Shown here: one piece after another, positions 1-64,000 of the stretch
Numbering within the stretch: the stretch's first letter is position 1
Layout: every line of letters begins with the position of its first letter
NCBI GenBank assembly: GCA_029247405.1
Contig: JAQWLH010000108.1
Span: 1-64,000, forward strand
Length of the DNA: 64,000 nucleotides
Source of the DNA: Mariniblastus sp.
Lineage (GTDB): Bacteria > Planctomycetota > Planctomycetia > Pirellulales > Pirellulaceae
Direction: 5' to 3'
The notes under the pieces: generated by a model
The model's database searches: none
The model's input: only the letters and a program-made list of their open reading frames with translations
Told to the model about the DNA's origin: nothing
Translations under genes and position numbers: made by a program

Positions 1-518
1 CGCTGTCGTTCACCGCCGGACAACTGATGCGGCTTTCGATTGAGCAAATGTTCAATGCCTAATCGCGAAGCCGCCTGCCGAACCTGGTTGTCAATCTCGT
101 CCTGCAACTGAGCCAACTCAGCTGCTTTTCGAGGCTGAAAAATCTTTCTTAAACCACGAGTCAGTACCCCGCCGCCAAAAAAACCAAATAACCCACTACG
201 TAAATTTCGCAAACTCAAACCGAACGTCATGTTCTTGTAGACCGACATGTTCGGGTACAAGGCATAGTTCTGAAATACCATCGAGACACAACGATCTTTG
301 GGTCTTGTGCGAGTGACCACACAATCTCCAATTTTCACATCTCCCGAAGTACATGCTTCGAGCCCTGCAATCAACCGAAGCGCTGTGCTCTTTCCACAAC
401 CACTTGGCCCCACAAGAACTAGAAACTCCCGATCGTTGATTTCGAGGCTTAGGTCATCGACTGCAACCGTGCCGTCTGGAAATCGCTTTGAAACATTTTC
501 CAATAACACGTTGGCCAT
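1..518 (-). CDS. ABC transporter ATP-binding protein (MalK/UgpC type), C-terminus cut by window edge
   Basis: The reading frame starts at an ATG (516-518, minus) and is open to the window edge. The N-terminal half is a classic sugar-importer ATPase: Walker A GPSGCGKST near residue 38, the Q-loop in MVFQNYALYP, and the ABC signature LSGGERQR at the edge. The family couples ATP hydrolysis to uptake through an inner-membrane permease pair; the substrate cannot be read from the ATPase. Between the FGL motif after the Q-loop and the signature there are about 30 more residues than in typical MalK proteins, including a glycine/phenylalanine-rich piece (GLFGFFGGG). Walker B, the H-loop and any regulatory domain lie outside the window. 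Family assignment is secure. Confidence 0.9.
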   Translation of the reverse strand, partial: MANVLLENVSKRFPDGTVAVDDLSLEINDREFLVLVGPSGCGKSTALRLIAGLEACTSGDVKIGDCVVTRTRPKDRCVSMVFQNYALYPNMSVYKNMTFGLSLRNLRSGLFGFFGGGVLTRGLRKIFQPRKAAELAQLQDEIDNQVRQAASRLGIEHLLNRKPHQLSGGERQ

Positions 519-760
519 CAGTGATTCACCGTGGCTGGATGTCGCAAGCCAAAAAAATCTGCCGTTAGCAGCTGTAATTCTGACCTCCCATTTGGAAATT
601 GGAAGCGCAGAAACCTGCCAAAAATCGAACAATCGATTGAATTAAGATACCGCCAACCCAGCGATCAGTCAACGGAACAAACATCCACATTGTAGAAATG
701 ACCCGGTTGCATCAAGGACCCATGGGCTCCGAGCAACAAGCCTTTCCATGGCAACTGAAG

Positions 761-2068
761 CTAGTTTACAGCGGTAAAAACCCCGTTGTTTTCCTCAGCA
801 ATCGTTTTCATGGTCAGCCGCCCACTGTTTGAACCCAACAAAATGGTGTGAATGGGGATCTTTCGCATCAATCCGTCAGCACCCTTAGCCGCTTTATTCC
901 AAAATCGCAGGTTAAACATGGTGTTGTCACGAAGCTCTCCATCGGAAAGGAAGTAAATCGCGTCCGGCTTTTTCGCAAGTGCCATTCGCATGGCCTCTCC
1001 GGGCTCGGTTCCACCAAACGGCTGTGCAGCTTGAAGCCACTGGCTAATTTTCTTTTTATTTTCTTTCGTGGCTGGGATCAGTTTTTGGTCAGCCGGAGCC
1101 CCAAACATCATGTAAGCCTGGTTGTTATAAAGCAGGACAAGAAAATTTTGGTCGGACCCCAATTGATCAAGCGACGTCTTCAATTCGCGAACCGCACGGA
1201 CCCACCGGTAATAATTGATCATGCTGCTTGAGGCATCAATTACAAATACAAAATCTGATCCGTAAGACTTTGTGCCGAAAAACTCGGCCCCAGCTCCTTG
1301 TTCGGCACCCTTGCCAGCTTCCGCCTGACTCGAGGGGGTATTGGCCTCCCCGCCAGCCTTGGCAGCGGGCAAGGCAAATTCAGGTAATTCCGTCATCGCG
1401 AATGGATCCACCGAATCCGCCAAGACTTCAGGAATCGCTTCTTCGAGTTCAACATCAAAAGTCATTTGCGACTCACTGAACTCGGTAGACTCCATCTCAT
1501 CCATGTTGTCTTCGAGAGTGACATCCTCAAATTCGATTTGCATGGTCATCGAATCAAATTGGGTGTCTCCTATTTCCGCAATCTCAAGTTGAATCGAGGC
1601 GTCTTTTTGAGCCCCCCAAGTCCACAACGCCAGCATTAAGATCAAAGCTAAATGGACAGTGAAACTTACTAACCAGCTTGGCAATGCCGCTACCGCCCCA
1701 AAAGCAGAAAAGGCGAGTTGATCAACAGAAGAAGCAGGCTCGTCGGAATCGAAATTCGACGGGTCGATTTGGCTCACCCCAACCGAATGGAAAATGTCTT
1801 CCTGTTTTTCAGAGCCAGTCGATGGCACCGATTGGGATGACTGCTGTTTTTTGCCTGATTGGCAAGATTGGCGAGTTTCTGGTTCTCGCTGAGACGGGCC
1901 TGTTCCAAATGACTGGGGTGCAAATACCTCCAGTTTTGGAGTCGATCTGGAAATTGAACCGTCTCTGTCCATCTTGTCCCTTGCGTTGGTAGCCTCGCGC
2001 TCTGGGAAGTGGCGGCGAACGGGCACAAATCGACTCATCGACTGCCCAGCTGTGTTGCATTGGTCCAT
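761..2068 (-). CDS. Membrane-anchored von Willebrand factor A domain protein
   Basis: 435 residues from the ATG at 2068, which has a GGTGGAA stretch just upstream; an in-frame TTG at 2095 is a less likely start. The N-terminal ~120 residues are polar and probably disordered. One hydrophobic segment follows (about residues 125-152, LPSWLVSFTVHLALILMLAL), then an acidic linker rich in E/D/M, then a vWA domain beginning FVFVIDASSSM, with an intact DxSxS MIDAS motif and the later GGT and FLSDGE elements. The domain probably binds a metal and a protein partner outside the membrane; the target is unknown. It is divergent to the exported protein at 2488. Confidence 0.85.
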   Translation of the reverse strand: MDQCNTAGQSMSRFVPVRRHFPEREATNARDKMDRDGSISRSTPKLEVFAPQSFGTGPSQREPETRQSCQSGKKQQSSQSVPSTGSEKQEDIFHSVGVSQIDPSNFDSDEPASSVDQLAFSAFGAVAALPSWLVSFTVHLALILMLALWTWGAQKDASIQLEIAEIGDTQFDSMTMQIEFEDVTLEDNMDEMESTEFSESQMTFDVELEEAIPEVLADSVDPFAMTELPEFALPAAKAGGEANTPSSQAEAGKGAEQGAGAEFFGTKSYGSDFVFVIDASSSMINYYRWVRAVRELKTSLDQLGSDQNFLVLLYNNQAYMMFGAPADQKLIPATKENKKKISQWLQAAQPFGGTEPGEAMRMALAKKPDAIYFLSDGELRDNTMFNLRFWNKAAKGADGLMRKIPIHTILLGSNSGRLTMKTIAEENNGVFTAVN

Positions 2069-2487
2069 TATCGCGTTTCCACCCCGAACAATCAACTGAA
2101 AACATTTAGTGCCGTTTTCAAAGGGAGGGTTTTCCGGCGACTAAGAGCATTCACGCCGTTGCTTAGCTTGCCAGTTGGTTTTTCAACATGAATTTTGTGT
2201 TTGACGGGGGATTTCAAAAAGGGCTAGCGGTGATTCAAACTCACGTTTTTACGAAGGAATACGATAGCGTTTCCGGAAAGAAAAACCTTCAAATCATTAG
2301 CTGTGGTGGGCTCACTGCTAGGTCAGGAAGAACAGATTACAACCTTCCGGCATGTTGCGCGGATCATTTCATCCCCCCCAACCGAAAATTCCACGCCAAC
2401 ATCGATGTTGATTCGTCTTGCCCGCCGTTCGCCTAACTCCCTATACTCCGCACGAAATCAGGCTTAATCCAAGTCGCGGAGGTTGCG
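2069..2487. other. Divergent intergenic region
   Basis: About 420 bases between two divergently transcribed genes. It must hold promoters for both. I see no convincing small gene, RNA or strong repeat. A good ribosome-binding sequence (GCGGAGG) lies just before the ATG at 2488. Confidence 0.5.
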
Positions 2488-3822
2488 ATGCGCAAAACCG
2501 GTTTATTAATCCAAATGAAACTCATCCTATTAGTAACGCTAATTGTTGGAGTTGGATCTGTCTCTCCATCGTGGGCATTTCAAACCTCAACTGGTTCAAA
2601 CCGCCCAACGCCAACTCCATGGCGACCTACGTTTGGCCCCGTTAATCGAACCGCCATGGAATCACGAGCAACCAACGGTTCGGACCTCACCCATTCCGCT
2701 GCGAGTTCGGGACGCAACATGTCTCCGGCGGCAGAAGCCAATGGAAAGAGCAATGCGGATTTACTCCAACCAAAAAATCCAGCGGATCAGGCCTCATCGA
2801 CCGATCCGGGCGTCACCCGAGTCACCAAGTCGATGGACAAGCTTCCCAACTCAGCAGGACAAATCTGGCGAGAATACGACATTTCGCCTTACACTTCTCA
2901 AATCACCAATTCCCAGAATCCGCAAAAAGCAATTACCGAGTGGATTCTGCGCGAAACCGGAACCGAGATGTGGTTCAACGAGCCACTCGGAATTTTAAAC
3001 GCCAGTAAGAACGAACTCCTCGTCTATCACACCCCCGAAATTCACGCAGTCGTCAAACGGATCGTTGACCGTTTCGTGAGGACACGGGGGCAAGTTCAAA
3101 ACATTGATGTCAATCTCGTCACCGTTGAAAACCCGAATTGGCGCTCCCTGTCTTACACGATGCTTCAGCCGATTAACGTACGCTCAGCTGGAGTCGAGGC
3201 TTGGATGATCTCCAAGGAAAACGCGGCGATCCTCATGAGCCAACTTTCGCAGCGAGGCGACTTTAAACAGCACAGCGGCGGACGACTAACGAATCACGAT
3301 GGCCAATCATTTGTGCTTGAAAAAACCCAACCCACTCAGTTTGTGCGAAGTCTTCGCTGGGTTCCCAATCAAGTCCCTAATTATCAGCCATTAATGACCA
3401 GTCTCAACGAAGGATATCGACTTTCCATCACCTCGCTTTCGTCGATGAACGACAGTGCAATCGAAGCGGTTATAAAATGTGACGTCGATCAGATCGAGAA
3501 ACTCAATACCGTTCGAGTCAATGTGCCCGCCATTGGTGGGGGTTCGCAAACGGTTAATTTAAAGGTTCCTCAACTAGTCAGCTGGCGGCTTCACGAGCGT
3601 TTCCGCTGGCCCAACGATCAAGTCCTGCTTTTAAGCTGTGGTGTCGTCGCCTCGCCTGACCCCGATTCAGAGGGGGGATTTCGAATTCCAGGCCGATCTC
3701 CCAAATCGAAACGGGCAGATGCCTTGGTTTTCATCGAGTATCGCGGCCCTGCCTCGGGACCGACGATAGGCCAAAACCGAACCGCTCAAAACCGCTTGGC
3801 ACCGCTTGTCGATCAAAAGTGA
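2488..3822 (+). CDS. Exported protein with a secretin N-like segment
   Basis: 444 residues. The start is supported by GCGGAGG about 7 bases upstream. A signal peptide (hydrophobic residues ~10-30, ending near SWAFQ) is followed by a proline/serine-rich low-complexity stretch to about residue 110. Residues ~145-200 (ITEWILRETGTEMWFNEPLGILNASKNELL...TPEIHAVVKRIVDRF, shown here in pieces) have the pattern of the small alpha/beta secretin N domains that precede GspD/PilQ barrels. The rest is beta-rich and unknown. No secretin barrel signature is obvious, so it is best called secretin-related or hypothetical. It probably acts in the periplasm. Confidence 0.75.
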   Translation: MRKTGLLIQMKLILLVTLIVGVGSVSPSWAFQTSTGSNRPTPTPWRPTFGPVNRTAMESRATNGSDLTHSAASSGRNMSPAAEANGKSNADLLQPKNPADQASSTDPGVTRVTKSMDKLPNSAGQIWREYDISPYTSQITNSQNPQKAITEWILRETGTEMWFNEPLGILNASKNELLVYHTPEIHAVVKRIVDRFVRTRGQVQNIDVNLVTVENPNWRSLSYTMLQPINVRSAGVEAWMISKENAAILMSQLSQRGDFKQHSGGRLTNHDGQSFVLEKTQPTQFVRSLRWVPNQVPNYQPLMTSLNEGYRLSITSLSSMNDSAIEAVIKCDVDQIEKLNTVRVNVPAIGGGSQTVNLKVPQLVSWRLHERFRWPNDQVLLLSCGVVASPDPDSEGGFRIPGRSPKSKRADALVFIEYRGPASGPTIGQNRTAQNRLAPLVDQK

Positions 3823-3985
3823 GAGGGGCCGAAGGATTTTGATACGTGGTCGCCTCAAGTAAACTTAAACGATCGTCAAGTCACCTCGACTCGATTAAAC
3901 CGTTTCGTAGAATGTGGCTTCAGCGTTTTAGCTTAACCAGTTTTGTTTTTGTATTTACCCTCGCCTCCTGATTACCTTTCGATTC

Positions 3986-5305
3986 ATGTCCAATTCAGAC
4001 CGTCGCGTTGTTATTACCGGAATGGGGTTGATCAGCCCGCTTGGCCATTCGTGTGGTGAACTTTGGAATTCACTGGACAATGGCATCAGCGGAGTAAAAC
4101 AACTATCGGCCATTCCAACCGATCACTTCCCATCTGATTTCGGTGGCGAGTGCGCTGAATTTGCAGGTGAGATTGGGAATTTTGGAACGCTCGAAAAAAA
4201 GCTTCAACGGAGTATTAAGAAGGCCTTACGGTTAATGTGCCGAGAAATTCAGCTCGGTGTAGCTGCCGCACAACTGGCGATTGCGGATGCGGGTCTTGCA
4301 ACGTGCGATATTGCTCCGGAACGCATTGGAACTTTATTCGGCAGCGATTACATCATCACGTCTCCACTCGATTTCTCTCAAAGCATCCAAAATTGCATTG
4401 AGCCCGACGGTGAATTCAACTTCGAAAGTTGGGCGGAAAACGGAATCCCCAAGGTCGAACCGCTTTGGCTGCTCAAATATCTCCCTAACATGCCCGCAAG
4501 CCATGTGGCAATTTTCAATGACCTTCGTGGTCCAAGCAATTCCCTGACCGTCCGCGAAGCTTCTGCCAATCTGTCCCTTGCCGAAGCCACCACGATCATT
4601 CAACGTGGTTCGGCTGACGTCATGGTTGCTGGTTCCACCGGCTCACGAATCCATCCACTGCGAACCGTGCACATCGCCTTACAGGAACAATTGGCAGACA
4701 AAAACACCGAGGCTGCCGGCGGCGACCCAACCCGGGCTTGTCGACCCTTTGATGCCGACCGAAGCGGCATGGTTCTTGGTGAAGGCGCTGGCGTGATGAT
4801 CCTAGAAGAACTCGCCTCTGCCGAAAAACGAGGCGCGAATATATTGGGTGAAGTCATTGGATATGGCTCGTCTTCAGTTGCCAACAAACAAGGTGTTGGC
4901 GATTATAAAAAAGCGTTCACCAACGTCATCCAAGGGGCTTTGGAAACTTCAGGGCTGCCAGTATCAGAAGTCGGACATTATCACGCCCATGGCCTGAGTT
5001 CGCCCAAAGGTGATCGTGAAGAAGCAGCTGCAATTAAGGATACCCTAGGCGAAACACCTGTCACGGCGGCCAAGAGCTATATGGGCAATCTCGGTGGAGG
5101 GAGTGGAGTCGTCGAAGCAATTTCCAGCCTCCTGGCAATGGAAAACAACTCGCTGTTTCCAATCCTGAATTGTGACAATCTGGATGATCAATGTCAGATT
5201 TCGGCAGTTCGAGAAAAGGGGACTTCTCCCGGCGACTCATTCATCAGTGCCAATATCACGCCGCAAGGCCAAGCGAGTTCGATCGCTATTCGAAAATTTA
5301 CTTAA
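3986..5305 (+). CDS. Beta-ketoacyl synthase homologue lacking the nucleophilic cysteine
   Basis: 439 residues over the full length of a FabF-type thiolase-fold enzyme: VVITGMGLISPLG at the N-terminus, and RPFDADRSGMVLGEGAG at residues 253-269. The catalytic triad of the family is Cys-His-His. Aligning the conserved GPS...GSADVMVAG block places Glu191 at the nucleophile position. The first histidine is kept (HAHG, His335). The second, normally in KSxTGH, reads KSYMGN, so Asn368 replaces it. Condensing activity is therefore unlikely. Chain-length factors of type II polyketide synthases (Gln at this site) are the closest known precedent for a non-condensing homologue, but no active partner ketosynthase is adjacent. 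It stands alone between intergenic gaps. Confidence 0.88.
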   Translation: MSNSDRRVVITGMGLISPLGHSCGELWNSLDNGISGVKQLSAIPTDHFPSDFGGECAEFAGEIGNFGTLEKKLQRSIKKALRLMCREIQLGVAAAQLAIADAGLATCDIAPERIGTLFGSDYIITSPLDFSQSIQNCIEPDGEFNFESWAENGIPKVEPLWLLKYLPNMPASHVAIFNDLRGPSNSLTVREASANLSLAEATTIIQRGSADVMVAGSTGSRIHPLRTVHIALQEQLADKNTEAAGGDPTRACRPFDADRSGMVLGEGAGVMILEELASAEKRGANILGEVIGYGSSSVANKQGVGDYKKAFTNVIQGALETSGLPVSEVGHYHAHGLSSPKGDREEAAAIKDTLGETPVTAAKSYMGNLGGGSGVVEAISSLLAMENNSLFPILNCDNLDDQCQISAVREKGTSPGDSFISANITPQGQASSIAIRKFT

Positions 5306-5750
5306 AACCAGAGTCCATTACTTGGTTTGCCAAACAGATACCGAGTGTTCCCTGGGCCTAGATACAAACGACTCGGAACCGCGGCTCAGGTTCTATTTGG
5401 CGCACTTTTCGATGCGAATCTCTTCCATTGCCTTGCCTTTCAGCTGAATCACGCTTCCGGCTCTGCTTGACAACAGCTCAGCATGAGCCGGCTTGAATCA
5501 CTTAGTTTGTGGTGAACTGAGCAACTTCTCTGTGGGCAACTGGCTTTTCAATGGGCGTCTTCGATCCCGGTATATCGACTCACGTTGCGTTTTTGCAACA
5601 TCGCTGACCAAGACGTCAAGCAATTATGGAATTTTTTGGCAATCAGGCGACTGAAAAGACTCGCTCAGACTCCTGCAACCTAGGTTTGTCACAAGCCATC
5701 TTTACCCTCACATCTCTTCTATCTTGCACGAGTCTGCATCAAGGCGAACC
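5306..5750. other. Intergenic region upstream of the glycosylphosphotransferase
   Basis: About 445 bases. Short open frames here overlap the start of the next gene in another frame and look like noise. No RNA or repeat was recognised. It probably carries the promoter of the gene at 5751. Confidence 0.4.
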
Positions 5751-7163
5751 ATGGGCAGTACCCCCCGACAATCAATTAAGCATCAGGAGCGAGCCCCGCG
5801 GTTGCTCATGAAAGCCCTTGATGCGCTGGCTATTTTGGCTGGTCTCTTGATGTTGATCTGTTGGCTTCCAGAGTTTAACAGCAAATCGACTATCGTGATC
5901 AGTTTGGTTGCCATCGGGGTCTTCCACATGAGCGCCGAATTTGCCGGCGTTTATCGCGACTGGAATGGAATTGCATTTGAACGAGAGTCCGTCTGCACGA
6001 TCATCGCGTGGGTCATGACTTTCTTTTTTCTGAACGTACTTGGTCAGTTCAGCCTTTATTCAACCGAGCTTTCGGGACGTTGCCTTTTATTGTGGTTCAC
6101 GATCACGCCGGTTCTCTCTCTGTCGTTTCGAATGTTTTACCGATGGTATTTTCGATGGTCAAAGGATAACGGCATCAACTCGCGCAACTTTGCCGTGGTG
6201 GGAATTAACGATCTTGGAATTCACTTGGTTCGCAACGTTAATGCGGCGACCGACCTTGGCTTGAACTTCCTCGGTTACTATGACGACCGACCCGAGACCC
6301 GAACTTCAAAGTTACCCGACGACATTTCGATCAACCTTGGCAAACTCAGCAAGCTAATTGAGGCGGCCAAAAATGGAGAAGTGGATGTGATTTTCATCAC
6401 GCTTCCCATGCGTGCGGAAAAACGTATCCGAAGTCTAATTCAAGAACTTACCGATACGACGGCATCGGTCTACATCGTCCCGGACCTGTTTGTGTTTCAG
6501 CTGCTGAATTCTCGCTGGACAGACATTCAAGGCTTGCCAGTTGTCAGTGTTTTTGAGAATCCGTTTTACGGGATCGACGGCATTCTTAAACGAGGTGTCG
6601 ATGTCGCTCTGGCAATCTCTGCTTTGGCCATTGCTTCATTTCCAATGGCCTTGATTGCACTAGCGATCAAACTCACTTCGCCCGGCCCCGTTCTGTTTCG
6701 ACAAAAACGATATGGTCTTGATGGAAAAGAAATCTTGGTCTGGAAGTTTCGGAGCATGAAGGTGCAGGACAATGGAGACGTCGTCAAGCAAGCGACTAAA
6801 AACGACAGCCGTTTAACATCCATCGGCGGGTTTCTTCGCCGCTCATCACTCGACGAGTTACCCCAAATCTTCAATGTCTTGACCGGGAAAATGTCATTAG
6901 TCGGTCCGCGACCTCATGCGAACGCCCATAACGAGTTTTACCGCTCGCAAATTGACGGCTATATGTTGCGACACAAAGTCAAACCGGGAATCACGGGTTT
7001 AGCTCAAGTCAACGGCTGCCGAGGAGAAACGGAAACAATCGACAAGATGGAAAAACGAGTGAAGTTCGACCACCAGTACATTCGCGAGTGGTCAATCTGG
7101 CTGGATCTGAGAATTATCGCCCGAACATTTTCGGTAGTGTTCTCACGAGAGAACGCTTATTAA
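5751..7163 (+). CDS. Polyprenyl glycosylphosphotransferase (WcaJ/WbaP-type) for exopolysaccharide
   Basis: 470 residues from the ATG at 5751 (a TTG at 5724 and an ATG at 5808 are alternatives). There are four N-terminal membrane helices (about 23-40, 46-64, 82-102, 111-127), a Rossmann-like central part (FAVVGINDLGIHLV, ~147-160), a fifth helix (~283-308) and the C-terminal bacterial sugar transferase domain. Catalytic-domain motifs are visible: GPVLFRQKRYG, WKFRSM, SLDELPQ (Asp368-Glu369) and VGPRP. The family moves a sugar 1-phosphate from a nucleotide sugar to undecaprenyl phosphate, the first step in exopolysaccharide assembly at the inner membrane. It converges on the Wzz-like gene at 7368, a likely pathway partner. 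Confidence 0.93.
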   Translation: MGSTPRQSIKHQERAPRLLMKALDALAILAGLLMLICWLPEFNSKSTIVISLVAIGVFHMSAEFAGVYRDWNGIAFERESVCTIIAWVMTFFFLNVLGQFSLYSTELSGRCLLLWFTITPVLSLSFRMFYRWYFRWSKDNGINSRNFAVVGINDLGIHLVRNVNAATDLGLNFLGYYDDRPETRTSKLPDDISINLGKLSKLIEAAKNGEVDVIFITLPMRAEKRIRSLIQELTDTTASVYIVPDLFVFQLLNSRWTDIQGLPVVSVFENPFYGIDGILKRGVDVALAISALAIASFPMALIALAIKLTSPGPVLFRQKRYGLDGKEILVWKFRSMKVQDNGDVVKQATKNDSRLTSIGGFLRRSSLDELPQIFNVLTGKMSLVGPRPHANAHNEFYRSQIDGYMLRHKVKPGITGLAQVNGCRGETETIDKMEKRVKFDHQYIREWSIWLDLRIIARTFSVVFSRENAY

Positions 7164-7367
7164 CCGAACCCCAGCTTCAACACGCTGAACTCTGGAGACG
7201 TAGGAATGAACTTGGGCGACCGACCTTTAGCCAATCGAAAATGAGAGCCGAAGCTATTCCTGCCTCGGTTCAGCCCCCTCAAACATCATCCCCAACCGAA
7301 CTCAACGCTCGCCTCGCGAAGCTCACTTCATCCCGCCCGCCGCGTTACTGATTGAATCGCGAAAACT

Positions 7368-10016
7368 TTAGAATTTGTCATTCTCATTTTCTTCGGGCTT
7401 AACAAGCGGCTTGACGAAATTCGAAATTGAATCCCGCAATTTCTGAACTTGATCAGGCACTGGAGCTATCGCCGTCTCGACGTTCATTCGGATTTTCTTG
7501 GCTGGCACCTTTTGAACCGGAACTGTTGGACCGCTAGCCGGCGTCGTTTTCTTCGAGACACCGGTGGGACTGGTCATGGGTGACTGCCCTGTTTGATTCG
7601 CATCCAAATTGACGATGGTTGCGTCGCGATTAACCGACTTAAGCAAATCAACAGGCCGAACACTGGCAGGTCGAACACTGGCAGGTCGAGGTTTTGTCTT
7701 TCGACTACGACTTGATTTTGACTCTGGATCGTCGACATGAGGTTTTTGATCGCTCCTCAAATCAGAAACGGTTTCACGCTCTTGCGTTATTGGGCGACCG
7801 CCGAGTGAGGAACCTTCAAAGCTCTTATTCGCTCCGAATTCACCTGCGGAGTCCGAGCGATTGGCGGTTCTTTTACCGGCTTGCAATGCTGATCGCTTCA
7901 CACTTCTACATTCGTCTTCAAAGGCTTGATCGAGCATTTCTTCGGTCATCGTTGAATCTTTAATTTCCGGAACTCGACCAATCACTTTAGCGCGTGCCTG
8001 GCGAATCAACTCCGCTAGCGCCGTCCGATCCAAATTGGCTTTTTCTCGAGGTTTACTTGCGTCGTCGTTCTTGGGTGTTTGGAAGATCTCTGCATCCGGA
8101 GAGGTTGGTGGATCCGCGATCGCAGGCATTTGGCGTTCAATTTCAGCCTCGACAATCGAATCATTAAGCGACTCAACGAGACCTTCAATGTCGACCACTT
8201 GGTCGCTTTGCCGGGGCACTTGATCTGATTCGGAAGCCGTTGAAATGACGGGCTCTGCTAAACGCTTTTTTGTTTCGCTGTCTTTTCGCGACCCTGGGTT
8301 CGATGGAAGATTCGTTGCCTCTGCAACGATACCGACTTTGGTGTCCTGATGTTTAGCGACGGTCTTATCGAGATCCTGGGGGATTGGATCCGGACGAGAT
8401 ACAGGCGGTGCGGTAGGCTCGTCGGCGAACGTTCGGGGGGAAGGAAAAAACTTTCGGTCGGAAACTTGCTCATTTTCGACAGTGGCCCAGTCAACTGGCT
8501 TCAAGTTGGTCAGACCCAAATCTGAAAGCGAGGAGCTAGACAACTTACTCGCAATAGTGGGAGCCTCCTGATTGCCATGCCCGCTCGCTCCACTCTCGTG
8601 CAGGGCGCTCGGTTCGCTTGGCAAATCCACTGGCGGATGTTCAACAGTTGGATTTTCCGAATTACTTCCCATTGGTGGTGCGAGCAACATGACCAAGCCC
8701 AAGCCGAGCATCAATCCGCAGAGGCCACCGGCGAGGACAAGTTGTCTTTTGCCCAAGCCATCGGGGCGAGTTGAAACTTGAGCTTCTCCTACTTTGATCA
8801 GCAAATCAGCGTCGACTGATGACAAAATTGAATTGATTTGAGCCAATCCTGTCCGTGCTTCATTTAAAATCCGAGTCTTGTTTTCGACATCGGCCACGAG
8901 TGTCATACTATCTGCATGCCTGTCGCTCAAATTGAACAAACGTTTGCGCAAGCCGCCAATATCACTATCCAAACTATCAAGCCGAGCCTGCTGCACGGCA
9001 TTTTGGCTTTTAATATCACGAACCGCGGGATCAAGAACTAAGCGGATTTGACCTTCCATTGCTCGAATCGCCCCGGATGCACTTGACACTTTGGGATGGA
9101 CCGACGTGTACAGACCGGACAAAACCGCAAACTCACTTTTGCGTTTGACGAGCTCCTGTTTTAATGCATTTAATTCAGGTTGACGCTGTGTCAAATCACT
9201 GGAAATATTGACAATCGCTTCTGGATCTTCATTCGCGAGGGCCAAGCCAGCGAGAATACTGTTGCCTATTTCAATTTCGGATTGAATCACGCGTCGCTCA
9301 AGATTCAGTTGGGCGATCTCTTTCTTGATTGGATCATCCCGAACGGTCGAATCTCCAATCGAGCTGATGCCACCGGCATCCTGTCCCAACAGTCTGTACA
9401 TCTTTTTCAATTCTACTTTGGACGCTTCCAAAGAGTCCTCTGCCGCTTTGCACGTCTGCCGCAATTCGACTTCCATGCTTTGAAATTTACGATGCCGAAC
9501 TTCATTCACTTTTGAAATAATTTCACGGACAAGCAAATCAATAAATTTCTTGGAGCGCTCGCGCGATGAAGCTTTTGAGTTGAGAATAATGACTTCCGTT
9601 TTACCAAACTCGGCACCATTAGGAGCGCTAAATGAAATCGCCCCCTGAATGTCTTCAATCGTCTCTTCGCTGGGATAGACATTGCTACCAAGACCAAACA
9701 AACCGCTTGCAGGAGGACCTAGTTCTTGTAGGGCGTTTCGGATCACCTGCGGTTGTCGAGAGATCTCAAAGATTGTTTCCTGAGCGGACTTCATTGATTC
9801 CGTCGAATTGAATTGGCCCGGCTTGTAGGATTGGCCGAGTAGATCATCTCGCAATTTAAGTGACTGTTTCGCCGACCAGGTTTCCTGCCTCAGGGCAATC
9901 GCGTATATGACCGCGAACATGACGCCGGCCATAGCAGGCAAAATCCAGTAGGCTTTATACTGGTTGAGAGTTGCCAATATGTGGCTTGCACGATCTGGAT
10001 TGGCTTGCTTGTTCAT
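7368..10016 (-). CDS. Wzz-like polysaccharide chain-length/co-polymerase protein with long disordered tail
   Basis: 882 residues. Membrane helix 1 is at about 21-42 and helix 2 at about 426-446 (LVLAGGLCGLMLGLGLVMLL). Between them lies a long periplasmic part with heptad-like coiled coil (about 150-400), the layout of Wzz/PCP proteins that set polysaccharide length. In many such proteins a BY-kinase follows helix 2. Here there is none: the last ~435 residues are S/P/E/K-rich and lack Walker motifs. A short tandem repeat (RPASV twice) lies in this tail. The neighbour at 5751 starts polysaccharide synthesis, which supports the role. Tail function is unknown. Confidence 0.85.
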   Translation of the reverse strand: MNKQANPDRASHILATLNQYKAYWILPAMAGVMFAVIYAIALRQETWSAKQSLKLRDDLLGQSYKPGQFNSTESMKSAQETIFEISRQPQVIRNALQELGPPASGLFGLGSNVYPSEETIEDIQGAISFSAPNGAEFGKTEVIILNSKASSRERSKKFIDLLVREIISKVNEVRHRKFQSMEVELRQTCKAAEDSLEASKVELKKMYRLLGQDAGGISSIGDSTVRDDPIKKEIAQLNLERRVIQSEIEIGNSILAGLALANEDPEAIVNISSDLTQRQPELNALKQELVKRKSEFAVLSGLYTSVHPKVSSASGAIRAMEGQIRLVLDPAVRDIKSQNAVQQARLDSLDSDIGGLRKRLFNLSDRHADSMTLVADVENKTRILNEARTGLAQINSILSSVDADLLIKVGEAQVSTRPDGLGKRQLVLAGGLCGLMLGLGLVMLLAPPMGSNSENPTVEHPPVDLPSEPSALHESGASGHGNQEAPTIASKLSSSSLSDLGLTNLKPVDWATVENEQVSDRKFFPSPRTFADEPTAPPVSRPDPIPQDLDKTVAKHQDTKVGIVAEATNLPSNPGSRKDSETKKRLAEPVISTASESDQVPRQSDQVVDIEGLVESLNDSIVEAEIERQMPAIADPPTSPDAEIFQTPKNDDASKPREKANLDRTALAELIRQARAKVIGRVPEIKDSTMTEEMLDQAFEDECRSVKRSALQAGKRTANRSDSAGEFGANKSFEGSSLGGRPITQERETVSDLRSDQKPHVDDPESKSSRSRKTKPRPASVRPASVRPVDLLKSVNRDATIVNLDANQTGQSPMTSPTGVSKKTTPASGPTVPVQKVPAKKIRMNVETAIAPVPDQVQKLRDSISNFVKPLVKPEENENDKF
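7657..7686. repeat. Two tandem copies of a 15-bp unit inside the Wzz-like gene
   Basis: The unit CGAACACTGGCAGGT occurs twice in a row, in frame, giving two RPASV pentapeptides in the disordered tail. It is a small recent in-frame duplication. Confidence 0.8.
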
Positions 10017-10302
10017 TCAATCACCACACAGTTAATCAATAATCGCGTCGGAGAATTAAGCGACCCGGCCCCTGTCTCCGCCTCAATGCCGCCATGGGTA
10101 CGCAGGCGCATATAGTCTTAGAGTCGTATCGGACCGGTTTCCGACTTGAGAACGATCCATCTCCGTGTTGGTTATGGCGCAAAAGGGCCCGTCAGATTAA
10201 GAAGATTGCGCCGCAAAATAGAACCATGCAGTAGGGTTAAGCTAATCAGAAAAGTCGCCACTGGAGCGTTGGGGCGATTTCAGATTCCAAGGCGAGAAAG
10301 AT

Positions 10303-10824
10303 TCAATCAAAATCCTCGATTTCCAACCGCACGCTGCCAATCAAACCACCCGCCAATCCTTGACGAAGACCAGATTGAGCATCACTTGGTTTTTGGATTT
10401 CAAGGCGAACCAAGTTGGCTGCGGTCAGGATATCTTGAATTTCAACGCGGAACGGAGGCTCACTCAAAGCCGTTTCCCCAAGCTCCCGATCGTTTAAATA
10501 GACCTTGGCGTCGTGGTCAACTTCTTCGACCACCAACCAAACTTTTTGATTCGGATCCAAACCAGTGGGTCGGTTGAATTTCCGATGATAAGCAACGCGG
10601 CCGCGAAAAGAGTTACCAAGCCAATGGCTCCAGTCGCAAGGAATCTTGCACTGGAATTGAAGACCAATCGCGGGAAGATCTCCAGAACCCGTCGCAGCAT
10701 CAACGACAAGGACCGTGGCATTCCAAGGTCCATGAAGACGAATCGGATGAATGTTGGGCTGGTTATTCAGGGACGTAGCTTTGAATGATCGACGACTGAT
10801 GAACTTGTTGAGTTGTTTTCTCAA
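10303..10824 (-). CDS. Galactose-binding-like (glycoside hydrolase 2 N-domain-like) protein
   Basis: 173 residues. The middle (FRGRVAYHRKF then VWLVVEEVDHDAKVYLNDREL and VRLEIQKP) has the jelly-roll pattern of the sugar-binding domain of GH2 enzymes and related carbohydrate-binding modules. No catalytic domain and no signal peptide are seen. From its ATG at 10824 it overlaps the upstream pseudopilin gene by 62 bases; a CTG overlapping that gene's TAA stop would remove most of the overlap, so the true start is uncertain. Translational coupling with the upstream gene is likely. Role unknown. Confidence 0.6.
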   Translation of the reverse strand: MRKQLNKFISRRSFKATSLNNQPNIHPIRLHGPWNATVLVVDAATGSGDLPAIGLQFQCKIPCDWSHWLGNSFRGRVAYHRKFNRPTGLDPNQKVWLVVEEVDHDAKVYLNDRELGETALSEPPFRVEIQDILTAANLVRLEIQKPSDAQSGLRQGLAGGLIGSVRLEIEDFD

Positions 10825-12073
10825 TCAAACGCATCGTAATTTTGATCCCCCGAACCGGGAACGGGTAGGGCGGTCTGGTTTCTCGCTCAGCATCATCATC
10901 CGGAGCCGGCGTTCCGCCGGTGACTGGATCGTTGAGGCCATTGGTGCCCTCATCAATCAGTGAGTCACCATCCTGATCGAGACCGTCGTGCTCGTAGAAT
11001 GTTGTCCAAGTGTCAAACACATTAGCAGACCCGCCGCTGAGTTGTGATTGAGAAGCCCCGTTTTGAGCGAACCAAGCAGCCTCGGTCGTCCCAGCCGCAT
11101 ATCCGAGATCGACAAAGGCGCCGATTGCGTGGGTCGTCGGAAGCGGCAAAGCATTGTCGTTGTATCCAACATCACCTGGCTCAACGAGAACCGATCCAGC
11201 ATTCTCTACGGTAGCGTTGGGCGAATAGACTCGGACATCAAACGCCGCAACGTCGGTTAACAAAATGTCCCCACCGGCTGGCTTGATTCGCCCGAGAGCC
11301 AACCCCGCCCAATCAAATTCGTTGGGGAAATTGTGAACGGCAAAAGCATCAATAACGTGTGCAAAACGATTCTTTCGCACAGCCAAATCAGCCAGTGTGT
11401 TTGGAACAATGCTGAATTCTGTGTTTCCAGCATTGGTCGAAATAATGCGAACTGAGAGATCATTGTTGCGAACAAAATTGTTTACTTGGGCTGCCGTTTG
11501 ACCGGTCAACGTTGCCGCATCCGGTCGAATCAGGAGCAATCTCCGATGAAGTCGAACGGAATCTTCGAAGTCAATCACTCCGTCGATATTGACTTCTTTC
11601 CAAGTCGGAAAATACCACACTTCGGCCATCGTCGATTCTGTGACCGTGCCACCAATCACGCCGCGGAATTTCTTGCCATCGGGACTCCGGACCGTCATCC
11701 CGATTGAATCGTCAACATCGCCGATGTAGTTGTTGATGCTTGCAGCTGATGAGCTGTCATTAATACTCCCCTCAACGATTTCTAAAAATCCATTTGGCGA
11801 AGTTGATTCAGAATAAGGTCGCGGGTCGAGAGTCAGGTTTGCCAAATCAGAGCGCAACATTTCTTCGGTGGTGCGCAAGCGGTTGGCCATCTCCATGACG
11901 GCTCGGCCTAGCTGCATTTTTTCACTGGCGTATTTAAACGCAGACATCATCGCACCGAGAACGATTAAGGTCATCGTCAGGGCGATCATAATCTCGACGA
12001 GGGTCAGACCCGCACGGTTGAGGGGGGCTTTGAAGTTGCGAAGTTTTAGCACGCAGGTCCGAGAAGCAGTCAT
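10763..12073 (-). CDS. Prepilin-type N-methylation domain protein (PulJ-like pseudopilin)
   Basis: 436 residues. The start is set at the ATG at 12073 because AAAGGAGA lies 6 bases upstream; an ATG at 12097 is in frame but has no such site. The prepilin cleavage/methylation motif is clear: a basic leader ending in G, then LTLVEIMIALTMTLIVLGAMM, with Glu at position +5 of the mature protein. A helical stretch follows, then a long globular part. Near the C-terminus DQDGDSLIDEG resembles a calcium-binding loop. It probably belongs to a type II secretion-like or type IV pilus-like structure encoded elsewhere. Confidence 0.85.
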   Translation of the reverse strand: MTASRTCVLKLRNFKAPLNRAGLTLVEIMIALTMTLIVLGAMMSAFKYASEKMQLGRAVMEMANRLRTTEEMLRSDLANLTLDPRPYSESTSPNGFLEIVEGSINDSSSAASINNYIGDVDDSIGMTVRSPDGKKFRGVIGGTVTESTMAEVWYFPTWKEVNIDGVIDFEDSVRLHRRLLLIRPDAATLTGQTAAQVNNFVRNNDLSVRIISTNAGNTEFSIVPNTLADLAVRKNRFAHVIDAFAVHNFPNEFDWAGLALGRIKPAGGDILLTDVAAFDVRVYSPNATVENAGSVLVEPGDVGYNDNALPLPTTHAIGAFVDLGYAAGTTEAAWFAQNGASQSQLSGGSANVFDTWTTFYEHDGLDQDGDSLIDEGTNGLNDPVTGGTPAPDDDAERETRPPYPFPVRGIKITMRLIEKTTQQVHQSSIIQSYVPE

Positions 12074-12078
12074 CAAGT

Positions 12079-12085
12079 CTCCTTT
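12079..12085 (-). promoter_or_regulatory. Strong Shine-Dalgarno deciding the start of the pseudopilin gene
   Basis: The minus strand reads AAAGGAG here, 6 bases before the ATG at 12073. It favours that ATG over the in-frame ATG at 12097, which lies upstream of the site. Confidence 0.7.
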
Positions 12086-12097
12086 GGCAGGATTCAT

Positions 12098-12702
12098 CAG
12101 GGTCGACGGTTACCAAGTAATTTCCTCAGATCACCGAAATGATCCAGGGAACTACAAATATGAAGTGGGAGCGACAGAAGGTGGGATTCGCACGTCACCT
12201 CAACGGTACCTATCGAATTGGGGGAAAAGGAAAAGTCTCACCATTCTACAAGTTCCCCATCAATTGTACACGCTATTTTTGGGGTCAGATGCTTAATCCA
12301 TCGTCAATTTTGGCTTCAATTGATCACAATTCTCGCTTATTCGTTGAATGTCAGATGGACTCTAGGGCATTTGCCCGGCCAATGGCCGCCGTCCCCCCGG
12401 AAAAACCAGCCAAAATCAGCGGTTTTCGGGAAAATCCGATCTCCTCGTCTTACCTGACATTTCGATCACAATTTCTTCGTTGATTGCCTCCAATTCAACG
12501 TTTGCACGGCTTGAGGGTAATTCGAGGCCCTTCGGAGAACGGTTGATTCAAGCATCTTTGAATTCAAAATCGTCTGGTTTTATCGGTAGAAACCGGCAAC
12601 GCATTTGAGATAATAAATCGTTCACTCTAGCTTCCTTCCAAGCCTCGTTGAGAGATACCGTTGGTTGAATGGCTGCGCGCATGGGAACCCTTTGAGAAAT
12701 CT
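12098..12702. other. Divergent intergenic region before the TPR-Exb operon
   Basis: About 600 bases separating the minus-strand pseudopilin gene from the plus-strand TPR gene. Short frames here look random. An AT-rich piece around 12590-12630 could hold the operon promoter, but I see no clear -35/-10 pair. Confidence 0.4.
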
Positions 12703-15700
12703 ATGATTCAAAAATGCAAACAAGCAACTGAGGCATCCTTGGGGTCGACCTTTAGTTCAAAAAAAACACTCATTTGTCAAACGCGACTGGGCTTTTTTGT
12801 GGTCCTCGTGTTAGCCAGCCTTTGCTCAACTGTCAGCGGTGCTCCTCAAGACGAGGATGCTGCCCAGCGGATTTACGAAACTGCGACGCTCGCGCAAAAC
12901 AACAATTCGTATGAATTTGCGCTTCGCGAGTGGGACAAACTTCTCACGCAGCATGCCAATTCAGCCCTCGCACCAAAGGCAAATTATTATGCCGGGATCT
13001 GCTCGATCCAAACCGTAAACTACGAAAAATCGATTGGCTACCTGAAAACTGCCGCCCAAAGCCTCGATGCCGAATCAGGACTAAAGGAGAAGGCAACTCT
13101 TTTCTTGGGGTTCGCTCAATACCGACACGGCTTGGACTTGGCTGAGGATGATTCCGCGAATCAAGAGTCAACGACGCTGCTCACCACCGCAACTCAAACA
13201 TTTACCAATCTTTTAAGTAGCAACGCCAAGTTTGAAGAAATGGACCAAGCCTTTTTTTTCCAAGGCGAAGCCTTCGAAGCGCTCGGACGAAACGAGGAGG
13301 CGCTTAAGTCGTACACCCAAATGTTAGCGCTCCCTGAGCAGAAATTTCAGTACGAAGGATTATTAGCTGCCGGTGACATCGAGGCAAAACTGGGACAATT
13401 CAAAAACGCTCTGGGACACTACGAGCAATTTCGTGAACTGGCTACCAAGGCTGGTGGACATCCCAAACTGAATGTTGTGAACCTGGAAACTGGGCGGACG
13501 TTAATTCGAATCGGAGCCACGGAAGAGAAAAATGGCAATTCCCAGACGGCGACTGATCGGTTCAAAGAGGCGGCCCAGATACTCGCTGTTGTAGCAGATC
13601 AAGATTCGGCAAGTCTGACCGACGCAGAAGAACGGCTGATTGCCGAAGAGGCCAAATTCCAACAGGCTTTTTGTGAATCGAGACTGGGGCGATTTGCGAA
13701 ATCAGCTGAACTTTATGCGACGATCGCCAACAATCCAAAATCCAATCGAGCCATCCAGTCGCTATCTTTTGCGGGACGTAATTTCCTCAACGCCGGCGAC
13801 GCCCCGCAGGCCACGCTCGTTCTTGAGAAAGCGGCGACCGCCGAATCCGCTTACGGTGCTCAGGCCGCTCACTGGCTTGCAGATGAGATCTATCTTCGCG
13901 TCGAGCCAATCAAACCCCAAAAAGCAAACGCTCTTGCAACCCGATGGATTAAGCAACTCAGCTCAGATGACCCGATGCTAGTCCCGTTAAAAGCGGATCA
14001 AGCCAACGCGGCCTACGCGATCCCAAAGCGTCGCAAAGAATCGGTAGCTCTATTCCAAGCCATCGTCGACCAACACCCTAATCACGAACTCGCCCCGATG
14101 GCACTTTACAATGCAGCCTACGGCTCGCTGGACCTACGCGATTACAAATCAGCGATTTCCAAATCAAGTGCATTTGAAAAGGCGTACGCTAATTCGGATT
14201 ATCTCGCGGATACACTTGAAGTCAAAGCTGATGCCTCTCTGTTGAACGATCAGCCTGAAATCGCCGAGCAAGTTTTCGGGCAATTGGCGAACCAATTCCC
14301 GGACAACGAGAAGGTTTCGTTTTGGAATTTGCGGTCTGGAGTAGCTTTGTTTCTGCAAAAGAAATATCAGCCCACCATTACCCAACTAAGTCCCTTGGTG
14401 GAATTATTCTCAGACCCATCCCGTCAAGCAGAATCACTTCACTGGATTGGTTCGAGCCAATTTCACCTCAAGGACTACACCAACGCCACCCAATCACTTT
14501 CGCGATCGAATCAACTCAACAACAAGTGGCGCCGTGCCGACGAAACGCTGTTGATGCTTTGCCGATCGCAAATGGCAAACGGCCAAGTCGATGCTGGACA
14601 AGAAACAGCGACCGGACTCATCGCTGGCTACCCCCAATCGCCCCTCTTGGGTGACCTTTACTACCACTTGGGCCGACATGCCTACGACAACAAAAAATAT
14701 GAAGAGGCGTTCGCCAATTTTGATCAAATCCAAAAAAACTACACGGAATCCAAACTCGCCCCATTCGCACTTTATGACGCAGCCTGGAGCCAAATGGAGC
14801 TCAAAAAATTCAAGGAGTCTGAAAAACTATTTGCAACATTGATGGAGCGTTTCCCCCAGCACGAACTGGCTCAAAAAAGTAAGATTGGACGTGGCGCTTC
14901 GTTGCGAAAAATAGGAAATACGGAGGCCTCCATTGTCGAGCTTCAAGATTATTTAAAGACCGCCAATCCGACTGGCCTGGCCAAAACCAATGCCCTATTT
15001 GAAATTGGGCTCAGCCAAGTCGAACTTAAAAAGTGGGATGATGCGATTGGTACCTTTGAAACGTTGATCGCGGAATCCGCCGATTCACCCAAACTCGACC
15101 GGTTCTATTACGAGCTTGCCTGGTCTTATCGTTCCAAGGCAAAAGAAAAACAAGCCCTTAAGTATTTCGCTAAAATCATAGCGGAAACCCCAACCAGCCC
15201 GCTTGTCGGAGAAGCCAGCTTTCATGTCGGAACGGCAGCCTACGATGCCAAGCAATACGCTCGTGCCATCAAGTCATATCAGGCCTGCCTTGAATCCCAA
15301 ACCGACGATAACGTTCGTGAAAAAGCTGCCTATAAACTCGCCTGGGCCTATTACAAACAAGATCAATTTGAGCTGGCTCTGGACAGCTTCACCAAGCAAA
15401 CAACGGTCTACTCAAAAGGCGATCTGGTCGGCGATGGAATGTTCATGGTGGCCGAGTCTTATTTTCGCATGAAAGAACATGCAAAAGCACTCGATGCTTA
15501 TCTTGCCGCCCGACCTGTCATTGATGCCTCCCAAACGGTGGAACCAAAAATTAAATGGCTGACTCTGTTGCATGGCGCTCAGAGTGCTAATCACTCGCGT
15601 GTCAAAAAATACGACCAAGCCATCCAGCTGGCCTCAGAGATAGAAAAAACCCAAGCTGACAAATCGTTTCAACAGGACGCCTGGCTTGAAATGGGCACGG

Positions 15701-16101
15701 CCCACATGGGATTAAGGCAATCTGAACAAGCCTTGGTTTTTTACCGTAAGGCAGCCGAGAATCTTGGGCGAACAGGGGCTCGAGCCCGCTGCATGATCGG
15801 CGACATTCACTTCGCTAACAAAAATTTTGATGACGCAGGTAACGAATTCAAACTGGTCTATTTCGGATTCGGCGGGCCACAAGCTCCCGACGATGTAAAA
15901 CCATGGCAAGCCTACGCAATTTACGAATCCGCGCGTTGTAGCTTCGTTCAGGTCGACCAGGCCCCGCCAAGTGCCAAACCAAAATTGATCAAAGATGCAA
16001 TCCAACAATTCGAATATCTAATCAACAACTACCCCAATGACAAGCTCGCACCAGAAGCCAAACGCCAATTAGAAACGCTGAAAAAACTCAAAGCCAATTA
16101 A
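12703..16101 (+). CDS. Exported tetratricopeptide-repeat protein of the Exb/Tol-like operon
   Basis: 1132 residues from the ATG at 12703 (an in-frame TTG at 12661 is weaker). The N-terminus carries a signal peptide (RLGFFVVLVLASLCSTVSG). Almost all of the rest is TPR or TPR-like helical pairs, seen as repeating A-x-x-x-Y/F and alanine/leucine spacing, e.g. ALREWDKLL, AVALFQAIVDQHP-like and GDLYYHLGRHAYDNKKYEEAF. This is the architecture of CpoB/YbgF-like and PilF-like scaffolds but far longer. The genes that follow on the same strand encode an ExbB/TolQ and ExbD/TolR motor. It is probably a periplasmic scaffold linking that motor to envelope targets. Confidence 0.88.
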   Translation: MIQKCKQATEASLGSTFSSKKTLICQTRLGFFVVLVLASLCSTVSGAPQDEDAAQRIYETATLAQNNNSYEFALREWDKLLTQHANSALAPKANYYAGICSIQTVNYEKSIGYLKTAAQSLDAESGLKEKATLFLGFAQYRHGLDLAEDDSANQESTTLLTTATQTFTNLLSSNAKFEEMDQAFFFQGEAFEALGRNEEALKSYTQMLALPEQKFQYEGLLAAGDIEAKLGQFKNALGHYEQFRELATKAGGHPKLNVVNLETGRTLIRIGATEEKNGNSQTATDRFKEAAQILAVVADQDSASLTDAEERLIAEEAKFQQAFCESRLGRFAKSAELYATIANNPKSNRAIQSLSFAGRNFLNAGDAPQATLVLEKAATAESAYGAQAAHWLADEIYLRVEPIKPQKANALATRWIKQLSSDDPMLVPLKADQANAAYAIPKRRKESVALFQAIVDQHPNHELAPMALYNAAYGSLDLRDYKSAISKSSAFEKAYANSDYLADTLEVKADASLLNDQPEIAEQVFGQLANQFPDNEKVSFWNLRSGVALFLQKKYQPTITQLSPLVELFSDPSRQAESLHWIGSSQFHLKDYTNATQSLSRSNQLNNKWRRADETLLMLCRSQMANGQVDAGQETATGLIAGYPQSPLLGDLYYHLGRHAYDNKKYEEAFANFDQIQKNYTESKLAPFALYDAAWSQMELKKFKESEKLFATLMERFPQHELAQKSKIGRGASLRKIGNTEASIVELQDYLKTANPTGLAKTNALFEIGLSQVELKKWDDAIGTFETLIAESADSPKLDRFYYELAWSYRSKAKEKQALKYFAKIIAETPTSPLVGEASFHVGTAAYDAKQYARAIKSYQACLESQTDDNVREKAAYKLAWAYYKQDQFELALDSFTKQTTVYSKGDLVGDGMFMVAESYFRMKEHAKALDAYLAARPVIDASQTVEPKIKWLTLLHGAQSANHSRVKKYDQAIQLASEIEKTQADKSFQQDAWLEMGTAHMGLRQSEQALVFYRKAAENLGRTGARARCMIGDIHFANKNFDDAGNEFKLVYFGFGGPQAPDDVKPWQAYAIYESARCSFVQVDQAPPSAKPKLIKDAIQQFEYLINNYPNDKLAPEAKRQLETLKKLKAN

Positions 16102-16374
16102 CCGCAAACCATCGGCACACTCGCGATGACCAAGCCACGATACAACCCCAACAGCCTAAAATACTGAGGGGCTTTTGCCACTGGACCCCACTCAATGAGC
16201 TTTGCTGATCAACGCACTTTCGAGTGAAAACAATACCAACCATGAAGCATACGCCTACGACGGCGCTCAAAAGCCTTTCCCTTTGCACCGTTGGGAGTTT
16301 GAAGGCCCGGACCGAGCGAAGAGCAGGATGGACCATTACCGTGCGCCACACGAGCAATCACCCCTGGAGTTAAC

Positions 16375-17292
16375 ATGCGACCTTCGGTATTAAAACCGGC
16401 TCAAATTGCCATCACCCTCACGGCTTGGATGATTGGCATGACCTTATGGGTCAGCACGTCAGTTAGCACTCATGCTTCCCAACCCAGTGTTCATCCAGAG
16501 ATCGGGGCACCGCTGATCGCGACTCTGCCTCAGGCCGAGGGAGATACAAGTAAGCCGGCTCAAAAACGCGGGATCAACTTTCTTTCACTGTTGACCCAAG
16601 GCGGCTGGTTCATGGTGCCGCTATTACTGCTCTCAATTGGCGTTTTCACCATCGCCATCGAAAGATATCTCGCTTTACGTCGTACCAGAATCTTCCCACC
16701 GAAACTGGTGGATCAACTTGCGATCCTCAGCCAGTCCGAGAACGGTTTGGAACCGCGACGTGCCTATCAAACTTGCCAGCAATATCCATCATCAGCCGCT
16801 TATGTTTTGCGTTCGATGTTGGTTAAAGTCGGACGTCCACAAATTGAATTGGAAAACGCAGTCGGAGAAGCGAGCCAACGCGAAGCCAATCGACTCTCAC
16901 AAATGACGTCGTGGCTATCACTGGCCGCTGCCATTGCTCCGCTGATCGGACTCCTTGGAACTGTTTGGGGAATTACTCAAGCGTTTTATGATACGACGCA
17001 GTTGGCCGAGTTGAATGCAGGTCAAAACCGAGGAGTTGCCCTGGCCAACGGTATCTACGTTGCCCTGGTAACAACGATGGTTGGATTAATGATCGCAATT
17101 CCTGCGGCGATCCTTTCACACTTTTACGAAAACCGAATTGTACAACTGCTCAACGAGATTGAGGAAATGGCCTGCAACCTTCTCCCCCAATTCGAGCGCT
17201 ACGAAGGCCAAGTTCGATTCACCCAAGGCGTCGCCGAATCGACTGAAATAGGCAACGTCAATCCTGCCGTCGCTCAAACCTCTCACGACTAG
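16375..17292 (+). CDS. MotA/TolQ/ExbB proton channel family protein
   Basis: 305 residues. An N-terminal hydrophobic segment (residues ~11-35) looks like a signal peptide or extra helix. Three family helices follow: GGWFMVPLLLLSIGVFTIAIERYLAL, SWLSLAAAIAPLIGLLGTVWGITQAF (here split in reading) and GVALANGIYVALVTTMVGLMIAIPAAI. The LGLLGTVxG-type motif and the LxxGIxxAL motif are hallmarks of the channel. Together with ExbD it would form the proton-driven motor of the inner membrane. An upstream gap of 273 bases may hold a promoter, but co-transcription with the TPR gene is likely. Confidence 0.92.
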   Translation: MRPSVLKPAQIAITLTAWMIGMTLWVSTSVSTHASQPSVHPEIGAPLIATLPQAEGDTSKPAQKRGINFLSLLTQGGWFMVPLLLLSIGVFTIAIERYLALRRTRIFPPKLVDQLAILSQSENGLEPRRAYQTCQQYPSSAAYVLRSMLVKVGRPQIELENAVGEASQREANRLSQMTSWLSLAAAIAPLIGLLGTVWGITQAFYDTTQLAELNAGQNRGVALANGIYVALVTTMVGLMIAIPAAILSHFYENRIVQLLNEIEEMACNLLPQFERYEGQVRFTQGVAESTEIGNVNPAVAQTSHD

Positions 17293-17420
17293 TGTCAAAC
17301 TGAAAAACAAGAAACTCAAGATCCTGACAATGACAAACCATTCGCCCATTCGTCCTGTTTTGCGATCACGTTGATCGCGGCCCGCGAGTAACGGTTTTTA
17401 AGATTAACCCACTGATAACC

Positions 17421-17834
17421 ATGTCTGTAAAAATAAAACGAACCGCAGCCGTCGGCTCATTGAGCATTACGCCTTTGATTGACGTGGTATTTTTGTTGCT
17501 GATCTTTTTTCTCGTCTCCTCAAGATTTTCCGAAGAAGAGCGCGAGCTAGACCTGAACCTACCCAGTGTCACCGAAGCACTGCCGGCGACGGCCCAAACT
17601 GACGAACTGGTCGTCAACATTGACGAACAAGGGCGCTACTATATCGACGGGTCATTCCGTCAACTCGAGCAAGTCGAACAAATTCTGCGACGAGCCAAAG
17701 CAAACAATCCGTTGACTCAAACAGTTGTAATTCGAGCCGACAAGAAAACCGACTGCGAACCATTACTGATTGCCATCGGGCTATGTAAAAAAGTTGGGAT
17801 TAGTGAGTATACCGCGACAATTGATGGTGGTTAG
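17421..17834 (+). CDS. ExbD/TolR family biopolymer transport protein
   Basis: 137 residues, the normal length. The single N-terminal helix (ITPLIDVVFLLLIFFLVSSRF) carries Asp21, the conserved proton-conducting aspartate. A periplasmic ExbD domain follows (LVVNIDEQGRYYIDG and a C-terminal VGISEYTATID). It partners with the ExbB-like protein encoded just upstream. Confidence 0.93.
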   Translation: MSVKIKRTAAVGSLSITPLIDVVFLLLIFFLVSSRFSEEERELDLNLPSVTEALPATAQTDELVVNIDEQGRYYIDGSFRQLEQVEQILRRAKANNPLTQTVVIRADKKTDCEPLLIAIGLCKKVGISEYTATIDGG

Positions 17835-17918
17835 CCAGATGTTTTCAGTCTTTTTCATTCATCTTCCTTCAGCTGATGTTTCGTTCAACCAAACGTAATT
17901 AACTTTTAATTGATCCAC

Positions 17919-20900
17919 GTGAAACGCCGAACCGTTCACAAAATAACACCTGCCAAGCAGAGCACATTTGACCAGCAATTCTGGCCTGTGCTGGTTGCCT
18001 TGACGGTGCTCTGCAGCATTGCCGTCGGCGCCGCCGTCACCCTTTTACGCGGCCCTTGGATGTGGGGTAGTTTATTCGTGCTCCCCTTGGTTGCGGCGGG
18101 TTCAATTTTATTCCTGATTAGTTTGGACAGCCAAAAACTTCGTCGCTCGCTTCAGCTGGCAATCGTTTTGAGCTTGGCCATTCACTTGTTAGTCATGGTG
18201 TTTGCCTCGGTAACCAACATTTTTCAAAACCCATACAAGCCCAACGAGCGCAAAGTTGCTCAGCGGCCAATTCGAACGATTGAAATTTCTGATCAGCGAG
18301 CCGCCTTTGTCTGGGAAGAGGCCAACTCCCGAGAAACGCCTGAGCCCGACGTTGTGCCGGACAAGGTTCAACGTCCGACGACCACCGTCGTTAAACCACA
18401 AACGGTACCCGTCAAAGAATCTCAGCCAAATATTAATCCTCAGCTAGTCAAACGTGAAACTCCCATCCAATCTGTGCCACGCCAAAACCCTGAGTTATCA
18501 CAATTGCGAAAGCAAACTCGGCCCGCAGTTCAGCCACAGTCGAGTGAGAAAATAACCGAGCAAAAAACAACGCGTCAAACCAAACCCAGCCCCACCAAGC
18601 CAGAAAAGCCAGTTGAAAGCTCAAAGGCGGCTGATTCAGTTTCCCGGCAACCGGTCGCGAAAACCGAAACCCGCGTTGAGCCTGCCAGCGCAAATGCGGC
18701 CAAGGATAACCCGACCGAAATCACTCGCTCTTCGTCTTCGCCACGTCGAACCCAACCCACAAAATCGCCGTCCATTTCAGCGCCCAAGGCATCGTCATCA
18801 CAAGCTCGAGTTCGACGAGATACTCCCCTCATTCCCATCGCAACAAAAAAATCCATGACGGCCGAGAAAGTTACCTCGGCAGCCACTTCAAAACGGGTCA
18901 AGGCCGAGGCATCTAAATCCGCAAATCAAATAACGCGGAGGCCGACCCAATCAACCACCGTGACACCCGCCACAACCAACCAACCCCAAACAGTCCTCAA
19001 CCCTCAATCTCAGATCGCCCGAACCCTCAATCGGCGAAAGCCAACCGCCGCTCAACCCACTATCTCAACTGAGACTTCAGTTAACCGGACTCCACGTCGT
19101 GCAACCACTGATGCGAAGATCGCTGTCTCACCTATCCCGGTAGAGAAACCGTCTCGGTCGCCGGAATCAAAAACGGCCTCCCGAGCACTCAACTCAAAAA
19201 CACTTTCAGTCTCTCGAAGCACGCAAGGAGTCGCGGGCGTTGGACGGTCAAAAAATCTACACCGTGATGTAGGCGGCATGAATAGCCCCGCCGCTCGCGC
19301 TTCGGATTCGGCTCGACGTGAACGATCTTTGAGCAACATGAGTGCTGACCGCATGCTCTCCGCCTCGCAAAAATCCCAAGTGCAGAGAACCATTGGTGCC
19401 ACTCGCATTCCGACCAGCGCTTTTAAAGCGGAAACTTCAAAAGCCGCAAAAGTTGCGGGAGCCAAGACGACAGGCGAACGAACCATGGAGTCTTCGGCCG
19501 CGAAAATAGATGCCAGAGCGGCGTCCGCTCGCGACGAAGTTTCAGCCGAGCGAGGCTCGGCGGAGGTCGATTTAGGACCGACCAAAATTGTGATGGATCG
19601 CCAATCCCAACGACGCTCAGGAGGGGGCCAGCCGGAAGTTTCACAACTCTCCCCCGACGCAACCCAACGCTCAAAAGACCGATCCAACGCTCAGCCATCT
19701 TTGGTTGCTGAATTATCTCCCAGCGTCATGGCGCCCCGCAGCCAATCGGCAACGGCTCCCTCAACCGAGGCCTCTGAAGCTTCCGACTCAGCAAGTCTAG
19801 CGGCTCGAACCGGCGGAAAAGCAGCGGTCATGGCCGAACGCTGGGCCGCCGATTTGAAAGGCGAATTTTCCAACCGGGGAGAGTCAAACCTCGCTGAACA
19901 GCTAAGCGAAAATCGGCAACGGGCAAATCGGAATGAGGCAGTCACCCGCTGGAACACAGATCAAGAAGAGGATGAAGACGAGGAAAACCAACGTGGAACT
20001 CGGCGAACGCGGGTGGCTCAAGCCCCGATCATTCGCTCGGACCCAGGTTTTGGTACCGCGGAGGCTGATGGAATTTCGAAGGCCGCTCCTGCTGATGCGG
20101 GAGAATCACCGACCGAATCTTTAACTGTCAAAGTTCAGCGGCAGGCGTCAGCAGCCCTTCCGGGTTCCGGAATTGGTCAGACCGCAACAAATGCATTACT
20201 TCAAGCAGCCACCTCTTTACCCATCATTGAATCAAAGACCGGTCGCCGGACTGGCAGCGGCAAAGCCACAAATGTCGATTCCGAATTCGCCACCGGACTC
20301 GCTGCCAATCCACAGACTCGCGGCTCCCGGTCGGCTCAGCCAGACGTAAAGACAGCCCTTTCTGGAGTTTCCAAAATCCAACCCACTCCAACCTCAGAAA
20401 AATCTAGTGTTGATGGCTCGGCTGGAAAAAGGGGGCAATCCGATGCGTCAGATGTTTCAATTGCCCGAGCAGAATTAGAACCGTCGGAGAAACTTCAGGG
20501 CAGCGTCCTCGACATCGAAGCAATCGAAGGAGCGGCTGGTTTAGGAATTCGCCCGGATGAATTTGCTGGCATTCCCAATCGCCCTGCCTCTAAGGACAGC
20601 AAGCAGTTGCAACCTGATCTCGACAACCGATTTATCAACAAGAAATTTGGCGGCGCACCTTCGATTAACCCAGACGCCGTGATTGCCCAGAAGGCTTTTC
20701 GAAATCGAACCCCCTCGGCAATCGCCGGCGCGGCAGAACCGACAACGGAAGCAGCAATTCAGTCGGGACTGGAATTCCTGGCGCGTTATCAATCTGCCGA
20801 TGGCAGCTGGGCTCTGAAAGGTTTTGACCCTGATGCGCCACAACATTTGACACAATTGAGCAGCGACACGGCGGCAACCGGACTTGCTCTATTGGCGTTT

Positions 20901-21827
20901 CAGGGAGCCGGGTACAACCATCGCGAATTTAAATACGCACGGCAGGTCGATCATGCACTGCAGTGGCTGATTGAAAACCAATCTGCCGACGGCGGTTTAT
21001 ATGTATCGTCGGACGACAAATCAAATAATGCCTGCCGACTTTATAGCCATGGGATTGCGGCCCTCGCATTGACCGAAGCCTATGGAATGACACAGGATGC
21101 CCGCCTCAAAACGGCCGCTCAAAAAGCACTGGACTATATTGCTGCCACTCAAGATGGTCGAAAGGGGGGGTGGCGGTATTTTGATACACCTGGGAAGAAA
21201 TCAGCCGACACATCCGTCTCCGGTTGGATGATGATGGCGTTGCAAAGCGGACGGTTGGCAGGACTCACCATTGATGAACGTTGCTTTGACGGAATTGACA
21301 ATTGGCTCGACGTTGCCGTCGCCCCCGACAATCAGGCCCTTTTTAGGTACAACCCCTACGCCAAAGACTCTAAAGGCGTCTCAAGAATTCAAGGCCGCCA
21401 ACCATCTGCATCAATGACTGCTGTTGGCTTGTTGATGCGAATCTACAGCGGCTGGGGCAAACAAGACCCGCGACTTTTAGTCGGGGCCGATTACCTACTC
21501 AAATCTCAGTTGCCAACCGATGCCACACCGCGAGGGCGAGATACCTACTATTGGTATTACGCCACTCAAGTCCTCAAGCATGTCGGCGGCACACGCTGGG
21601 AGCAATGGAACAACCAACTCCGCCCACTGTTGATTCGATCACAAGAGAAATCGGGCGATTATGCGGGCAGTTGGCATCCCTACAAACCCGTTCCTGACCG
21701 CTGGGGCGCGTTTGGCGGTCGCATTTATGTTACGACCATGAACTTGCTTTCACTTGAGGTTCGTCACCGGATGCTGCCAATCTATCAAAGGCCCAACCAA
21801 CCAGCAGCGGCAGCCGTGATTAAATAA
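17919..21827 (+). CDS. Three-TM protein with giant disordered linker and C-terminal alpha/alpha-toroid (squalene-cyclase-like) domain
   Basis: About 1302 residues from a GTG at 17919 (a TTG at 17910 is the alternative). Three membrane helices lie near residues 22-100. A linker of about 840 residues follows, extremely rich in S, T, R, P, A, K and Q, presumed disordered and long enough to span a periplasm. The last ~350 residues are an alpha/alpha-toroid with repeated QSADGSW/QSADGGL-type QW-like motifs. No DxDD acid motif of squalene-hopene cyclases is visible, so a binding rather than catalytic role is likely. It follows ExbB and ExbD by 84 bases, in the place where TonB/TolA would be expected. 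I infer a motor-coupled envelope effector. Confidence 0.85.
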   Translation: MKRRTVHKITPAKQSTFDQQFWPVLVALTVLCSIAVGAAVTLLRGPWMWGSLFVLPLVAAGSILFLISLDSQKLRRSLQLAIVLSLAIHLLVMVFASVTNIFQNPYKPNERKVAQRPIRTIEISDQRAAFVWEEANSRETPEPDVVPDKVQRPTTTVVKPQTVPVKESQPNINPQLVKRETPIQSVPRQNPELSQLRKQTRPAVQPQSSEKITEQKTTRQTKPSPTKPEKPVESSKAADSVSRQPVAKTETRVEPASANAAKDNPTEITRSSSSPRRTQPTKSPSISAPKASSSQARVRRDTPLIPIATKKSMTAEKVTSAATSKRVKAEASKSANQITRRPTQSTTVTPATTNQPQTVLNPQSQIARTLNRRKPTAAQPTISTETSVNRTPRRATTDAKIAVSPIPVEKPSRSPESKTASRALNSKTLSVSRSTQGVAGVGRSKNLHRDVGGMNSPAARASDSARRERSLSNMSADRMLSASQKSQVQRTIGATRIPTSAFKAETSKAAKVAGAKTTGERTMESSAAKIDARAASARDEVSAERGSAEVDLGPTKIVMDRQSQRRSGGGQPEVSQLSPDATQRSKDRSNAQPSLVAELSPSVMAPRSQSATAPSTEASEASDSASLAARTGGKAAVMAERWAADLKGEFSNRGESNLAEQLSENRQRANRNEAVTRWNTDQEEDEDEENQRGTRRTRVAQAPIIRSDPGFGTAEADGISKAAPADAGESPTESLTVKVQRQASAALPGSGIGQTATNALLQAATSLPIIESKTGRRTGSGKATNVDSEFATGLAANPQTRGSRSAQPDVKTALSGVSKIQPTPTSEKSSVDGSAGKRGQSDASDVSIARAELEPSEKLQGSVLDIEAIEGAAGLGIRPDEFAGIPNRPASKDSKQLQPDLDNRFINKKFGGAPSINPDAVIAQKAFRNRTPSAIAGAAEPTTEAAIQSGLEFLARYQSADGSWALKGFDPDAPQHLTQLSSDTAATGLALLAFQGAGYNHREFKYARQVDHALQWLIENQSADGGLYVSSDDKSNNACRLYSHGIAALALTEAYGMTQDARLKTAAQKALDYIAATQDGRKGGWRYFDTPGKKSADTSVSGWMMMALQSGRLAGLTIDERCFDGIDNWLDVAVAPDNQALFRYNPYAKDSKGVSRIQGRQPSASMTAVGLLMRIYSGWGKQDPRLLVGADYLLKSQLPTDATPRGRDTYYWYYATQVLKHVGGTRWEQWNNQLRPLLIRSQEKSGDYAGSWHPYKPVPDRWGAFGGRIYVTTMNLLSLEVRHRMLPIYQRPNQPAAAAVIK

Positions 21828-21994
21828 CATCAATTCACGCCCGGTGCGTCAGCCTACTTGAGTCCGCGAGCTATCCCGAAACCAAATCATGCCATCACAA
21901 AACGGATCACAGGCGACAACATCGACCCATCGCTGAACAAAACAATTTGAGTTAAACGACATTAATTCGACAGAGCCCGTTGTTTCATTGACCT

Positions 21995-22519
21995 TCAATC
22001 GCCAAATCTCAACCTCAATGATCTAGATCCGCTCGAATGGTTGGTCACCACAAACAGGTTATCGTAGTTTTCGTAGATCACAGAAAAATCTCCGACCCCA
22101 CCGAAGCCTTTGGCGATTTGACCAATGGTGTTGGAATGCCCCACGATTAAAACCACTTGACCCTCGTGTTTTTTCTTCATTTCATCAAACCACTTTTGAT
22201 CGGTTTTTTTGTAAGTCTGGATTTTGACACCCAACTTGTCAGCCGTCGGCTTGGCGGTGTTCATCGTTCGAGGCACGTCAGTGGAATAAACGGCCTTGAT
22301 TCGGAACAAACCGGCAAGTTTTCCGAGCTCCTTTGCCCGCTGTTTACCTTCTTCGCTGAGCAATTCGTTGGCATCTTTTTCAGCATGCCGAACAATCAGC
22401 CAAGTGGTCGTTTTTTCTGCCTGCGATTCTTGCGCCTGCGAAGACGAAGAATAGTGCAGGGAGCAACAGGCCAACAAAACGAACGATACAAATAAATTGA
22501 TACGCGAATGAATTCTCAT
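21995..22519 (-). CDS. Exported histidine phosphatase (SixA/phosphoglycerate mutase-like)
   Basis: 174 residues. A signal peptide covers about residues 1-30 (VSFVLLACCSLHYSSSSQAQ). The catalytic RH motif is IVRHAEK (Arg44, His45), and a second histidine motif, VGHSNTIG, is in the C-terminal third. YSTDVPRTMNTA is the usual branch helix. The size fits SixA-like phosphatases, but the signal peptide suggests a periplasmic phosphatase rather than a phosphorelay regulator. The substrate is unknown. It converges on the toroid gene and is divergent from pdxA. Confidence 0.9.
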   Translation of the reverse strand: MRIHSRINLFVSFVLLACCSLHYSSSSQAQESQAEKTTTWLIVRHAEKDANELLSEEGKQRAKELGKLAGLFRIKAVYSTDVPRTMNTAKPTADKLGVKIQTYKKTDQKWFDEMKKKHEGQVVLIVGHSNTIGQIAKGFGGVGDFSVIYENYDNLFVVTNHSSGSRSLRLRFGD

Positions 22520-22716
22520 GGGTCAGTCGTTCCTAAATCGTGTCCAATATTAAGCAAGTCTCGACGTTGGGTCGTCATGGGCTGGTCGAAATCGTACCAC
22601 CGAATGACTCGCCTCGAAAGTGAAATTTGAATTTGAAAGCCCCAAAGAAATTTCAATCACTTCGCGGTATAATTTGTTTCGCTATTTGAATCTAATATTT
22701 CCAACCCGAGCTGACT

Positions 22717-23718
22717 TTGAACTCACGTCTTCCACGAATTGCAATCACCATGGGTGATCCGGCTGGTGTCGGTCCAGAATTGTGTTTGAAGCTACTAGCC
22801 AATCAGAGTGTCGCCCAACTTTGCACACCGATTGTATTCGGCGACATGCTATCTCTTTCGGCCGTTGGAAATCGCTGCGGCTTGCCCCTACCCAACCGAA
22901 CGATCACTTTAAAAGAGTTTGATAAGCAATTTTGTGTCGATGCTCCATTAGCCGTTGATATAGGTGACTTGAAAGCAGACCAACTCAAGCGAGGTGTCGT
23001 CAACCAACACACGGGGTCAGTTTCTTTTGCTTATATCGAAGCCGCCATTGCCGCCGCCCTTGATGGCCGCGTCGATGCGGTCACCACCGGCCCGATCAAC
23101 AAAGAAGCTTGGCAAGCCGCCGGAATCAAGTTTCCGGGCCACACCGAGTTGTTCGCGAATCGAGCCAGCACCGAACGATTTTGCATGATGATGACCGCCC
23201 CGGCCTTTAGTTGCAGTTTGGTTACAACACATATTGGTTACGACCAAGTACCAACAATGCTAAGCACTGACTTGATTGTCGAGGTGATCGAATTAACGAA
23301 CGAAGCACTCACAAGTATCTGCGGTCGCCAACCCAAACTTGTCGCGCTTGGGCTTAATCCGCATGCTGGTGAAGGCGGGCTATTTGGGAATCGCGAAGAA
23401 GAATTAATCATCGCCCCGGCAGTACACCAAGCCACCCAAAAAGGCATCGACATTGTTGGACCGCTTCCACCAGACACCGCGTTTCTGCCTTGGCGTCGAA
23501 AAGAAACCGATGGCTACATTTGCATGTACCACGATCAGGGATTAATCCCTTTCAAGGCGTTTAACTTCGACACCGGCGTTAACATCACTCTCGGCCTACC
23601 TCTCATTCGAACCAGCGTCGATCATGGCACGGCGCTCGACATTGCATGGGAAGGCAAGGCTGATGAGTCGAGCCTTATCGCCGCGGTTGAGCTGGCGGCA
23701 AAGCTTGCAGCTGGATAA
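22717..23718 (+). CDS. pdxA: 4-hydroxythreonine-4-phosphate dehydrogenase
   Basis: 333 residues, the normal length, starting with TTG. The family oxidises 4-phosphohydroxy-L-threonine with NAD in the deoxyxylulose 5-phosphate-dependent pathway to pyridoxal phosphate. Diagnostic motifs are all present: MGDPAGVGPE near the start, TTGPINKEAW, FPGHTE (substrate-binding His142), and the three metal histidines in THIGYDQ (His172), GLNPHAGEGG (His216) and MYHDQGLIPFK (His272). No other vitamin B6 gene is adjacent. Confidence 0.95.
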   Translation: MNSRLPRIAITMGDPAGVGPELCLKLLANQSVAQLCTPIVFGDMLSLSAVGNRCGLPLPNRTITLKEFDKQFCVDAPLAVDIGDLKADQLKRGVVNQHTGSVSFAYIEAAIAAALDGRVDAVTTGPINKEAWQAAGIKFPGHTELFANRASTERFCMMMTAPAFSCSLVTTHIGYDQVPTMLSTDLIVEVIELTNEALTSICGRQPKLVALGLNPHAGEGGLFGNREEELIIAPAVHQATQKGIDIVGPLPPDTAFLPWRRKETDGYICMYHDQGLIPFKAFNFDTGVNITLGLPLIRTSVDHGTALDIAWEGKADESSLIAAVELAAKLAAG

Positions 23719-23943
23719 ATACTTCAAACTCGACCCCAATCGCTCAACCTTGAAGTCCCCAGCTTCCGGGCAGTTGGTCCGGCAAACGCATCTTTCAGGC
23801 GACAAAACATTGCCCTGACTTCACTCGCTCCACCCGTCTGGGCGGTTCCCATGCCCCTCGTTAAAAAAAGTTGTGCCCGCGCAACGATTAGGCAAGAATG
23901 GATGACGTTTCCCTTTTCTTCCCGCATTCGCGCAAACGGACTT

Positions 23944-24648
23944 ATGAACATTCCCACGCCCCCAACCCACCCCGTCGTTTGGCTTTTGAGTTTGTCTTTG
24001 CTCGTTGGCTTGATTTTCCAATGCGGCTGCAGCAAAGAGGACATGGACAAAATGGCGTCCAAAGTAAAAGACTCCGCCTCCGAGTTCTCCGAAAAGTCCA
24101 GCGAAGCTTTGGAGAAAGCGAAAAAAGGAGCTAAAGATGCATCTGCCAAGATCAAAGAGGCTGCCTCAGAATTTAAAGATAAAACCTCAGAGACGATGTC
24201 GACCCTCAAGGACAAGGCAACCGAGTTGGCCAGTGACGCGGGAAATCTTGTCTCGCTCAATGGCTCTGCCGAAATTACGTTGGACGAGCCGACCAAATTC
24301 TCGGCGTCGTACATCCGAATCATCGAGCTCAACGAAACGACAACGGTTTTGCAGATCAAAAGCTACAAAGACGGAATCACCAATTCTTTCCCCTCGTTTC
24401 TACTTCAGGGTTCGGTTGAGGGACCGATCGAATCACTCCATGGCAAAACAATTCCCTGTCAATTCTATGCCCAGAAAGCTGTCGACGGCGACGTATGGAA
24501 AAATGCTAATGGCCAGCTCATTCCCGTTCAGTTTGCCAAACTTGACGACAATATGAGCGCTAGTTTTGCGAACGCCATGCTGGTCAACACCGCTAATGGC
24601 AGCCAATCGGCTGCGACAGCTATCTTTGATTGCGTTGTCCTGGAATAA
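23944..24648 (+). CDS. Lipoprotein-like exported protein with amphipathic repeats
   Basis: 234 residues from the ATG at 23944; an upstream in-frame ATG would put extra residues before the signal sequence. The signal segment WLLSLSLLVGLIFQCGC ends in a cysteine pair that could be a loose lipobox. Residues ~35-100 form a K/E/A/S-rich amphipathic helix with 11-residue-like periodicity, as in LEA-like or apolipoprotein-like helices. A beta-rich C-terminal domain follows. I do not recognise a family; function unknown. Confidence 0.65.
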   Translation: MNIPTPPTHPVVWLLSLSLLVGLIFQCGCSKEDMDKMASKVKDSASEFSEKSSEALEKAKKGAKDASAKIKEAASEFKDKTSETMSTLKDKATELASDAGNLVSLNGSAEITLDEPTKFSASYIRIIELNETTTVLQIKSYKDGITNSFPSFLLQGSVEGPIESLHGKTIPCQFYAQKAVDGDVWKNANGQLIPVQFAKLDDNMSASFANAMLVNTANGSQSAATAIFDCVVLE

Positions 24649-24705
24649 CACAATTGAGTTTGGTCCCTTCTTCATTCCGACACTCGTCAAATATTTGAGC
24701 ACGCC

Positions 24706-26472
24706 ATGTATTATAAATTAATTCAACTCAGTTCCCTTTCGCTGGCCATCACAACGCTTGCTTTCGTCTCCAATTCATTTTCCCAAACCAATGTCATGTC
24801 GTTGGCCACCAACGGATACTGCGAACAAGCAGCCGAGCTTGGGGCAGCTTGCAAGGACAACTGGGCCTCCATCATTCTGTTCACAAAATCAGTGGATGAG
24901 GCGACGAAAAACAAAACGCTGGCTAATATTGACTGCGACAAAATTGGGCCGGCATACGCCGTGGCCGAACAAATCCTTCGCGATGCACAGGCCCTCAAAA
25001 ATATGCGCGAGCCAGCAGGAGTGGATTGGCAGCATCGGGGGAAATATTGTTCCGACAAACTCAAGCACGCAGCTGCCCTGCTCAAATCGATGCCCGCCGG
25101 GGCCAAAGTTGTTGAAGCTGCCGAAAAATATAAATCTCGTTCAATGGACAAACGGGCCAAAGCAGTTGCAAAAGTTCGTCAACTTTTCGACAAAAACAAT
25201 CTTGCCAAAGCTGAATCTGACTTTGATGAAATCCTGCAAGAGGTTGATCAATTTGTCATCTGGCTTTCCACTGCCTCTGGCCGACAGGTTTTAGGACAGG
25301 TTGATGGGATGCGACGGCAATTAGCCGGGAGCACTAAAGATCTTCGCGAAGCTGAAGCGACGGCGGCCCTGGCAGCGGCTCTCAACAGCCACCCACCCCA
25401 AATCAATGAGCTATTGGAGGCAGCCAAAGCGACAATTACCGCCGTCGGTACCGGTCGATCTGCCAGCATTGATGGACAATCTTACTCCGGTCCCGAGGCA
25501 TTAAAAGCGATCTTTAATAAGTGGCAAACAACCCACTCCAATCTCATTCGAACGATGGGGGTTCATGGGTTGGGACAAGGCCTGAATTTGGGAACAACGC
25601 CAGAGCAATCTTTCGCTTCGCAACTTGGTACGACGACTTTTGCGGACACCATCACCAAACTCAACGCCCAAATGACTGAGATACTGCCAACCATCATCTC
25701 GGTTGATCTCAAGCAAACAACGGATGCCGATGCCAAAGAAAACTATGTCGGTTACCTCAGAACACTTGGCCTGATGGCCAATCGTGTTCCGAACGAACTT
25801 CTCGCAGCACTCGAAAAAGAGCTGGCGGTAATGGAAATGCGACCCGATCTTGGGAACGCGATTAAGAACTATCAAGCGGCAACCGATGACCTATTGCTTT
25901 GGCGAAACCGCGCCGCTATCTCAGCAAAAAAAACGGTCAAACCGAGCCTTGAATTGGTCGAAGCAACCAAGAGTTTGAGCAAACAAACCTATATCCCCTC
26001 ACTCGTTGAAGGTTTGGATCAAATTGCAACAGGTTTGGACAAGAGTGCTGTTGGATTTGAAACGCATGTCAACAACGTGCAGGCATTAACCGGCAACGCA
26101 GCATTTGGAAATTATCGCGATCGCGTCTGGGCAACAGTGCGCGGCGAAATAAATATTGGCCCGGAATTAACATCTCTGCGAAACGACTTATACATCGGCA
26201 AAGGAAGCCCCCCACTCTCGGTGGCTGCCGCTAAATCTTTCGCAACCGCCAGTCGAAAAAACTTCACCGCTGTTGGCGGACCAATTTCCAGTGCGCAAGT
26301 CGAAGCACTGGGATCACGATTTCCCAAACTTTCTGATTCCATGAATTCGTTGGTCCCCCTCGATGCTTGCCCCAGCGAAAACTCGCAAATCGGTGACATG
26401 CTTCTACGTTTTAACGTTACACCCCGATGGGTTCTTCACGAACATTTTTTCAAAAAGATCCCCACTGAGTAA
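24706..26472 (+). CDS. Exported protein of unknown function
   Basis: 588 residues. The N-terminal ~27 residues are a signal peptide (LSLAITTLAFVSNSFSQ). The mature part is mostly helical, alanine/lysine-rich, with paired cysteines near the start (YCEQAAELGAACKDNW) and another near the C-terminus (LDACPSENS). No catalytic motif is recognised. It follows the lipoprotein-like gene by 57 bases on the same strand, so the two may be co-transcribed. Confidence 0.7.
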   Translation: MYYKLIQLSSLSLAITTLAFVSNSFSQTNVMSLATNGYCEQAAELGAACKDNWASIILFTKSVDEATKNKTLANIDCDKIGPAYAVAEQILRDAQALKNMREPAGVDWQHRGKYCSDKLKHAAALLKSMPAGAKVVEAAEKYKSRSMDKRAKAVAKVRQLFDKNNLAKAESDFDEILQEVDQFVIWLSTASGRQVLGQVDGMRRQLAGSTKDLREAEATAALAAALNSHPPQINELLEAAKATITAVGTGRSASIDGQSYSGPEALKAIFNKWQTTHSNLIRTMGVHGLGQGLNLGTTPEQSFASQLGTTTFADTITKLNAQMTEILPTIISVDLKQTTDADAKENYVGYLRTLGLMANRVPNELLAALEKELAVMEMRPDLGNAIKNYQAATDDLLLWRNRAAISAKKTVKPSLELVEATKSLSKQTYIPSLVEGLDQIATGLDKSAVGFETHVNNVQALTGNAAFGNYRDRVWATVRGEINIGPELTSLRNDLYIGKGSPPLSVAAAKSFATASRKNFTAVGGPISSAQVEALGSRFPKLSDSMNSLVPLDACPSENSQIGDMLLRFNVTPRWVLHEHFFKKIPTE

Positions 26473-26529
26473 ACAACGGAAGTAAGCGACACGCTTAGCG
26501 CCATCGCACCCTGACGTCCTCCGGATTCG

Positions 26530-26937
26530 CTATAGCAGAGGCAGCAGTCGACGCGTCACCCACTCAAAGATCAAAAACCCAACCAAGGCAAAGCAGAGTA
26601 TTTTCCCAACACTTGCGGACGGGATAAAACTGCGCCGCGATCCCTTTTTTGGCTTCTTTAAAAATGCCAAGGCTGTTCCCAGGAGCATCCAGCCGACAAG
26701 CCCATACGTCAGGGAAAATGCAGCAAAATCAATTAACTCCCAATGCTCTCGGACCGACCCTGAAAACATAGAGATGGGAAAGTAAAGCCAGTCCAACAAC
26801 CATTGATAAGTATCAGGATCTGCATCAGCGGTCAGGACTGACGGTGACCGACGGTTGAAGGTGCACCAGATCACCATGCCGCCATGGATCACAGCAAATA
26901 AAATCACCGTAAACAGGGGACGAAGAAATGAGAACAT
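26530..26937 (-). CDS. Small integral membrane protein
   Basis: 135 residues with about three hydrophobic segments: one at the N-terminus (FTVILFAVIHGGMVIW), one in the middle (FSLTYGLVGWMLLGTALAFL) and one at the C-terminus (ILCFALVGFLIFEWV). Basic loop KKPKKGSRR between the last two. Family not recognised. It converges on the gene at 24706. Confidence 0.55.
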   Translation of the reverse strand: MFSFLRPLFTVILFAVIHGGMVIWCTFNRRSPSVLTADADPDTYQWLLDWLYFPISMFSGSVREHWELIDFAAFSLTYGLVGWMLLGTALAFLKKPKKGSRRSFIPSASVGKILCFALVGFLIFEWVTRRLLPLL

Positions 26938-27271
26938 TGAACAATCAGTCGGTTTTGTGAATTATCAGGAAATGTCTGAGCTTACCGCACGAGGCTGGGT
27001 CAAAACTGAAAAAATGAATGCTACGCTGAATCAGGTCGATTCAACTACTGCTTGAATTTTGGGACATTGGACAAGCGTTAACTCTTTGATTCGCTTCAAA
27101 CGAATTCTTCTTGCCAAACAATTCGCCAAACCAGAGAAGTTTGTCATCAATTTTTCGTTGGACAAAACACAGCTATCATCGGCTCTTGGCGACCCGCCTT
27201 TTTACATCAACTTACTCCGTGCCCAAACTCGAGTTTGAAACACAGATTAAAATCTGTTGAGCAATGGCAGA
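26938..27271. other. Intergenic region
   Basis: About 330 bases between two minus-strand genes. No convincing gene, RNA or repeat seen. Confidence 0.4.
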
Positions 27272-27760
27272 TCAGCCCAATTTTGGTTGTAGGTAACCGA
27301 AATGATGCTCGGCATGCAGCAGGCTTACTTTGTGATGCATCGCCATATCCATTTCTCCAAATAATGGAGAGGGGTAAAGGCTGCCCGTGTGAGAGCTAAC
27401 TCGATCGACGGCGGCTCGAAGTTTTTCTTGACCTTGTTGATCTGAGTACTCGTCCGAGCCGGCAACCGTCTCCGGAGCCGTCATCACACCGCCTTTAAAA
27501 CCTTCGGCCAAAATTTTTCGTTTCATCCCCGGGACCACGGTCTTTTTCATGAACCAAAACATGATCCGAATTGGCAGTGGTGGAACGGGAAAACCGTCCA
27601 GTGGAAACAACATCCAGTCAGCAACATGGCTGGAAGCTTGTCCCAAATTCCAATTACCGTTACTCACATACCCGCTTTCAGCAAGAGCCTGAACCTCAAC
27701 CATCATTTCATCGTAATCACTGAATTTGAGCTTTCGTTTTTGAGGCTTTGGTTTGCTCAT
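27272..27760 (-). CDS. DUF1569/DinB-like metal-binding fold protein
   Basis: 162 residues from the ATG at 27760 with GGCGGA a few bases upstream; a TTG at 27796 is less likely. It matches the DUF1569 pattern: GNWNLGQASSHVADWM near the start, a central FMKKTVVPGMKRKIL, and MHHKVSLLHAEHHFGYL at the end. The three spaced histidines (SSHVAD, MHHK and AEHH) are the usual metal ligands of this four-helix DinB-like fold. Function is unknown for the family. Confidence 0.75.
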   Translation of the reverse strand: MSKPKPQKRKLKFSDYDEMMVEVQALAESGYVSNGNWNLGQASSHVADWMLFPLDGFPVPPLPIRIMFWFMKKTVVPGMKRKILAEGFKGGVMTAPETVAGSDEYSDQQGQEKLRAAVDRVSSHTGSLYPSPLFGEMDMAMHHKVSLLHAEHHFGYLQPKLG

Positions 27761-27858
27761 CGGTCCGCCTGTGGTTCGGAGATCGTTACGTGACAAAGTC
27801 TACCAGCGCGACAGAACGCCGATAAATAAAAGTAGACCCACTGAAACTCGGGCTGCCG

Positions 27859-28758
27859 TCAACCTGAGTTTCTGCCCCTGTTTAGATTCTCCTGCTCCAA
27901 CACATTGGTGACTCGTTGACCCGGAAGCAAACGAAAAACCGGAATCGTGATTCCGCGTTGATCACAGCCCTGCCTGATCGCTTGGTCAATGTCGGCATCG
28001 TCGTAGCGTGAAGAAAAATGACCCAATATCAAACGCTTGACATTTGACTCAGCGACCATGGTCAAAACCTGCTCGAGAGAACTATGTCGATTCCGCCGCG
28101 GATTGTCCGGATCAATCTCGTCATCGCGTAAAAACGTCGCTTCATGAATTAACGTTTCGACGTCATTGTATCGCCCATCCATTTCGATCGGCGTATCAGC
28201 AGAATAAGCCAACAAAGAGGAACGATGCTCTGTGGAGATCGCTTCCTGCCCGTGATTCTTTCGCAGCTGCGCAATTTCGCTTCCAGTTTTCCCCACCAGC
28301 TCAGGCCTTAGCTTGAGGGAGCGGTTCTCAATAAAAAAACTTAGGCTTTTGAGTTGACCGGCAACCGTTTTCACATGCCGATTTTCCAAAGTCCGTACAA
28401 CGATGTCATCCCGAAGTTGAACTTCCTCACCACTTCCAATCGGGATCCACTGCGCCCCCGAAACCTGCGGATCGAACTTTGTGGTAAATCGCTCGAGCGC
28501 CGGAAATGAACCCGAGTCACGAGGGTAATAAATCTTTAATCCGGGGCGAGAATTTAATTGACTAAATTGAAGCAGCCCCGCAAGGTGGTCGCGATCAGCA
28601 TGCGAGATAAAAACATGTTTGACTTTACGGGATTTCTGCAACAGCCCCGCGCAAACTCCATCACCACAATCAAGCAACAGGCTCAATTCATCGACGAAGT
28701 ACCATGTTGCAAACAGAGCAGTGGAGTAGCCAGAAATTGTGAGTTGGTTAAAAGCCAT
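27859..28758 (-). CDS. Metallo-beta-lactamase fold hydrolase, ribonuclease Z-like
   Basis: 299 residues. An MBL-fold enzyme of the RNase Z/ElaC type: LLLDCGDG, then ISHADRDHLAG, then LIHEATF and LILGHFSSRYDD. RNase Z cleaves the 3' trailer of tRNA precursors. The zinc motif HxHxDH reads HADRDH, so the second histidine is Asp55; His53, Asp57 and His58 remain. Some MBL relatives tolerate this change, but it makes tRNA processing less certain. Confidence 0.82.
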   Translation of the reverse strand: MAFNQLTISGYSTALFATWYFVDELSLLLDCGDGVCAGLLQKSRKVKHVFISHADRDHLAGLLQFSQLNSRPGLKIYYPRDSGSFPALERFTTKFDPQVSGAQWIPIGSGEEVQLRDDIVVRTLENRHVKTVAGQLKSLSFFIENRSLKLRPELVGKTGSEIAQLRKNHGQEAISTEHRSSLLAYSADTPIEMDGRYNDVETLIHEATFLRDDEIDPDNPRRNRHSSLEQVLTMVAESNVKRLILGHFSSRYDDADIDQAIRQGCDQRGITIPVFRLLPGQRVTNVLEQENLNRGRNSG

Positions 28759-28826
28759 GCTGGAGCTTAGCAGGAATCGTTTAATCAGTCACCGCTGAGT
28801 AAATGGCATTATGATGAGAAACCAAG

Positions 28827-29441
28827 TTACGGCGAATAGAAATCCACCTCGGTGACGGCGCAATCGAGCGGCACGTCCCATGGCTGATTTTCAATTGAAT
28901 CAACTTTTTGCAAATCAAAAGCAAAACCCGCCAAGAAAACCGAACGCCCCAAAGGACTGGCTCCATCGACGCCACCGCACTGTTCTTGATTGAGAAATGA
29001 AAACGTGCGGTCGTAATAACCACCCCCCATTCCAATTCGGTTACAAAACCCGTCAAAAGCGACCAAGGGTGTGACCACAAAATCCAACTCGCTCGGATCG
29101 ATCCAGCTTGATTCTTCGACGACGGGCTCCAAGATTCCAAAACGATTTGCCTGCATTTCGGCGGTGGGGGTCCAAGGCGCAAATTTAAGCGGCTGAGCTT
29201 TTCCCAAAATCACCGGAACAAAAACATTTTTGCCGCGACGGTACGCTTCCGTCATACAACCGATTGGATCAGCCTCGCCATCGTGTGCCAAAAATGCGGC
29301 AACATTACGGGACCCAGCGAATTCACTCAGCTGGACCAAACGCTCGCAAATTTGCTCACTCCACTGAGCACGCATGACTTGAGAAACGCTATTTCTGGCA
29401 GAACGAATGTCGTTGCGAATTTGTGACGGGATTAGGTTCAT
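28827..29441 (-). CDS. 5-formyltetrahydrofolate cyclo-ligase
   Basis: 204 residues. The family converts 5-formyl-THF to 5,10-methenyl-THF with ATP, returning a storage folate to the one-carbon pool. Visible signature pieces are VAAFLAHDGEADP, FVPVILGKAQPLKF, DFVVTPLVAFD and the phosphate-binding RIGMGGGYYDRTF. Length is normal. It lies 68 bases from the MBL gene on the same strand. Confidence 0.93.
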   Translation of the reverse strand: MNLIPSQIRNDIRSARNSVSQVMRAQWSEQICERLVQLSEFAGSRNVAAFLAHDGEADPIGCMTEAYRRGKNVFVPVILGKAQPLKFAPWTPTAEMQANRFGILEPVVEESSWIDPSELDFVVTPLVAFDGFCNRIGMGGGYYDRTFSFLNQEQCGGVDGASPLGRSVFLAGFAFDLQKVDSIENQPWDVPLDCAVTEVDFYSP

Positions 29442-29536
29442 TGGGATGGCTAAAGGGAGTCGAGAATAGGTCGTTCAACGATTCCCCATGAAAGACCCTC
29501 GCGAGTTAAAAATTTGCCCAAGGGTAAATGAAAAAA

Positions 29537-31345
29537 CTAATCCAGCCGTGTCAGCATTAACAAACGAAATTCGATCGATTCGTCACCGGGAATATCGAGG
29601 GTCTTGAGAACAAGCTTGCCTGGGCCTTGGGTCAGGGTAATGGTTCCCATTTCAAGCGGCTTAAAGTTCTTGACAAACGATTCGCCACGAACCGCACGAT
29701 CCTGTTTGGCACCAATCAGTTGGGAAACATGGGAAGCGACAATTTTGGTGGAAACTTTATTACCCCCCATCGAAAGCTCGACCACTGCTCCTAAGTCCTT
29801 CTTCGCACAACAGTAGTGAAGCTCGACTTTGTATTTCCCCGACTGCTGAATATCAACGGGCCAGGAAATAGTATCGTCTGTGTCGACCCAGTTCATCATA
29901 TACGAGCAATTGGGGAATCTATTGGACCGTTTCAGTTTACCGGAAATGACAGCATCCCGAGCGGGTAACTGGGTTTTCGTCATGCTCGGGTGACCGATTG
30001 GAAATAATCGCACTTCCGTGTGATTTAGCTCCGACAAGACGTCATTTCTGAATTCTTGGACGGCAGACTTTAGTTCAGCTACTACTTCGGGTTTGTCAGT
30101 CACTGGTTGCTTTTGGCCATGGTCATCAATCAGATCATAAAGTACTCCTTGGCTGTCCAACCGATAACGTTCACTTCGAACGCTGACTCTATTTTTCCAA
30201 CAGGAGAAAAACTTTCGGGACGGACGATTGACTTTCGAACCCAAAAGATCCAGATGGATCGACATCCCATCAAACTCTTTATTTGGCTCGTATTTTTTTT
30301 CGATTCCGCACAATGCCATCAAAGTTGGAAACAAGTCGATTGCACCTGAAACGGTATTGACCACCGACCCCGGTTTAATCTTGGCGGGCCAACGCATGAA
30401 CAGCGGTGAGTGCACGCCCCCTTCATCCGTCGAACCCTTACGCCCTTTGAAGCCGGCGTTATAGCGTGTGCCGTTGGGGCCATTGTCACAAAAGTAAATC
30501 ACAATCGTGTTGTCAGCCAAATTTAGCTCATCCAGTTTTGCCAAGACACGCCCTACGTTTTCATCGATATTCTCACACATGGCCAATGCCGCCCTCGCGT
30601 GATCAAGACCTTTGCCTTTTTGCTTGCTCGCTTTTTTGAATTGCGGCGGAAGCTGCGTCAACGGTTTGTCTTTGAACTTATTCCAATGCTTGTCAGGAAC
30701 TTGCATGGGTGAGTGAGGCGTGTTGTAAGGTAAATAAACAAAAAATGGATTGTCACGATTTTGTTCGATAAAACTGATGGCATGATTCGTGAAATCGTCG
30801 ACGACAAAACCCTTTCCACGAACGAGTTCTCCATTGTGCTCGAGGACCGGATCAAAATAATGCCCCCAATGCCCACTGCAGAATCCATAATATTCTTCAA
30901 ACCCGCGGGAATTGGGATGAAAGGGAGCTTGCATCCCGTTGTGCCATTTACCAAATGCTGCTGTTGCGTATCCGGCCTGCTGAAAAGCCTCCGCAATCGT
31001 CATTTCATCAAGGTCCAATCGTTCTCCACCGGCAGAAGTCGAATAAACCCCTCCGCGTGGATGATACCGCCCCGTCAGAAACTCGGCCCGGGTAGGTGAA
31101 CAAACCGGGCAAACATAAAAGTTTGAGACGAAAGCACCCTCGCGTGCCAACCCGTCAATATTAGGTGTCGCCAGATCTTTATTGCCGGTGTAACTGAAAT
31201 CACCATAGCCTTGATCATCAGACAAAAAAACAATGACATTGGGAAGCGCTTCAACTGATGCATCAACAACGGCTAAAGATTTTCGAAGTAAGATTAGCGA
31301 CACCAACATCGCGACTGTGACAAAAGGGATCCATCGTCGGTTCAT
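29537..31345 (-). CDS. Exported type I sulfatase (formylglycine)
   Basis: 602 residues from the ATG at 31345 (a TTG at 31354 is in frame). After an N-terminal hydrophobic segment comes a sulfatase domain: IVFLSDDQGYGD, then the modification motif CSPTR (Cys82) with LTGRYHPRGG, then AFGKWHNG. Anaerobic- or FGE-type enzymes convert that cysteine to formylglycine. The C-terminal ~120 residues look like a beta-rich carbohydrate-binding appendage. It is last in a three-gene minus-strand operon, 12 bases after the protease gene. The substrate is probably a sulfated glycan. Confidence 0.93.
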   Translation of the reverse strand: MNRRWIPFVTVAMLVSLILLRKSLAVVDASVEALPNVIVFLSDDQGYGDFSYTGNKDLATPNIDGLAREGAFVSNFYVCPVCSPTRAEFLTGRYHPRGGVYSTSAGGERLDLDEMTIAEAFQQAGYATAAFGKWHNGMQAPFHPNSRGFEEYYGFCSGHWGHYFDPVLEHNGELVRGKGFVVDDFTNHAISFIEQNRDNPFFVYLPYNTPHSPMQVPDKHWNKFKDKPLTQLPPQFKKASKQKGKGLDHARAALAMCENIDENVGRVLAKLDELNLADNTIVIYFCDNGPNGTRYNAGFKGRKGSTDEGGVHSPLFMRWPAKIKPGSVVNTVSGAIDLFPTLMALCGIEKKYEPNKEFDGMSIHLDLLGSKVNRPSRKFFSCWKNRVSVRSERYRLDSQGVLYDLIDDHGQKQPVTDKPEVVAELKSAVQEFRNDVLSELNHTEVRLFPIGHPSMTKTQLPARDAVISGKLKRSNRFPNCSYMMNWVDTDDTISWPVDIQQSGKYKVELHYCCAKKDLGAVVELSMGGNKVSTKIVASHVSQLIGAKQDRAVRGESFVKNFKPLEMGTITLTQGPGKLVLKTLDIPGDESIEFRLLMLTRLD

Positions 31346-31357
31346 CTGATTCAATTT

Positions 31358-32893
31358 TCACTTGAGTAATGGTTGTGATTCCAAGGGCTGGAGCGCCGGG
31401 TCGCCAAGCACGACATAAAGAAGACGCATTTGGGGCAAACGTTTACTGCTTTTTTGCTTGTTCGAAATCACGAATCCTCCCGACGTGATTCCACTCTGAT
31501 CAATTAAGCCGTTGATCAACTGCTGATAAGCCTGTCCGACCGTTTGACCACGCAACCAACTCTCAAGTACCGGGTAGAGATGGGGAAATCCACTACTTAA
31601 CCGCTGATGTCCAAAAGCGACAATCGCCCCGTTATCTACAGCGCGAACGATAAAGGCGTCGCGGGGTTGAACGTCATATCCACCCGGCGCACGCCCCATG
31701 GCCGGAAGGTCAGATTTCATGGGAGACGCAGAAAAGCAGGAACCTGACAGCAGAACTTTTCCACTCATATCGTCAGCTAAACCATCAACATCGAGACTGC
31801 ATGACATCCCGGGAATCCCGTGACCATGCATGACCACAAGGTTAGACTCGTCGAATGCCTGACCTGCCGCGGGGGGCAGTTCCTTGACGAAATCTCCCCG
31901 CGACTGAGTCTTCAGGTTCCATATTTTTTCGCCCTCGAGCCTCGGCGCTTGATCAGCAGTTTGACCGTAGATCGCGACGATTGGAGTTTCTAGATTCGCT
32001 TTTTTGAAATGCTTTCTCAAGATGCCAGACTTTTGCAGAGACCTCGTCTCACGAGTGCTCTGAACCTGATTAATCGCAAATGGCTTTAACGATTTTGGCG
32101 TCACCGGCACATGATCTAGCGATTGATCAATCAGTTTCGAAAATGACTTTGAGTTGGAAGCCAAAAGAATGCCGGGAAAACAATCGAGCTGTGGATCCTC
32201 GTCAATGCTGGAAAGCAACTCCCAAATCCCCAGCAACATATTCTCACGAAATGATTCCATCCTGGGAGCCACGGCGACAAATTTGACTTTACCATCCCGC
32301 AATTGCATGCGAATTTTTTCAAACAGCTCCGCATTCTGATGCAATATCGCAAGATCTTCCACAGAAATAATCGTTGCGTTGTGATGCTCAGCGAGCTTTT
32401 CAATTGAGCTCAGGTAATCTTCATCTTGATGATCCGTCAGAATGAAATACTTGTCACCAGCGACCGGATGCAAAGTCGTTTTTAAAACAAATTGTGAGTT
32501 AGAGGCGACAGCACGATCAAGCTTCGTCCCCTCACCCACTCGTTTGAGGTTCGCTACATCCGGAATCGAAAACTCTCTTTCCGAAAGCGGTTCCATTGAA
32601 CGGGGCGATGAATTCCGGCGAGGCGCATTGGAGATTCGAGAGCCGTCAGCCGCAATACCAAATTTAGCGCGAAACTTGATCACCTCGAGCTTGGAAGCCT
32701 CGCCATTCTTGTCAGCATCCCACCGAGGGTGTTGCCGGGCGTACCTCCCGCTTTTGACCACTTCTTCTTTTGATATTAATCCATCGTGATTGGAGTCCAA
32801 CGCCTTAAAGATCTCATCGACATGGGGCTGGTCTTGAGCAGGGACCGAACCACAGGAAAACAAAACGAACGCGATGAAGGAAATATATTTCAT
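31358..32893 (-). CDS. Exported EF-hand protein with C25-like (caspase-fold) peptidase domain
   Basis: 511 residues from the ATG at 32893. A signal peptide (YISFIAFVLFSCGSVPAQ) is followed by two EF-hand loops (DSNHDGLISKEE and DADKNGEASKLE), both with ligands in place. The rest resembles gingipain-type C25/clan CD peptidases: a His motif (VVMHGHGIPGMS) and later a Cys motif (VLLSGSCFSAS) in the order expected for a His-Cys dyad, then FGHQRLSSGFPH. Calcium-controlled, exported protease activity is plausible but unproven. It sits between an esterase and a sulfatase in one operon. Confidence 0.78.
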   Translation of the reverse strand: MKYISFIAFVLFSCGSVPAQDQPHVDEIFKALDSNHDGLISKEEVVKSGRYARQHPRWDADKNGEASKLEVIKFRAKFGIAADGSRISNAPRRNSSPRSMEPLSEREFSIPDVANLKRVGEGTKLDRAVASNSQFVLKTTLHPVAGDKYFILTDHQDEDYLSSIEKLAEHHNATIISVEDLAILHQNAELFEKIRMQLRDGKVKFVAVAPRMESFRENMLLGIWELLSSIDEDPQLDCFPGILLASNSKSFSKLIDQSLDHVPVTPKSLKPFAINQVQSTRETRSLQKSGILRKHFKKANLETPIVAIYGQTADQAPRLEGEKIWNLKTQSRGDFVKELPPAAGQAFDESNLVVMHGHGIPGMSCSLDVDGLADDMSGKVLLSGSCFSASPMKSDLPAMGRAPGGYDVQPRDAFIVRAVDNGAIVAFGHQRLSSGFPHLYPVLESWLRGQTVGQAYQQLINGLIDQSGITSGGFVISNKQKSSKRLPQMRLLYVVLGDPALQPLESQPLLK

Positions 32894-32917
32894 GAAGCAC
32901 AATTTAAGTTGACGTGT

Positions 32918-33868
32918 CTATTTTTTTAACGAGCCATCCGCGAGGAATCCCGATGTTCTCAACCAAGACTCGAGTTGATGATGCCACTTCGAAACGGGAT
33001 GGAGCGAGTCTCGGATTCCATAGCCGTGTCCGCCTTTGCTGTAAACATGAAGTTCCGCCGGAACTTTGTGTTCTCGCAACTTGGCAAACAACAACGCCGA
33101 CTGGGCACCACGAAAGCGATCGTCCCAGGTCACCGCCATAAATGTTGGCGGTGTCTTCGGGGTGACGGTGATCAAAGAACCAAGTTGGGCCACGTTGTCT
33201 TGATACCCATCTGCCAGATAGGCCGCGTAAATTGGGCAGATGAAATCAGGGCGTGCACTTTGCTTGTCTACATCATCCATTGGCTCGTAACACTTAGTGT
33301 CGTATTGAACACCTGACATGACCGTTAAGTGACCGCCCGCTGAAAACCCCAACGTACCAATGCGGTTTGGATCAATTTGATATTCGTCGGCACGATGCCT
33401 CACCCACCGAATGGCACGCTGGACATCTTGCATCGGTTCCCAGTGGATGTTGTCTGGCAATCTCCGGGGAACCCGATATTTGAGTATAAAGGCGGAAACA
33501 CCAATTGAGTTAAACCACTCCGCCAGTTCGACTCCTTCGTGTTGCCATGCCAAAACGTTGTACCCCCCGCCGGGGCAAATAACGACCGCACAGCCATTTG
33601 ATTTTTCAGCGGGTGCCAGCGATACGGTCAGAGTAGGCGAGTCGACGTAAAGCACATGCCCACGAGAATGCACTGCTTCCTTCGCCTTGAGTTCTTCAAC
33701 CCTCTTCGCATCCAACTGCGTAGCTCCAGCAGGCAAACCATTTGGCCAGATCTTAATTTCTGTTGTTTTACCCTTCGCAACCTCCTGAGCATGGGCAACA
33801 TTGACCCAAGTCATCACCAACAGGACGCAAACCAAAGAACCAACTAGACGGAGCACTCTAGATTTCAT
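32918..33868 (-). CDS. Exported alpha/beta-hydrolase esterase (acetyl-xylan esterase-like)
   Basis: 316 residues. A signal peptide ends near VAHAQ. The oxyanion motif is CPGGGYNVLA, the nucleophile elbow is GFSAGGH (Ser176), and the acid and base fit VTWDDRF (Asp249 or Asp250) and KGGHGYGI (His281). This is the pattern of small secreted esterases that remove acetyl or feruloyl groups from polysaccharides. First gene of the operon running to the sulfatase, with gaps of 24 and 12 bases. Confidence 0.9.
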   Translation of the reverse strand: MKSRVLRLVGSLVCVLLVMTWVNVAHAQEVAKGKTTEIKIWPNGLPAGATQLDAKRVEELKAKEAVHSRGHVLYVDSPTLTVSLAPAEKSNGCAVVICPGGGYNVLAWQHEGVELAEWFNSIGVSAFILKYRVPRRLPDNIHWEPMQDVQRAIRWVRHRADEYQIDPNRIGTLGFSAGGHLTVMSGVQYDTKCYEPMDDVDKQSARPDFICPIYAAYLADGYQDNVAQLGSLITVTPKTPPTFMAVTWDDRFRGAQSALLFAKLREHKVPAELHVYSKGGHGYGIRDSLHPVSKWHHQLESWLRTSGFLADGSLKK

Positions 33869-34273
33869 GAAAAGCCAGTCAAATGATAAAGTAAAAGTTC
33901 ATTACGAAACACGACCAAACGAAGCACTCGCGGTTCCACACGACATCCATTCTAGCTGCAATTGCGAACCGTCGTCGACACTTAATGCCTCGAAATTGTG
34001 GCACACCCGCCTCACAATGGCTTGAAATTTTTTTGTAAAACCCCATTTGCTCCATCGTCACCTTAGATAGAAACAGCTAACTATTAAATGGATTGGCAAA
34101 GGAGAATCGTCCGAGTCCACCTCATCCAACACGCCGACTAATTCGGCCATCCTTCGGAAAACCTGTTTGGATATCTCTGGCTGCCAACACATGAGTTACC
34201 CCCTGCAATGTTACGCCAAGACACTTCCTTACAAACGCTCCCCAACACTTTAAAACAAAGAAAAATCCACCTC

Positions 34274-34387
34274 ATGGATGACCTTAAACTTGCGGGCAGT
34301 TTTTTTCTATGGCTACTCAGCGCTTGGATACTACTTAGGCTGGCGTTTCTTTTACTTGGCATCGAGATTGATTGGGATGGAAATTAA
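34274..34387 (+). CDS. Possible 37-residue membrane peptide
   Basis: ATG to TAA encodes 37 residues beginning MDDLKLAGS, with one hydrophobic helix (FFLWLLSAWILLRLAFLLLG) and an acidic end. The ribosome-binding sequence is weak. It could be real or chance; no neighbour supports it. Confidence 0.3.
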   Translation: MDDLKLAGSFFLWLLSAWILLRLAFLLLGIEIDWDGN

Positions 34388-34674
34388 TCCCCAGGCCGAG
34401 CAGCGGTGACGAGTGAGGACCACCCTGGTCATGGCGAGTTTGTTACCACTCTTGGGACAACATTTCGCGAACGATGGCTGACAACTGAGAAAGTGGAGGG
34501 TGGAATTTGAACCGTTCAAACGCCGGGAAATTCCAAGGCGACACAACGCCGTCGACTTCGCAAGCCGAGGTGCTATCTTTCGAGAAGAAAAATCTTCTCT
34601 TCAACGGGAAGCTTGCTCTTCGGATTTTGCCCGCGCCGACCTGTTGTCCCGACCGCAAATAACCTGGCCTGAGG

Positions 34675-34709
34675 GGTGTTATCGTAAGCAAGGCTTGCAA
34701 TAACACTCC
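34675..34709. repeat. Inverted repeat (hairpin) in the gene-poor region
   Basis: An outer stem GTGTTAT/ATAACAC encloses an inner stem GCAA/TTGC with a 3-base loop. No T-run follows it, so it is not an obvious rho-independent terminator. It could be a recombination or protein-binding site. Confidence 0.5.
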
Positions 34710-34838
34710 ATAGAGCCAATTTGCTCGACTTTCTCGAATCCGCTCGCTACGATGCGACTGTTCTGTACGTCTGGAGACGGCAGATAAGGAGTTATCACCG
34801 ACCCGACACAAATACATAGTTATCCACCTTAAGAATCT

Positions 34839-35330
34839 ATGACTGAACGCGCGGCGAAATCGAACTGGAAGACTCTTGATGCGCCGCAGCAATGCGAACC
34901 GCTGGAATACGAGTACGTTTTCGACGACGCAGATGCAGACCGCCTGCAACTTGGATTAATCCCCCGAGAAATGGAGGACAAATGGTTTGTCTATTTTGAA
35001 AACGGCTGGGTCTACCTGCACCGTAGCTGGACTGGGTTCCTGATTTATTGGCTCAGACTAGATGGCTGTCCCGACGGTGTTCGCGTTGTCGAATCGTGGG
35101 TTAATCGTAACTCAGATCAATATCTTGAAACCGATACGGCATATGACCGGATGATGCTTGATTTCTTGCTTCGACGGATGCTTCTCGGCCACGAAGTAGA
35201 TTTCCCCGTGCGATCCGCCGATAACCCAACCAATACACCCGGTGTTTATCAACATCACGTCGTAGGGCGAGCCTATCCTGAGAAAACTGTCTCTGATGGC
35301 AACTCAAACGACGAACCAGACCGTGGATAA
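34839..35330 (+). CDS. Conserved hypothetical protein, cassette-like
   Basis: 163 residues. A soluble protein with a striking tryptophan/tyrosine-rich core (IPREMEDKWFVYFENGWV and LHRSWTGFLIYWLRL, residues ~45-80). No signal or membrane segment. Its stop codon TAA is part of GATAACAA, the same context as several following genes, which suggests the gene sits in a mobile cassette. Function unknown. Confidence 0.65.
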   Translation: MTERAAKSNWKTLDAPQQCEPLEYEYVFDDADADRLQLGLIPREMEDKWFVYFENGWVYLHRSWTGFLIYWLRLDGCPDGVRVVESWVNRNSDQYLETDTAYDRMMLDFLLRRMLLGHEVDFPVRSADNPTNTPGVYQHHVVGRAYPEKTVSDGNSNDEPDRG

Positions 35331-35354
35331 CAAATTGATGAGCTTGCGCTGCTT

Positions 35355-35606
35355 ATGCCGGGCGGATTTGTGTTGGCTCTCCGCACCTACTGCGACGGTC
35401 CACGGAACGCGAAACTCAGTGAACACGATCATTACGGACCGTACGTGTACCTCAAAGTCATGACTTGGTCGGTTGCTGGAATTGATGGCAATTCAATTCA
35501 CGAGACTCATCAATGGCTAGGGCGAACCGTATCCCAAACTCAAAAAAGCACTCAAGGCCTGCAGCGACGGGATGTACCAGATCGCCACTCACGGCCGCTG
35601 AGTTGA
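35355..35606 (+). pseudogene. Broken cassette gene, probable frameshift near 35525-35540
   Basis: The frame from the ATG at 35355 is protein-like up to HQWLGR (YGPYVYLKVMTW, AGIDGNSIHETHQW) but its last ~20 residues are not. In the neighbouring frame the same DNA reads YPKLKKALKACSDGMYQI then ATHGR and ends in TGA at 35599-35601, six bases before a TAACAA motif. The simplest reading is a one-base insertion between about 35522 and 35540. The N-terminus is also short, because only 24 bases separate it from the previous gene. Function unknown. Confidence 0.45.
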
Positions 35607-35769
35607 TAACAAAGCGATGAACGCCGAGCCGTCAATACAAATGCACTTGGCATTGCTGCCGCTAAACAAACCTAAATTATTTTTGACAGTTCGAACTTGG
35701 TTCGTTCTAATCAAGATAGGCGGTTGACAGCAGGCAACATCGCTCGTCGACCCAGTGATCACGAACGCA
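35607..35769. repeat. attC-like recombination site (degenerate)
   Basis: The left end reads TAACAAAGCGATGAACGCCG directly after the broken gene. The right end reads GTCGACCCAGTGATCACGAA, 12-25 bases before the next ATG. The layout (TAACAA at a stop codon, GTGATC before the next start) matches integron attC sites, but the right half lacks a clean GTTA core and the element is long. Confidence 0.45.
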
Positions 35770-35780
35770 ATCCTGTTAAA

Positions 35781-36278
35781 ATGAACGTCAACCCTGACCA
35801 AAATCAAACAAACTTTGTCGGCACAAGAACGCCAGCCGTTCGAGCCGCACTGGCTGGCATTGCAGTTGCCGGTTTCCTGATACTGGGGTTCCTTTTCCTC
35901 CATTCGATGAAAATGCATGACTGGACGATTGCAATTTTATCGGTAGTTGGAGGGCTGTCGGTCATCCCGTGGGCTTCTCACCGATCATCTGCTCGAGATT
36001 GCTGGACAGGCACTGTGTCATTGGCGGCTGGGGCATTGTGTGGAATCGGCGCTGTTATGATTTATTTAGGAATGTTTCATTTCGAATGGTTTAGTGAAAT
36101 CTTCAATCACAAAGAAACCGGACCAATAGGAATGTCCCTTTTTGCAGCCTTAGGATTCGGTGTGGGTGGATATGCCACATTGCTTACACTGATTTGGTGT
36201 TCGTTGCCAACCAGTACGAGCGTTCCAACACTTTTCACAAGCTGCTTCAAAACAACATCATCACAAAAAGCAAGATAA
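35781..36278 (+). CDS. Four-helix membrane protein, cassette-like
   Basis: 165 residues from the ATG at 35781; a TTG 84 bases upstream is in frame but would run through the attC-like element. Hydrophobic segments: AALAGIAVAGFLILGFLFL, WTIAILSVVGGLSVIPW, GTVSLAAGALCGIGAVMIYL and LFAALGFGVGGYATLLTLI. The stop TAA lies inside GATAACAA. No family recognised. Confidence 0.6.
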   Translation: MNVNPDQNQTNFVGTRTPAVRAALAGIAVAGFLILGFLFLHSMKMHDWTIAILSVVGGLSVIPWASHRSSARDCWTGTVSLAAGALCGIGAVMIYLGMFHFEWFSEIFNHKETGPIGMSLFAALGFGVGGYATLLTLIWCSLPTSTSVPTLFTSCFKTTSSQKAR

Positions 36279-36357
36279 CAACCCGATGTGTCAATTCGCC
36301 CAAAGCGATTGTTTTGAATTTTAGATCACCGTGGCGTCTTGGTGATCGTGGCCGTTT
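36276..36357. repeat. attC-like recombination site
   Basis: Left arm TAACAACCCGATG begins at the stop codon of the preceding gene. Right arm is GGTGATCGTGGCCGTTT. The arms pair as AAC with GTT, an AA/CC unpaired spacer, then CC(A)CGAT with ATCGTGG, and the total of about 82 bases is normal for attC. The outer R' box is imperfect (GTTTGAC). Confidence 0.55.
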
Positions 36358-36377
36358 GACTTCTGCATCTCACAGAA

Positions 36378-36482
36378 ATGAAGGCCGCTCAAACTCCACC
36401 GATTCCGCCGCTCAGAAATCATGCCGCGACCTCCGAAGATCGCAAGCGGTTTGAACCACTCCACCGGAATCCCTCCGTATGA
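36378..36482 (+). CDS. Possible 34-residue peptide, first in an ATGA-linked chain
   Basis: An ATG-to-TGA frame (MKAAQTPPIPPL...) whose TGA overlaps the next ATG as ATGA. Sequence is proline/arginine-rich and not clearly a protein. It is listed only because of the overlap pattern. Confidence 0.15.
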   Translation: MKAAQTPPIPPLRNHAATSEDRKRFEPLHRNPSV

Positions 36483-36601
36483 AATACACTCTCACCGTCT
36501 TCATGATATTGCTAATACTTGCCTGGCTGTCAGTGTTGCACGCTGAAGAATCCACCGAACAAGCTCGCTGGTGCGTTAAAGACCTAGGGTTCAAACCATG
36601 A
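36479..36601 (+). CDS. Possible 40-residue exported peptide
   Basis: MKYTLTVFMILLILAWLSVL then HAEESTEQARWCVKDLGFKP. The first 21 residues look like a good signal peptide, leaving a mature piece of about 19 residues with one cysteine. Its TGA overlaps the ATG of the gene at 36598 (ATGA), so translation may be coupled. It could also be the remnant of a longer exported protein. Confidence 0.35.
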   Translation: MKYTLTVFMILLILAWLSVLHAEESTEQARWCVKDLGFKP

Positions 36602-37050
36602 AAAGAAAGGCCACGTCCACTAACCAGAGCAGCGGTCACCCAAAAGTGTTATCCGACGTCGAGTTACCCAATCCATACTCGACACCAACCGCACCAGCAT
36701 CAGCCTCGAACGCCCAGTCGCAAGAATCGCAACCAATGTGGGCTGTTCGTGTCGCAATCGTATTCTGCACGTTGACGACCGTTATCTTTTTGCTTGCTGC
36801 GATTGTTCTTATCCCACAAGCCATCCGTCTTGCAAATGATGCGACGCAACTCCCGACGCAGTTCCAGAGCTCAAATGACGCAGCAATTCAGGGTAGTTGG
36901 TTGCTTGGCATTGCCAGTGTGTTTCTTGCTTTTTCCAATTTAGCAGCTGCGATTCTCGCCTATCGGAAACAGATCTATGTCGCATGGTCTATACTCGGAG
37001 CATCAGTTGCATCCTTTATTGGACTTGCAATCATTTTCAAGCCGACGTAA
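36598..37050 (+). CDS. Small membrane protein with NPYxxP motif
   Basis: 150 residues. The N-terminal ~45 residues are polar and hold PNPYSTP, resembling a short motif often seen in planctomycete membrane proteins. Three hydrophobic segments follow: VRVAIVFCTLTTVIFLLAAIVLIP, GIASVFLAFSNLAAAILAY and VAWSILGASVASFIGLAIIF. Its ATG overlaps the stop of the 40-residue frame. Unknown function. Confidence 0.6.
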   Translation: MKRKATSTNQSSGHPKVLSDVELPNPYSTPTAPASASNAQSQESQPMWAVRVAIVFCTLTTVIFLLAAIVLIPQAIRLANDATQLPTQFQSSNDAAIQGSWLLGIASVFLAFSNLAAAILAYRKQIYVAWSILGASVASFIGLAIIFKPT

Positions 37051-37053
37051 TTG

Positions 37054-37198
37054 TAACCACGATCGCTTCACAACAATCTAACCCCCTAAAAGCGTCAGCG
37101 CCCCGGTGACGGCTTGGTCGCGGGATTGCTTGCGGGGCATAATCTATCACACCGCTTCGATTTCAGGCAGACGTGGTCGACCAGTGATTCGGCGGTCT
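37054..37198. repeat. Weak attC-like element with internal hairpin
   Basis: Starts with TAACCACGATCG shortly after the previous stop and ends with GTCGACCAGTGATTCGGCGG before the next gene. Inside, 37090-37115 can fold as AAGC/GCTT plus GTCA/TGAC with a short loop. The end boxes are degenerate, so this is a tentative call made by comparison with the clearer sites. Confidence 0.3.
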
Positions 37199-37223
37199 TC
37201 ACCCTTATCCGGTTGATTACTCA

Positions 37224-37691
37224 ATGCAACCCAACAACAAAGTTGACGAAGCTGGCGAACGACGCATTTTGCGAGTGACTGCCTCAATCATTATCATTGG
37301 ATTTGTGGTGTATGGCATCGTCGTCGCAGCGGGTGAACAATCGGTTTCGGCGCCGCTCGGGATCGCGGCATTTACCGGTTTTGCGATTTTTACCGGAGTA
37401 TTAATGTCGACGATATTGGGCAGACTTTATCGCCAACACGAAGTTCGCGAGTTTAGACTTGATCTTGCGAATCTGATTCTGGTTTCCGTTTTGATCGCCA
37501 TGCCCTTCGCCGCCGCGAATACTGTCTGGGAAATTTTTCACATGCAGAACATCGACGGCGCCACAGAAAACAAGACCGCAGTGCTACTGGTACTGGCTGG
37601 CATCGCAGCATTCTTGTTGTTTCCCATTCTCGTCCTTACTGAGGCGTTGCTCCACTGGCATTCACTGTTTTCTAAAAACAGAAATCACTGA
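37224..37691 (+). CDS. Four-helix membrane protein, cassette-like
   Basis: 155 residues, ATG start. Helices: ASIIIIGFVVYGIVVAAG, LGIAAFTGFAIFTGVLMSTIL, LANLILVSVLIAMPFAAA and AVLLVLAGIAAFLLFPILVL. Short charged ends. No family recognised. Flanked on both sides by attC-like ends. Confidence 0.6.
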   Translation: MQPNNKVDEAGERRILRVTASIIIIGFVVYGIVVAAGEQSVSAPLGIAAFTGFAIFTGVLMSTILGRLYRQHEVREFRLDLANLILVSVLIAMPFAAANTVWEIFHMQNIDGATENKTAVLLVLAGIAAFLLFPILVLTEALLHWHSLFSKNRNH

Positions 37692-37913
37692 CATTTCCAC
37701 CCAACACCATAAAACAATGCGAGGCATACAAAGCTCGCAAGGTCTGCAAAGTCGTGCGATGAAATGAACCAAGGGTATGCTTTTGAATGCTGCGATTGCA
37801 AGAAACAGAACGCTATAATGGATCTCGACTGATCGCAGTTCGCCGCTCATCAACAAAATACACCTACGTCGCCGACGGTGCGGGAGTTAAAGCAACGATC
37901 ACTCCGGCGAATC

Positions 37914-37930
37914 GATGATCAGCGTCGTTA
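37914..37930. repeat. attC-like right end
   Basis: GATGATCAGCGTCGTTA matches the TGATC...CGTTA right arm of the other sites and lies 21 bases before the next ATG. The left arm is not clear in the 260 bases after the previous gene. Confidence 0.35.
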
Positions 37931-37951
37931 CCTGACTTGGAGAATCCAATT

Positions 37952-38503
37952 ATGGGGCTCGAAGCCGTTGAACTAGTGATGGATGTCGAAGATCGCTTTG
38001 GAACATCCCTGCCGGATGCTGAAATAGAACGTCTCCAGACGATAGGTGACTTACACGCGTTTTTGATGGCGCGCATTGAATCACAAAATCCTGATATTTG
38101 TCCGTCTGCAACAATGTTCTACCCCATTCGAAGAATCCTTGTTGACAAATTCAACGTCGACCGAGCCGACGTCAAACCGTCTTCACTATTGGAATGTCTG
38201 CTCGACACCGAGAATCGCAAACCATTCTGGCGAACGATTAAATCTACCTTAGCGACGCGATTACCAAATCTAAAACGATCCAGATGGCTGCAATGGTCCG
38301 GTGATATTTTTCCGCCTGAATGTTCAACAGTTTCTCAGCTCGCCAAACGATGCATCGAATTCAATCGAATCACGAACGAGTTCACTTCAAACGATGGTGA
38401 AGCTGTATTTGAGGTCGTGCGTCAACTTGTCGCAGCGGTTGCCGGAGTCGACAAATCGAGGCTAACCGCCCAAACAAATTTTGTGAATGACCTTGGGTTT
38501 TAA
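37952..38503 (+). CDS. Acyl-carrier-protein-like protein in permuted order
   Basis: 183 residues from the ATG at 37952 (GGAG 11 bases upstream; TTG at 37937 is an alternative). Residues 1-42 (MGLEAVELVMDVEDRFG then the SLPDAEIERLQTIGDL stretch) match the second half of an acyl carrier protein, after the DSL motif. The C-terminus (VRQLVAAVAGVDKSRL and NFVNDLGF) matches the first half, stopping exactly at the DSL motif. The serine that would carry phosphopantetheine is absent at both ends. A central ~100-residue helical part is unrelated. Similar split carrier-like proteins are, as I recall, found in other bacteria; function unknown. Confidence 0.6.
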   Translation: MGLEAVELVMDVEDRFGTSLPDAEIERLQTIGDLHAFLMARIESQNPDICPSATMFYPIRRILVDKFNVDRADVKPSSLLECLLDTENRKPFWRTIKSTLATRLPNLKRSRWLQWSGDIFPPECSTVSQLAKRCIEFNRITNEFTSNDGEAVFEVVRQLVAAVAGVDKSRLTAQTNFVNDLGF

Positions 38504-38652
38504 ACTGATGCAATAGTCACCAGACGACAAGGTGATGTGCGCGAAGCAAACTGGGGTCTTGGCGCAGGTTCTGAACACATGTTTTCAACACCGCAATTTT
38601 GACAGCTCAAGCTCTTATCGGTCTAATCATGTCTGACCGTTGGCTTGATGGT

Positions 38653-38690
38653 GGTTCACGGGAACCGTCGGCCTGGTGATTTTTTACGTT
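38653..38690. repeat. attC-like right end with adjacent hairpin
   Basis: GGTTC-ACGG-GAACC forms a perfect 5-bp hairpin and is followed by GTCGGCCTGGTGATTTTTTA then CGTT, resembling the GTGATC...CGTT right arm. It lies about 35 bases before the next start. Confidence 0.35.
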
Positions 38691-38723
38691 CTACAACTCA
38701 TTCATTCAGGATTGGAAACATCG

Positions 38724-39569
38724 ATGAACCAGAAATTCGGCGAGGTTACGATCGCAGTATCTCTACTTGTTCTCCTCCTAATCGCTGTCACGGTTTCGAC
38801 CGCACAGGATGCAACGACGACGAATGAGCAATCGCAATCTGAATCTGACGGAACGACTCACGATCACCTTTGGACGAAAACCACAACCATTGGGCAGATT
38901 GTTGCTGACCGCCCCCAGACTGCACGAGTATTTGAACTCGTTGAGATCGACTATTGCTGTGGAGGGCAGGTCTCACTTGAAGATGCTGCTTTAGAAAAGC
39001 GAATTAAGGTTAACAGGTTACTCGCCGCACTATCTGCCGTGGGATCCGCCACTCAAGAAACCGGGAGACGCAATTGGCAAAAGGCGAACATTGGCGAATT
39101 GATGGACCATATCGTCGCTCGCCATCACACATGGTTGCGACGGGAATTACCGCCGCTGGTTGAAACAACGAAAACCGTCCACCGCGTCCATGGAAGGAAA
39201 CACACGGAACTAAAAAAGATTGCTGACATCGTCGCAAAATTGCCTGACGCTATCCTGCCTCACTTGGCCTACGAAGAACAAACTGTATTTCCTGCAATAA
39301 AAACTCTGGCAACCGGCAATCCGGTGAAAAACATCCCTCGTTTCTTGGAAGAAATGCGAACGGATCACGACCAAATAGGTGAACAGTTGCACGAGCTTCG
39401 AAAGCTCACTGGTGATTTTTTAATTCCAGAAGATGCGTGCGCCAAATACAGAGAAATGCTCACCGGGCTCGAGGCGCTGGAGCGTGACCTGCATATTCAC
39501 GTACACTTGGAAAACAACATATTGCTGTCACGGGCGCTCAAGTTGGCCGAATCTGCCAATGATCAGTGA
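38724..39569 (+). CDS. RIC/ScdA-YtfE family di-iron protein with an N-terminal export signal
   Basis: 281 residues from the ATG at 38724 (an upstream TTG is in frame). Known RIC proteins repair iron-sulfur clusters damaged by nitric oxide or oxidants. The N-terminal domain signature TIGQIVADRPQTARVFE then IDYCCGG (Cys78, Cys79) is intact, and the hemerythrin-like domain carries His and Glu ligands (ARHHTWLRRE, HGRKHTE, HLAYEEQTVFPA, DHDQIGEQL and HVHLENN). What is odd is the hydrophobic N-terminus (VTIAVSLLVLLLIAVTVSTA), which would send or anchor it outside the cytoplasm. It overlaps the next gene by 4 bases (GTGA). Confidence 0.85.
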   Translation: MNQKFGEVTIAVSLLVLLLIAVTVSTAQDATTTNEQSQSESDGTTHDHLWTKTTTIGQIVADRPQTARVFELVEIDYCCGGQVSLEDAALEKRIKVNRLLAALSAVGSATQETGRRNWQKANIGELMDHIVARHHTWLRRELPPLVETTKTVHRVHGRKHTELKKIADIVAKLPDAILPHLAYEEQTVFPAIKTLATGNPVKNIPRFLEEMRTDHDQIGEQLHELRKLTGDFLIPEDACAKYREMLTGLEALERDLHIHVHLENNILLSRALKLAESANDQ

Positions 39570-40771
39570 AACTCGGTGCGGACCCTGTCGCAACGGCATG
39601 GAGTAAATCGGTGCACTGGAGTTGCGTGCTCGCACGTGTTTTAAAATTGATTAACTTATCGTTTCGATTCGGCAATCTATCCCGTCATCTACCGTGGGAG
39701 AGCAAAATTAATCCTCCATCATTGCATGTCATTTTGACTCTGATGCTTGGTTTACCATTGGCCGGCGTCACCAAGGCTCAAACGAATCGCGAACCGCCAT
39801 CAATAAATGAAACGGTCGTAAAACAAGCTCAAGTAGACCCGGCTCAAAAGAAACATGGGTTGATCGGCCTCCGCCCAATTCCAGCCGACCAAGCAGGAAC
39901 AAACCACAACCATGGCGGTTCGTGGGCAGGAATGCCAACCTACGACCAACAGAAAGGGAATTACCCATTTGTCGCCAAGCACATTGACACGCTATTCGGG
40001 TGGGTGCCCGATGGCGACTTTGAGACCAAGCGTATCTTTTTTGAGTACTACTGGGGGCTTAGTAAAAAACGAGACAACCTCGACCCAAACAAGAATCAAT
40101 TGATCCAGACAATTCGTCGATGGGAACAGCGAGGCGGTGAAATTGAACATATCCTCATCTGTCGGGAAGCACGATTAGCGGTCAAACGTGGTTGGGCAGA
40201 TGCTGAACTCGGACCCTTCAAAGAAGATGGGCGAATTCTTTCTGAAAAAGATATCGACGACATACGCCAGCTTTTTAAGGACGCTTACGCGCAAGACCTT
40301 ACGAAACACACTGACTACAAATTACTCATGATGGTCGAGGAGCCAACTTTTTTTTCGACCAATGCGAAGGCGCAGAAAATAATCAAAATGACCAGTGGCG
40401 TGGCATACGAAGCCCATCAGTTCAACCGGCATTGGCCACTGGAAACTGGTTGGTCCAAACCTAAAGAAGTTGTCGCGGGTGCGAAATGGACCCTGGAGCA
40501 AGACCTCGACTACGTTTTTTACTATGGACCTATCCTTTGGAAACAAGACAAGAGCTACGAGCCTTTGCTCGAACGAAAGTGGCTCGAATCGTTTTGGGCA
40601 GCGGGACTTCCTAAACAGCATACAAAGATGCACTATTACCTCAACTTATTTCCACACCACACTGGCCGGAATCGACCGGTCGGTCCAGAATCCAATCCTC
40701 ACTCAATCCTCGGATTTACCAAGTGGATGATTGAAGAGGTAAAATTCAATACTCAACAGCCAAATGAATAA
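39566..40771 (+). CDS. Exported protein of unknown function, coupled to the RIC-like gene
   Basis: Up to 401 residues if the GTG at 39566 is used. The signal-like segment LHVILTLMLGLPLAGVTKAQ is only reached at residues ~53-72, so translation may start later at an unmarked codon. The mature part has a histidine/glycine stretch (NHNHGGSWAGMP), then mostly alpha/beta sequence with many aromatic residues near the end. No family recognised. The stop codon TAA lies in TAACAA, where the clearest attC-like site begins. Confidence 0.65.
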   Translation: MKLGADPVATAWSKSVHWSCVLARVLKLINLSFRFGNLSRHLPWESKINPPSLHVILTLMLGLPLAGVTKAQTNREPPSINETVVKQAQVDPAQKKHGLIGLRPIPADQAGTNHNHGGSWAGMPTYDQQKGNYPFVAKHIDTLFGWVPDGDFETKRIFFEYYWGLSKKRDNLDPNKNQLIQTIRRWEQRGGEIEHILICREARLAVKRGWADAELGPFKEDGRILSEKDIDDIRQLFKDAYAQDLTKHTDYKLLMMVEEPTFFSTNAKAQKIIKMTSGVAYEAHQFNRHWPLETGWSKPKEVVAGAKWTLEQDLDYVFYYGPILWKQDKSYEPLLERKWLESFWAAGLPKQHTKMHYYLNLFPHHTGRNRPVGPESNPHSILGFTKWMIEEVKFNTQQPNE

Positions 40772-40854
40772 CAAACAACTGAACTTGTTCTTGCCGATGG
40801 CGTGTTTTGATTGAAACAAAGACCACTTTGGCGGCTCGCTGATCGTTGCCGTTA
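40769..40854. repeat. attC-like recombination site (clearest copy)
   Basis: The left arm TAACAAACAACTGAAC starts at a stop codon. The right arm is GGCTCGCTGATCGTTGCC then GTTATG. Outer boxes pair (TAAC/GTTA), inner boxes pair (CAAC/GTTG), and the unequal AAA/CC spacer is unpaired, as in attC. Length is 86 bases. Confidence 0.6.
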
Positions 40855-40933
40855 TGCCTTGGGAAATTAATGCAAAGAGGATTCGAAGTCGCTCGTTGAT
40901 TTTCTCCATTGTCTGGTTTGAGCGTCGTGAAGG

Positions 40934-41656
40934 TTGAATGAAACGCATCACACAGACGATCATGACAATCCTGCTGCGCCCTTTGTCATCGCATTGGGGC
41001 TTCTTGTGTTCGGAGTACTTGGAGTGATTGCCATTCCACTTTCTGTACGCGGACATTGAAAACACCGATGTGGGCCTAGACAAATACACGGCTCAAAGAG
41101 AACGTTAACGCCTACCGAAATAGCGGAACAGGGTGGATCAGGAAGCTTAATCGTTGACCAACTCGACTGGGGTGGCAAATCAAAATATTGTTGGTGAACT
41201 CCTGAAGAGGTTGAGGCAATTACTCCACAACCGGTTACCCTCTTGGCTGACCGCATCAAATCACGTGAATCCAAACTTAATGCCGATGAACTTTCACTTG
41301 ATCGATGGATCTACAACACCTATTTGGATCCTTTCAGCGGCATTGCATACCTCATTACGATAGAACGTGGTGATCTTTTAGCGTCACAACTCCAGGCCGA
41401 TATGACCAAGTTAAAACTGATTGAAACTTGGTCAGGTCCTGTAAAGAAATTTGGTTTGCAAAACGCCGAATGACAAGCCAGACATCACAGAAACGAAGCT
41501 TGGGCCCTTTCAAATGGCCCCTCACTCGTCGCGGACCTGTTATGGCGAACGACGTATCAAAATGCACGACCAGACGCCGAGATCAAGTATCACGACGAAG
41601 GGACTCATGCTGGGCTTGGATGGCGCGAGCCGCTGCTGCCGCTCCTTTATCGTTGA
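40934..41656 (+). pseudogene. Decayed coding region, one frame interrupted by TGA codons only
   Basis: One frame from a TTG at 40934 (GAAGG directly upstream) is protein-like for much of 241 codons but has TGA at 41057, 41195, 41471 and 41654, and no TAA or TAG. Pieces: a membrane helix (PAAPFVIALGLLVFGVLGVI), LNADELSLDRWIYNTYLDPF, and a last piece ending AGLGWREPLLPLLYR. Another frame continues the first piece with YADIENTDVGLDKYTAQRER and a stop inside GTTAACG, so a frameshifted small gene is also possible. I call it decayed. Confidence 0.35.
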
Positions 41657-42336
41657 AAAATGCCGCTTCAGCTGCCGAGAACGCGCTAATTGCTCAAATC
41701 AAAATTACGATTCAGCACGCGACCACGCTTGCGAGATTAATCATGATCAGTCAGCAAGTTAGAAAGCTATCTTTGTCCTATGTCCTGCGGAAGTCGGGAG
41801 AAGGCCACTGGTTTCAACGGTTGATTAGCTTGGACGCCCCAAAAAAGGGAATAGAAATCTGGCGGTCTTAACGCTAATTTTTGTCAATCGGCGGTGTTCA
41901 CTCGCTCTGCTCATGTTTGTATTTTGGATGCCCAGGGATACGTTGCACCAATTAGCACCGCTGAGCGAAACCAAATCGACGACGACCGCTGCGGATTTTC
42001 TCCGTTCGCGGGTTGGTTTCCTCTGCTACTGCTCCGATGCGATAGCTGGCGTGGCACCCCAATATAGCGCGAGACCTTTGTATTTCTTGCGATATTGGAC
42101 GGTTCTTGTATGGAATCCAAATTCAAGTTTTGCACCTCGATAATTGACCGCCATTTTATTAGACTTACGTCTCGCCAACGTGGGGTAGATCTCTCACCAT
42201 GGCGGTTTGTTCGCGAGTCGACATCGACGTTTTGATTTAGTGGCGATAGTGGAGGGGGGAACTCACCTCGACAACCGCATGAACAGAACGCACCAGACAA
42301 CCAGATAGGCTTATATTTTTAGTCAATATCTGTTTT
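41657..42336. other. Gene-poor stretch before the tRNA
   Basis: About 680 bases. Open frames on both strands lack protein-like composition, and no family is recognised. It may be further decayed cassette DNA. The right end holds the tRNA promoter. Confidence 0.4.
42312..42317 (+). promoter_or_regulatory. Candidate -10 box for the tRNA gene
   Basis: TATATT lies 19 bases before the mature tRNA 5' end. No good -35 box is seen at the usual spacing. Confidence 0.3.
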
Positions 42337-42418
<82 letters not shown>

Positions 42419-42687
42419 CATTTGCGAAACCGGAGCGACCCGCGAGTTGGCCGTCAAGGCAATTTCGCGGTGCGGTAAATCTCGCCGCTTATCCGCAGTG
42501 TTCACAACACCTTGTGATGCCCCTCATCACAATAACGCGCTCAAATTCCTGTTGGCGGGGCGAGGGTTGCTTTCGACTTTCGACCGTACAGCTACTTGAA
42601 TGGACCGTCGAGCAACGGACCGGTTCTTGGTCAGAACATAACAATCATCTGCTCAACTATCACAAACACCACCCATGTGTTCTTTAT

Positions 42688-43599
42688 TCAATTGGCAAAG
42701 ATCTCGTTCACATTTCTGCGCATCATATCGGCAAGCTTCTGGGTTGGCAGGTCATTGGCGTCCCGTCCAAACGGCATCTCGATTTCTTCGGCGATGATTT
42801 CCAAAGAAACCAAGACGTAGAAGACAAAAACCGAAATCGGAATCGCCCAGTATTCGAAATAGGCAACAAATCCGATTGGCAAGGTCACAATGTAGAAGAA
42901 AATAAATTTCTTCAGGAAGATGCTGTACGAAAAAGGAATGGGCGTGTTCTTGATTCTCTCGCAAGCTCCCATAATATCAAAGAAGGATTTCAATTCCTTG
43001 TCGACCACAATCAATTCATCACCGCTGAGGTGACCCGAATCGACCAAAGATTTTGTTTTGCGATACAAAGATTGAATCATTAAGTTGGGGACATGCTGTT
43101 GATCGGCACGAAAAATACTTGGCTTGAATTCTTCGACTTCCTCGATTTCATTTAGCTTGATGCCTTCTCGAAGATGTTCTTTGAGGGCAGTCGGGAAATT
43201 GCCAATCATTGCTCTGAAAAACTCTTTTTCCGCCTGGCAGCTTTCCGGGAGAAAAGCATTAATCTTCACCGACAGATTTCGTGTATTGTTGACTAACGCA
43301 CCCCACATTTTTCGTCCTTCCCACCAACGATCGTAAGCCGTGTTGGTTCGAAAGACGACCAACAGGGAAAGCACGAAGCCGAGAATCGAGTGCATGATGG
43401 TCGTATTTTTCAGCACCTTCTCAACGGCTTCACCCGACTCACTCATTCGCAAGTCACGAAGAAAATGAATTTCAACAGCCGCGACAATGGCTGTGTAGGC
43501 GGCAACAATCAACATCTCTCTTAGCAGGATACGGAAGGTATCCGTTTTGTGAAAGTTGAGAATATGTCGAAACCAGACTTTGTTGTTGTATTCAATCAT
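42688..43599 (-). CDS. Bestrophin-family anion channel-like membrane protein
   Basis: 303 residues, a normal length for bacterial bestrophins (formerly UPF0187/YneE). Family features: a start of MIEYNNKVWFRHI, FRTNTAYDRWWEGRKMWG, then RNLS, and further helices at the C-terminal side (FIFFYIVTLPIGFVAYFEYW). The protein forms pentameric ion channels. Transcribed toward the tRNA and divergent from the sulfatase pair. Confidence 0.92.
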   Translation of the reverse strand: MIEYNNKVWFRHILNFHKTDTFRILLREMLIVAAYTAIVAAVEIHFLRDLRMSESGEAVEKVLKNTTIMHSILGFVLSLLVVFRTNTAYDRWWEGRKMWGALVNNTRNLSVKINAFLPESCQAEKEFFRAMIGNFPTALKEHLREGIKLNEIEEVEEFKPSIFRADQQHVPNLMIQSLYRKTKSLVDSGHLSGDELIVVDKELKSFFDIMGACERIKNTPIPFSYSIFLKKFIFFYIVTLPIGFVAYFEYWAIPISVFVFYVLVSLEIIAEEIEMPFGRDANDLPTQKLADMMRRNVNEIFAN

Positions 43600-43941
43600 C
43601 GCGTATACGAATGCGGAACTATGATTTTTAGGGGAAATTTCGATCGAACTTTAAACAACAATTTCCTCATTGTCTAGGCAGTCCGAGAGCAAAGTATGCC
43701 GCTGCGCCTCGATCGGGTTCCGCCCAGTCTCAAACGTTTCCAGAGATACAACTGCCAGTAGTTCTTTTGCAACTCCGGCTGGATCATGAATCTCTGCGAG
43801 AGTGTAAGATAGTGTTTGCTCGATTATCACACTGAAGGCCTAAACGTGCTTGAATGCAAACTAAAATCGATTTTCCGTCGTGGACTTTTCTCAGAAGTAT
43901 CGAATGCTTCATCTCCCTTAACAGGGAACCGTTTGACAAGC
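43600..43941. other. Divergent intergenic region
   Basis: About 340 bases between the bestrophin gene and the sulfatase. An open frame extends the sulfatase upstream from a TTG at 43816, but the ATG at 43942 sits just before the signal peptide and is preferred. Confidence 0.4.
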
Positions 43942-45273
43942 ATGGCTGTGCCCACCATGTCTCCCGCATCGGTGGTCCTCGTTTGGTTTAAAACAACTCT
44001 TTGCTTGCTGGCTTGTCTCGTCGGTGGGGCGACGCCGAATCTATCGCTCGCCGATCGTCCACCCAACATTGTCGTCATTCTTGCTGACGACTTGGGCTGT
44101 TGCGACATGGACCTGTACGGCGGCTGGGTTAAAACCCCGCGCATCAAAGAAATGGCTCAACAGGGGATGCTCTTTACTGACTTCCACACCAACTCTTCGG
44201 TTTGCAGCCCGACCCGTGCCGCATTCCTTACTGGCCGATATCAGCAGCGTGTCGGCATCGTGGATGTGATCGTGGGTAGTCGAGAACCGGAAAGTGGAAT
44301 CAAGCCCTCGGTCCCAACTCTCCCGCGTGTGTTGAAGGACAATGGCTACGCGACGGGCCTATTTGGCAAATGGCACTGCGGGTATCAAGACGCATACAAC
44401 CCAACCCACCACGGCTTCGATGAATTCGTCGGTTTTCTCAATGGGGCGACGGATTATCACCAACATGGTGCGTGGCGAGTCGGCCTCGAAAAGAAGAACG
44501 TGCCTGGTTATTCGACCCACATCATCACCGATCGAAGCGTCGACTTCATCAAACGCAACCAAGATAAACCGTTCTTCCTTTATGTGTCGCACGCGGCGGT
44601 ACACAATCCCTACCAAAGCATCGAGGACACTCCCGACAAACGCAACAAAGGCGAAAACCCCAACCGGATCAACGACAAGAACCGAGCCAAGTACAAGTGG
44701 ATGCTTGAGGATATGGATCAGGGCGTCGGAAAAATCCTCGACACACTCGCAGAACTCAACCTCGCAGAAAACACCTTGGTCATGTTCTTCTCGGACAATG
44801 GTGCCGTAGGAATGTGCCCGAAGGAATTCCGTAAATATCGCGGGGGCAAGTTTAGCCACTACGAAGGAGGGCATCGAGTCCCAGCGATTGCCTGGTGGCC
44901 GGGCAAGGTCGCGCCAGGTACTCGGTCCGACAAACTGGTCGTCGGCTTCGACCTGTTCCCGACGTTCACTGAAATCGCTGGCCTCACAAAACACACGCCC
45001 GCTAATCTTGATGGTAAAAGTTTCAAGTCGCATTTATTAGAGCAACAAGACTTCCCGGATCGAACTATCTTTTTTGGTTACGAACCCAAACTCGGGACAG
45101 CAATGCGGCGCGGTGATTGGAAAATGATAATCAAACAAAACAACGTCCAACTCTTTAACCTTCAGAACGATCCTCGGGAAACGACCAATGTGGCTTCCCA
45201 AAATTCTGAAATCACCCAATCCATGAGACAAGCGATTGAGCGGTTCAAAGCAGAGGTTACGCCTGGATCATAG
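43942..45273 (+). CDS. Exported type I sulfatase (formylglycine)
   Basis: 443 residues from the ATG at 43942. A signal peptide (VLVWFKTTLCLLACLVGGA) is followed by the sulfatase fold: NIVVILADDLGCCDMDLYGG, the modification site CSPTR (Cys88) with FLTGRY, FGKWHCGYQ, and FFSDNGAVG. No C-terminal appendage, so it is a compact arylsulfatase A-like enzyme. Followed 58 bases later by a second sulfatase. Confidence 0.93.
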   Translation: MAVPTMSPASVVLVWFKTTLCLLACLVGGATPNLSLADRPPNIVVILADDLGCCDMDLYGGWVKTPRIKEMAQQGMLFTDFHTNSSVCSPTRAAFLTGRYQQRVGIVDVIVGSREPESGIKPSVPTLPRVLKDNGYATGLFGKWHCGYQDAYNPTHHGFDEFVGFLNGATDYHQHGAWRVGLEKKNVPGYSTHIITDRSVDFIKRNQDKPFFLYVSHAAVHNPYQSIEDTPDKRNKGENPNRINDKNRAKYKWMLEDMDQGVGKILDTLAELNLAENTLVMFFSDNGAVGMCPKEFRKYRGGKFSHYEGGHRVPAIAWWPGKVAPGTRSDKLVVGFDLFPTFTEIAGLTKHTPANLDGKSFKSHLLEQQDFPDRTIFFGYEPKLGTAMRRGDWKMIIKQNNVQLFNLQNDPRETTNVASQNSEITQSMRQAIERFKAEVTPGS

Positions 45274-45331
45274 ATAAATGCCTGCCCCACTTAGGATGCT
45301 GGATCAATTGTAAAAAAGAGGACGATCAAGA

Positions 45332-46738
45332 ATGGGAAAGAACTCATGTATTTTATTTGGCGTACTATTGGTCTTCCTGACGGCCTTGACTCAGCAAGTC
45401 AGTGCGCAGGCCGAGAAAACCACCAAGTTACGTCAACCGCATATGGTGCTGTTCCTCGCCGACGACTTAGGTTGGGGCGATGTCGGTTACCACGGTAGCC
45501 AGATTAAGACGCCGCATATTGATGCCCTCGCTGAAGCTGGCACGCGATTGAATCGTTTTTATGTGATGCCGGTTTGTTCGCCGACTCGTGGGGCACTCAT
45601 GACAGGACGGTACCCTGTACATTTGGGCCTTCAATGCGGTGTTGTTCGACCTTGGGCCGAGCACGGTTTGCCGACCGACGAACGCACCCTCCCGCAAGCG
45701 CTTCAGGAGGTGGGTTATAAAACAGCAATCGTTGGCAAATGGCATTTGGGCCATAACGACCCTTCGTTCCTTCCTACCAATCGTGGATTTGACCATCAAT
45801 ACGGCCACTACAATGGCGCATTGGATTACTTCACGCATATCCGTGACGGCGGCCATGACTGGCATCGCAACGATCGACGGAACGATGACCCGGGCTATAC
45901 GACCGAACTCATTGCTCGGGAGGCGACACGAGTCATTGAGCAGCATGACCCCTCGAAGCCCTTGTTCCTGTATGTGCCGTTCAACGCCCCGCACAGTCCC
46001 ATTCAGGCACCCGAAAAGTACATTCAACGATACTCCGAAATTAAAAATCCAAAACGCCGAGTTTTCGCGGCGATGGTCGACTGCATGGATGACGCAATCG
46101 GTCAGATCATGGAACAACTCAAAGCCAGTGGGTTTGCGCCTGAAAACACCCTCGTCATTTTCGCGAGCGACAACGGCGGCATCGTCCAATTTGGATCCGT
46201 TGGACCATGGCGAGGACAAAAAGGAAAGCTGTACGAGGGCGGTGTCCGTTCCCCGACCATTGTTGTTTGGAAGGGACAACTCAAACCAGGAAGTCAAGTC
46301 AATGAACCAATGCACATCGTCGATTTGTACCCCACCTTGCTGCGACTCGCCGGCGCTGACCTGAAACAAGCCAAGCCGCTCGATGGCCATGATGCATGGC
46401 CTACGATTTCAACTGGCAAGCCTTCGCCACACACTTCGATCTTGCTCAACAGCACACCTTTTACTGGCGCCGTCCTCGAGGGGAACTGGAAACTCATTTG
46501 GAACGGGCAAGTCCGAGCCAACCAAACCGAGCTACCTAAAAATGAACTCTGGGAATTATACGATCTTGCCAACGACCCGACCGAGAGCAACAACCTCTAC
46601 GCCAAACAACCTGAGATCGCCTCTCGCTTGAAAAAGGTAGTTCAAGACTATCGCAACAAAGCAGCAAAGCCAAACATTCCACCCAACCGCACCCCCAAAG
46701 ATTTCAACACGCCCGCCGTGTGGGGTGAATTCAGATAA
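45332..46738 (+). CDS. Exported arylsulfatase (formylglycine)
   Basis: 468 residues. A signal peptide ends near VSAQA. Motifs: MVLFLADDLGWGDVGYHG, the modification site CSPTR (Cys82) with LMTGRYPVHLG, GKWHLGH and FASDNGGI. Closest in pattern to arylsulfatase B/iduronate-type enzymes acting on glycans. Tandem with the sulfatase at 43942 and probably co-transcribed. Confidence 0.94.
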   Translation: MGKNSCILFGVLLVFLTALTQQVSAQAEKTTKLRQPHMVLFLADDLGWGDVGYHGSQIKTPHIDALAEAGTRLNRFYVMPVCSPTRGALMTGRYPVHLGLQCGVVRPWAEHGLPTDERTLPQALQEVGYKTAIVGKWHLGHNDPSFLPTNRGFDHQYGHYNGALDYFTHIRDGGHDWHRNDRRNDDPGYTTELIAREATRVIEQHDPSKPLFLYVPFNAPHSPIQAPEKYIQRYSEIKNPKRRVFAAMVDCMDDAIGQIMEQLKASGFAPENTLVIFASDNGGIVQFGSVGPWRGQKGKLYEGGVRSPTIVVWKGQLKPGSQVNEPMHIVDLYPTLLRLAGADLKQAKPLDGHDAWPTISTGKPSPHTSILLNSTPFTGAVLEGNWKLIWNGQVRANQTELPKNELWELYDLANDPTESNNLYAKQPEIASRLKKVVQDYRNKAAKPNIPPNRTPKDFNTPAVWGEFR

Positions 46739-46744
46739 GACGAC

Positions 46745-46771
46745 ATTCCAAATCATTCTTGGAATCTTACT
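46745..46771 (+). terminator. Hairpin after the second sulfatase
   Basis: ATTCCAA and TTGGAAT form a perfect 7-bp stem with a 7-base loop, 7 bases after the stop codon. The following T-rich run is short, so it is a weak rho-independent terminator candidate. Confidence 0.4.
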
Positions 46772-46965
46772 TACTTGGTAAAAACCCATAGCTTATTTAC
46801 CAGCGGTGAATACTTATCCTCCGCTCAACGCTGCCTTCGGCCAAATCAATTATTTGCCTCACTTGCCACCCCATTCAATCCGTTTGCGAACGTTAGCAAG
46901 TCAAATGGGATGGTTGAAATCAGAATCGAAACACTCGCCTGAACGTCGACTCCGATTTGAAATTC

Positions 46966-49527
46966 TTAGTTCCCAAAGTACTCGTGCCCAGAATCACCAC
47001 CACTGATGACAAAAGCGATCAAATCGAGAATTTCCTCCTTGGTCATCCGGTCAAACAAGCCCTCTGGCATGGCTGAGGTTTTTGAGACCTTGAGGTCTTC
47101 GATGGAATCGCGATTGATCGATACACGTTGATTAGGGTCCGTAAGATCCGTATTGAGAACCAAAGAGCCTCCATTCTTTTTGATACCTAGATTCACAATT
47201 ACGCCATTGTGAACGACCCCATCCTCAGTAAGCACCATCACTGCAGAAAATTGATCGTTGATGACTTTGCTGGGATTGATTACCTGATCAAGCAAGTCGT
47301 GTGGAGAATAGCGACGGCCAGCAGTCGTTAAATCGGGCCCCGTCATGCCACCTTGATTGTCAAAGCGGTGACACGCGAAACACCCAGATGCCGCAAACAT
47401 TTTACGTCCGTTGGCGAAGTCTCGTTGTTTCAGACCAGTCTGGGCGGCTTGCGACAATTCATCAAGCGTCCATTTTGTTTCCGCTCGTCCGTCAAAAATG
47501 GCCCCAAGGTTTTCGAGGGCAGATTTTTTAACCGGTTTTTGAGCGAGAATCTTTTTTAGCGACGATTTTTGAGATTTGCTCAATGAAGCAACAGCGTCCG
47601 CTCGAATGAACTCGATGAATTTCGCGAAACTAGCTCCGCCGCGATAATTGGCAGCCTTCAGAAACCATTCAAAGTAAGCTGTGCTCAGCTCGTCGGTCCA
47701 ACCCGATTTCAGCATGCGAATTGAACGTGCGTACTGCATTTGCTCTTCTTGAGTAGGAGCGGCTTCAATCATCGCCATTGCTTTTGCCGCAATCGTTGGC
47801 GACTGAAGTCCTGCGAGCGTTTCACATAATAGCCAGTTCAACTCCGTCGACTCCGATGGCAACAGCGGGTCGATGGCAGCAATTAGCTTTTGGACGGTTG
47901 CATCTTCGGGCTGGCCAAATCGATTAAGAATGATCTGCAGTGTGCGCTGCAATGTTAATTGACTGGTCGCATCGAGTTTTGACAGATCAGTCGCGAGGAA
48001 CGCACCCAGCAGCCTATCTCGCATCTTAGTATCAAGCGGCGGAGCCGAATCTGACGTGTGTTGCGGGCAGATACCAGCCACTCGGGCGAGAGCCAGCAGT
48101 GCCTCAACCTGAATCTTGGGATTGGTTTCAGTTAATGCCTTTTCAGACCAAGTCTCAACTGGCTGATGTTCGATTGCTGTTCGTGCCGCGAATCGAATGA
48201 AGCGATCGGAATGAGCAAGGTGCGGCCACGCAACGGCAATCGCACCGGGATCCTGGCGGCCGTGGAAGGCTTCCAATGAACGACGCAGCGCTACCGAATC
48301 GTTAATCGTCGGAGCCATTTCCACCAGCTCGGTTGATTCGTCACCTACGTAAGTGACACGATAAAGTCCTGACTGAACTTTTCGACCACCTATCGTAAAG
48401 TACATCGCACCATCGTCCGGATGAATGATGGCGTCGGTGATTGGCAAAGGGGCGCCAGTTAAAAACTCTTCTTTCGTCGCGGTGTAAGATGACCCTTCGG
48501 GCTTCAAGTGGACCGCGTAGAGTTTGCCCCAACTCCAATCAAGTGCATAGAACGCGTTCTGATACTTGGCGGGAAATTTTGCTCCATAACCAAATGTCGT
48601 GCCCGTCGGTGAACCAGGGCCAATATCGAAAGCGGCTGGAAGATTATCAGCGTAAAACGAAGGTCGCTTTCCAGCTCCATTTCGCCAGCCGAACTCGGCC
48701 CCACTGACCACATGGCAAATCCGAGTTGGACGATACCAGGGCGTATTAAAGTCGTACTCCATATCCGCGTCGTACGTAAACAGTTCCCCTTCACGATTGA
48801 TGGCGCCATCAAAGATATTGCGAAAACCCGAGGCGTAAGCTTCAAACGATTTACCCTCCGGATCAACTTTGTAAATGATACCGCCAGGTGCCAGCCTTCC
48901 GCGATTATGACCTCGTCCATCAGGCATGCTTGGCAGAAGGTGGTCTTCCCCCCAGACTTGTCGGACCGGAGATGATTCTGCCAATGCCGTTGGATTGGTG
49001 GTGTTGCCGGTGATCAGGAAAAGTGATTTTCCATCCTTGGTCGGCACAACGGCGTGGACGCCGTGATCTCCCCTGGCTTCCATCCCCCTCAACAGCTCTA
49101 CCTTGTCCAGTTGATCATCTCCATCACTGTCCGTGATCCGGTACAAACCGGACGAGATTTTTCTTTCGTAGTCATTGACGCCGACATACAACGCATCGAA
49201 TGCCCAAACCATTCCATTGACCGCCCGAATATCAGCGGGCACGGGTTGGACATCGGTATCGCGAATCGTTTCCCCACTGGCTGGTGGTGTAATTCGATAA
49301 AGCCCACCAAACTGATCGCTTACCAGTAACCTGCCTTTGTTATCAGTGCAGAGGTTGACCCACGAGCCCTGTGTATCACCGGGAACTGAGTACAGCAGCT
49401 CAACCTTAAATCCCTTAGCCGCTTTAATACGTTCAACAGGTGTTGCTTTGTTGCCAACTTTTTCATTCTGAGCATAGGCCACGTTCGAAACTAATGCGAT
49501 CATGGCGAGTATTGCGAGTCGTTTCAT
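46966..49527 (-). CDS. PVC-type exported dehydrogenase: beta-propeller plus HEAT-like region plus cytochrome c
   Basis: 853 residues. A signal peptide (LAILAMIALVSNVAYAQ), then a glucose/sorbosone dehydrogenase-like beta-propeller (about 30-400, e.g. GRLLVSDQFGGLYRITPP and GDHGVHAVVPTKDG), then a helical HEAT-like part, and a C-terminal cytochrome c domain with haem motif CFACH (Cys716, Cys719, His720) and likely axial Met in TSAMPEG. This domain order is characteristic of planctomycetes and Verrucomicrobia, where such proteins sit beside sulfatases and glycan genes. It probably oxidises a sugar or passes electrons in the periplasm; the substrate is unknown. Confidence 0.92.
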   Translation of the reverse strand: MKRLAILAMIALVSNVAYAQNEKVGNKATPVERIKAAKGFKVELLYSVPGDTQGSWVNLCTDNKGRLLVSDQFGGLYRITPPASGETIRDTDVQPVPADIRAVNGMVWAFDALYVGVNDYERKISSGLYRITDSDGDDQLDKVELLRGMEARGDHGVHAVVPTKDGKSLFLITGNTTNPTALAESSPVRQVWGEDHLLPSMPDGRGHNRGRLAPGGIIYKVDPEGKSFEAYASGFRNIFDGAINREGELFTYDADMEYDFNTPWYRPTRICHVVSGAEFGWRNGAGKRPSFYADNLPAAFDIGPGSPTGTTFGYGAKFPAKYQNAFYALDWSWGKLYAVHLKPEGSSYTATKEEFLTGAPLPITDAIIHPDDGAMYFTIGGRKVQSGLYRVTYVGDESTELVEMAPTINDSVALRRSLEAFHGRQDPGAIAVAWPHLAHSDRFIRFAARTAIEHQPVETWSEKALTETNPKIQVEALLALARVAGICPQHTSDSAPPLDTKMRDRLLGAFLATDLSKLDATSQLTLQRTLQIILNRFGQPEDATVQKLIAAIDPLLPSESTELNWLLCETLAGLQSPTIAAKAMAMIEAAPTQEEQMQYARSIRMLKSGWTDELSTAYFEWFLKAANYRGGASFAKFIEFIRADAVASLSKSQKSSLKKILAQKPVKKSALENLGAIFDGRAETKWTLDELSQAAQTGLKQRDFANGRKMFAASGCFACHRFDNQGGMTGPDLTTAGRRYSPHDLLDQVINPSKVINDQFSAVMVLTEDGVVHNGVIVNLGIKKNGGSLVLNTDLTDPNQRVSINRDSIEDLKVSKTSAMPEGLFDRMTKEEILDLIAFVISGGDSGHEYFGN

Positions 49528-50504
49528 TCTTCTGATTGGCCTACTTTTTTATGGGGTGGATTTCTTTTAACGTGGTCATCGTGGCGGATGTTTTCAATCA
49601 CCCAAGTACCAGCCAGAACGGCAGTACTAGGAACCATCATTGATATCGGGTCACTCAACATCACACAACGTTTTATCATAGCACTTTTATCGTATTCGAT
49701 GATGAGCAGTTTTAAGTGTTAGCCATCTTCCAAGATTCATAAATAACAATCAACGATCGTCGATTTTGACTTTCAAGCGCTTTGGATGAGGTCTTTTTTA
49801 ATAATTCATGATCCTTGCTCTTGTTGTATGTTTTTATGGTATTGAAAAAGACGGTCCAAAGCTCTCCTTCCCAATTTCGCTCAACCTATCCTTCGATTCG
49901 TCGAGCTTGAAAGGGTTACTTTCACGTGTCATTGGTTAACTGCGCGCAAATAGCGGATCTAAAACCTGCCTCATCTCGATTAATCTGCGACAGCGGGGGT
50001 CAAATATTGATGAAGTCAAATCTATGATTTGCTTCCAACTAGGGTGACGCGAGTTACGACGTGGCACGCTCAAAATTGCGACGTTTCCACCAACGAAGTG
50101 ATGAAATCTCGCCCTAAAAAAACATCTGTCTGGAATTTCTCCCAGAAGCGGAGCGAGTGCCGAGAAGAAATTGACTGGGGTTGCGCTGCTACGACCGAAC
50201 GATCTCGAACACCGCGCCGGCAGGTTATTTGCATTAATTTGTTATAAAAACAAGCAGGGCCTGGCTGTCAACCCGACTACAGCCGCGTCTCATCGTTTAT
50301 GTGAACGCCCCGAGCTGCGTATTATTGAAAATGTTTATTTCCCGCAAAACATTGTATATCAATATATATATGAAATACACTAAAGGCCTTAATCAAGTTG
50401 GATACCTCTCTTTTAGTTTTAAAACTTTGCCGGTAGCCACTTGTCGACCACCAATTCCGACGGCGTCTAACGCTCGGCTTGAAACCTGGCAACGAAAGCA
50501 AACA
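49528..50504. other. AT-rich divergent intergenic region before the MoxR operon
   Basis: About 980 bases between the dehydrogenase and the MoxR gene, divergently transcribed. The part at 50225-50420 is markedly AT-rich (e.g. ATTGTATATCAATATATATA) and probably carries the operon promoter. Open frames here, including an in-frame extension of MoxR, lack protein-like sequence. A long leader is possible. Confidence 0.45.
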
Positions 50505-51530
50505 ATGACAGAGCATGGGGATGACATTCAGGCTGTTGAGAGACTCGGCGAGGCGCGAGATGCGATCGTCAACGAATTGCGTAAAACGATCGTTGGAATG
50601 GATGACGTCATCGACGAGATGATGATCGCCATTTTTGCTCGTGGACACTGCCTCCTGGTTGGCGTACCGGGTTTGGCCAAAACATTACTGGTCAGCTCGT
50701 TGGCACAAACCATGTCATTATCATTCAAGCGCATTCAGTTTACACCTGATCTGATGCCTTCAGACATCACCGGGACCGAGCTCCTACAGGAGGACGCCGA
50801 GACTCACCAGCGGCGATTCAAATTCCAAAAGGGTCCCGTGTTCACCAATCTCTTGCTGGCTGATGAGATCAACCGAACGCCGCCCAAGACTCAGGCTGCG
50901 TTACTTGAGGCGATGCAGGAAAAGCGAGTCTCTTCCGGTGGCGTGGACTACAAGCTCGACCAACCATTCTTCGTACTGGCCACTCAAAACCCGATCGAAC
51001 AGGAGGGCACCTACCCGCTTCCCGAAGCCCAACTCGATCGTTTCCTGTTCAACATCATGGTCAAGTACCCCAGCCGCACCGAGGAGCTCGACATCATGCG
51101 GAGTGTGACCAATGACGAAGAACCGGTGCTGAACGAGGTGGTCGACGGCCCCACGATTCAGGAATTCCAGCACGTGGTTCGGCGTATCCCGGTAGCCGAT
51201 CACGTATTTGAATATGCGGCAGAATTGGTCCGGGCCACACGTCCTGACGAGCCGAATGCTCCAGAGTTTGTCAAAAAATTAATGGCTTGGGGAGCTGGTC
51301 CACGGGCGTCGCTCAACTTGATTCTCGCCGGTAAAGCTCGAGCCGCCCTGCGTGGTAGGACACATGTTTCTGTCGAAGACATCAAGGCGTTATGCCTGCC
51401 GATCCTCCGCCATCGCATCATTCCCAGTTTTGCGGCGCGCTCCGAAGGCATGACGGCGGACATGCTAATTGAAAAACTGATTGCAGAAACTCCGACCGAC
51501 GAAAACCTACTCTCACGGAAGACAGGTTAA
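50505..51530 (+). CDS. MoxR-family AAA+ ATPase
   Basis: 341 residues from the ATG at 50505, which fits the family N-terminus; the frame stays open upstream to 50301 but that part is not protein-like. Walker A is GVPGLAKT (residues 53-60), Walker B is LLLADE (116-121), then INRTPPKTQAALLEAM, and the sensor region ATQNPIEQEGTYPLPEAQLD. MoxR ATPases act as chaperones that remodel or insert partner proteins, typically with vWA proteins encoded next to them. That is the arrangement here. First gene of a long operon, 4 bases before DUF58. Confidence 0.94.
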   Translation: MTEHGDDIQAVERLGEARDAIVNELRKTIVGMDDVIDEMMIAIFARGHCLLVGVPGLAKTLLVSSLAQTMSLSFKRIQFTPDLMPSDITGTELLQEDAETHQRRFKFQKGPVFTNLLLADEINRTPPKTQAALLEAMQEKRVSSGGVDYKLDQPFFVLATQNPIEQEGTYPLPEAQLDRFLFNIMVKYPSRTEELDIMRSVTNDEEPVLNEVVDGPTIQEFQHVVRRIPVADHVFEYAAELVRATRPDEPNAPEFVKKLMAWGAGPRASLNLILAGKARAALRGRTHVSVEDIKALCLPILRHRIIPSFAARSEGMTADMLIEKLIAETPTDENLLSRKTG

Positions 51531-51534
51531 CCGG

Positions 51535-52452
51535 GTGTCCGAACATCTACCACAAACCAATTATCTGCTGCCTGAGGTGCTGCAAAAGTTGGGCGACTTG
51601 CAGCTAGTCGCGCGCGAGGTCGTGGAAGGCTTGCGAGCGGGTACGCATCGCAGTCCCCTCCGTGGCTTCAGCACTGAATTCGCGCATCACCGGCAGTACG
51701 CACCCGGAGATGCAATTCGAAACATTGACTGGCGAGTGTTCGGTCGCACCGACCGTTACTACACCAAGCTCTACGAAGCGGAAACAAATTTCGATTGTCA
51801 CATTTTGATTGATGCCAGTTCTTCCATGAACTATGCCTCAGGCAAAGTCAGCAAATTGGAGTATGCTAAATTTCTGGCAGCCTCACTAGCTTATCTTGTA
51901 CTCAAACAACGCGATTCGGTGGGGCTGTCTATTTTTGACTCGGAGGTACGCGCCTACCTACCCCCGCGTTCTTCAATGGGAATTATCTTGCAGATTGATC
52001 AGCTCCTCCGCGAGATCAAACCAACCCCCCGTACCAACATCGCCCGGCAGTTGCAGGATATCGCGCTGATGATGAAGCGACGTTCTATTGTCGTGCTTAT
52101 CTCCGATTTGCTTTCTGACGTGGATGAAGTTCAGGCTGGGCTCGACCGCCTTCGATTTGCCGGTCACAACGTTGTTGTCTTGCATACGTTGGATCCCTAT
52201 GAATTGGAATTCCCGTTTCAGGGCGCGTGGTGTTTTGAAGGACTTGAGGGAGAAGAGCCCTTAACCACACAAGCCGAACGAATACGAGAGGATTATCTGA
52301 CCAGCTTCAATGAATATATGAAGACACTTCGCGAGGGATGCGTCGCGACTCATGTTGATTACGCTACCATCAATACTTCCCTCCCACTGGATGGCGTCTT
52401 AAGCGAGTTTTTTTTCAAGCGTCAGGCAATGCTTGATGGGGCTCGGTCATGA
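51535..52452 (+). CDS. DUF58 (vWA-like) protein
   Basis: 305 residues from the GTG at 51535. The DUF58 signature YAPGDAIRNIDWRVFGRTDR is present, followed by a vWA-like domain with ILIDASSSM (intact DxSxS). Later SIVVLISDLLSDVDE and VVVLHTLDP fit the same fold. Usual MoxR partner. Its stop overlaps the next start by 4 bases (ATGA). Confidence 0.92.
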   Translation: MSEHLPQTNYLLPEVLQKLGDLQLVAREVVEGLRAGTHRSPLRGFSTEFAHHRQYAPGDAIRNIDWRVFGRTDRYYTKLYEAETNFDCHILIDASSSMNYASGKVSKLEYAKFLAASLAYLVLKQRDSVGLSIFDSEVRAYLPPRSSMGIILQIDQLLREIKPTPRTNIARQLQDIALMMKRRSIVVLISDLLSDVDEVQAGLDRLRFAGHNVVVLHTLDPYELEFPFQGAWCFEGLEGEEPLTTQAERIREDYLTSFNEYMKTLREGCVATHVDYATINTSLPLDGVLSEFFFKRQAMLDGARS

Positions 52453-54650
52453 CCTTCCTCAACCCCTACGTTCTACTTGCTGGGCTGGCAGTCGCCTTGC
52501 CGATCGTGGCTCATCTTCTGAACCGGTATCAAGTCCAGCATACTCCCTGGGCCGCAATGCAGTTCCTCAACCGCAGCGTGCGCGTTCGATCCCGGCAGTT
52601 GCGGCTTCGCGACCTACTTCTGCTCATTCTTCGCTGTTTTGCAGTACTCCTCTTAGCACTTGCCTTGGCCCGGCCGGCCACGCAAAACCCAGATGGCTCC
52701 TGGCTGCCGGGCGAGCGGCGAGCCGGCGTCGTGATCGCCCTGGATGCTTCTTTCAGCATGCAGCATCACGACGGTAACTCAACACGTTTTGAACGCGCGG
52801 TGAAACAGGCGGGTGTTATCAGCGAGCGAATCCATACCGGCGATCCGGTTACCCTCGTTTTACTCGGTAATGAACATCGAGTTGTCGCCCGAAATATGGC
52901 GTTTGAACCAGTACAGTTCCGCGCGATCCTTCAGCAACAAACAGCATCTGCGGAGTCACTGGATTTGGACAGCGTGCCGAAGTGCCTCCAAGAACTGGCC
53001 GAGGATATGAATACCCACCAGAGGGAAGTCTATCTTGTCAGCGATGTTCAGGCACAAGTTTGGGATCACCGTTCCGATCAACTACGGAATGCCATGCAAG
53101 ATTTGAGTGAGATTGCCAGTGTTTTTGTGGTGCCAGTTTTGGGTAACTCCGACAATCTGGCGGTCACGAATCTGGAGTTTGTTTCCGGATTGCTTCGCAA
53201 GGGCACTGTCGCTCGCTATCAGGCTACCGTACGAAACTGCGGCTTGAGCCCGGTCTCTGATGTTGAGGTTCAGTGCCGAGTCGATGGTGTCGAGATCGAC
53301 AGCAAACTTATTCGCTCGATTCGACCTGATTCCTCCGAAACCGTTTCATTGTTCGTCCCGTTTCATAATGTCGGAGCCACCCGGATTACGGCAGAGATCA
53401 ATGGAGACTCGCTGGAGACCGACAACGTTCGTCGGGCCGTGGCCATGGTGCGGGACCGTGTTTCGGTCCTTTGCGTGGATGGCTCTTCGGGGGACACCGG
53501 CCGGATTATTGTCTCGGCGCTGTTAGCCCGAGATGATGGGACGGAAGACGAAGACTACGTGGTACGCAGCGTGCCATGGCTCTCCCTGCCCGCACAAGAT
53601 CTTGAGAATGTCGATGTTATCGTCCTAGCCGATGTCCCCGACATCACTTCGGATCAGGCCCGGCAACTTTCGCAACATGTCCGCCAAGGGGGAGGTCTAG
53701 TCTGGTTTGCAGGCGATCAGGTAAAGATCGCCGAGTGGAACGAGCGATCTGCAGGGCAGAACATGGAAACGGGCAAGGCTGAGACTCCATTGCTTCCGGC
53801 CGTGATTGGCCAAGTGGTTGATAGCCGCGATGCCCTGGGAGCCGGAAAACCACTCGATCCCAGCATGCCCGATCACGTTTTGTGTCGTCCGTTGCGATCC
53901 CTGCCCGAGGACCTGCTCAGTGAAACACGTTTTCTCAAGCGACTCAAAGTGGAACCTTCGGCGACCAGTGTTCCTGTCCTGAATCTGGCTGGTAGCGACT
54001 CGCCAATCCTTCTCGAGCACACCCTTGGTCGCGGGCACGTCGTTATGTTCACCACTTCGGCTGAAGCGACTTGGAATAATATGGCACTGACGCCCGTCTT
54101 TCCGATGCTGATGCAACAGATCGTGACTTATTTGGCAGGTCGCGAATTTGAACAGCCACGGCTTGTCGGTGATTCACTTTCTTTGGCGTATACCAACGAG
54201 CCCGATGCCAACAACGCGGTTTTTGATACCCCAGCAGAACAAACGATTACAGTGCCCGTGCGTGAGTATCGTGACCAGTACGTAGCGCTCCTCGAGAATG
54301 CGACTGAAGCTGGATTTTACATGGCTCGCGTCAGCGTGCAGGCCCCAGGAATGCCGATTGCGGTCAACGTTGATTGCCGCGAATCTGATGTCGCCTGCCT
54401 GACCGAATCTGAATTGAGTTCCAGTCTTGAAGGGACCGGCATCATGGTCGTCGCGACGGAAACTGATCTGTTGTCCTCCATCGAAGCGACCCGCACGGGC
54501 CGCTCGTCTTGGCGATTCTTCATGCTCGCGGGCCTTGCCGTGCTGCTAATCGAATCCCTTTTTGCGGATCACCTACTCAAAAGGCAATGGGCCCGACAAC
54601 CGAAACCCGACCAGTCGCCGACAAAAGATGGGGTGACCGTAAATGCTTGA
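52449..54650 (+). CDS. BatA-like membrane protein with vWA domain
   Basis: 733 residues. The N-terminal module (FLNPYVLLAGLAVALPIVAHL, then a PWAAMQFL motif and LRLRDLLLLILRCFAVLLLALALARP) is the BatA/aerotolerance-operon N-domain with two helices. A vWA domain follows with DASFS (Asp99-Ser101-Ser103). Then beta-rich regions, a glutamine amidotransferase-like part (DVIVLADVPDI; GGGLVWFAGDQV) and a C-terminal helix (FFMLAGLAVLLIESLF). Overlaps the next gene by 8 bases. Confidence 0.88.
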   Translation: MTFLNPYVLLAGLAVALPIVAHLLNRYQVQHTPWAAMQFLNRSVRVRSRQLRLRDLLLLILRCFAVLLLALALARPATQNPDGSWLPGERRAGVVIALDASFSMQHHDGNSTRFERAVKQAGVISERIHTGDPVTLVLLGNEHRVVARNMAFEPVQFRAILQQQTASAESLDLDSVPKCLQELAEDMNTHQREVYLVSDVQAQVWDHRSDQLRNAMQDLSEIASVFVVPVLGNSDNLAVTNLEFVSGLLRKGTVARYQATVRNCGLSPVSDVEVQCRVDGVEIDSKLIRSIRPDSSETVSLFVPFHNVGATRITAEINGDSLETDNVRRAVAMVRDRVSVLCVDGSSGDTGRIIVSALLARDDGTEDEDYVVRSVPWLSLPAQDLENVDVIVLADVPDITSDQARQLSQHVRQGGGLVWFAGDQVKIAEWNERSAGQNMETGKAETPLLPAVIGQVVDSRDALGAGKPLDPSMPDHVLCRPLRSLPEDLLSETRFLKRLKVEPSATSVPVLNLAGSDSPILLEHTLGRGHVVMFTTSAEATWNNMALTPVFPMLMQQIVTYLAGREFEQPRLVGDSLSLAYTNEPDANNAVFDTPAEQTITVPVREYRDQYVALLENATEAGFYMARVSVQAPGMPIAVNVDCRESDVACLTESELSSSLEGTGIMVVATETDLLSSIEATRTGRSSWRFFMLAGLAVLLIESLFADHLLKRQWARQPKPDQSPTKDGVTVNA

Positions 54651-57027
54651 GTTAATTTTCAGCAGTGGCCAGATCGAACGTCTTTTTTGGGCACGTCCAT
54701 TACACACCGCTACCATGCTGACGATTTTTATCGGAGTGATCCTGCTGTGTGTTTACCTCTATCGCCGCCCCTGGGGCCTGCAACCTTGGTTGCGCGTTGG
54801 ATTGGGTAGCCTCAGGCTGATCGTACTGGTCCTGATCCTAGCCACCTTGTTCGAACCAACGGCGGTCATTCGCGAAACCCACACGCAGCAACGGGGCCTT
54901 CCAGTCCTGATCGATGTCTCCGAAAGCATGACGATGAAGGACCAGCGCAAGCGTCCCGAAGATCTCGTCGAAGCCGCAGTTGCTCTGGACCTACTCGCGT
55001 CCTCTTCAGAAGCCGAACCGGATCAAGCGACCCTGAATCTCGATGCCAAACAGCGTCAAATGATTGCCGATGCTTCGCGTTTGACTCTGGCTACGAGCCT
55101 GTTATCCCAATCGGCTCGACCAACGCTCGAATCGATTGGCGAGCATGTCGACATCAGCTATCACGCTTTTGGCAAAACAACTCGCATGCTAAGTGACGAT
55201 CATTTGCTGGCACCCAAAATCATATCTGAACTCAAAGCGGCCGAACCGGAAACGTCGATTGCCGAGTCGCTCGAAACAGTCGCCAACTCTGGCAATGCCC
55301 CACCGACGGGAATTGTGCTGTTGTCGGACGGGATCGATAATGCCACCTCACGGCGATCTGAATCTATCCTTCGAGACCTCGGCACTCGCGGCATTCCGGT
55401 CTACACCGTACCTATTGGCTTAGCCGATCCGGACGATGTCTCCATCCGCAACATCGTCATGCAGGAGGTTGCCTATTCGGGGGACCGAGTTCCCGTCCGG
55501 GTTCAACTCCAATCCAAGGGATACGAAAAACGGATGGCTCGGCTGACCGTGCGGCTCAACGGTCGACGTGTATCTCAACGAACCGTTCGTTTTGACAATG
55601 GCTTGCAGTTCGAGGACATCGACTTTCGTGTCGATGTCTATGAGAAAGGTGCGGCTCAGATCACCGTTTCCATCGAGCCCTTCGATGAAGAGGTTTCGGT
55701 CAACAACAATCGAATCGAACGAAGCATCCGCATCGTCAATGAAAAGGTCAACGTGCTCTACATCGAGGGCAATGCGCGATGGGAATACCGGTACCTCCGG
55801 GCAATCCTTAAACGCGATCCCAGAATTAATGCCACCTTCATCGCTTCCAATGTCGGGCCCGAAGTCGCCCGAAATTCCCCCGAACACATCGAGCGATTCC
55901 CCACCGACCGGAACGAGGCCTTTCAATACGACCTGATCATCCTCGGTGATGTGAACGCCTCATTTTTCAAGGACGACGAATTGGAGCTACTTGAGGAACT
56001 TGTTCGTGATCGTGGCGCATCGCTACTAATGCTGTGTGGCCCCATGCACTCACCTGGTTCGTATGCTGGCACCTCCGTAGAGACGATGCTCCCCGTTCGA
56101 TTCAATCCTGATGAGCCATGGGAAGAGGTCGCCGAATCAATTTATCCGGTGCTTACTCCCGAAGGCAGCAGCAGCTTGGTCATGACTTTGGAAAACGAGA
56201 TGGAGGCCAATGATCGCATCTGGAGCCGAGTGGCTCCGCTTGACCACTTGCCTCCGCTATTGGCGCCCAAGCCTGGAGCGACGGTGTTGGCGGTGCTTTC
56301 CGATAGCGGTTCTCGAGCCCAGCGTTACCCGCTCGTGGCATGGCAACGCTTCGGCACAGGCAAATGCATGTCCGTCGCCTCAGACAGACTTTGGCGACTT
56401 CGCTTTAAGACCGGTGACAAGTATCACTGGCGTCTCTGGTCACAGTGCATCCAGTTCATGACTCTGTCCCGATTGATGGGTGAGCATAAACGCGTACGTC
56501 TGGAAACGGACCGGGCTATCTATCCCGTTGGTGACCAGTGCCGACTTTATGCGCATGTGCTCGACACTGACTTTGAACCTGTCGTGCAACCAAGTTTCGA
56601 TATCATCGTAAGTGGTCTCGACGGGGTGAGTGCGAGGGAAACCGTCAGCCTCCGTCCCGATCGATCTCATCCTGGTCTTTATGACGGCTACTTTACACCG
56701 CCAGCGGCGGGCCGTTATCGAGTCGAATCCAATACTGATGATCAGAGTGTTTCCAACACAACAGAATTCCAAGTGGCCGTCGTCAAACGGGAACTGACCG
56801 ACCCAAACGTGCGTCTTGAAAACATGAAACGCATTGCAGATCTGACGGGCGGCGCATGTTTGAGCATACAGGATTTTTCGCAACTAGCATCACTTGTAAA
56901 TGACGAACCAGTGACGACCACCATCCGCACACAACGACCGCTGTGGGACAATGCCTGGGTGGCTTTTTTGCTCTGCATCCTGGTAGGGCTAGAGTGGATC
57001 ATACGGAGGAGGAATGATCTCCCATGA
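54643..57027 (+). CDS. Membrane protein with vWA and amidotransferase-like domains
   Basis: 794 residues. Two N-terminal helices (about 21-40 and 55-70), a vWA-type motif DVSES (Asp91, Ser93, Ser95), then Ig-like beta regions, and a GATase1-like segment (VNVLYIEGNARWEYRYLRAI; YDLIILGDVNASFF; LLMLCGP). A C-terminal helix (WVAFLLCILVGLEWII) ends the protein. It looks like a diverged sister of the preceding gene product. Overlaps the next gene by 4 bases (ATGA). Confidence 0.85.
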   Translation: MLELIFSSGQIERLFWARPLHTATMLTIFIGVILLCVYLYRRPWGLQPWLRVGLGSLRLIVLVLILATLFEPTAVIRETHTQQRGLPVLIDVSESMTMKDQRKRPEDLVEAAVALDLLASSSEAEPDQATLNLDAKQRQMIADASRLTLATSLLSQSARPTLESIGEHVDISYHAFGKTTRMLSDDHLLAPKIISELKAAEPETSIAESLETVANSGNAPPTGIVLLSDGIDNATSRRSESILRDLGTRGIPVYTVPIGLADPDDVSIRNIVMQEVAYSGDRVPVRVQLQSKGYEKRMARLTVRLNGRRVSQRTVRFDNGLQFEDIDFRVDVYEKGAAQITVSIEPFDEEVSVNNNRIERSIRIVNEKVNVLYIEGNARWEYRYLRAILKRDPRINATFIASNVGPEVARNSPEHIERFPTDRNEAFQYDLIILGDVNASFFKDDELELLEELVRDRGASLLMLCGPMHSPGSYAGTSVETMLPVRFNPDEPWEEVAESIYPVLTPEGSSSLVMTLENEMEANDRIWSRVAPLDHLPPLLAPKPGATVLAVLSDSGSRAQRYPLVAWQRFGTGKCMSVASDRLWRLRFKTGDKYHWRLWSQCIQFMTLSRLMGEHKRVRLETDRAIYPVGDQCRLYAHVLDTDFEPVVQPSFDIIVSGLDGVSARETVSLRPDRSHPGLYDGYFTPPAAGRYRVESNTDDQSVSNTTEFQVAVVKRELTDPNVRLENMKRIADLTGGACLSIQDFSQLASLVNDEPVTTTIRTQRPLWDNAWVAFLLCILVGLEWIIRRRNDLP

Positions 57028-60000
57028 GCGCGACTGCCAAGCCACTCCCATTAAAACAACTCGATGCACGAATGAAATCCGTGTGGCGCCGCAGTCAAAT
57101 GCTGCAGCTCACTTCAGGGGCTCTGGCTTTTTGTCGTTGGGCAGTTCTGATGTTCATTGCCGGAGTGGCAGTGGATTGGATGCTGGAAATCCCCACACCG
57201 GGCCGCGTCGTCATTTTGACCCTGCTATTGACCATCTCGCTGTACAAAGCTTGGCAGTGTGGATGGCGAAATCTTCATGCGTTCAATGCAACGCACACCG
57301 CATTGCAACTGGAAACCCACCACGGTGGCCTCGAAAGCCTGTTGGTATCAGCAGTCCAACTGCGCGACCCCAAAGTCGTGGCCGGAATGTCCGAATCATT
57401 GCGTGCCAGAACATGTTCGCTGGCCGAGGACGCTGCCGCTGACTTGTCTCCGGAAAAGGCTGTTCCATTTTGGCTGCTGCGCCGCCCGGCAATTCTGATA
57501 CTGACGCTCGCCGGACTGTTGGGCAGTTTTGCGGTCGTCAACGGGCCGTTTCTGATGTCAGGATTGAGTCGCATTTTTACCCCTTGGTTAGCCGTCGAGT
57601 ACCCCACATACACACAGCTCGATCTGGCGGTCGGTGACCTCGTTATCAAACAAGGGGCCAGTGCCCAAATTGAAGCTTGTGTATCGGGCATTGTCCCCAA
57701 CCAAGCGAAACTTTTGCTGCAGACCGGTGCGGGGCGCCCACGCGAAATCCCTCTGGATATCACCGATGGGCAATGTGAATACACCCTTGCCTCGGCTTCT
57801 CGTGACTTCACCTACCAGATCAAAGCCGGCGACGCCCGCAGTGCTTGGCATCAAGTTCGGGTTGTTCCCGCCCCGCGGTTCAAGCAAGTGAAGGTGGGGC
57901 TTGAGTTTCCCACCTACCTCGAACGTCCCACGAAAATCGTTGAGGCGCTGACACTGACCGTGCCAGAAGGGACGGGAGTGGATTGGGAGCTGACCCTCGA
58001 CCAACCGATTAGCGAAGCCGTTTTTATTCGGGACGGCGAAGAGCAAGTCGAGTTACAGGTAAGTCAGGATGGTCGTCGGGTAAATTTTAATGCGGTTGCT
58101 GCTGATTCTCGCGGCTACTGTTTCTCGTGGGTGGAAAAAGAGCACGGATTCAGATTCACCAGTCCGCGTTATTTTTTGCAAGTCGTGTCTGACCGGCCGC
58201 CCCAAGTGGAACTTACATCTCCCCCCACCAACCTTTTCGCGATGCCCGGCCGACCGCTTGAACTCGTCGTGCGTGCTCGGGACGACCACGCCATTGCCAA
58301 CGCCAACATTGCTTATCGCGTCAATCGCCGATCGGAAAAATCCGTTGCCCTTTCGTCACCAATCCTCAATGGAAAAGGGGACCATCCGATTGATTGGAAT
58401 TACCAGAATGCTCTGCCCGATTTGGGCGTTGGCGATACCGTTTCATTTGCCGTGGAGGTGAGTGACCGATATCCAGGACCCAAAGGCCCCCACCAGGCTC
58501 GGTCCGAGACGCGGCGGATCACTTTTCTATCCAAAGAGGAGTATCTTATGCAGATGGGACGAAAGAGGGATCGCTTGTTGTCACGCGTGCGGACGATTTA
58601 CCGACAAGAACGAGCGGCTCACGAACTCATTCGGCTGCTTGATCCCAGTGGATCACCCTCGGTTGAGCAACAAAACGGTCTTTCCGCGAACCAGAAACGA
58701 AACCCTAAACTGCTGGCGAAATACCAACAGACGTGCCAGTTGGAAGCTATTCGTCAGGAGATGATTCGCAACCAGCTCAACGAGACGGCAAAGGAAGTAC
58801 AGGTATTGCTCGACGATCTCGCTGCCAACCATGTCTCCGACGCCCCCGAGGGCGACTCGCTCGTTCATGTGCGATCAACACTCCAAGCCATCGCTGAAGA
58901 ACATATTGCTGTGGCCGCATCCTTACTCCGCGGCCAAGTGGGTGCCACCGAAGGCGGCGGTTCAACGACGCTTGACCCCACGCCCGCAACTCGATTGATC
59001 AACACCGCTGCCCGCGAACTCGGTAGTCTGGTGATGTTGCGAGATATTGACTCCGCTCAGGAGGTCTTTGCGCGGGAAACGCATATGTTTGCGCTGCTTC
59101 AGGTTTCGTTGCGGCGGGATGCACTCGAGGCCCGAGCCGCGCTCAGCCAAACTGATGAAAGTCCAGACCAAAAGCCTCTCAACTCCAACGCCAGGCAAAC
59201 ACGTGAGCGACTTGCAAAACAACAGGAGGATCTCGCTCAGTGGACCGACCGCCTGCTTCCCGAACTACAAAGCGGAATGCGTTACACCAAGCGGCCCTTG
59301 GCGGTCCTGAGACTAACTCGCAGCATCAAGGAATTACGCGACTCCAAGGCTGTGTTTGCCATGCGAGAAGCTGCCAAATTGATTCGCCAAGGTAAAATCG
59401 ACCAAGCCGAGAAGATCCAAGCAAAACTAGTCCAGTCCATGCTCAAATCCGAGTTTAGCGTGCGCCCCAGCGGGGAATACGCAACCTTGATGCGGGCTCG
59501 AAACCTCCTGGTTTCGCTCGTGCATGCCCAGCAAGAGCTTCGAATGGATTATGCGGGCGTTAATACAGAGCAATTCGACAACCGTCGGGCCGAGCTGACG
59601 GAAGTGCAAACAAACTTTCGCAAAGAACTCCTGCTGATGCTGTTGCCGTCAATTCCTGCAGCGAGACCACTGTTGTTTGATGATACGATTCCGGAATCAC
59701 CCCCGACAACGGACTTACTGGCGGACGCGGATCAAGCATTAGCCAACGCCCTCAACCAAATTGCAGCCGGGCAAAAAGAAGCGACTGCAGATCAACAGCT
59801 TGCAGCTGAAAAGGCGATGGCCACACTCGCCGAGATCGTCGACCAGTGGTCAATCGAACTTGGGCTTAAAACACAAGGTCTCAGCACTTTAGTGACGGCA
59901 GCCAGCGAGCGTCTTTTGCGTATCGAGGAATACGAGGCGTGGCAGATTGAACTTCTTGAAAAATTAGACATTGCCGCAGCCGAAGGAAAAAAAGTTGAGA

Positions 60001-61574
60001 GCTTGGCCGAGCCTCAACAGATTCTGACCGAGGAGGTCGCCGGATTCCGAAAGGAACTCTTCGAGCAAAACCAATTGTTACCAGAAAAAGATGTGCTGCC
60101 GATTATCAGCCGACTCAACCAGGTTGAACAAGCGATGGGCCAAGCTGTCGATGCACTCAAAAACAACCTGCTCGACGATGCTTTCGAGCATCAGGAACAG
60201 GGGGCTGATGCATTGGCCCAAGCCCGCTCGCTAGTCGCTGCTCAAAGTGAGCGTCTCGATTTATTGCAGGACCTTTACATGTTCCAGCGAGCGGTCGGAT
60301 TTGCCAAAGGCTATGTGACCGACATCGTCGCCGAACAACGCGATCTTATTGTGGCAACCGAGGCGGTCAAAGCGGAGCAGACAGCGGGTCTTTTACCCGT
60401 GTTTAGCAACCTGCAAAAGTGTTTGGTTGATGTGGCCCCTCTTTTGGATCTGGTTGCGGCAAGGCTGGACGTCGGCACACCACTAGTTTTCGCCGGGACA
60501 GATCTCGAAGATGCGATGGCTTCGCTCGAAGACGGAGACCTGCTTGATGCCGTCGACGCTCAGGAGGTGGCCGCCGAATCACTAGCCGAAGTACAGATTC
60601 TGGTTCAGGCCGTACAAACGCAGACCGGATATGTCGCGGAGATAGTGGAATTCCTGCACCGTTCACTGTCGGATTCTGCCATGATGCAATTTCAGATTGA
60701 GGAGCTCTCACAAAAAGTCAAAACGGCGAGCTCTCAAACAATGCCAGCCCTAGTGGCAGAACAGCGTGCCATAGCAGCCAAGGCAAAAACATATGGTCAG
60801 CAATTGGAAAAAGTTACGGGACTCGGGGATTACTCGATTGCCGAGCAACAAATTAACGCCGCACTGAAACCAATGGAGGCCAACGAAACATTGGCAGCGG
60901 TCAAGCAGTTGGAACTCGCTCATTTGACACTCGTGGCCAATGCAGAGGTCTTGTTGCCCACAATCCGCATGCTCCATGGGCTTCCAAGTATTGAAATCAC
61001 AGCTCAATCACCCAAGGAACTTATACGTTTGATTGATGTGTTATCAGTGGCTAGTGTTCATCAAGGACTGCTCCGACAAACATCGACCACCCCTGCAGAC
61101 GACATTGCGAGCTTGATTAAAAAACAACGCGAGCTGGAGATGCGCTGCAAGCAGTTGGTCGAAGAGGAGCAGCCGCATCCCAAGCTGGGTTCTGCTCTTC
61201 AGTATTTGTCATCCGCGGTCTCCGCCTTGCAAGCATCGGATTGGAACGAGGTCAAACTCAATCAAAAAGCTGCCGACACTCAGCTTCGGCAATTCATTGT
61301 GGAACAGGCGTTGATCTTAGAAACCGCGGCAGCGATATCGGCCGGCACGGAGGGTGCTCCAACCGATGATGGCCCCGGTAGTGACAGCGAGTCAGCCTTT
61401 GCCGCGGGCTTTATTTCTGACTTTGTGAGCGGTGAAGCCCCTAAAGACAAGCGTACTGAGTGGAAAGTTTTGGGTGATCGCAATCGGGCAGCGTTGAACC
61501 AAAACTTTGCCCGTGAGTTGCCACTGGAATATCGCGGCTTGCTAAAAAACTACTACGAGAGAGTTGCCAAATGA
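57024..61574 (+). CDS. DUF4175-like membrane protein with very long coiled-coil region
   Basis: 1516 residues. Three N-terminal helices (about 32-54, 59-80 and 150-178), then a beta-rich Ig-like part (about 190-480), then about 1000 residues of alanine/glutamine/glutamate-rich helix with long coiled-coil stretches (e.g. EDLAQWTDRLLPELQSGM, ELLEKLDIAAAEGKKVESLA). This is the usual large partner in planctomycete MoxR/vWA operons. Probably a periplasm-spanning scaffold. Overlaps both neighbours by 4 bases. Confidence 0.82.
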   Translation: MSATAKPLPLKQLDARMKSVWRRSQMLQLTSGALAFCRWAVLMFIAGVAVDWMLEIPTPGRVVILTLLLTISLYKAWQCGWRNLHAFNATHTALQLETHHGGLESLLVSAVQLRDPKVVAGMSESLRARTCSLAEDAAADLSPEKAVPFWLLRRPAILILTLAGLLGSFAVVNGPFLMSGLSRIFTPWLAVEYPTYTQLDLAVGDLVIKQGASAQIEACVSGIVPNQAKLLLQTGAGRPREIPLDITDGQCEYTLASASRDFTYQIKAGDARSAWHQVRVVPAPRFKQVKVGLEFPTYLERPTKIVEALTLTVPEGTGVDWELTLDQPISEAVFIRDGEEQVELQVSQDGRRVNFNAVAADSRGYCFSWVEKEHGFRFTSPRYFLQVVSDRPPQVELTSPPTNLFAMPGRPLELVVRARDDHAIANANIAYRVNRRSEKSVALSSPILNGKGDHPIDWNYQNALPDLGVGDTVSFAVEVSDRYPGPKGPHQARSETRRITFLSKEEYLMQMGRKRDRLLSRVRTIYRQERAAHELIRLLDPSGSPSVEQQNGLSANQKRNPKLLAKYQQTCQLEAIRQEMIRNQLNETAKEVQVLLDDLAANHVSDAPEGDSLVHVRSTLQAIAEEHIAVAASLLRGQVGATEGGGSTTLDPTPATRLINTAARELGSLVMLRDIDSAQEVFARETHMFALLQVSLRRDALEARAALSQTDESPDQKPLNSNARQTRERLAKQQEDLAQWTDRLLPELQSGMRYTKRPLAVLRLTRSIKELRDSKAVFAMREAAKLIRQGKIDQAEKIQAKLVQSMLKSEFSVRPSGEYATLMRARNLLVSLVHAQQELRMDYAGVNTEQFDNRRAELTEVQTNFRKELLLMLLPSIPAARPLLFDDTIPESPPTTDLLADADQALANALNQIAAGQKEATADQQLAAEKAMATLAEIVDQWSIELGLKTQGLSTLVTAASERLLRIEEYEAWQIELLEKLDIAAAEGKKVESLAEPQQILTEEVAGFRKELFEQNQLLPEKDVLPIISRLNQVEQAMGQAVDALKNNLLDDAFEHQEQGADALAQARSLVAAQSERLDLLQDLYMFQRAVGFAKGYVTDIVAEQRDLIVATEAVKAEQTAGLLPVFSNLQKCLVDVAPLLDLVAARLDVGTPLVFAGTDLEDAMASLEDGDLLDAVDAQEVAAESLAEVQILVQAVQTQTGYVAEIVEFLHRSLSDSAMMQFQIEELSQKVKTASSQTMPALVAEQRAIAAKAKTYGQQLEKVTGLGDYSIAEQQINAALKPMEANETLAAVKQLELAHLTLVANAEVLLPTIRMLHGLPSIEITAQSPKELIRLIDVLSVASVHQGLLRQTSTTPADDIASLIKKQRELEMRCKQLVEEEQPHPKLGSALQYLSSAVSALQASDWNEVKLNQKAADTQLRQFIVEQALILETAAAISAGTEGAPTDDGPGSDSESAFAAGFISDFVSGEAPKDKRTEWKVLGDRNRAALNQNFARELPLEYRGLLKNYYERVAK

Positions 61575-62620
61575 ATACGATCCACCACCGACTATTGCAA
61601 AATATTTTGTTTTTGATCGTAACATGCATCTTCGTGTTGCCGCTTTCGGCTCAAGACTCACCAGCGGCTGCTGAAACTGAAGCACCTGAACTGACCAAGG
61701 AGGCGGAGCAGGCGATCGATCGCGGCTTGCAATCGCTGCTCGCCAGTCAGAACGCCGATGGCTCGTGGTCTTCCGCCAATGGTGACTACGCGATCGCAGG
61801 AACCAGTCTGGGGCTGATGGCATTCATGGTGAAGGGTGAATTCCCGGGGTTTGGTCGCAACCGCAAAGCACTGGACCGTGCAAAAGATTTCCTGTTAAAA
61901 AAATCAAAAGACTCACCCAGCGGTGCCATGGGTGTGAAGATGTATGAAATCGGACTCTTCACGATCGCCATGTCAGAATTATGGGGCATGACCCAAGATC
62001 CTGAAGACAACCAAGCCATCCAGAAGGCACTCGAACGATCCGTCCAAATCATCCTCAGGTCGCAAAGCCCGTTAGGTGGTTGGCGATACGCGCCGCGACC
62101 GGATGCCGGGCAAGACACCTCCGTCACGGCAATGGTGTTTGTCTCACTGGCGTCAGCGAGAGAAGCGGGGGTCTTAGTTCCTACTGAAACGATTGACCGA
62201 GTCACAGGATATTTGCGTGATCAAGCATGGGATGAAAAAACTGGCGGATTCGGCTATCAGGGAAAAGGCTACACCATGGCCTGCACAGCCGGTGGTGTTT
62301 ACGCCGCCCAACTCGCTGGTAATCGAGACACCGAGTGGGTCACCGCCGCGCTCAACTCACTTGAAAATAACCCCAAGATGTTTTCCAGAAAAGATAATGG
62401 CCACTTCTATTACTCGCACTATTACGCAATGCAAGCGATGGTTCAGGCGGGCGACGAAAGGTATGCCAAATGGTATCCCAAAATCCGTGACTCCTTGATC
62501 AAGTTGCAACAGCCCGATGGTTCGTGGCAGGAAAAGGAAGGGGATTATCCGCATAAAACTCCAATGTCGATCATCATTCTCGGAACGCCTCATCGGTACA
62601 TCCCGGTTTATCAAAGGTAA
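61571..62620 (+). CDS. Exported alpha/alpha-toroid (prenyltransferase/squalene-oxidase repeat) protein
   Basis: 349 residues. A signal peptide (LFLIVTCIFVLPLSAQ) and one complete alpha/alpha toroid with QW-like repeats: LLASQNADGSW, ILRSQSPLGGWRYAPRP, GGFGYQGKGYTMACTAGG, LQQPDGSWQEKEG. The DxDD motif of terpene cyclases is absent (QDTSVTAM at the matching place). It shares its fold and the closing PVYQR/PIYQR end with the C-terminal domain of the protein encoded at 17919. Probably a binding protein in the periplasm. Confidence 0.88.
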   Translation: MNTIHHRLLQNILFLIVTCIFVLPLSAQDSPAAAETEAPELTKEAEQAIDRGLQSLLASQNADGSWSSANGDYAIAGTSLGLMAFMVKGEFPGFGRNRKALDRAKDFLLKKSKDSPSGAMGVKMYEIGLFTIAMSELWGMTQDPEDNQAIQKALERSVQIILRSQSPLGGWRYAPRPDAGQDTSVTAMVFVSLASAREAGVLVPTETIDRVTGYLRDQAWDEKTGGFGYQGKGYTMACTAGGVYAAQLAGNRDTEWVTAALNSLENNPKMFSRKDNGHFYYSHYYAMQAMVQAGDERYAKWYPKIRDSLIKLQQPDGSWQEKEGDYPHKTPMSIIILGTPHRYIPVYQR

Positions 62621-62625
62621 AACAG

Positions 62626-63477
62626 ATGGACAAATTCAATCACCCGAATCACGTCAGGCAAAACGGATTTCAGTCTCTAAATCAGACCCGGATCAGTGCG
62701 ACAACCATCCTTGGGCGCCTCCTCATAGGTGTGGCAGCAACCGTCTTGATCTTGGCAAACAATGCAGGTGCCGAGGAATCTGAAAATCACTTGTTTATCC
62801 TTTCAGGTCAGTCAAATATGACGGGCGGTCTTGAGGCCAGTTTTGCACAAGCCGTCGAGGGTGTGTTTGGCGATCAGAACGTTACTGTTGTCCGCAGTTC
62901 CAAGTCCGGTCGGGGCATCCGTTTTTGGGACGAGCACTACCAGTTTCCAAGCAACTACAAATTTCCTGGCAAAGGGGCTCCTGAGAAAAAGCATTTTCAG
63001 CAGCACGGCCAGCTTTATGGGCCGTTAATTCAAGCAATCCAGAGTGCGACCCAAGATCAATCCTATGACACAATCACATTCATCTGGATGCAGGGTGAAT
63101 CGGATGCTGGACGAGGGTTGGAAGAAGTGTATGAACAAAGTTTTTTGAGGCTTTTAGGTAGGCTGAAGACCGACCTGAAACGAGACGACTTAAACTTCGT
63201 GATTGGTCGTCTCAGTGACGCTCAAATGGACAACGCCCACTGGAGGAACGTTCGCAAAGTGCAGGTCAAACTCGGAGAAGACCACGAGATGGGTGCTTGG
63301 ATCAACACGGACGATCTTAATGGTGGTGAAGCGGATAAACCGGGTGGAGACGTCCACTACCCACAAGCGAAAATTAAAATCTTGGGCGAGCGATTTGCGG
63401 CGAAAGCCGTGGAATTGATTCGTAAAGAATCCGCAAACGCTGGAAAAGTCATTGAAACACAAGGCAAACTAAAATGA
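62626..63477 (+). CDS. Exported sialate O-acetylesterase-like (SASA/CE6-type) protein
   Basis: 283 residues. A signal-anchor (LIGVAATVLILANNAGA) is followed by an SGNH-like esterase: the nucleophile motif SGQSNMTGG (Ser63), IWMQGESDAGRG, and the closing acid/base GGDVHY (Asp242, His244). The family removes acetyl groups from sialic acids or xylans. It sits 5 bases after the toroid gene and overlaps the next by 4, so it is part of this operon. Confidence 0.88.
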   Translation: MDKFNHPNHVRQNGFQSLNQTRISATTILGRLLIGVAATVLILANNAGAEESENHLFILSGQSNMTGGLEASFAQAVEGVFGDQNVTVVRSSKSGRGIRFWDEHYQFPSNYKFPGKGAPEKKHFQQHGQLYGPLIQAIQSATQDQSYDTITFIWMQGESDAGRGLEEVYEQSFLRLLGRLKTDLKRDDLNFVIGRLSDAQMDNAHWRNVRKVQVKLGEDHEMGAWINTDDLNGGEADKPGGDVHYPQAKIKILGERFAAKAVELIRKESANAGKVIETQGKLK

Positions 63478-64000
63478 AAATACCATTCCATTCAACCAGC
63501 CTGCGTTTGTGCCTGACGACTCTCCTATTGAGCTTGTCAATGGCTGCCTCATTGTCGGCTCAGGAACCGGCAGTGACACTTACCGAACAGGGTAAGAAGC
63601 TCGAGCAACACTATTCCGCGTTGCTCGATTCGCTGCGGGCTGAGGTGGTGAAATCTCTGCCTGGGATCGAGGCTCAAAAGAAGGCGGCGTTTTTGGATGC
63701 CCGCTCGGCATTGGCCCGCCTCAAACCACCGGGTGAGGATGCTGACGTACAGGTCAGGAAAGCGTATGACGCCAGCCAATCTCTCGCAGAGGCCAAAACC
63801 CTTGATGCCGCGCGAGTCATTCTCAATGACGTGGACGGGACTCTTGAAAATAACACGCTGGATTCAAAATTGATGACCTCTGCAATCATCAGACATGGCA
63901 CGCCGCGCGGGCTAGCCGAGTTTGCCCAGCAAGGCGAGGAGGAGAAACGTCTGCTCGACCAACTTTTTGCCGATCAAGTATTGATGAAACAGATACTCGT
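63474..64000 (+). CDS. Exported protein, cut by window edge
   Basis: At least 175 residues, open to the window edge. ATG overlaps the preceding stop as ATGA. A signal peptide (LRLCLTTLLLSLSMAASLSAQ) is followed by helical, coiled-coil-like sequence rich in A, E, L and K. No family recognised from this part. Confidence 0.7.
   Translation, partial: MKIPFHSTSLRLCLTTLLLSLSMAASLSAQEPAVTLTEQGKKLEQHYSALLDSLRAEVVKSLPGIEAQKKAAFLDARSALARLKPPGEDADVQVRKAYDASQSLAEAKTLDAARVILNDVDGTLENNTLDSKLMTSAIIRHGTPRGLAEFAQQGEEEKRLLDQLFADQVLMKQIL

Follow-up and report, generated by a model that had tools for sequence, protein, structure and literature searches.

The window analysed here is a 64,000-nt stretch of DNA from Mariniblastus sp. 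(positions 1 to 64,000 of contig JAQWLH010000108.1, forward strand). An open reading frame with an ATG start that occupies exactly positions 3986–5305 of its plus strand encodes a 439-residue ketosynthase homologue, termed Glu-ketosynthase (Glu-KS). The neighbouring genes and the features within Glu-KS, the latter positioned by alignment to FabF, are as follows:

761–2095, minus strand: vWA-domain protein, a divergent neighbour common to close relatives (context only)
2488–3822, plus strand: 'F2sec', 444 aa, without a Pfam match, whose N-terminus resembles a signal peptide; the gene immediately precedes Glu-KS
3986–5305, plus strand: Glu-KS (KSa family, group G1), 439 aa, FabF fold minus the Cys nucleophile
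4460–4492, plus strand: PLWLLKYLPNM, residues 159–169, on FabF 131–141; hallmark of all KSa
4553–4558, plus strand: Arg190-Glu191 codons; Glu191 (codon 4556–4558) falls on FabF Cys163, at the nucleophile elbow
4988–4990, plus strand: His335, the first catalytic His, kept (FabF His303)
5072–5074, plus strand: Lys363, kept (FabF Lys335)
5087–5089, plus strand: Asn368, at the position of FabF His340, the second catalytic His
5255–5275, plus strand: I424-T-P-Q-G-Q-A430 where FabF has its GFGGTN gating loop
5724–7163, plus strand: WcaJ-type undecaprenyl-phosphate sugar transferase, which also lies downstream in seven related loci; context, outside the Glu-KS system

Both ketoacyl-synthase domains of Pfam (Ketoacyl-synt N and C) were found at full length in Glu-KS (E = 1.9e-33 and 1.2e-17). 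Active-site positions were assigned by alignment to E. coli FabF, which showed that, besides His335 and Lys363, the conserved Glu of FabF is also kept (Glu377). The alignment disclosed a further change, absent from the earlier note on this DNA: the Phe400 gate of FabF (GFGG) has become TPQG, with Pro426. An AlphaFold2 monomer model built from 26 orthologues (pLDDT 89.3, pTM 0.91) contained a strand at residues 184–187 followed by a helix at 190–206, with Glu191 in its N-terminal turn, that is, in the nucleophile-elbow position; the top Foldseek matches of the model were FabF structures (TM 0.85–0.86 by query length). The earlier note had read both substitutions, Cys to Glu191 and the second His to Asn368, from the sequence, and had named a cysteine at the elbow as counter-evidence. 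The alignment shows the two substitutions, and alignment and model place Glu191 there instead, so the observation stands: Glu-KS is a real FabF-like protein that lacks the reactive cysteine.

Close homologues of Glu-KS were present in 95 of 100 genomes of the same family, and in all of the good-quality ones (72/72). Among 104 distinct Pirellulales orthologues, Arg190, Glu191 and Glu377 were found in every sequence (104/104), Asn368 and Lys363 in 103/104 and His335 in 101/104; the rebuilt pocket, including the P426/Q429 loop, is strictly conserved. When Glu-KS was compared with a 70%-identical relative, the differences at codon positions 1, 2 and 3 were 0.25, 0.14 and 0.62, a pattern as under purifying selection. 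Given the fixed residues, the near-universal presence and the few changes at the first two codon positions, the Glu substitution is not a matter of chance, and loss-of-function decay was rejected. A remodelled pocket kept this strictly would suit an enzyme that acts on its own with a novel chemistry (Glu191 serving as a base for acyl transfer or for hydrolysis) or an acyl-ACP sensor. We hold this to be highly improbable: no precedent was encountered among the solved or curated families searched, and KSa-like relatives encoded next to the ketosynthase KSb, described below, can have Ala or Arg there.

Sequence comparison places Glu-KS within a phylum-wide planctomycete clade, named KSa here. In a quick tree calculated without bootstrap, Glu-KS and KSa formed a single clade (SH-aLRT 95), apart from KSb (98) and FabF; within this KSa clade the first branches were the Cys-bearing KSa of family f15 and the Asp-bearing KSa of family f44. 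The grouping of Glu-KS with planctomycete FabF was rejected by the AU test (p = 2e-5), and on this test the idea of Glu-KS as a duplicate of the neighbouring FabF was rejected too. In ten planctomycete families outside Planctomycetia, the KSa gene lies upstream of, and usually adjacent to, that of KSb, an intact Cys-His-His ketosynthase (as in families f15, f31, f44 and f71); wherever the retrieved sequence extends far enough, the genes are arranged as DH-(KR)-ACP-DH-KSa-KSb. KSa was upstream of KSb in 17 of 20 further KSb neighbourhoods, and the other three had none within the ~4 kb retrieved on each side. The catalytic residues of KSb are Cys/His/Lys/His in 68/68 sequences. The residue at the Cys site of KSa varies, as would be expected if the site no longer served catalysis: of 26 sequences, 18 have Glu, four Cys, and one each Asp, Asn, Ser and Gln. 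KSa other than those of Pirellulales have lost the His. Tree and synteny together point to KSb as the ancestral tandem partner.

Within Planctomycetia, KSb was found in 74 of 76 genomes, in a conserved DH-ACP-DH-KSb locus from which KSa is gone. Nearly every Planctomycetia genome examined has, in this locus (L008; L224, L227, L229), a second type II system. The earlier note had suggested searching the genome for a partner ketosynthase; KSb, a candidate, is present in the genome of the window, where ACP-DH-KSb is broken by a contig end (L008, contig C62:1-1653). Overlapping KSa-like/KSb pairs also occur in the class (L284, L285, L286, L291); their KSa-like members are without the His region, and the Cys site is occupied by Ala, Arg or Glu. 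In Planctomycetia, the relatives of Glu-KS form the groups G1 and G2, which bear Glu or Asp at the site. Three further observations concern the window's own genome. A second Glu-KS paralogue (contig C57:1108-2349; L002/L038) has GEVSG, NSNAS for NAHGT and GN for GH. At one end of contig C86 (1-1799; L007), a ketosynthase C-terminal fragment precedes an ACP and a phytoene-dehydrogenase-like gene. Beyond the window, its own contig (C112) carries at 80.5–90.6 kb (L041, L042) large type I PKS-like ORFs that adjoin two FAD-dependent proteins (halogenase-like by eye) and an AMP-ligase-like protein, and which probably form a natural-product cluster.

Orthologous loci of named relatives were found by an alignment query. 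The operon in these orthologues runs fabD-fabG-acpP-fabF, an unannotated protein, GluKS, nusA-infB-rbfA, an order we infer from the named relatives to be ancestral. Of the 80 named loci, 25 have the FabF gene upstream of Glu-KS in the same orientation, and their gene order is constant; in six loci of family f3 (by inference Planctomycetaceae), FabF immediately precedes Glu-KS. The description of Glu-KS as a lone gene in the earlier note holds inside the window but not for the orthologues, often located downstream of fabF; the linkage has been lost in the window's clade. No neighbour is more constant than F2sec, whose gene immediately precedes Glu-KS in the same orientation at most orthologous loci; across the 57 loci examined, most Pirellulales fab operons encode this probably secreted protein between fabF and Glu-KS. 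Several records titled Candidatus Kuenenia stuttgartiensis or Planctomicrobium (L128, L145, L149, L166, L130) contain Pirellulales-type Glu-KS and fab operons, and are probably mislabelled MAGs.

The constant gene order in the 25 loci with fabF upstream of Glu-KS, and the direct adjacency of fabF in the six Planctomycetaceae loci, would be accounted for if Glu-KS were a specific partner or regulator of the housekeeping FabF, in a heterodimer that tunes chain length in primary fatty-acid synthesis. This appears distinctly unlikely, since KSb is favoured as the ancestral tandem partner, FabF is conserved as an ordinary KAS II with no special interface motif, and the Glu-KS and FabF genes are far apart in many genomes.

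The most conserved stretch of Glu-KS is PLWLLKYLPNM (99.4% versus a mean of 64%). W161, L166, P167 and N168 were present in 164/164 KSa-type sequences, and Glu-KS shows the KSa pattern PLW-x-L-x-x-LPNM in full. All KSa share the segment, even the Cys-bearing one, and it persists where the KSa and KSb genes are separated. Its counterpart in KSb is E-x-E-Q-E-P-N-M, with E162 in 61/68, E164 in 54/68 and E/D166 in 62/68 sequences. In the monomer model of Glu-KS, residues 160–168 make up the sole segment of at least three residues with pLDDT <50, which might fit a partner-dependent segment. The corresponding region of FabF (131–141) presumably plays a cross-dimer role, with Phe133 and Thr137 lining the acyl cavity at the dimer interface. 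According to the ApeO-ApeC/ApeR structure paper, ApeR Tyr135 and FabB Met138 of the aligned region lie in the acyl cavity, and that of ApeO-ApeC is lined by both subunits (PMC8358021). Lys164 of Glu-KS is also present in planctomycete FabF (33/35), so that the charge argument alone cannot choose the partner; an exclusive Lys-Glu pairing with KSb was dropped for this reason, and charge pairing between Glu-KS and KSb is only suggestive.

The reading we favour, with a probability of about 0.58, is that Glu-KS is the non-condensing, chain-length-factor (CLF)-like half of a ketosynthase heterodimer with KSb (less likely with FabF). Glu-KS would pair, across the usual ketosynthase dimer face, with an intact Cys-His-His ketosynthase; the KSb of the DH-ACP-DH-KSb locus is the likeliest candidate, and FabF, the gene neighbour of Glu-KS in many relatives, a less likely one. 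The invariant Trp161 and Tyr165 of PLWLLKYLPNM would be placed at the acyl tunnel of the partner, setting substrate or chain length, while Glu191 would fill the active site of Glu-KS itself and prevent its acylation; Glu-KS might also supply an ACP docking face. Among the three options that the earlier note had offered (decarboxylase, structural partner or new activity), the structural partner gains comparative support because KSa of other planctomycete families is encoded next to an intact ketosynthase, like a KS/CLF pair, and the decarboxylase remains a live rival. The partner is uncertain, since the Planctomycetia genes are linked to fabF and not to KSb. A fused KSa-KSb AlphaFold model (L176, with one in-frame stop read through) did not succeed (pLDDT 44, pTM 0.38), probably because its alignment was too shallow; in an alignment of mixed single KSa and KSb rows, all rows were placed on the KSb half. 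Weighing against the CLF-like reading, the near-invariance in Pirellulales of Glu191, His335, Lys363, Asn368 and Glu377 is stricter than a purely structural subunit needs, and that of the first four keeps a decarboxylase or acyl-binding role alive.

The same four residues, and the location of the orthologues within the fabD-fabG-acpP-fabF operon, would be consistent with a KSQ-like malonyl-ACP decarboxylase that yields acetyl-ACP for priming fatty-acid synthesis. Glu191 would then mimic the acylated Cys, and the chemistry would fall to Lys363, His335 and Asn368, the last two reproducing, without its Cys, the Cys-His-Asn arrangement that FabH and chalcone synthase (CHS) have. Ketosynthases with a Cys-to-Gln mutation act as decarboxylases, and the His-Asn pairs of FabH/CHS enzymes assist decarboxylation, which also counts for this role. 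We nevertheless judge it unlikely: natural KSQ have Gln and both His, homologous KSa are without the His and differ in the residue at the Cys site, and a negative Glu would be unfavourable beside the malonyl carboxylate. In addition, FabH scored above the cut-off in 37/40 relatives; Glu-KS is therefore not generally needed to replace FabH priming, and general replacement was largely rejected. The genome of the window (84% complete) had no FabH over the curated cut-off (best KAS III match, E = 1.9e-67), and the same was seen in genomes G015 and G040.

The atypical residues have been recorded before. In a study of ladderanes, Rattray et al. 2009 (PMC2649909, Table 2) listed Rhodopirellula baltica RB4527/NP_866153 as an atypical FabF paralogue with Glu163, His298, Leu300, Asp302, Lys328, Asn333, Glu342 and Pro392, together with a second paralogue bearing Asp163; no family, operon, partner or mechanism was offered for NP_866153. 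These eight diagnostic residues are identical in Glu-KS; NP_866153 is probably its orthologue and appears to belong to the KSa clade. Since the residues were tabulated in 2009, the substitution itself is no discovery; new here are the operon context, the phylum-wide KSa clade and the KSa/KSb pairing outside Planctomycetia. Literature searches for a Glu-type CLF or a Glu-type decarboxylase found none.

Ketosynthase halves without catalytic activity have been described mostly in PKSs of secondary metabolism. A universal one, encoded in the housekeeping fatty-acid operon of a bacterial class, would imply that a heterodimer decides the chain length or the starter of the lipids in that class. The proposal also provides R. 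baltica NP_866153, unexplained since 2009, with a testable function. The KSa clade possibly offers an independent origin for studying CLF evolution, with Cys, Asp, Asn, Gln and Glu states alive together. A wider scenario, which we put forward tentatively and regard as rather doubtful, is that the KSb/KSa pair of Planctomycetota, with its acidic Cys site, arose independently of actinobacterial CLFs and became a universal part of housekeeping lipid synthesis in Planctomycetia, as a pseudo-subunit in the primary fab operon, where the Glu-His-Asn-Lys pocket would also have a conserved chemical or acyl-ACP-binding role. On the practical side, automatic 'FabF' labels in Planctomycetes include non-condensing proteins and should be treated with caution.

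Compared with known ketosynthases, Glu-KS shares with FabF (KAS II) the fold, ~32% identity to the nearest solved structures and the operon neighbourhood, but FabF has the Cys-His-His triad and the Phe gate, and Glu-KS has neither: Glu191 and Asn368 break the triad, and the score against the NCBIfam fabF equivalog (266.5 bits) falls below the cut-off of 493.75. Despite the His-Asn pair, TIGR00747 (FabH/KAS III) gave no match to Glu-KS at E 0.001. In KSQ domains, as in Glu-KS, a carboxamide or carboxylate side chain replaces the Cys and the first His is present; however, KSQ have Gln, both His and a loading-module AT-ACP, whereas Glu-KS is free-standing, with Glu191 and with Asn368 for the second His. 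ApeC, the CLF of aryl polyene clusters, is likewise a non-catalytic ketosynthase half with a ketosynthase partner in a DH/ACP-rich cluster, although it is about half-length and Glu-KS is full-length. The four Streptomyces CLFs checked (L171-L174) read Q, FADAA and GR at the Cys, first-His and second-His sites, in line with the earlier note's statement that chain-length factors have Gln. Glu-KS departs from these actinobacterial proteins, which have Gln and have lost both His, in its Glu191 and in keeping the first His (His335), the Lys and the Glu; KSa precedes KSb in gene order, whereas CLF follows KSalpha; and actinobacterial CLFs sit in a separate clade of the tree, although the AU test did not reject, and the tree did not support, a joint grouping of Glu-KS and Streptomyces CLFs (p = 0.144). 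With CLFs (KSbeta, e.g. 1tqy_B) it has in common the ketosynthase fold and the absence of a Cys nucleophile, and its KSa homologues adjoin an intact ketosynthase, near an ACP. The evidence from pairing and pocket supports the idea that Glu-KS would work like a CLF.
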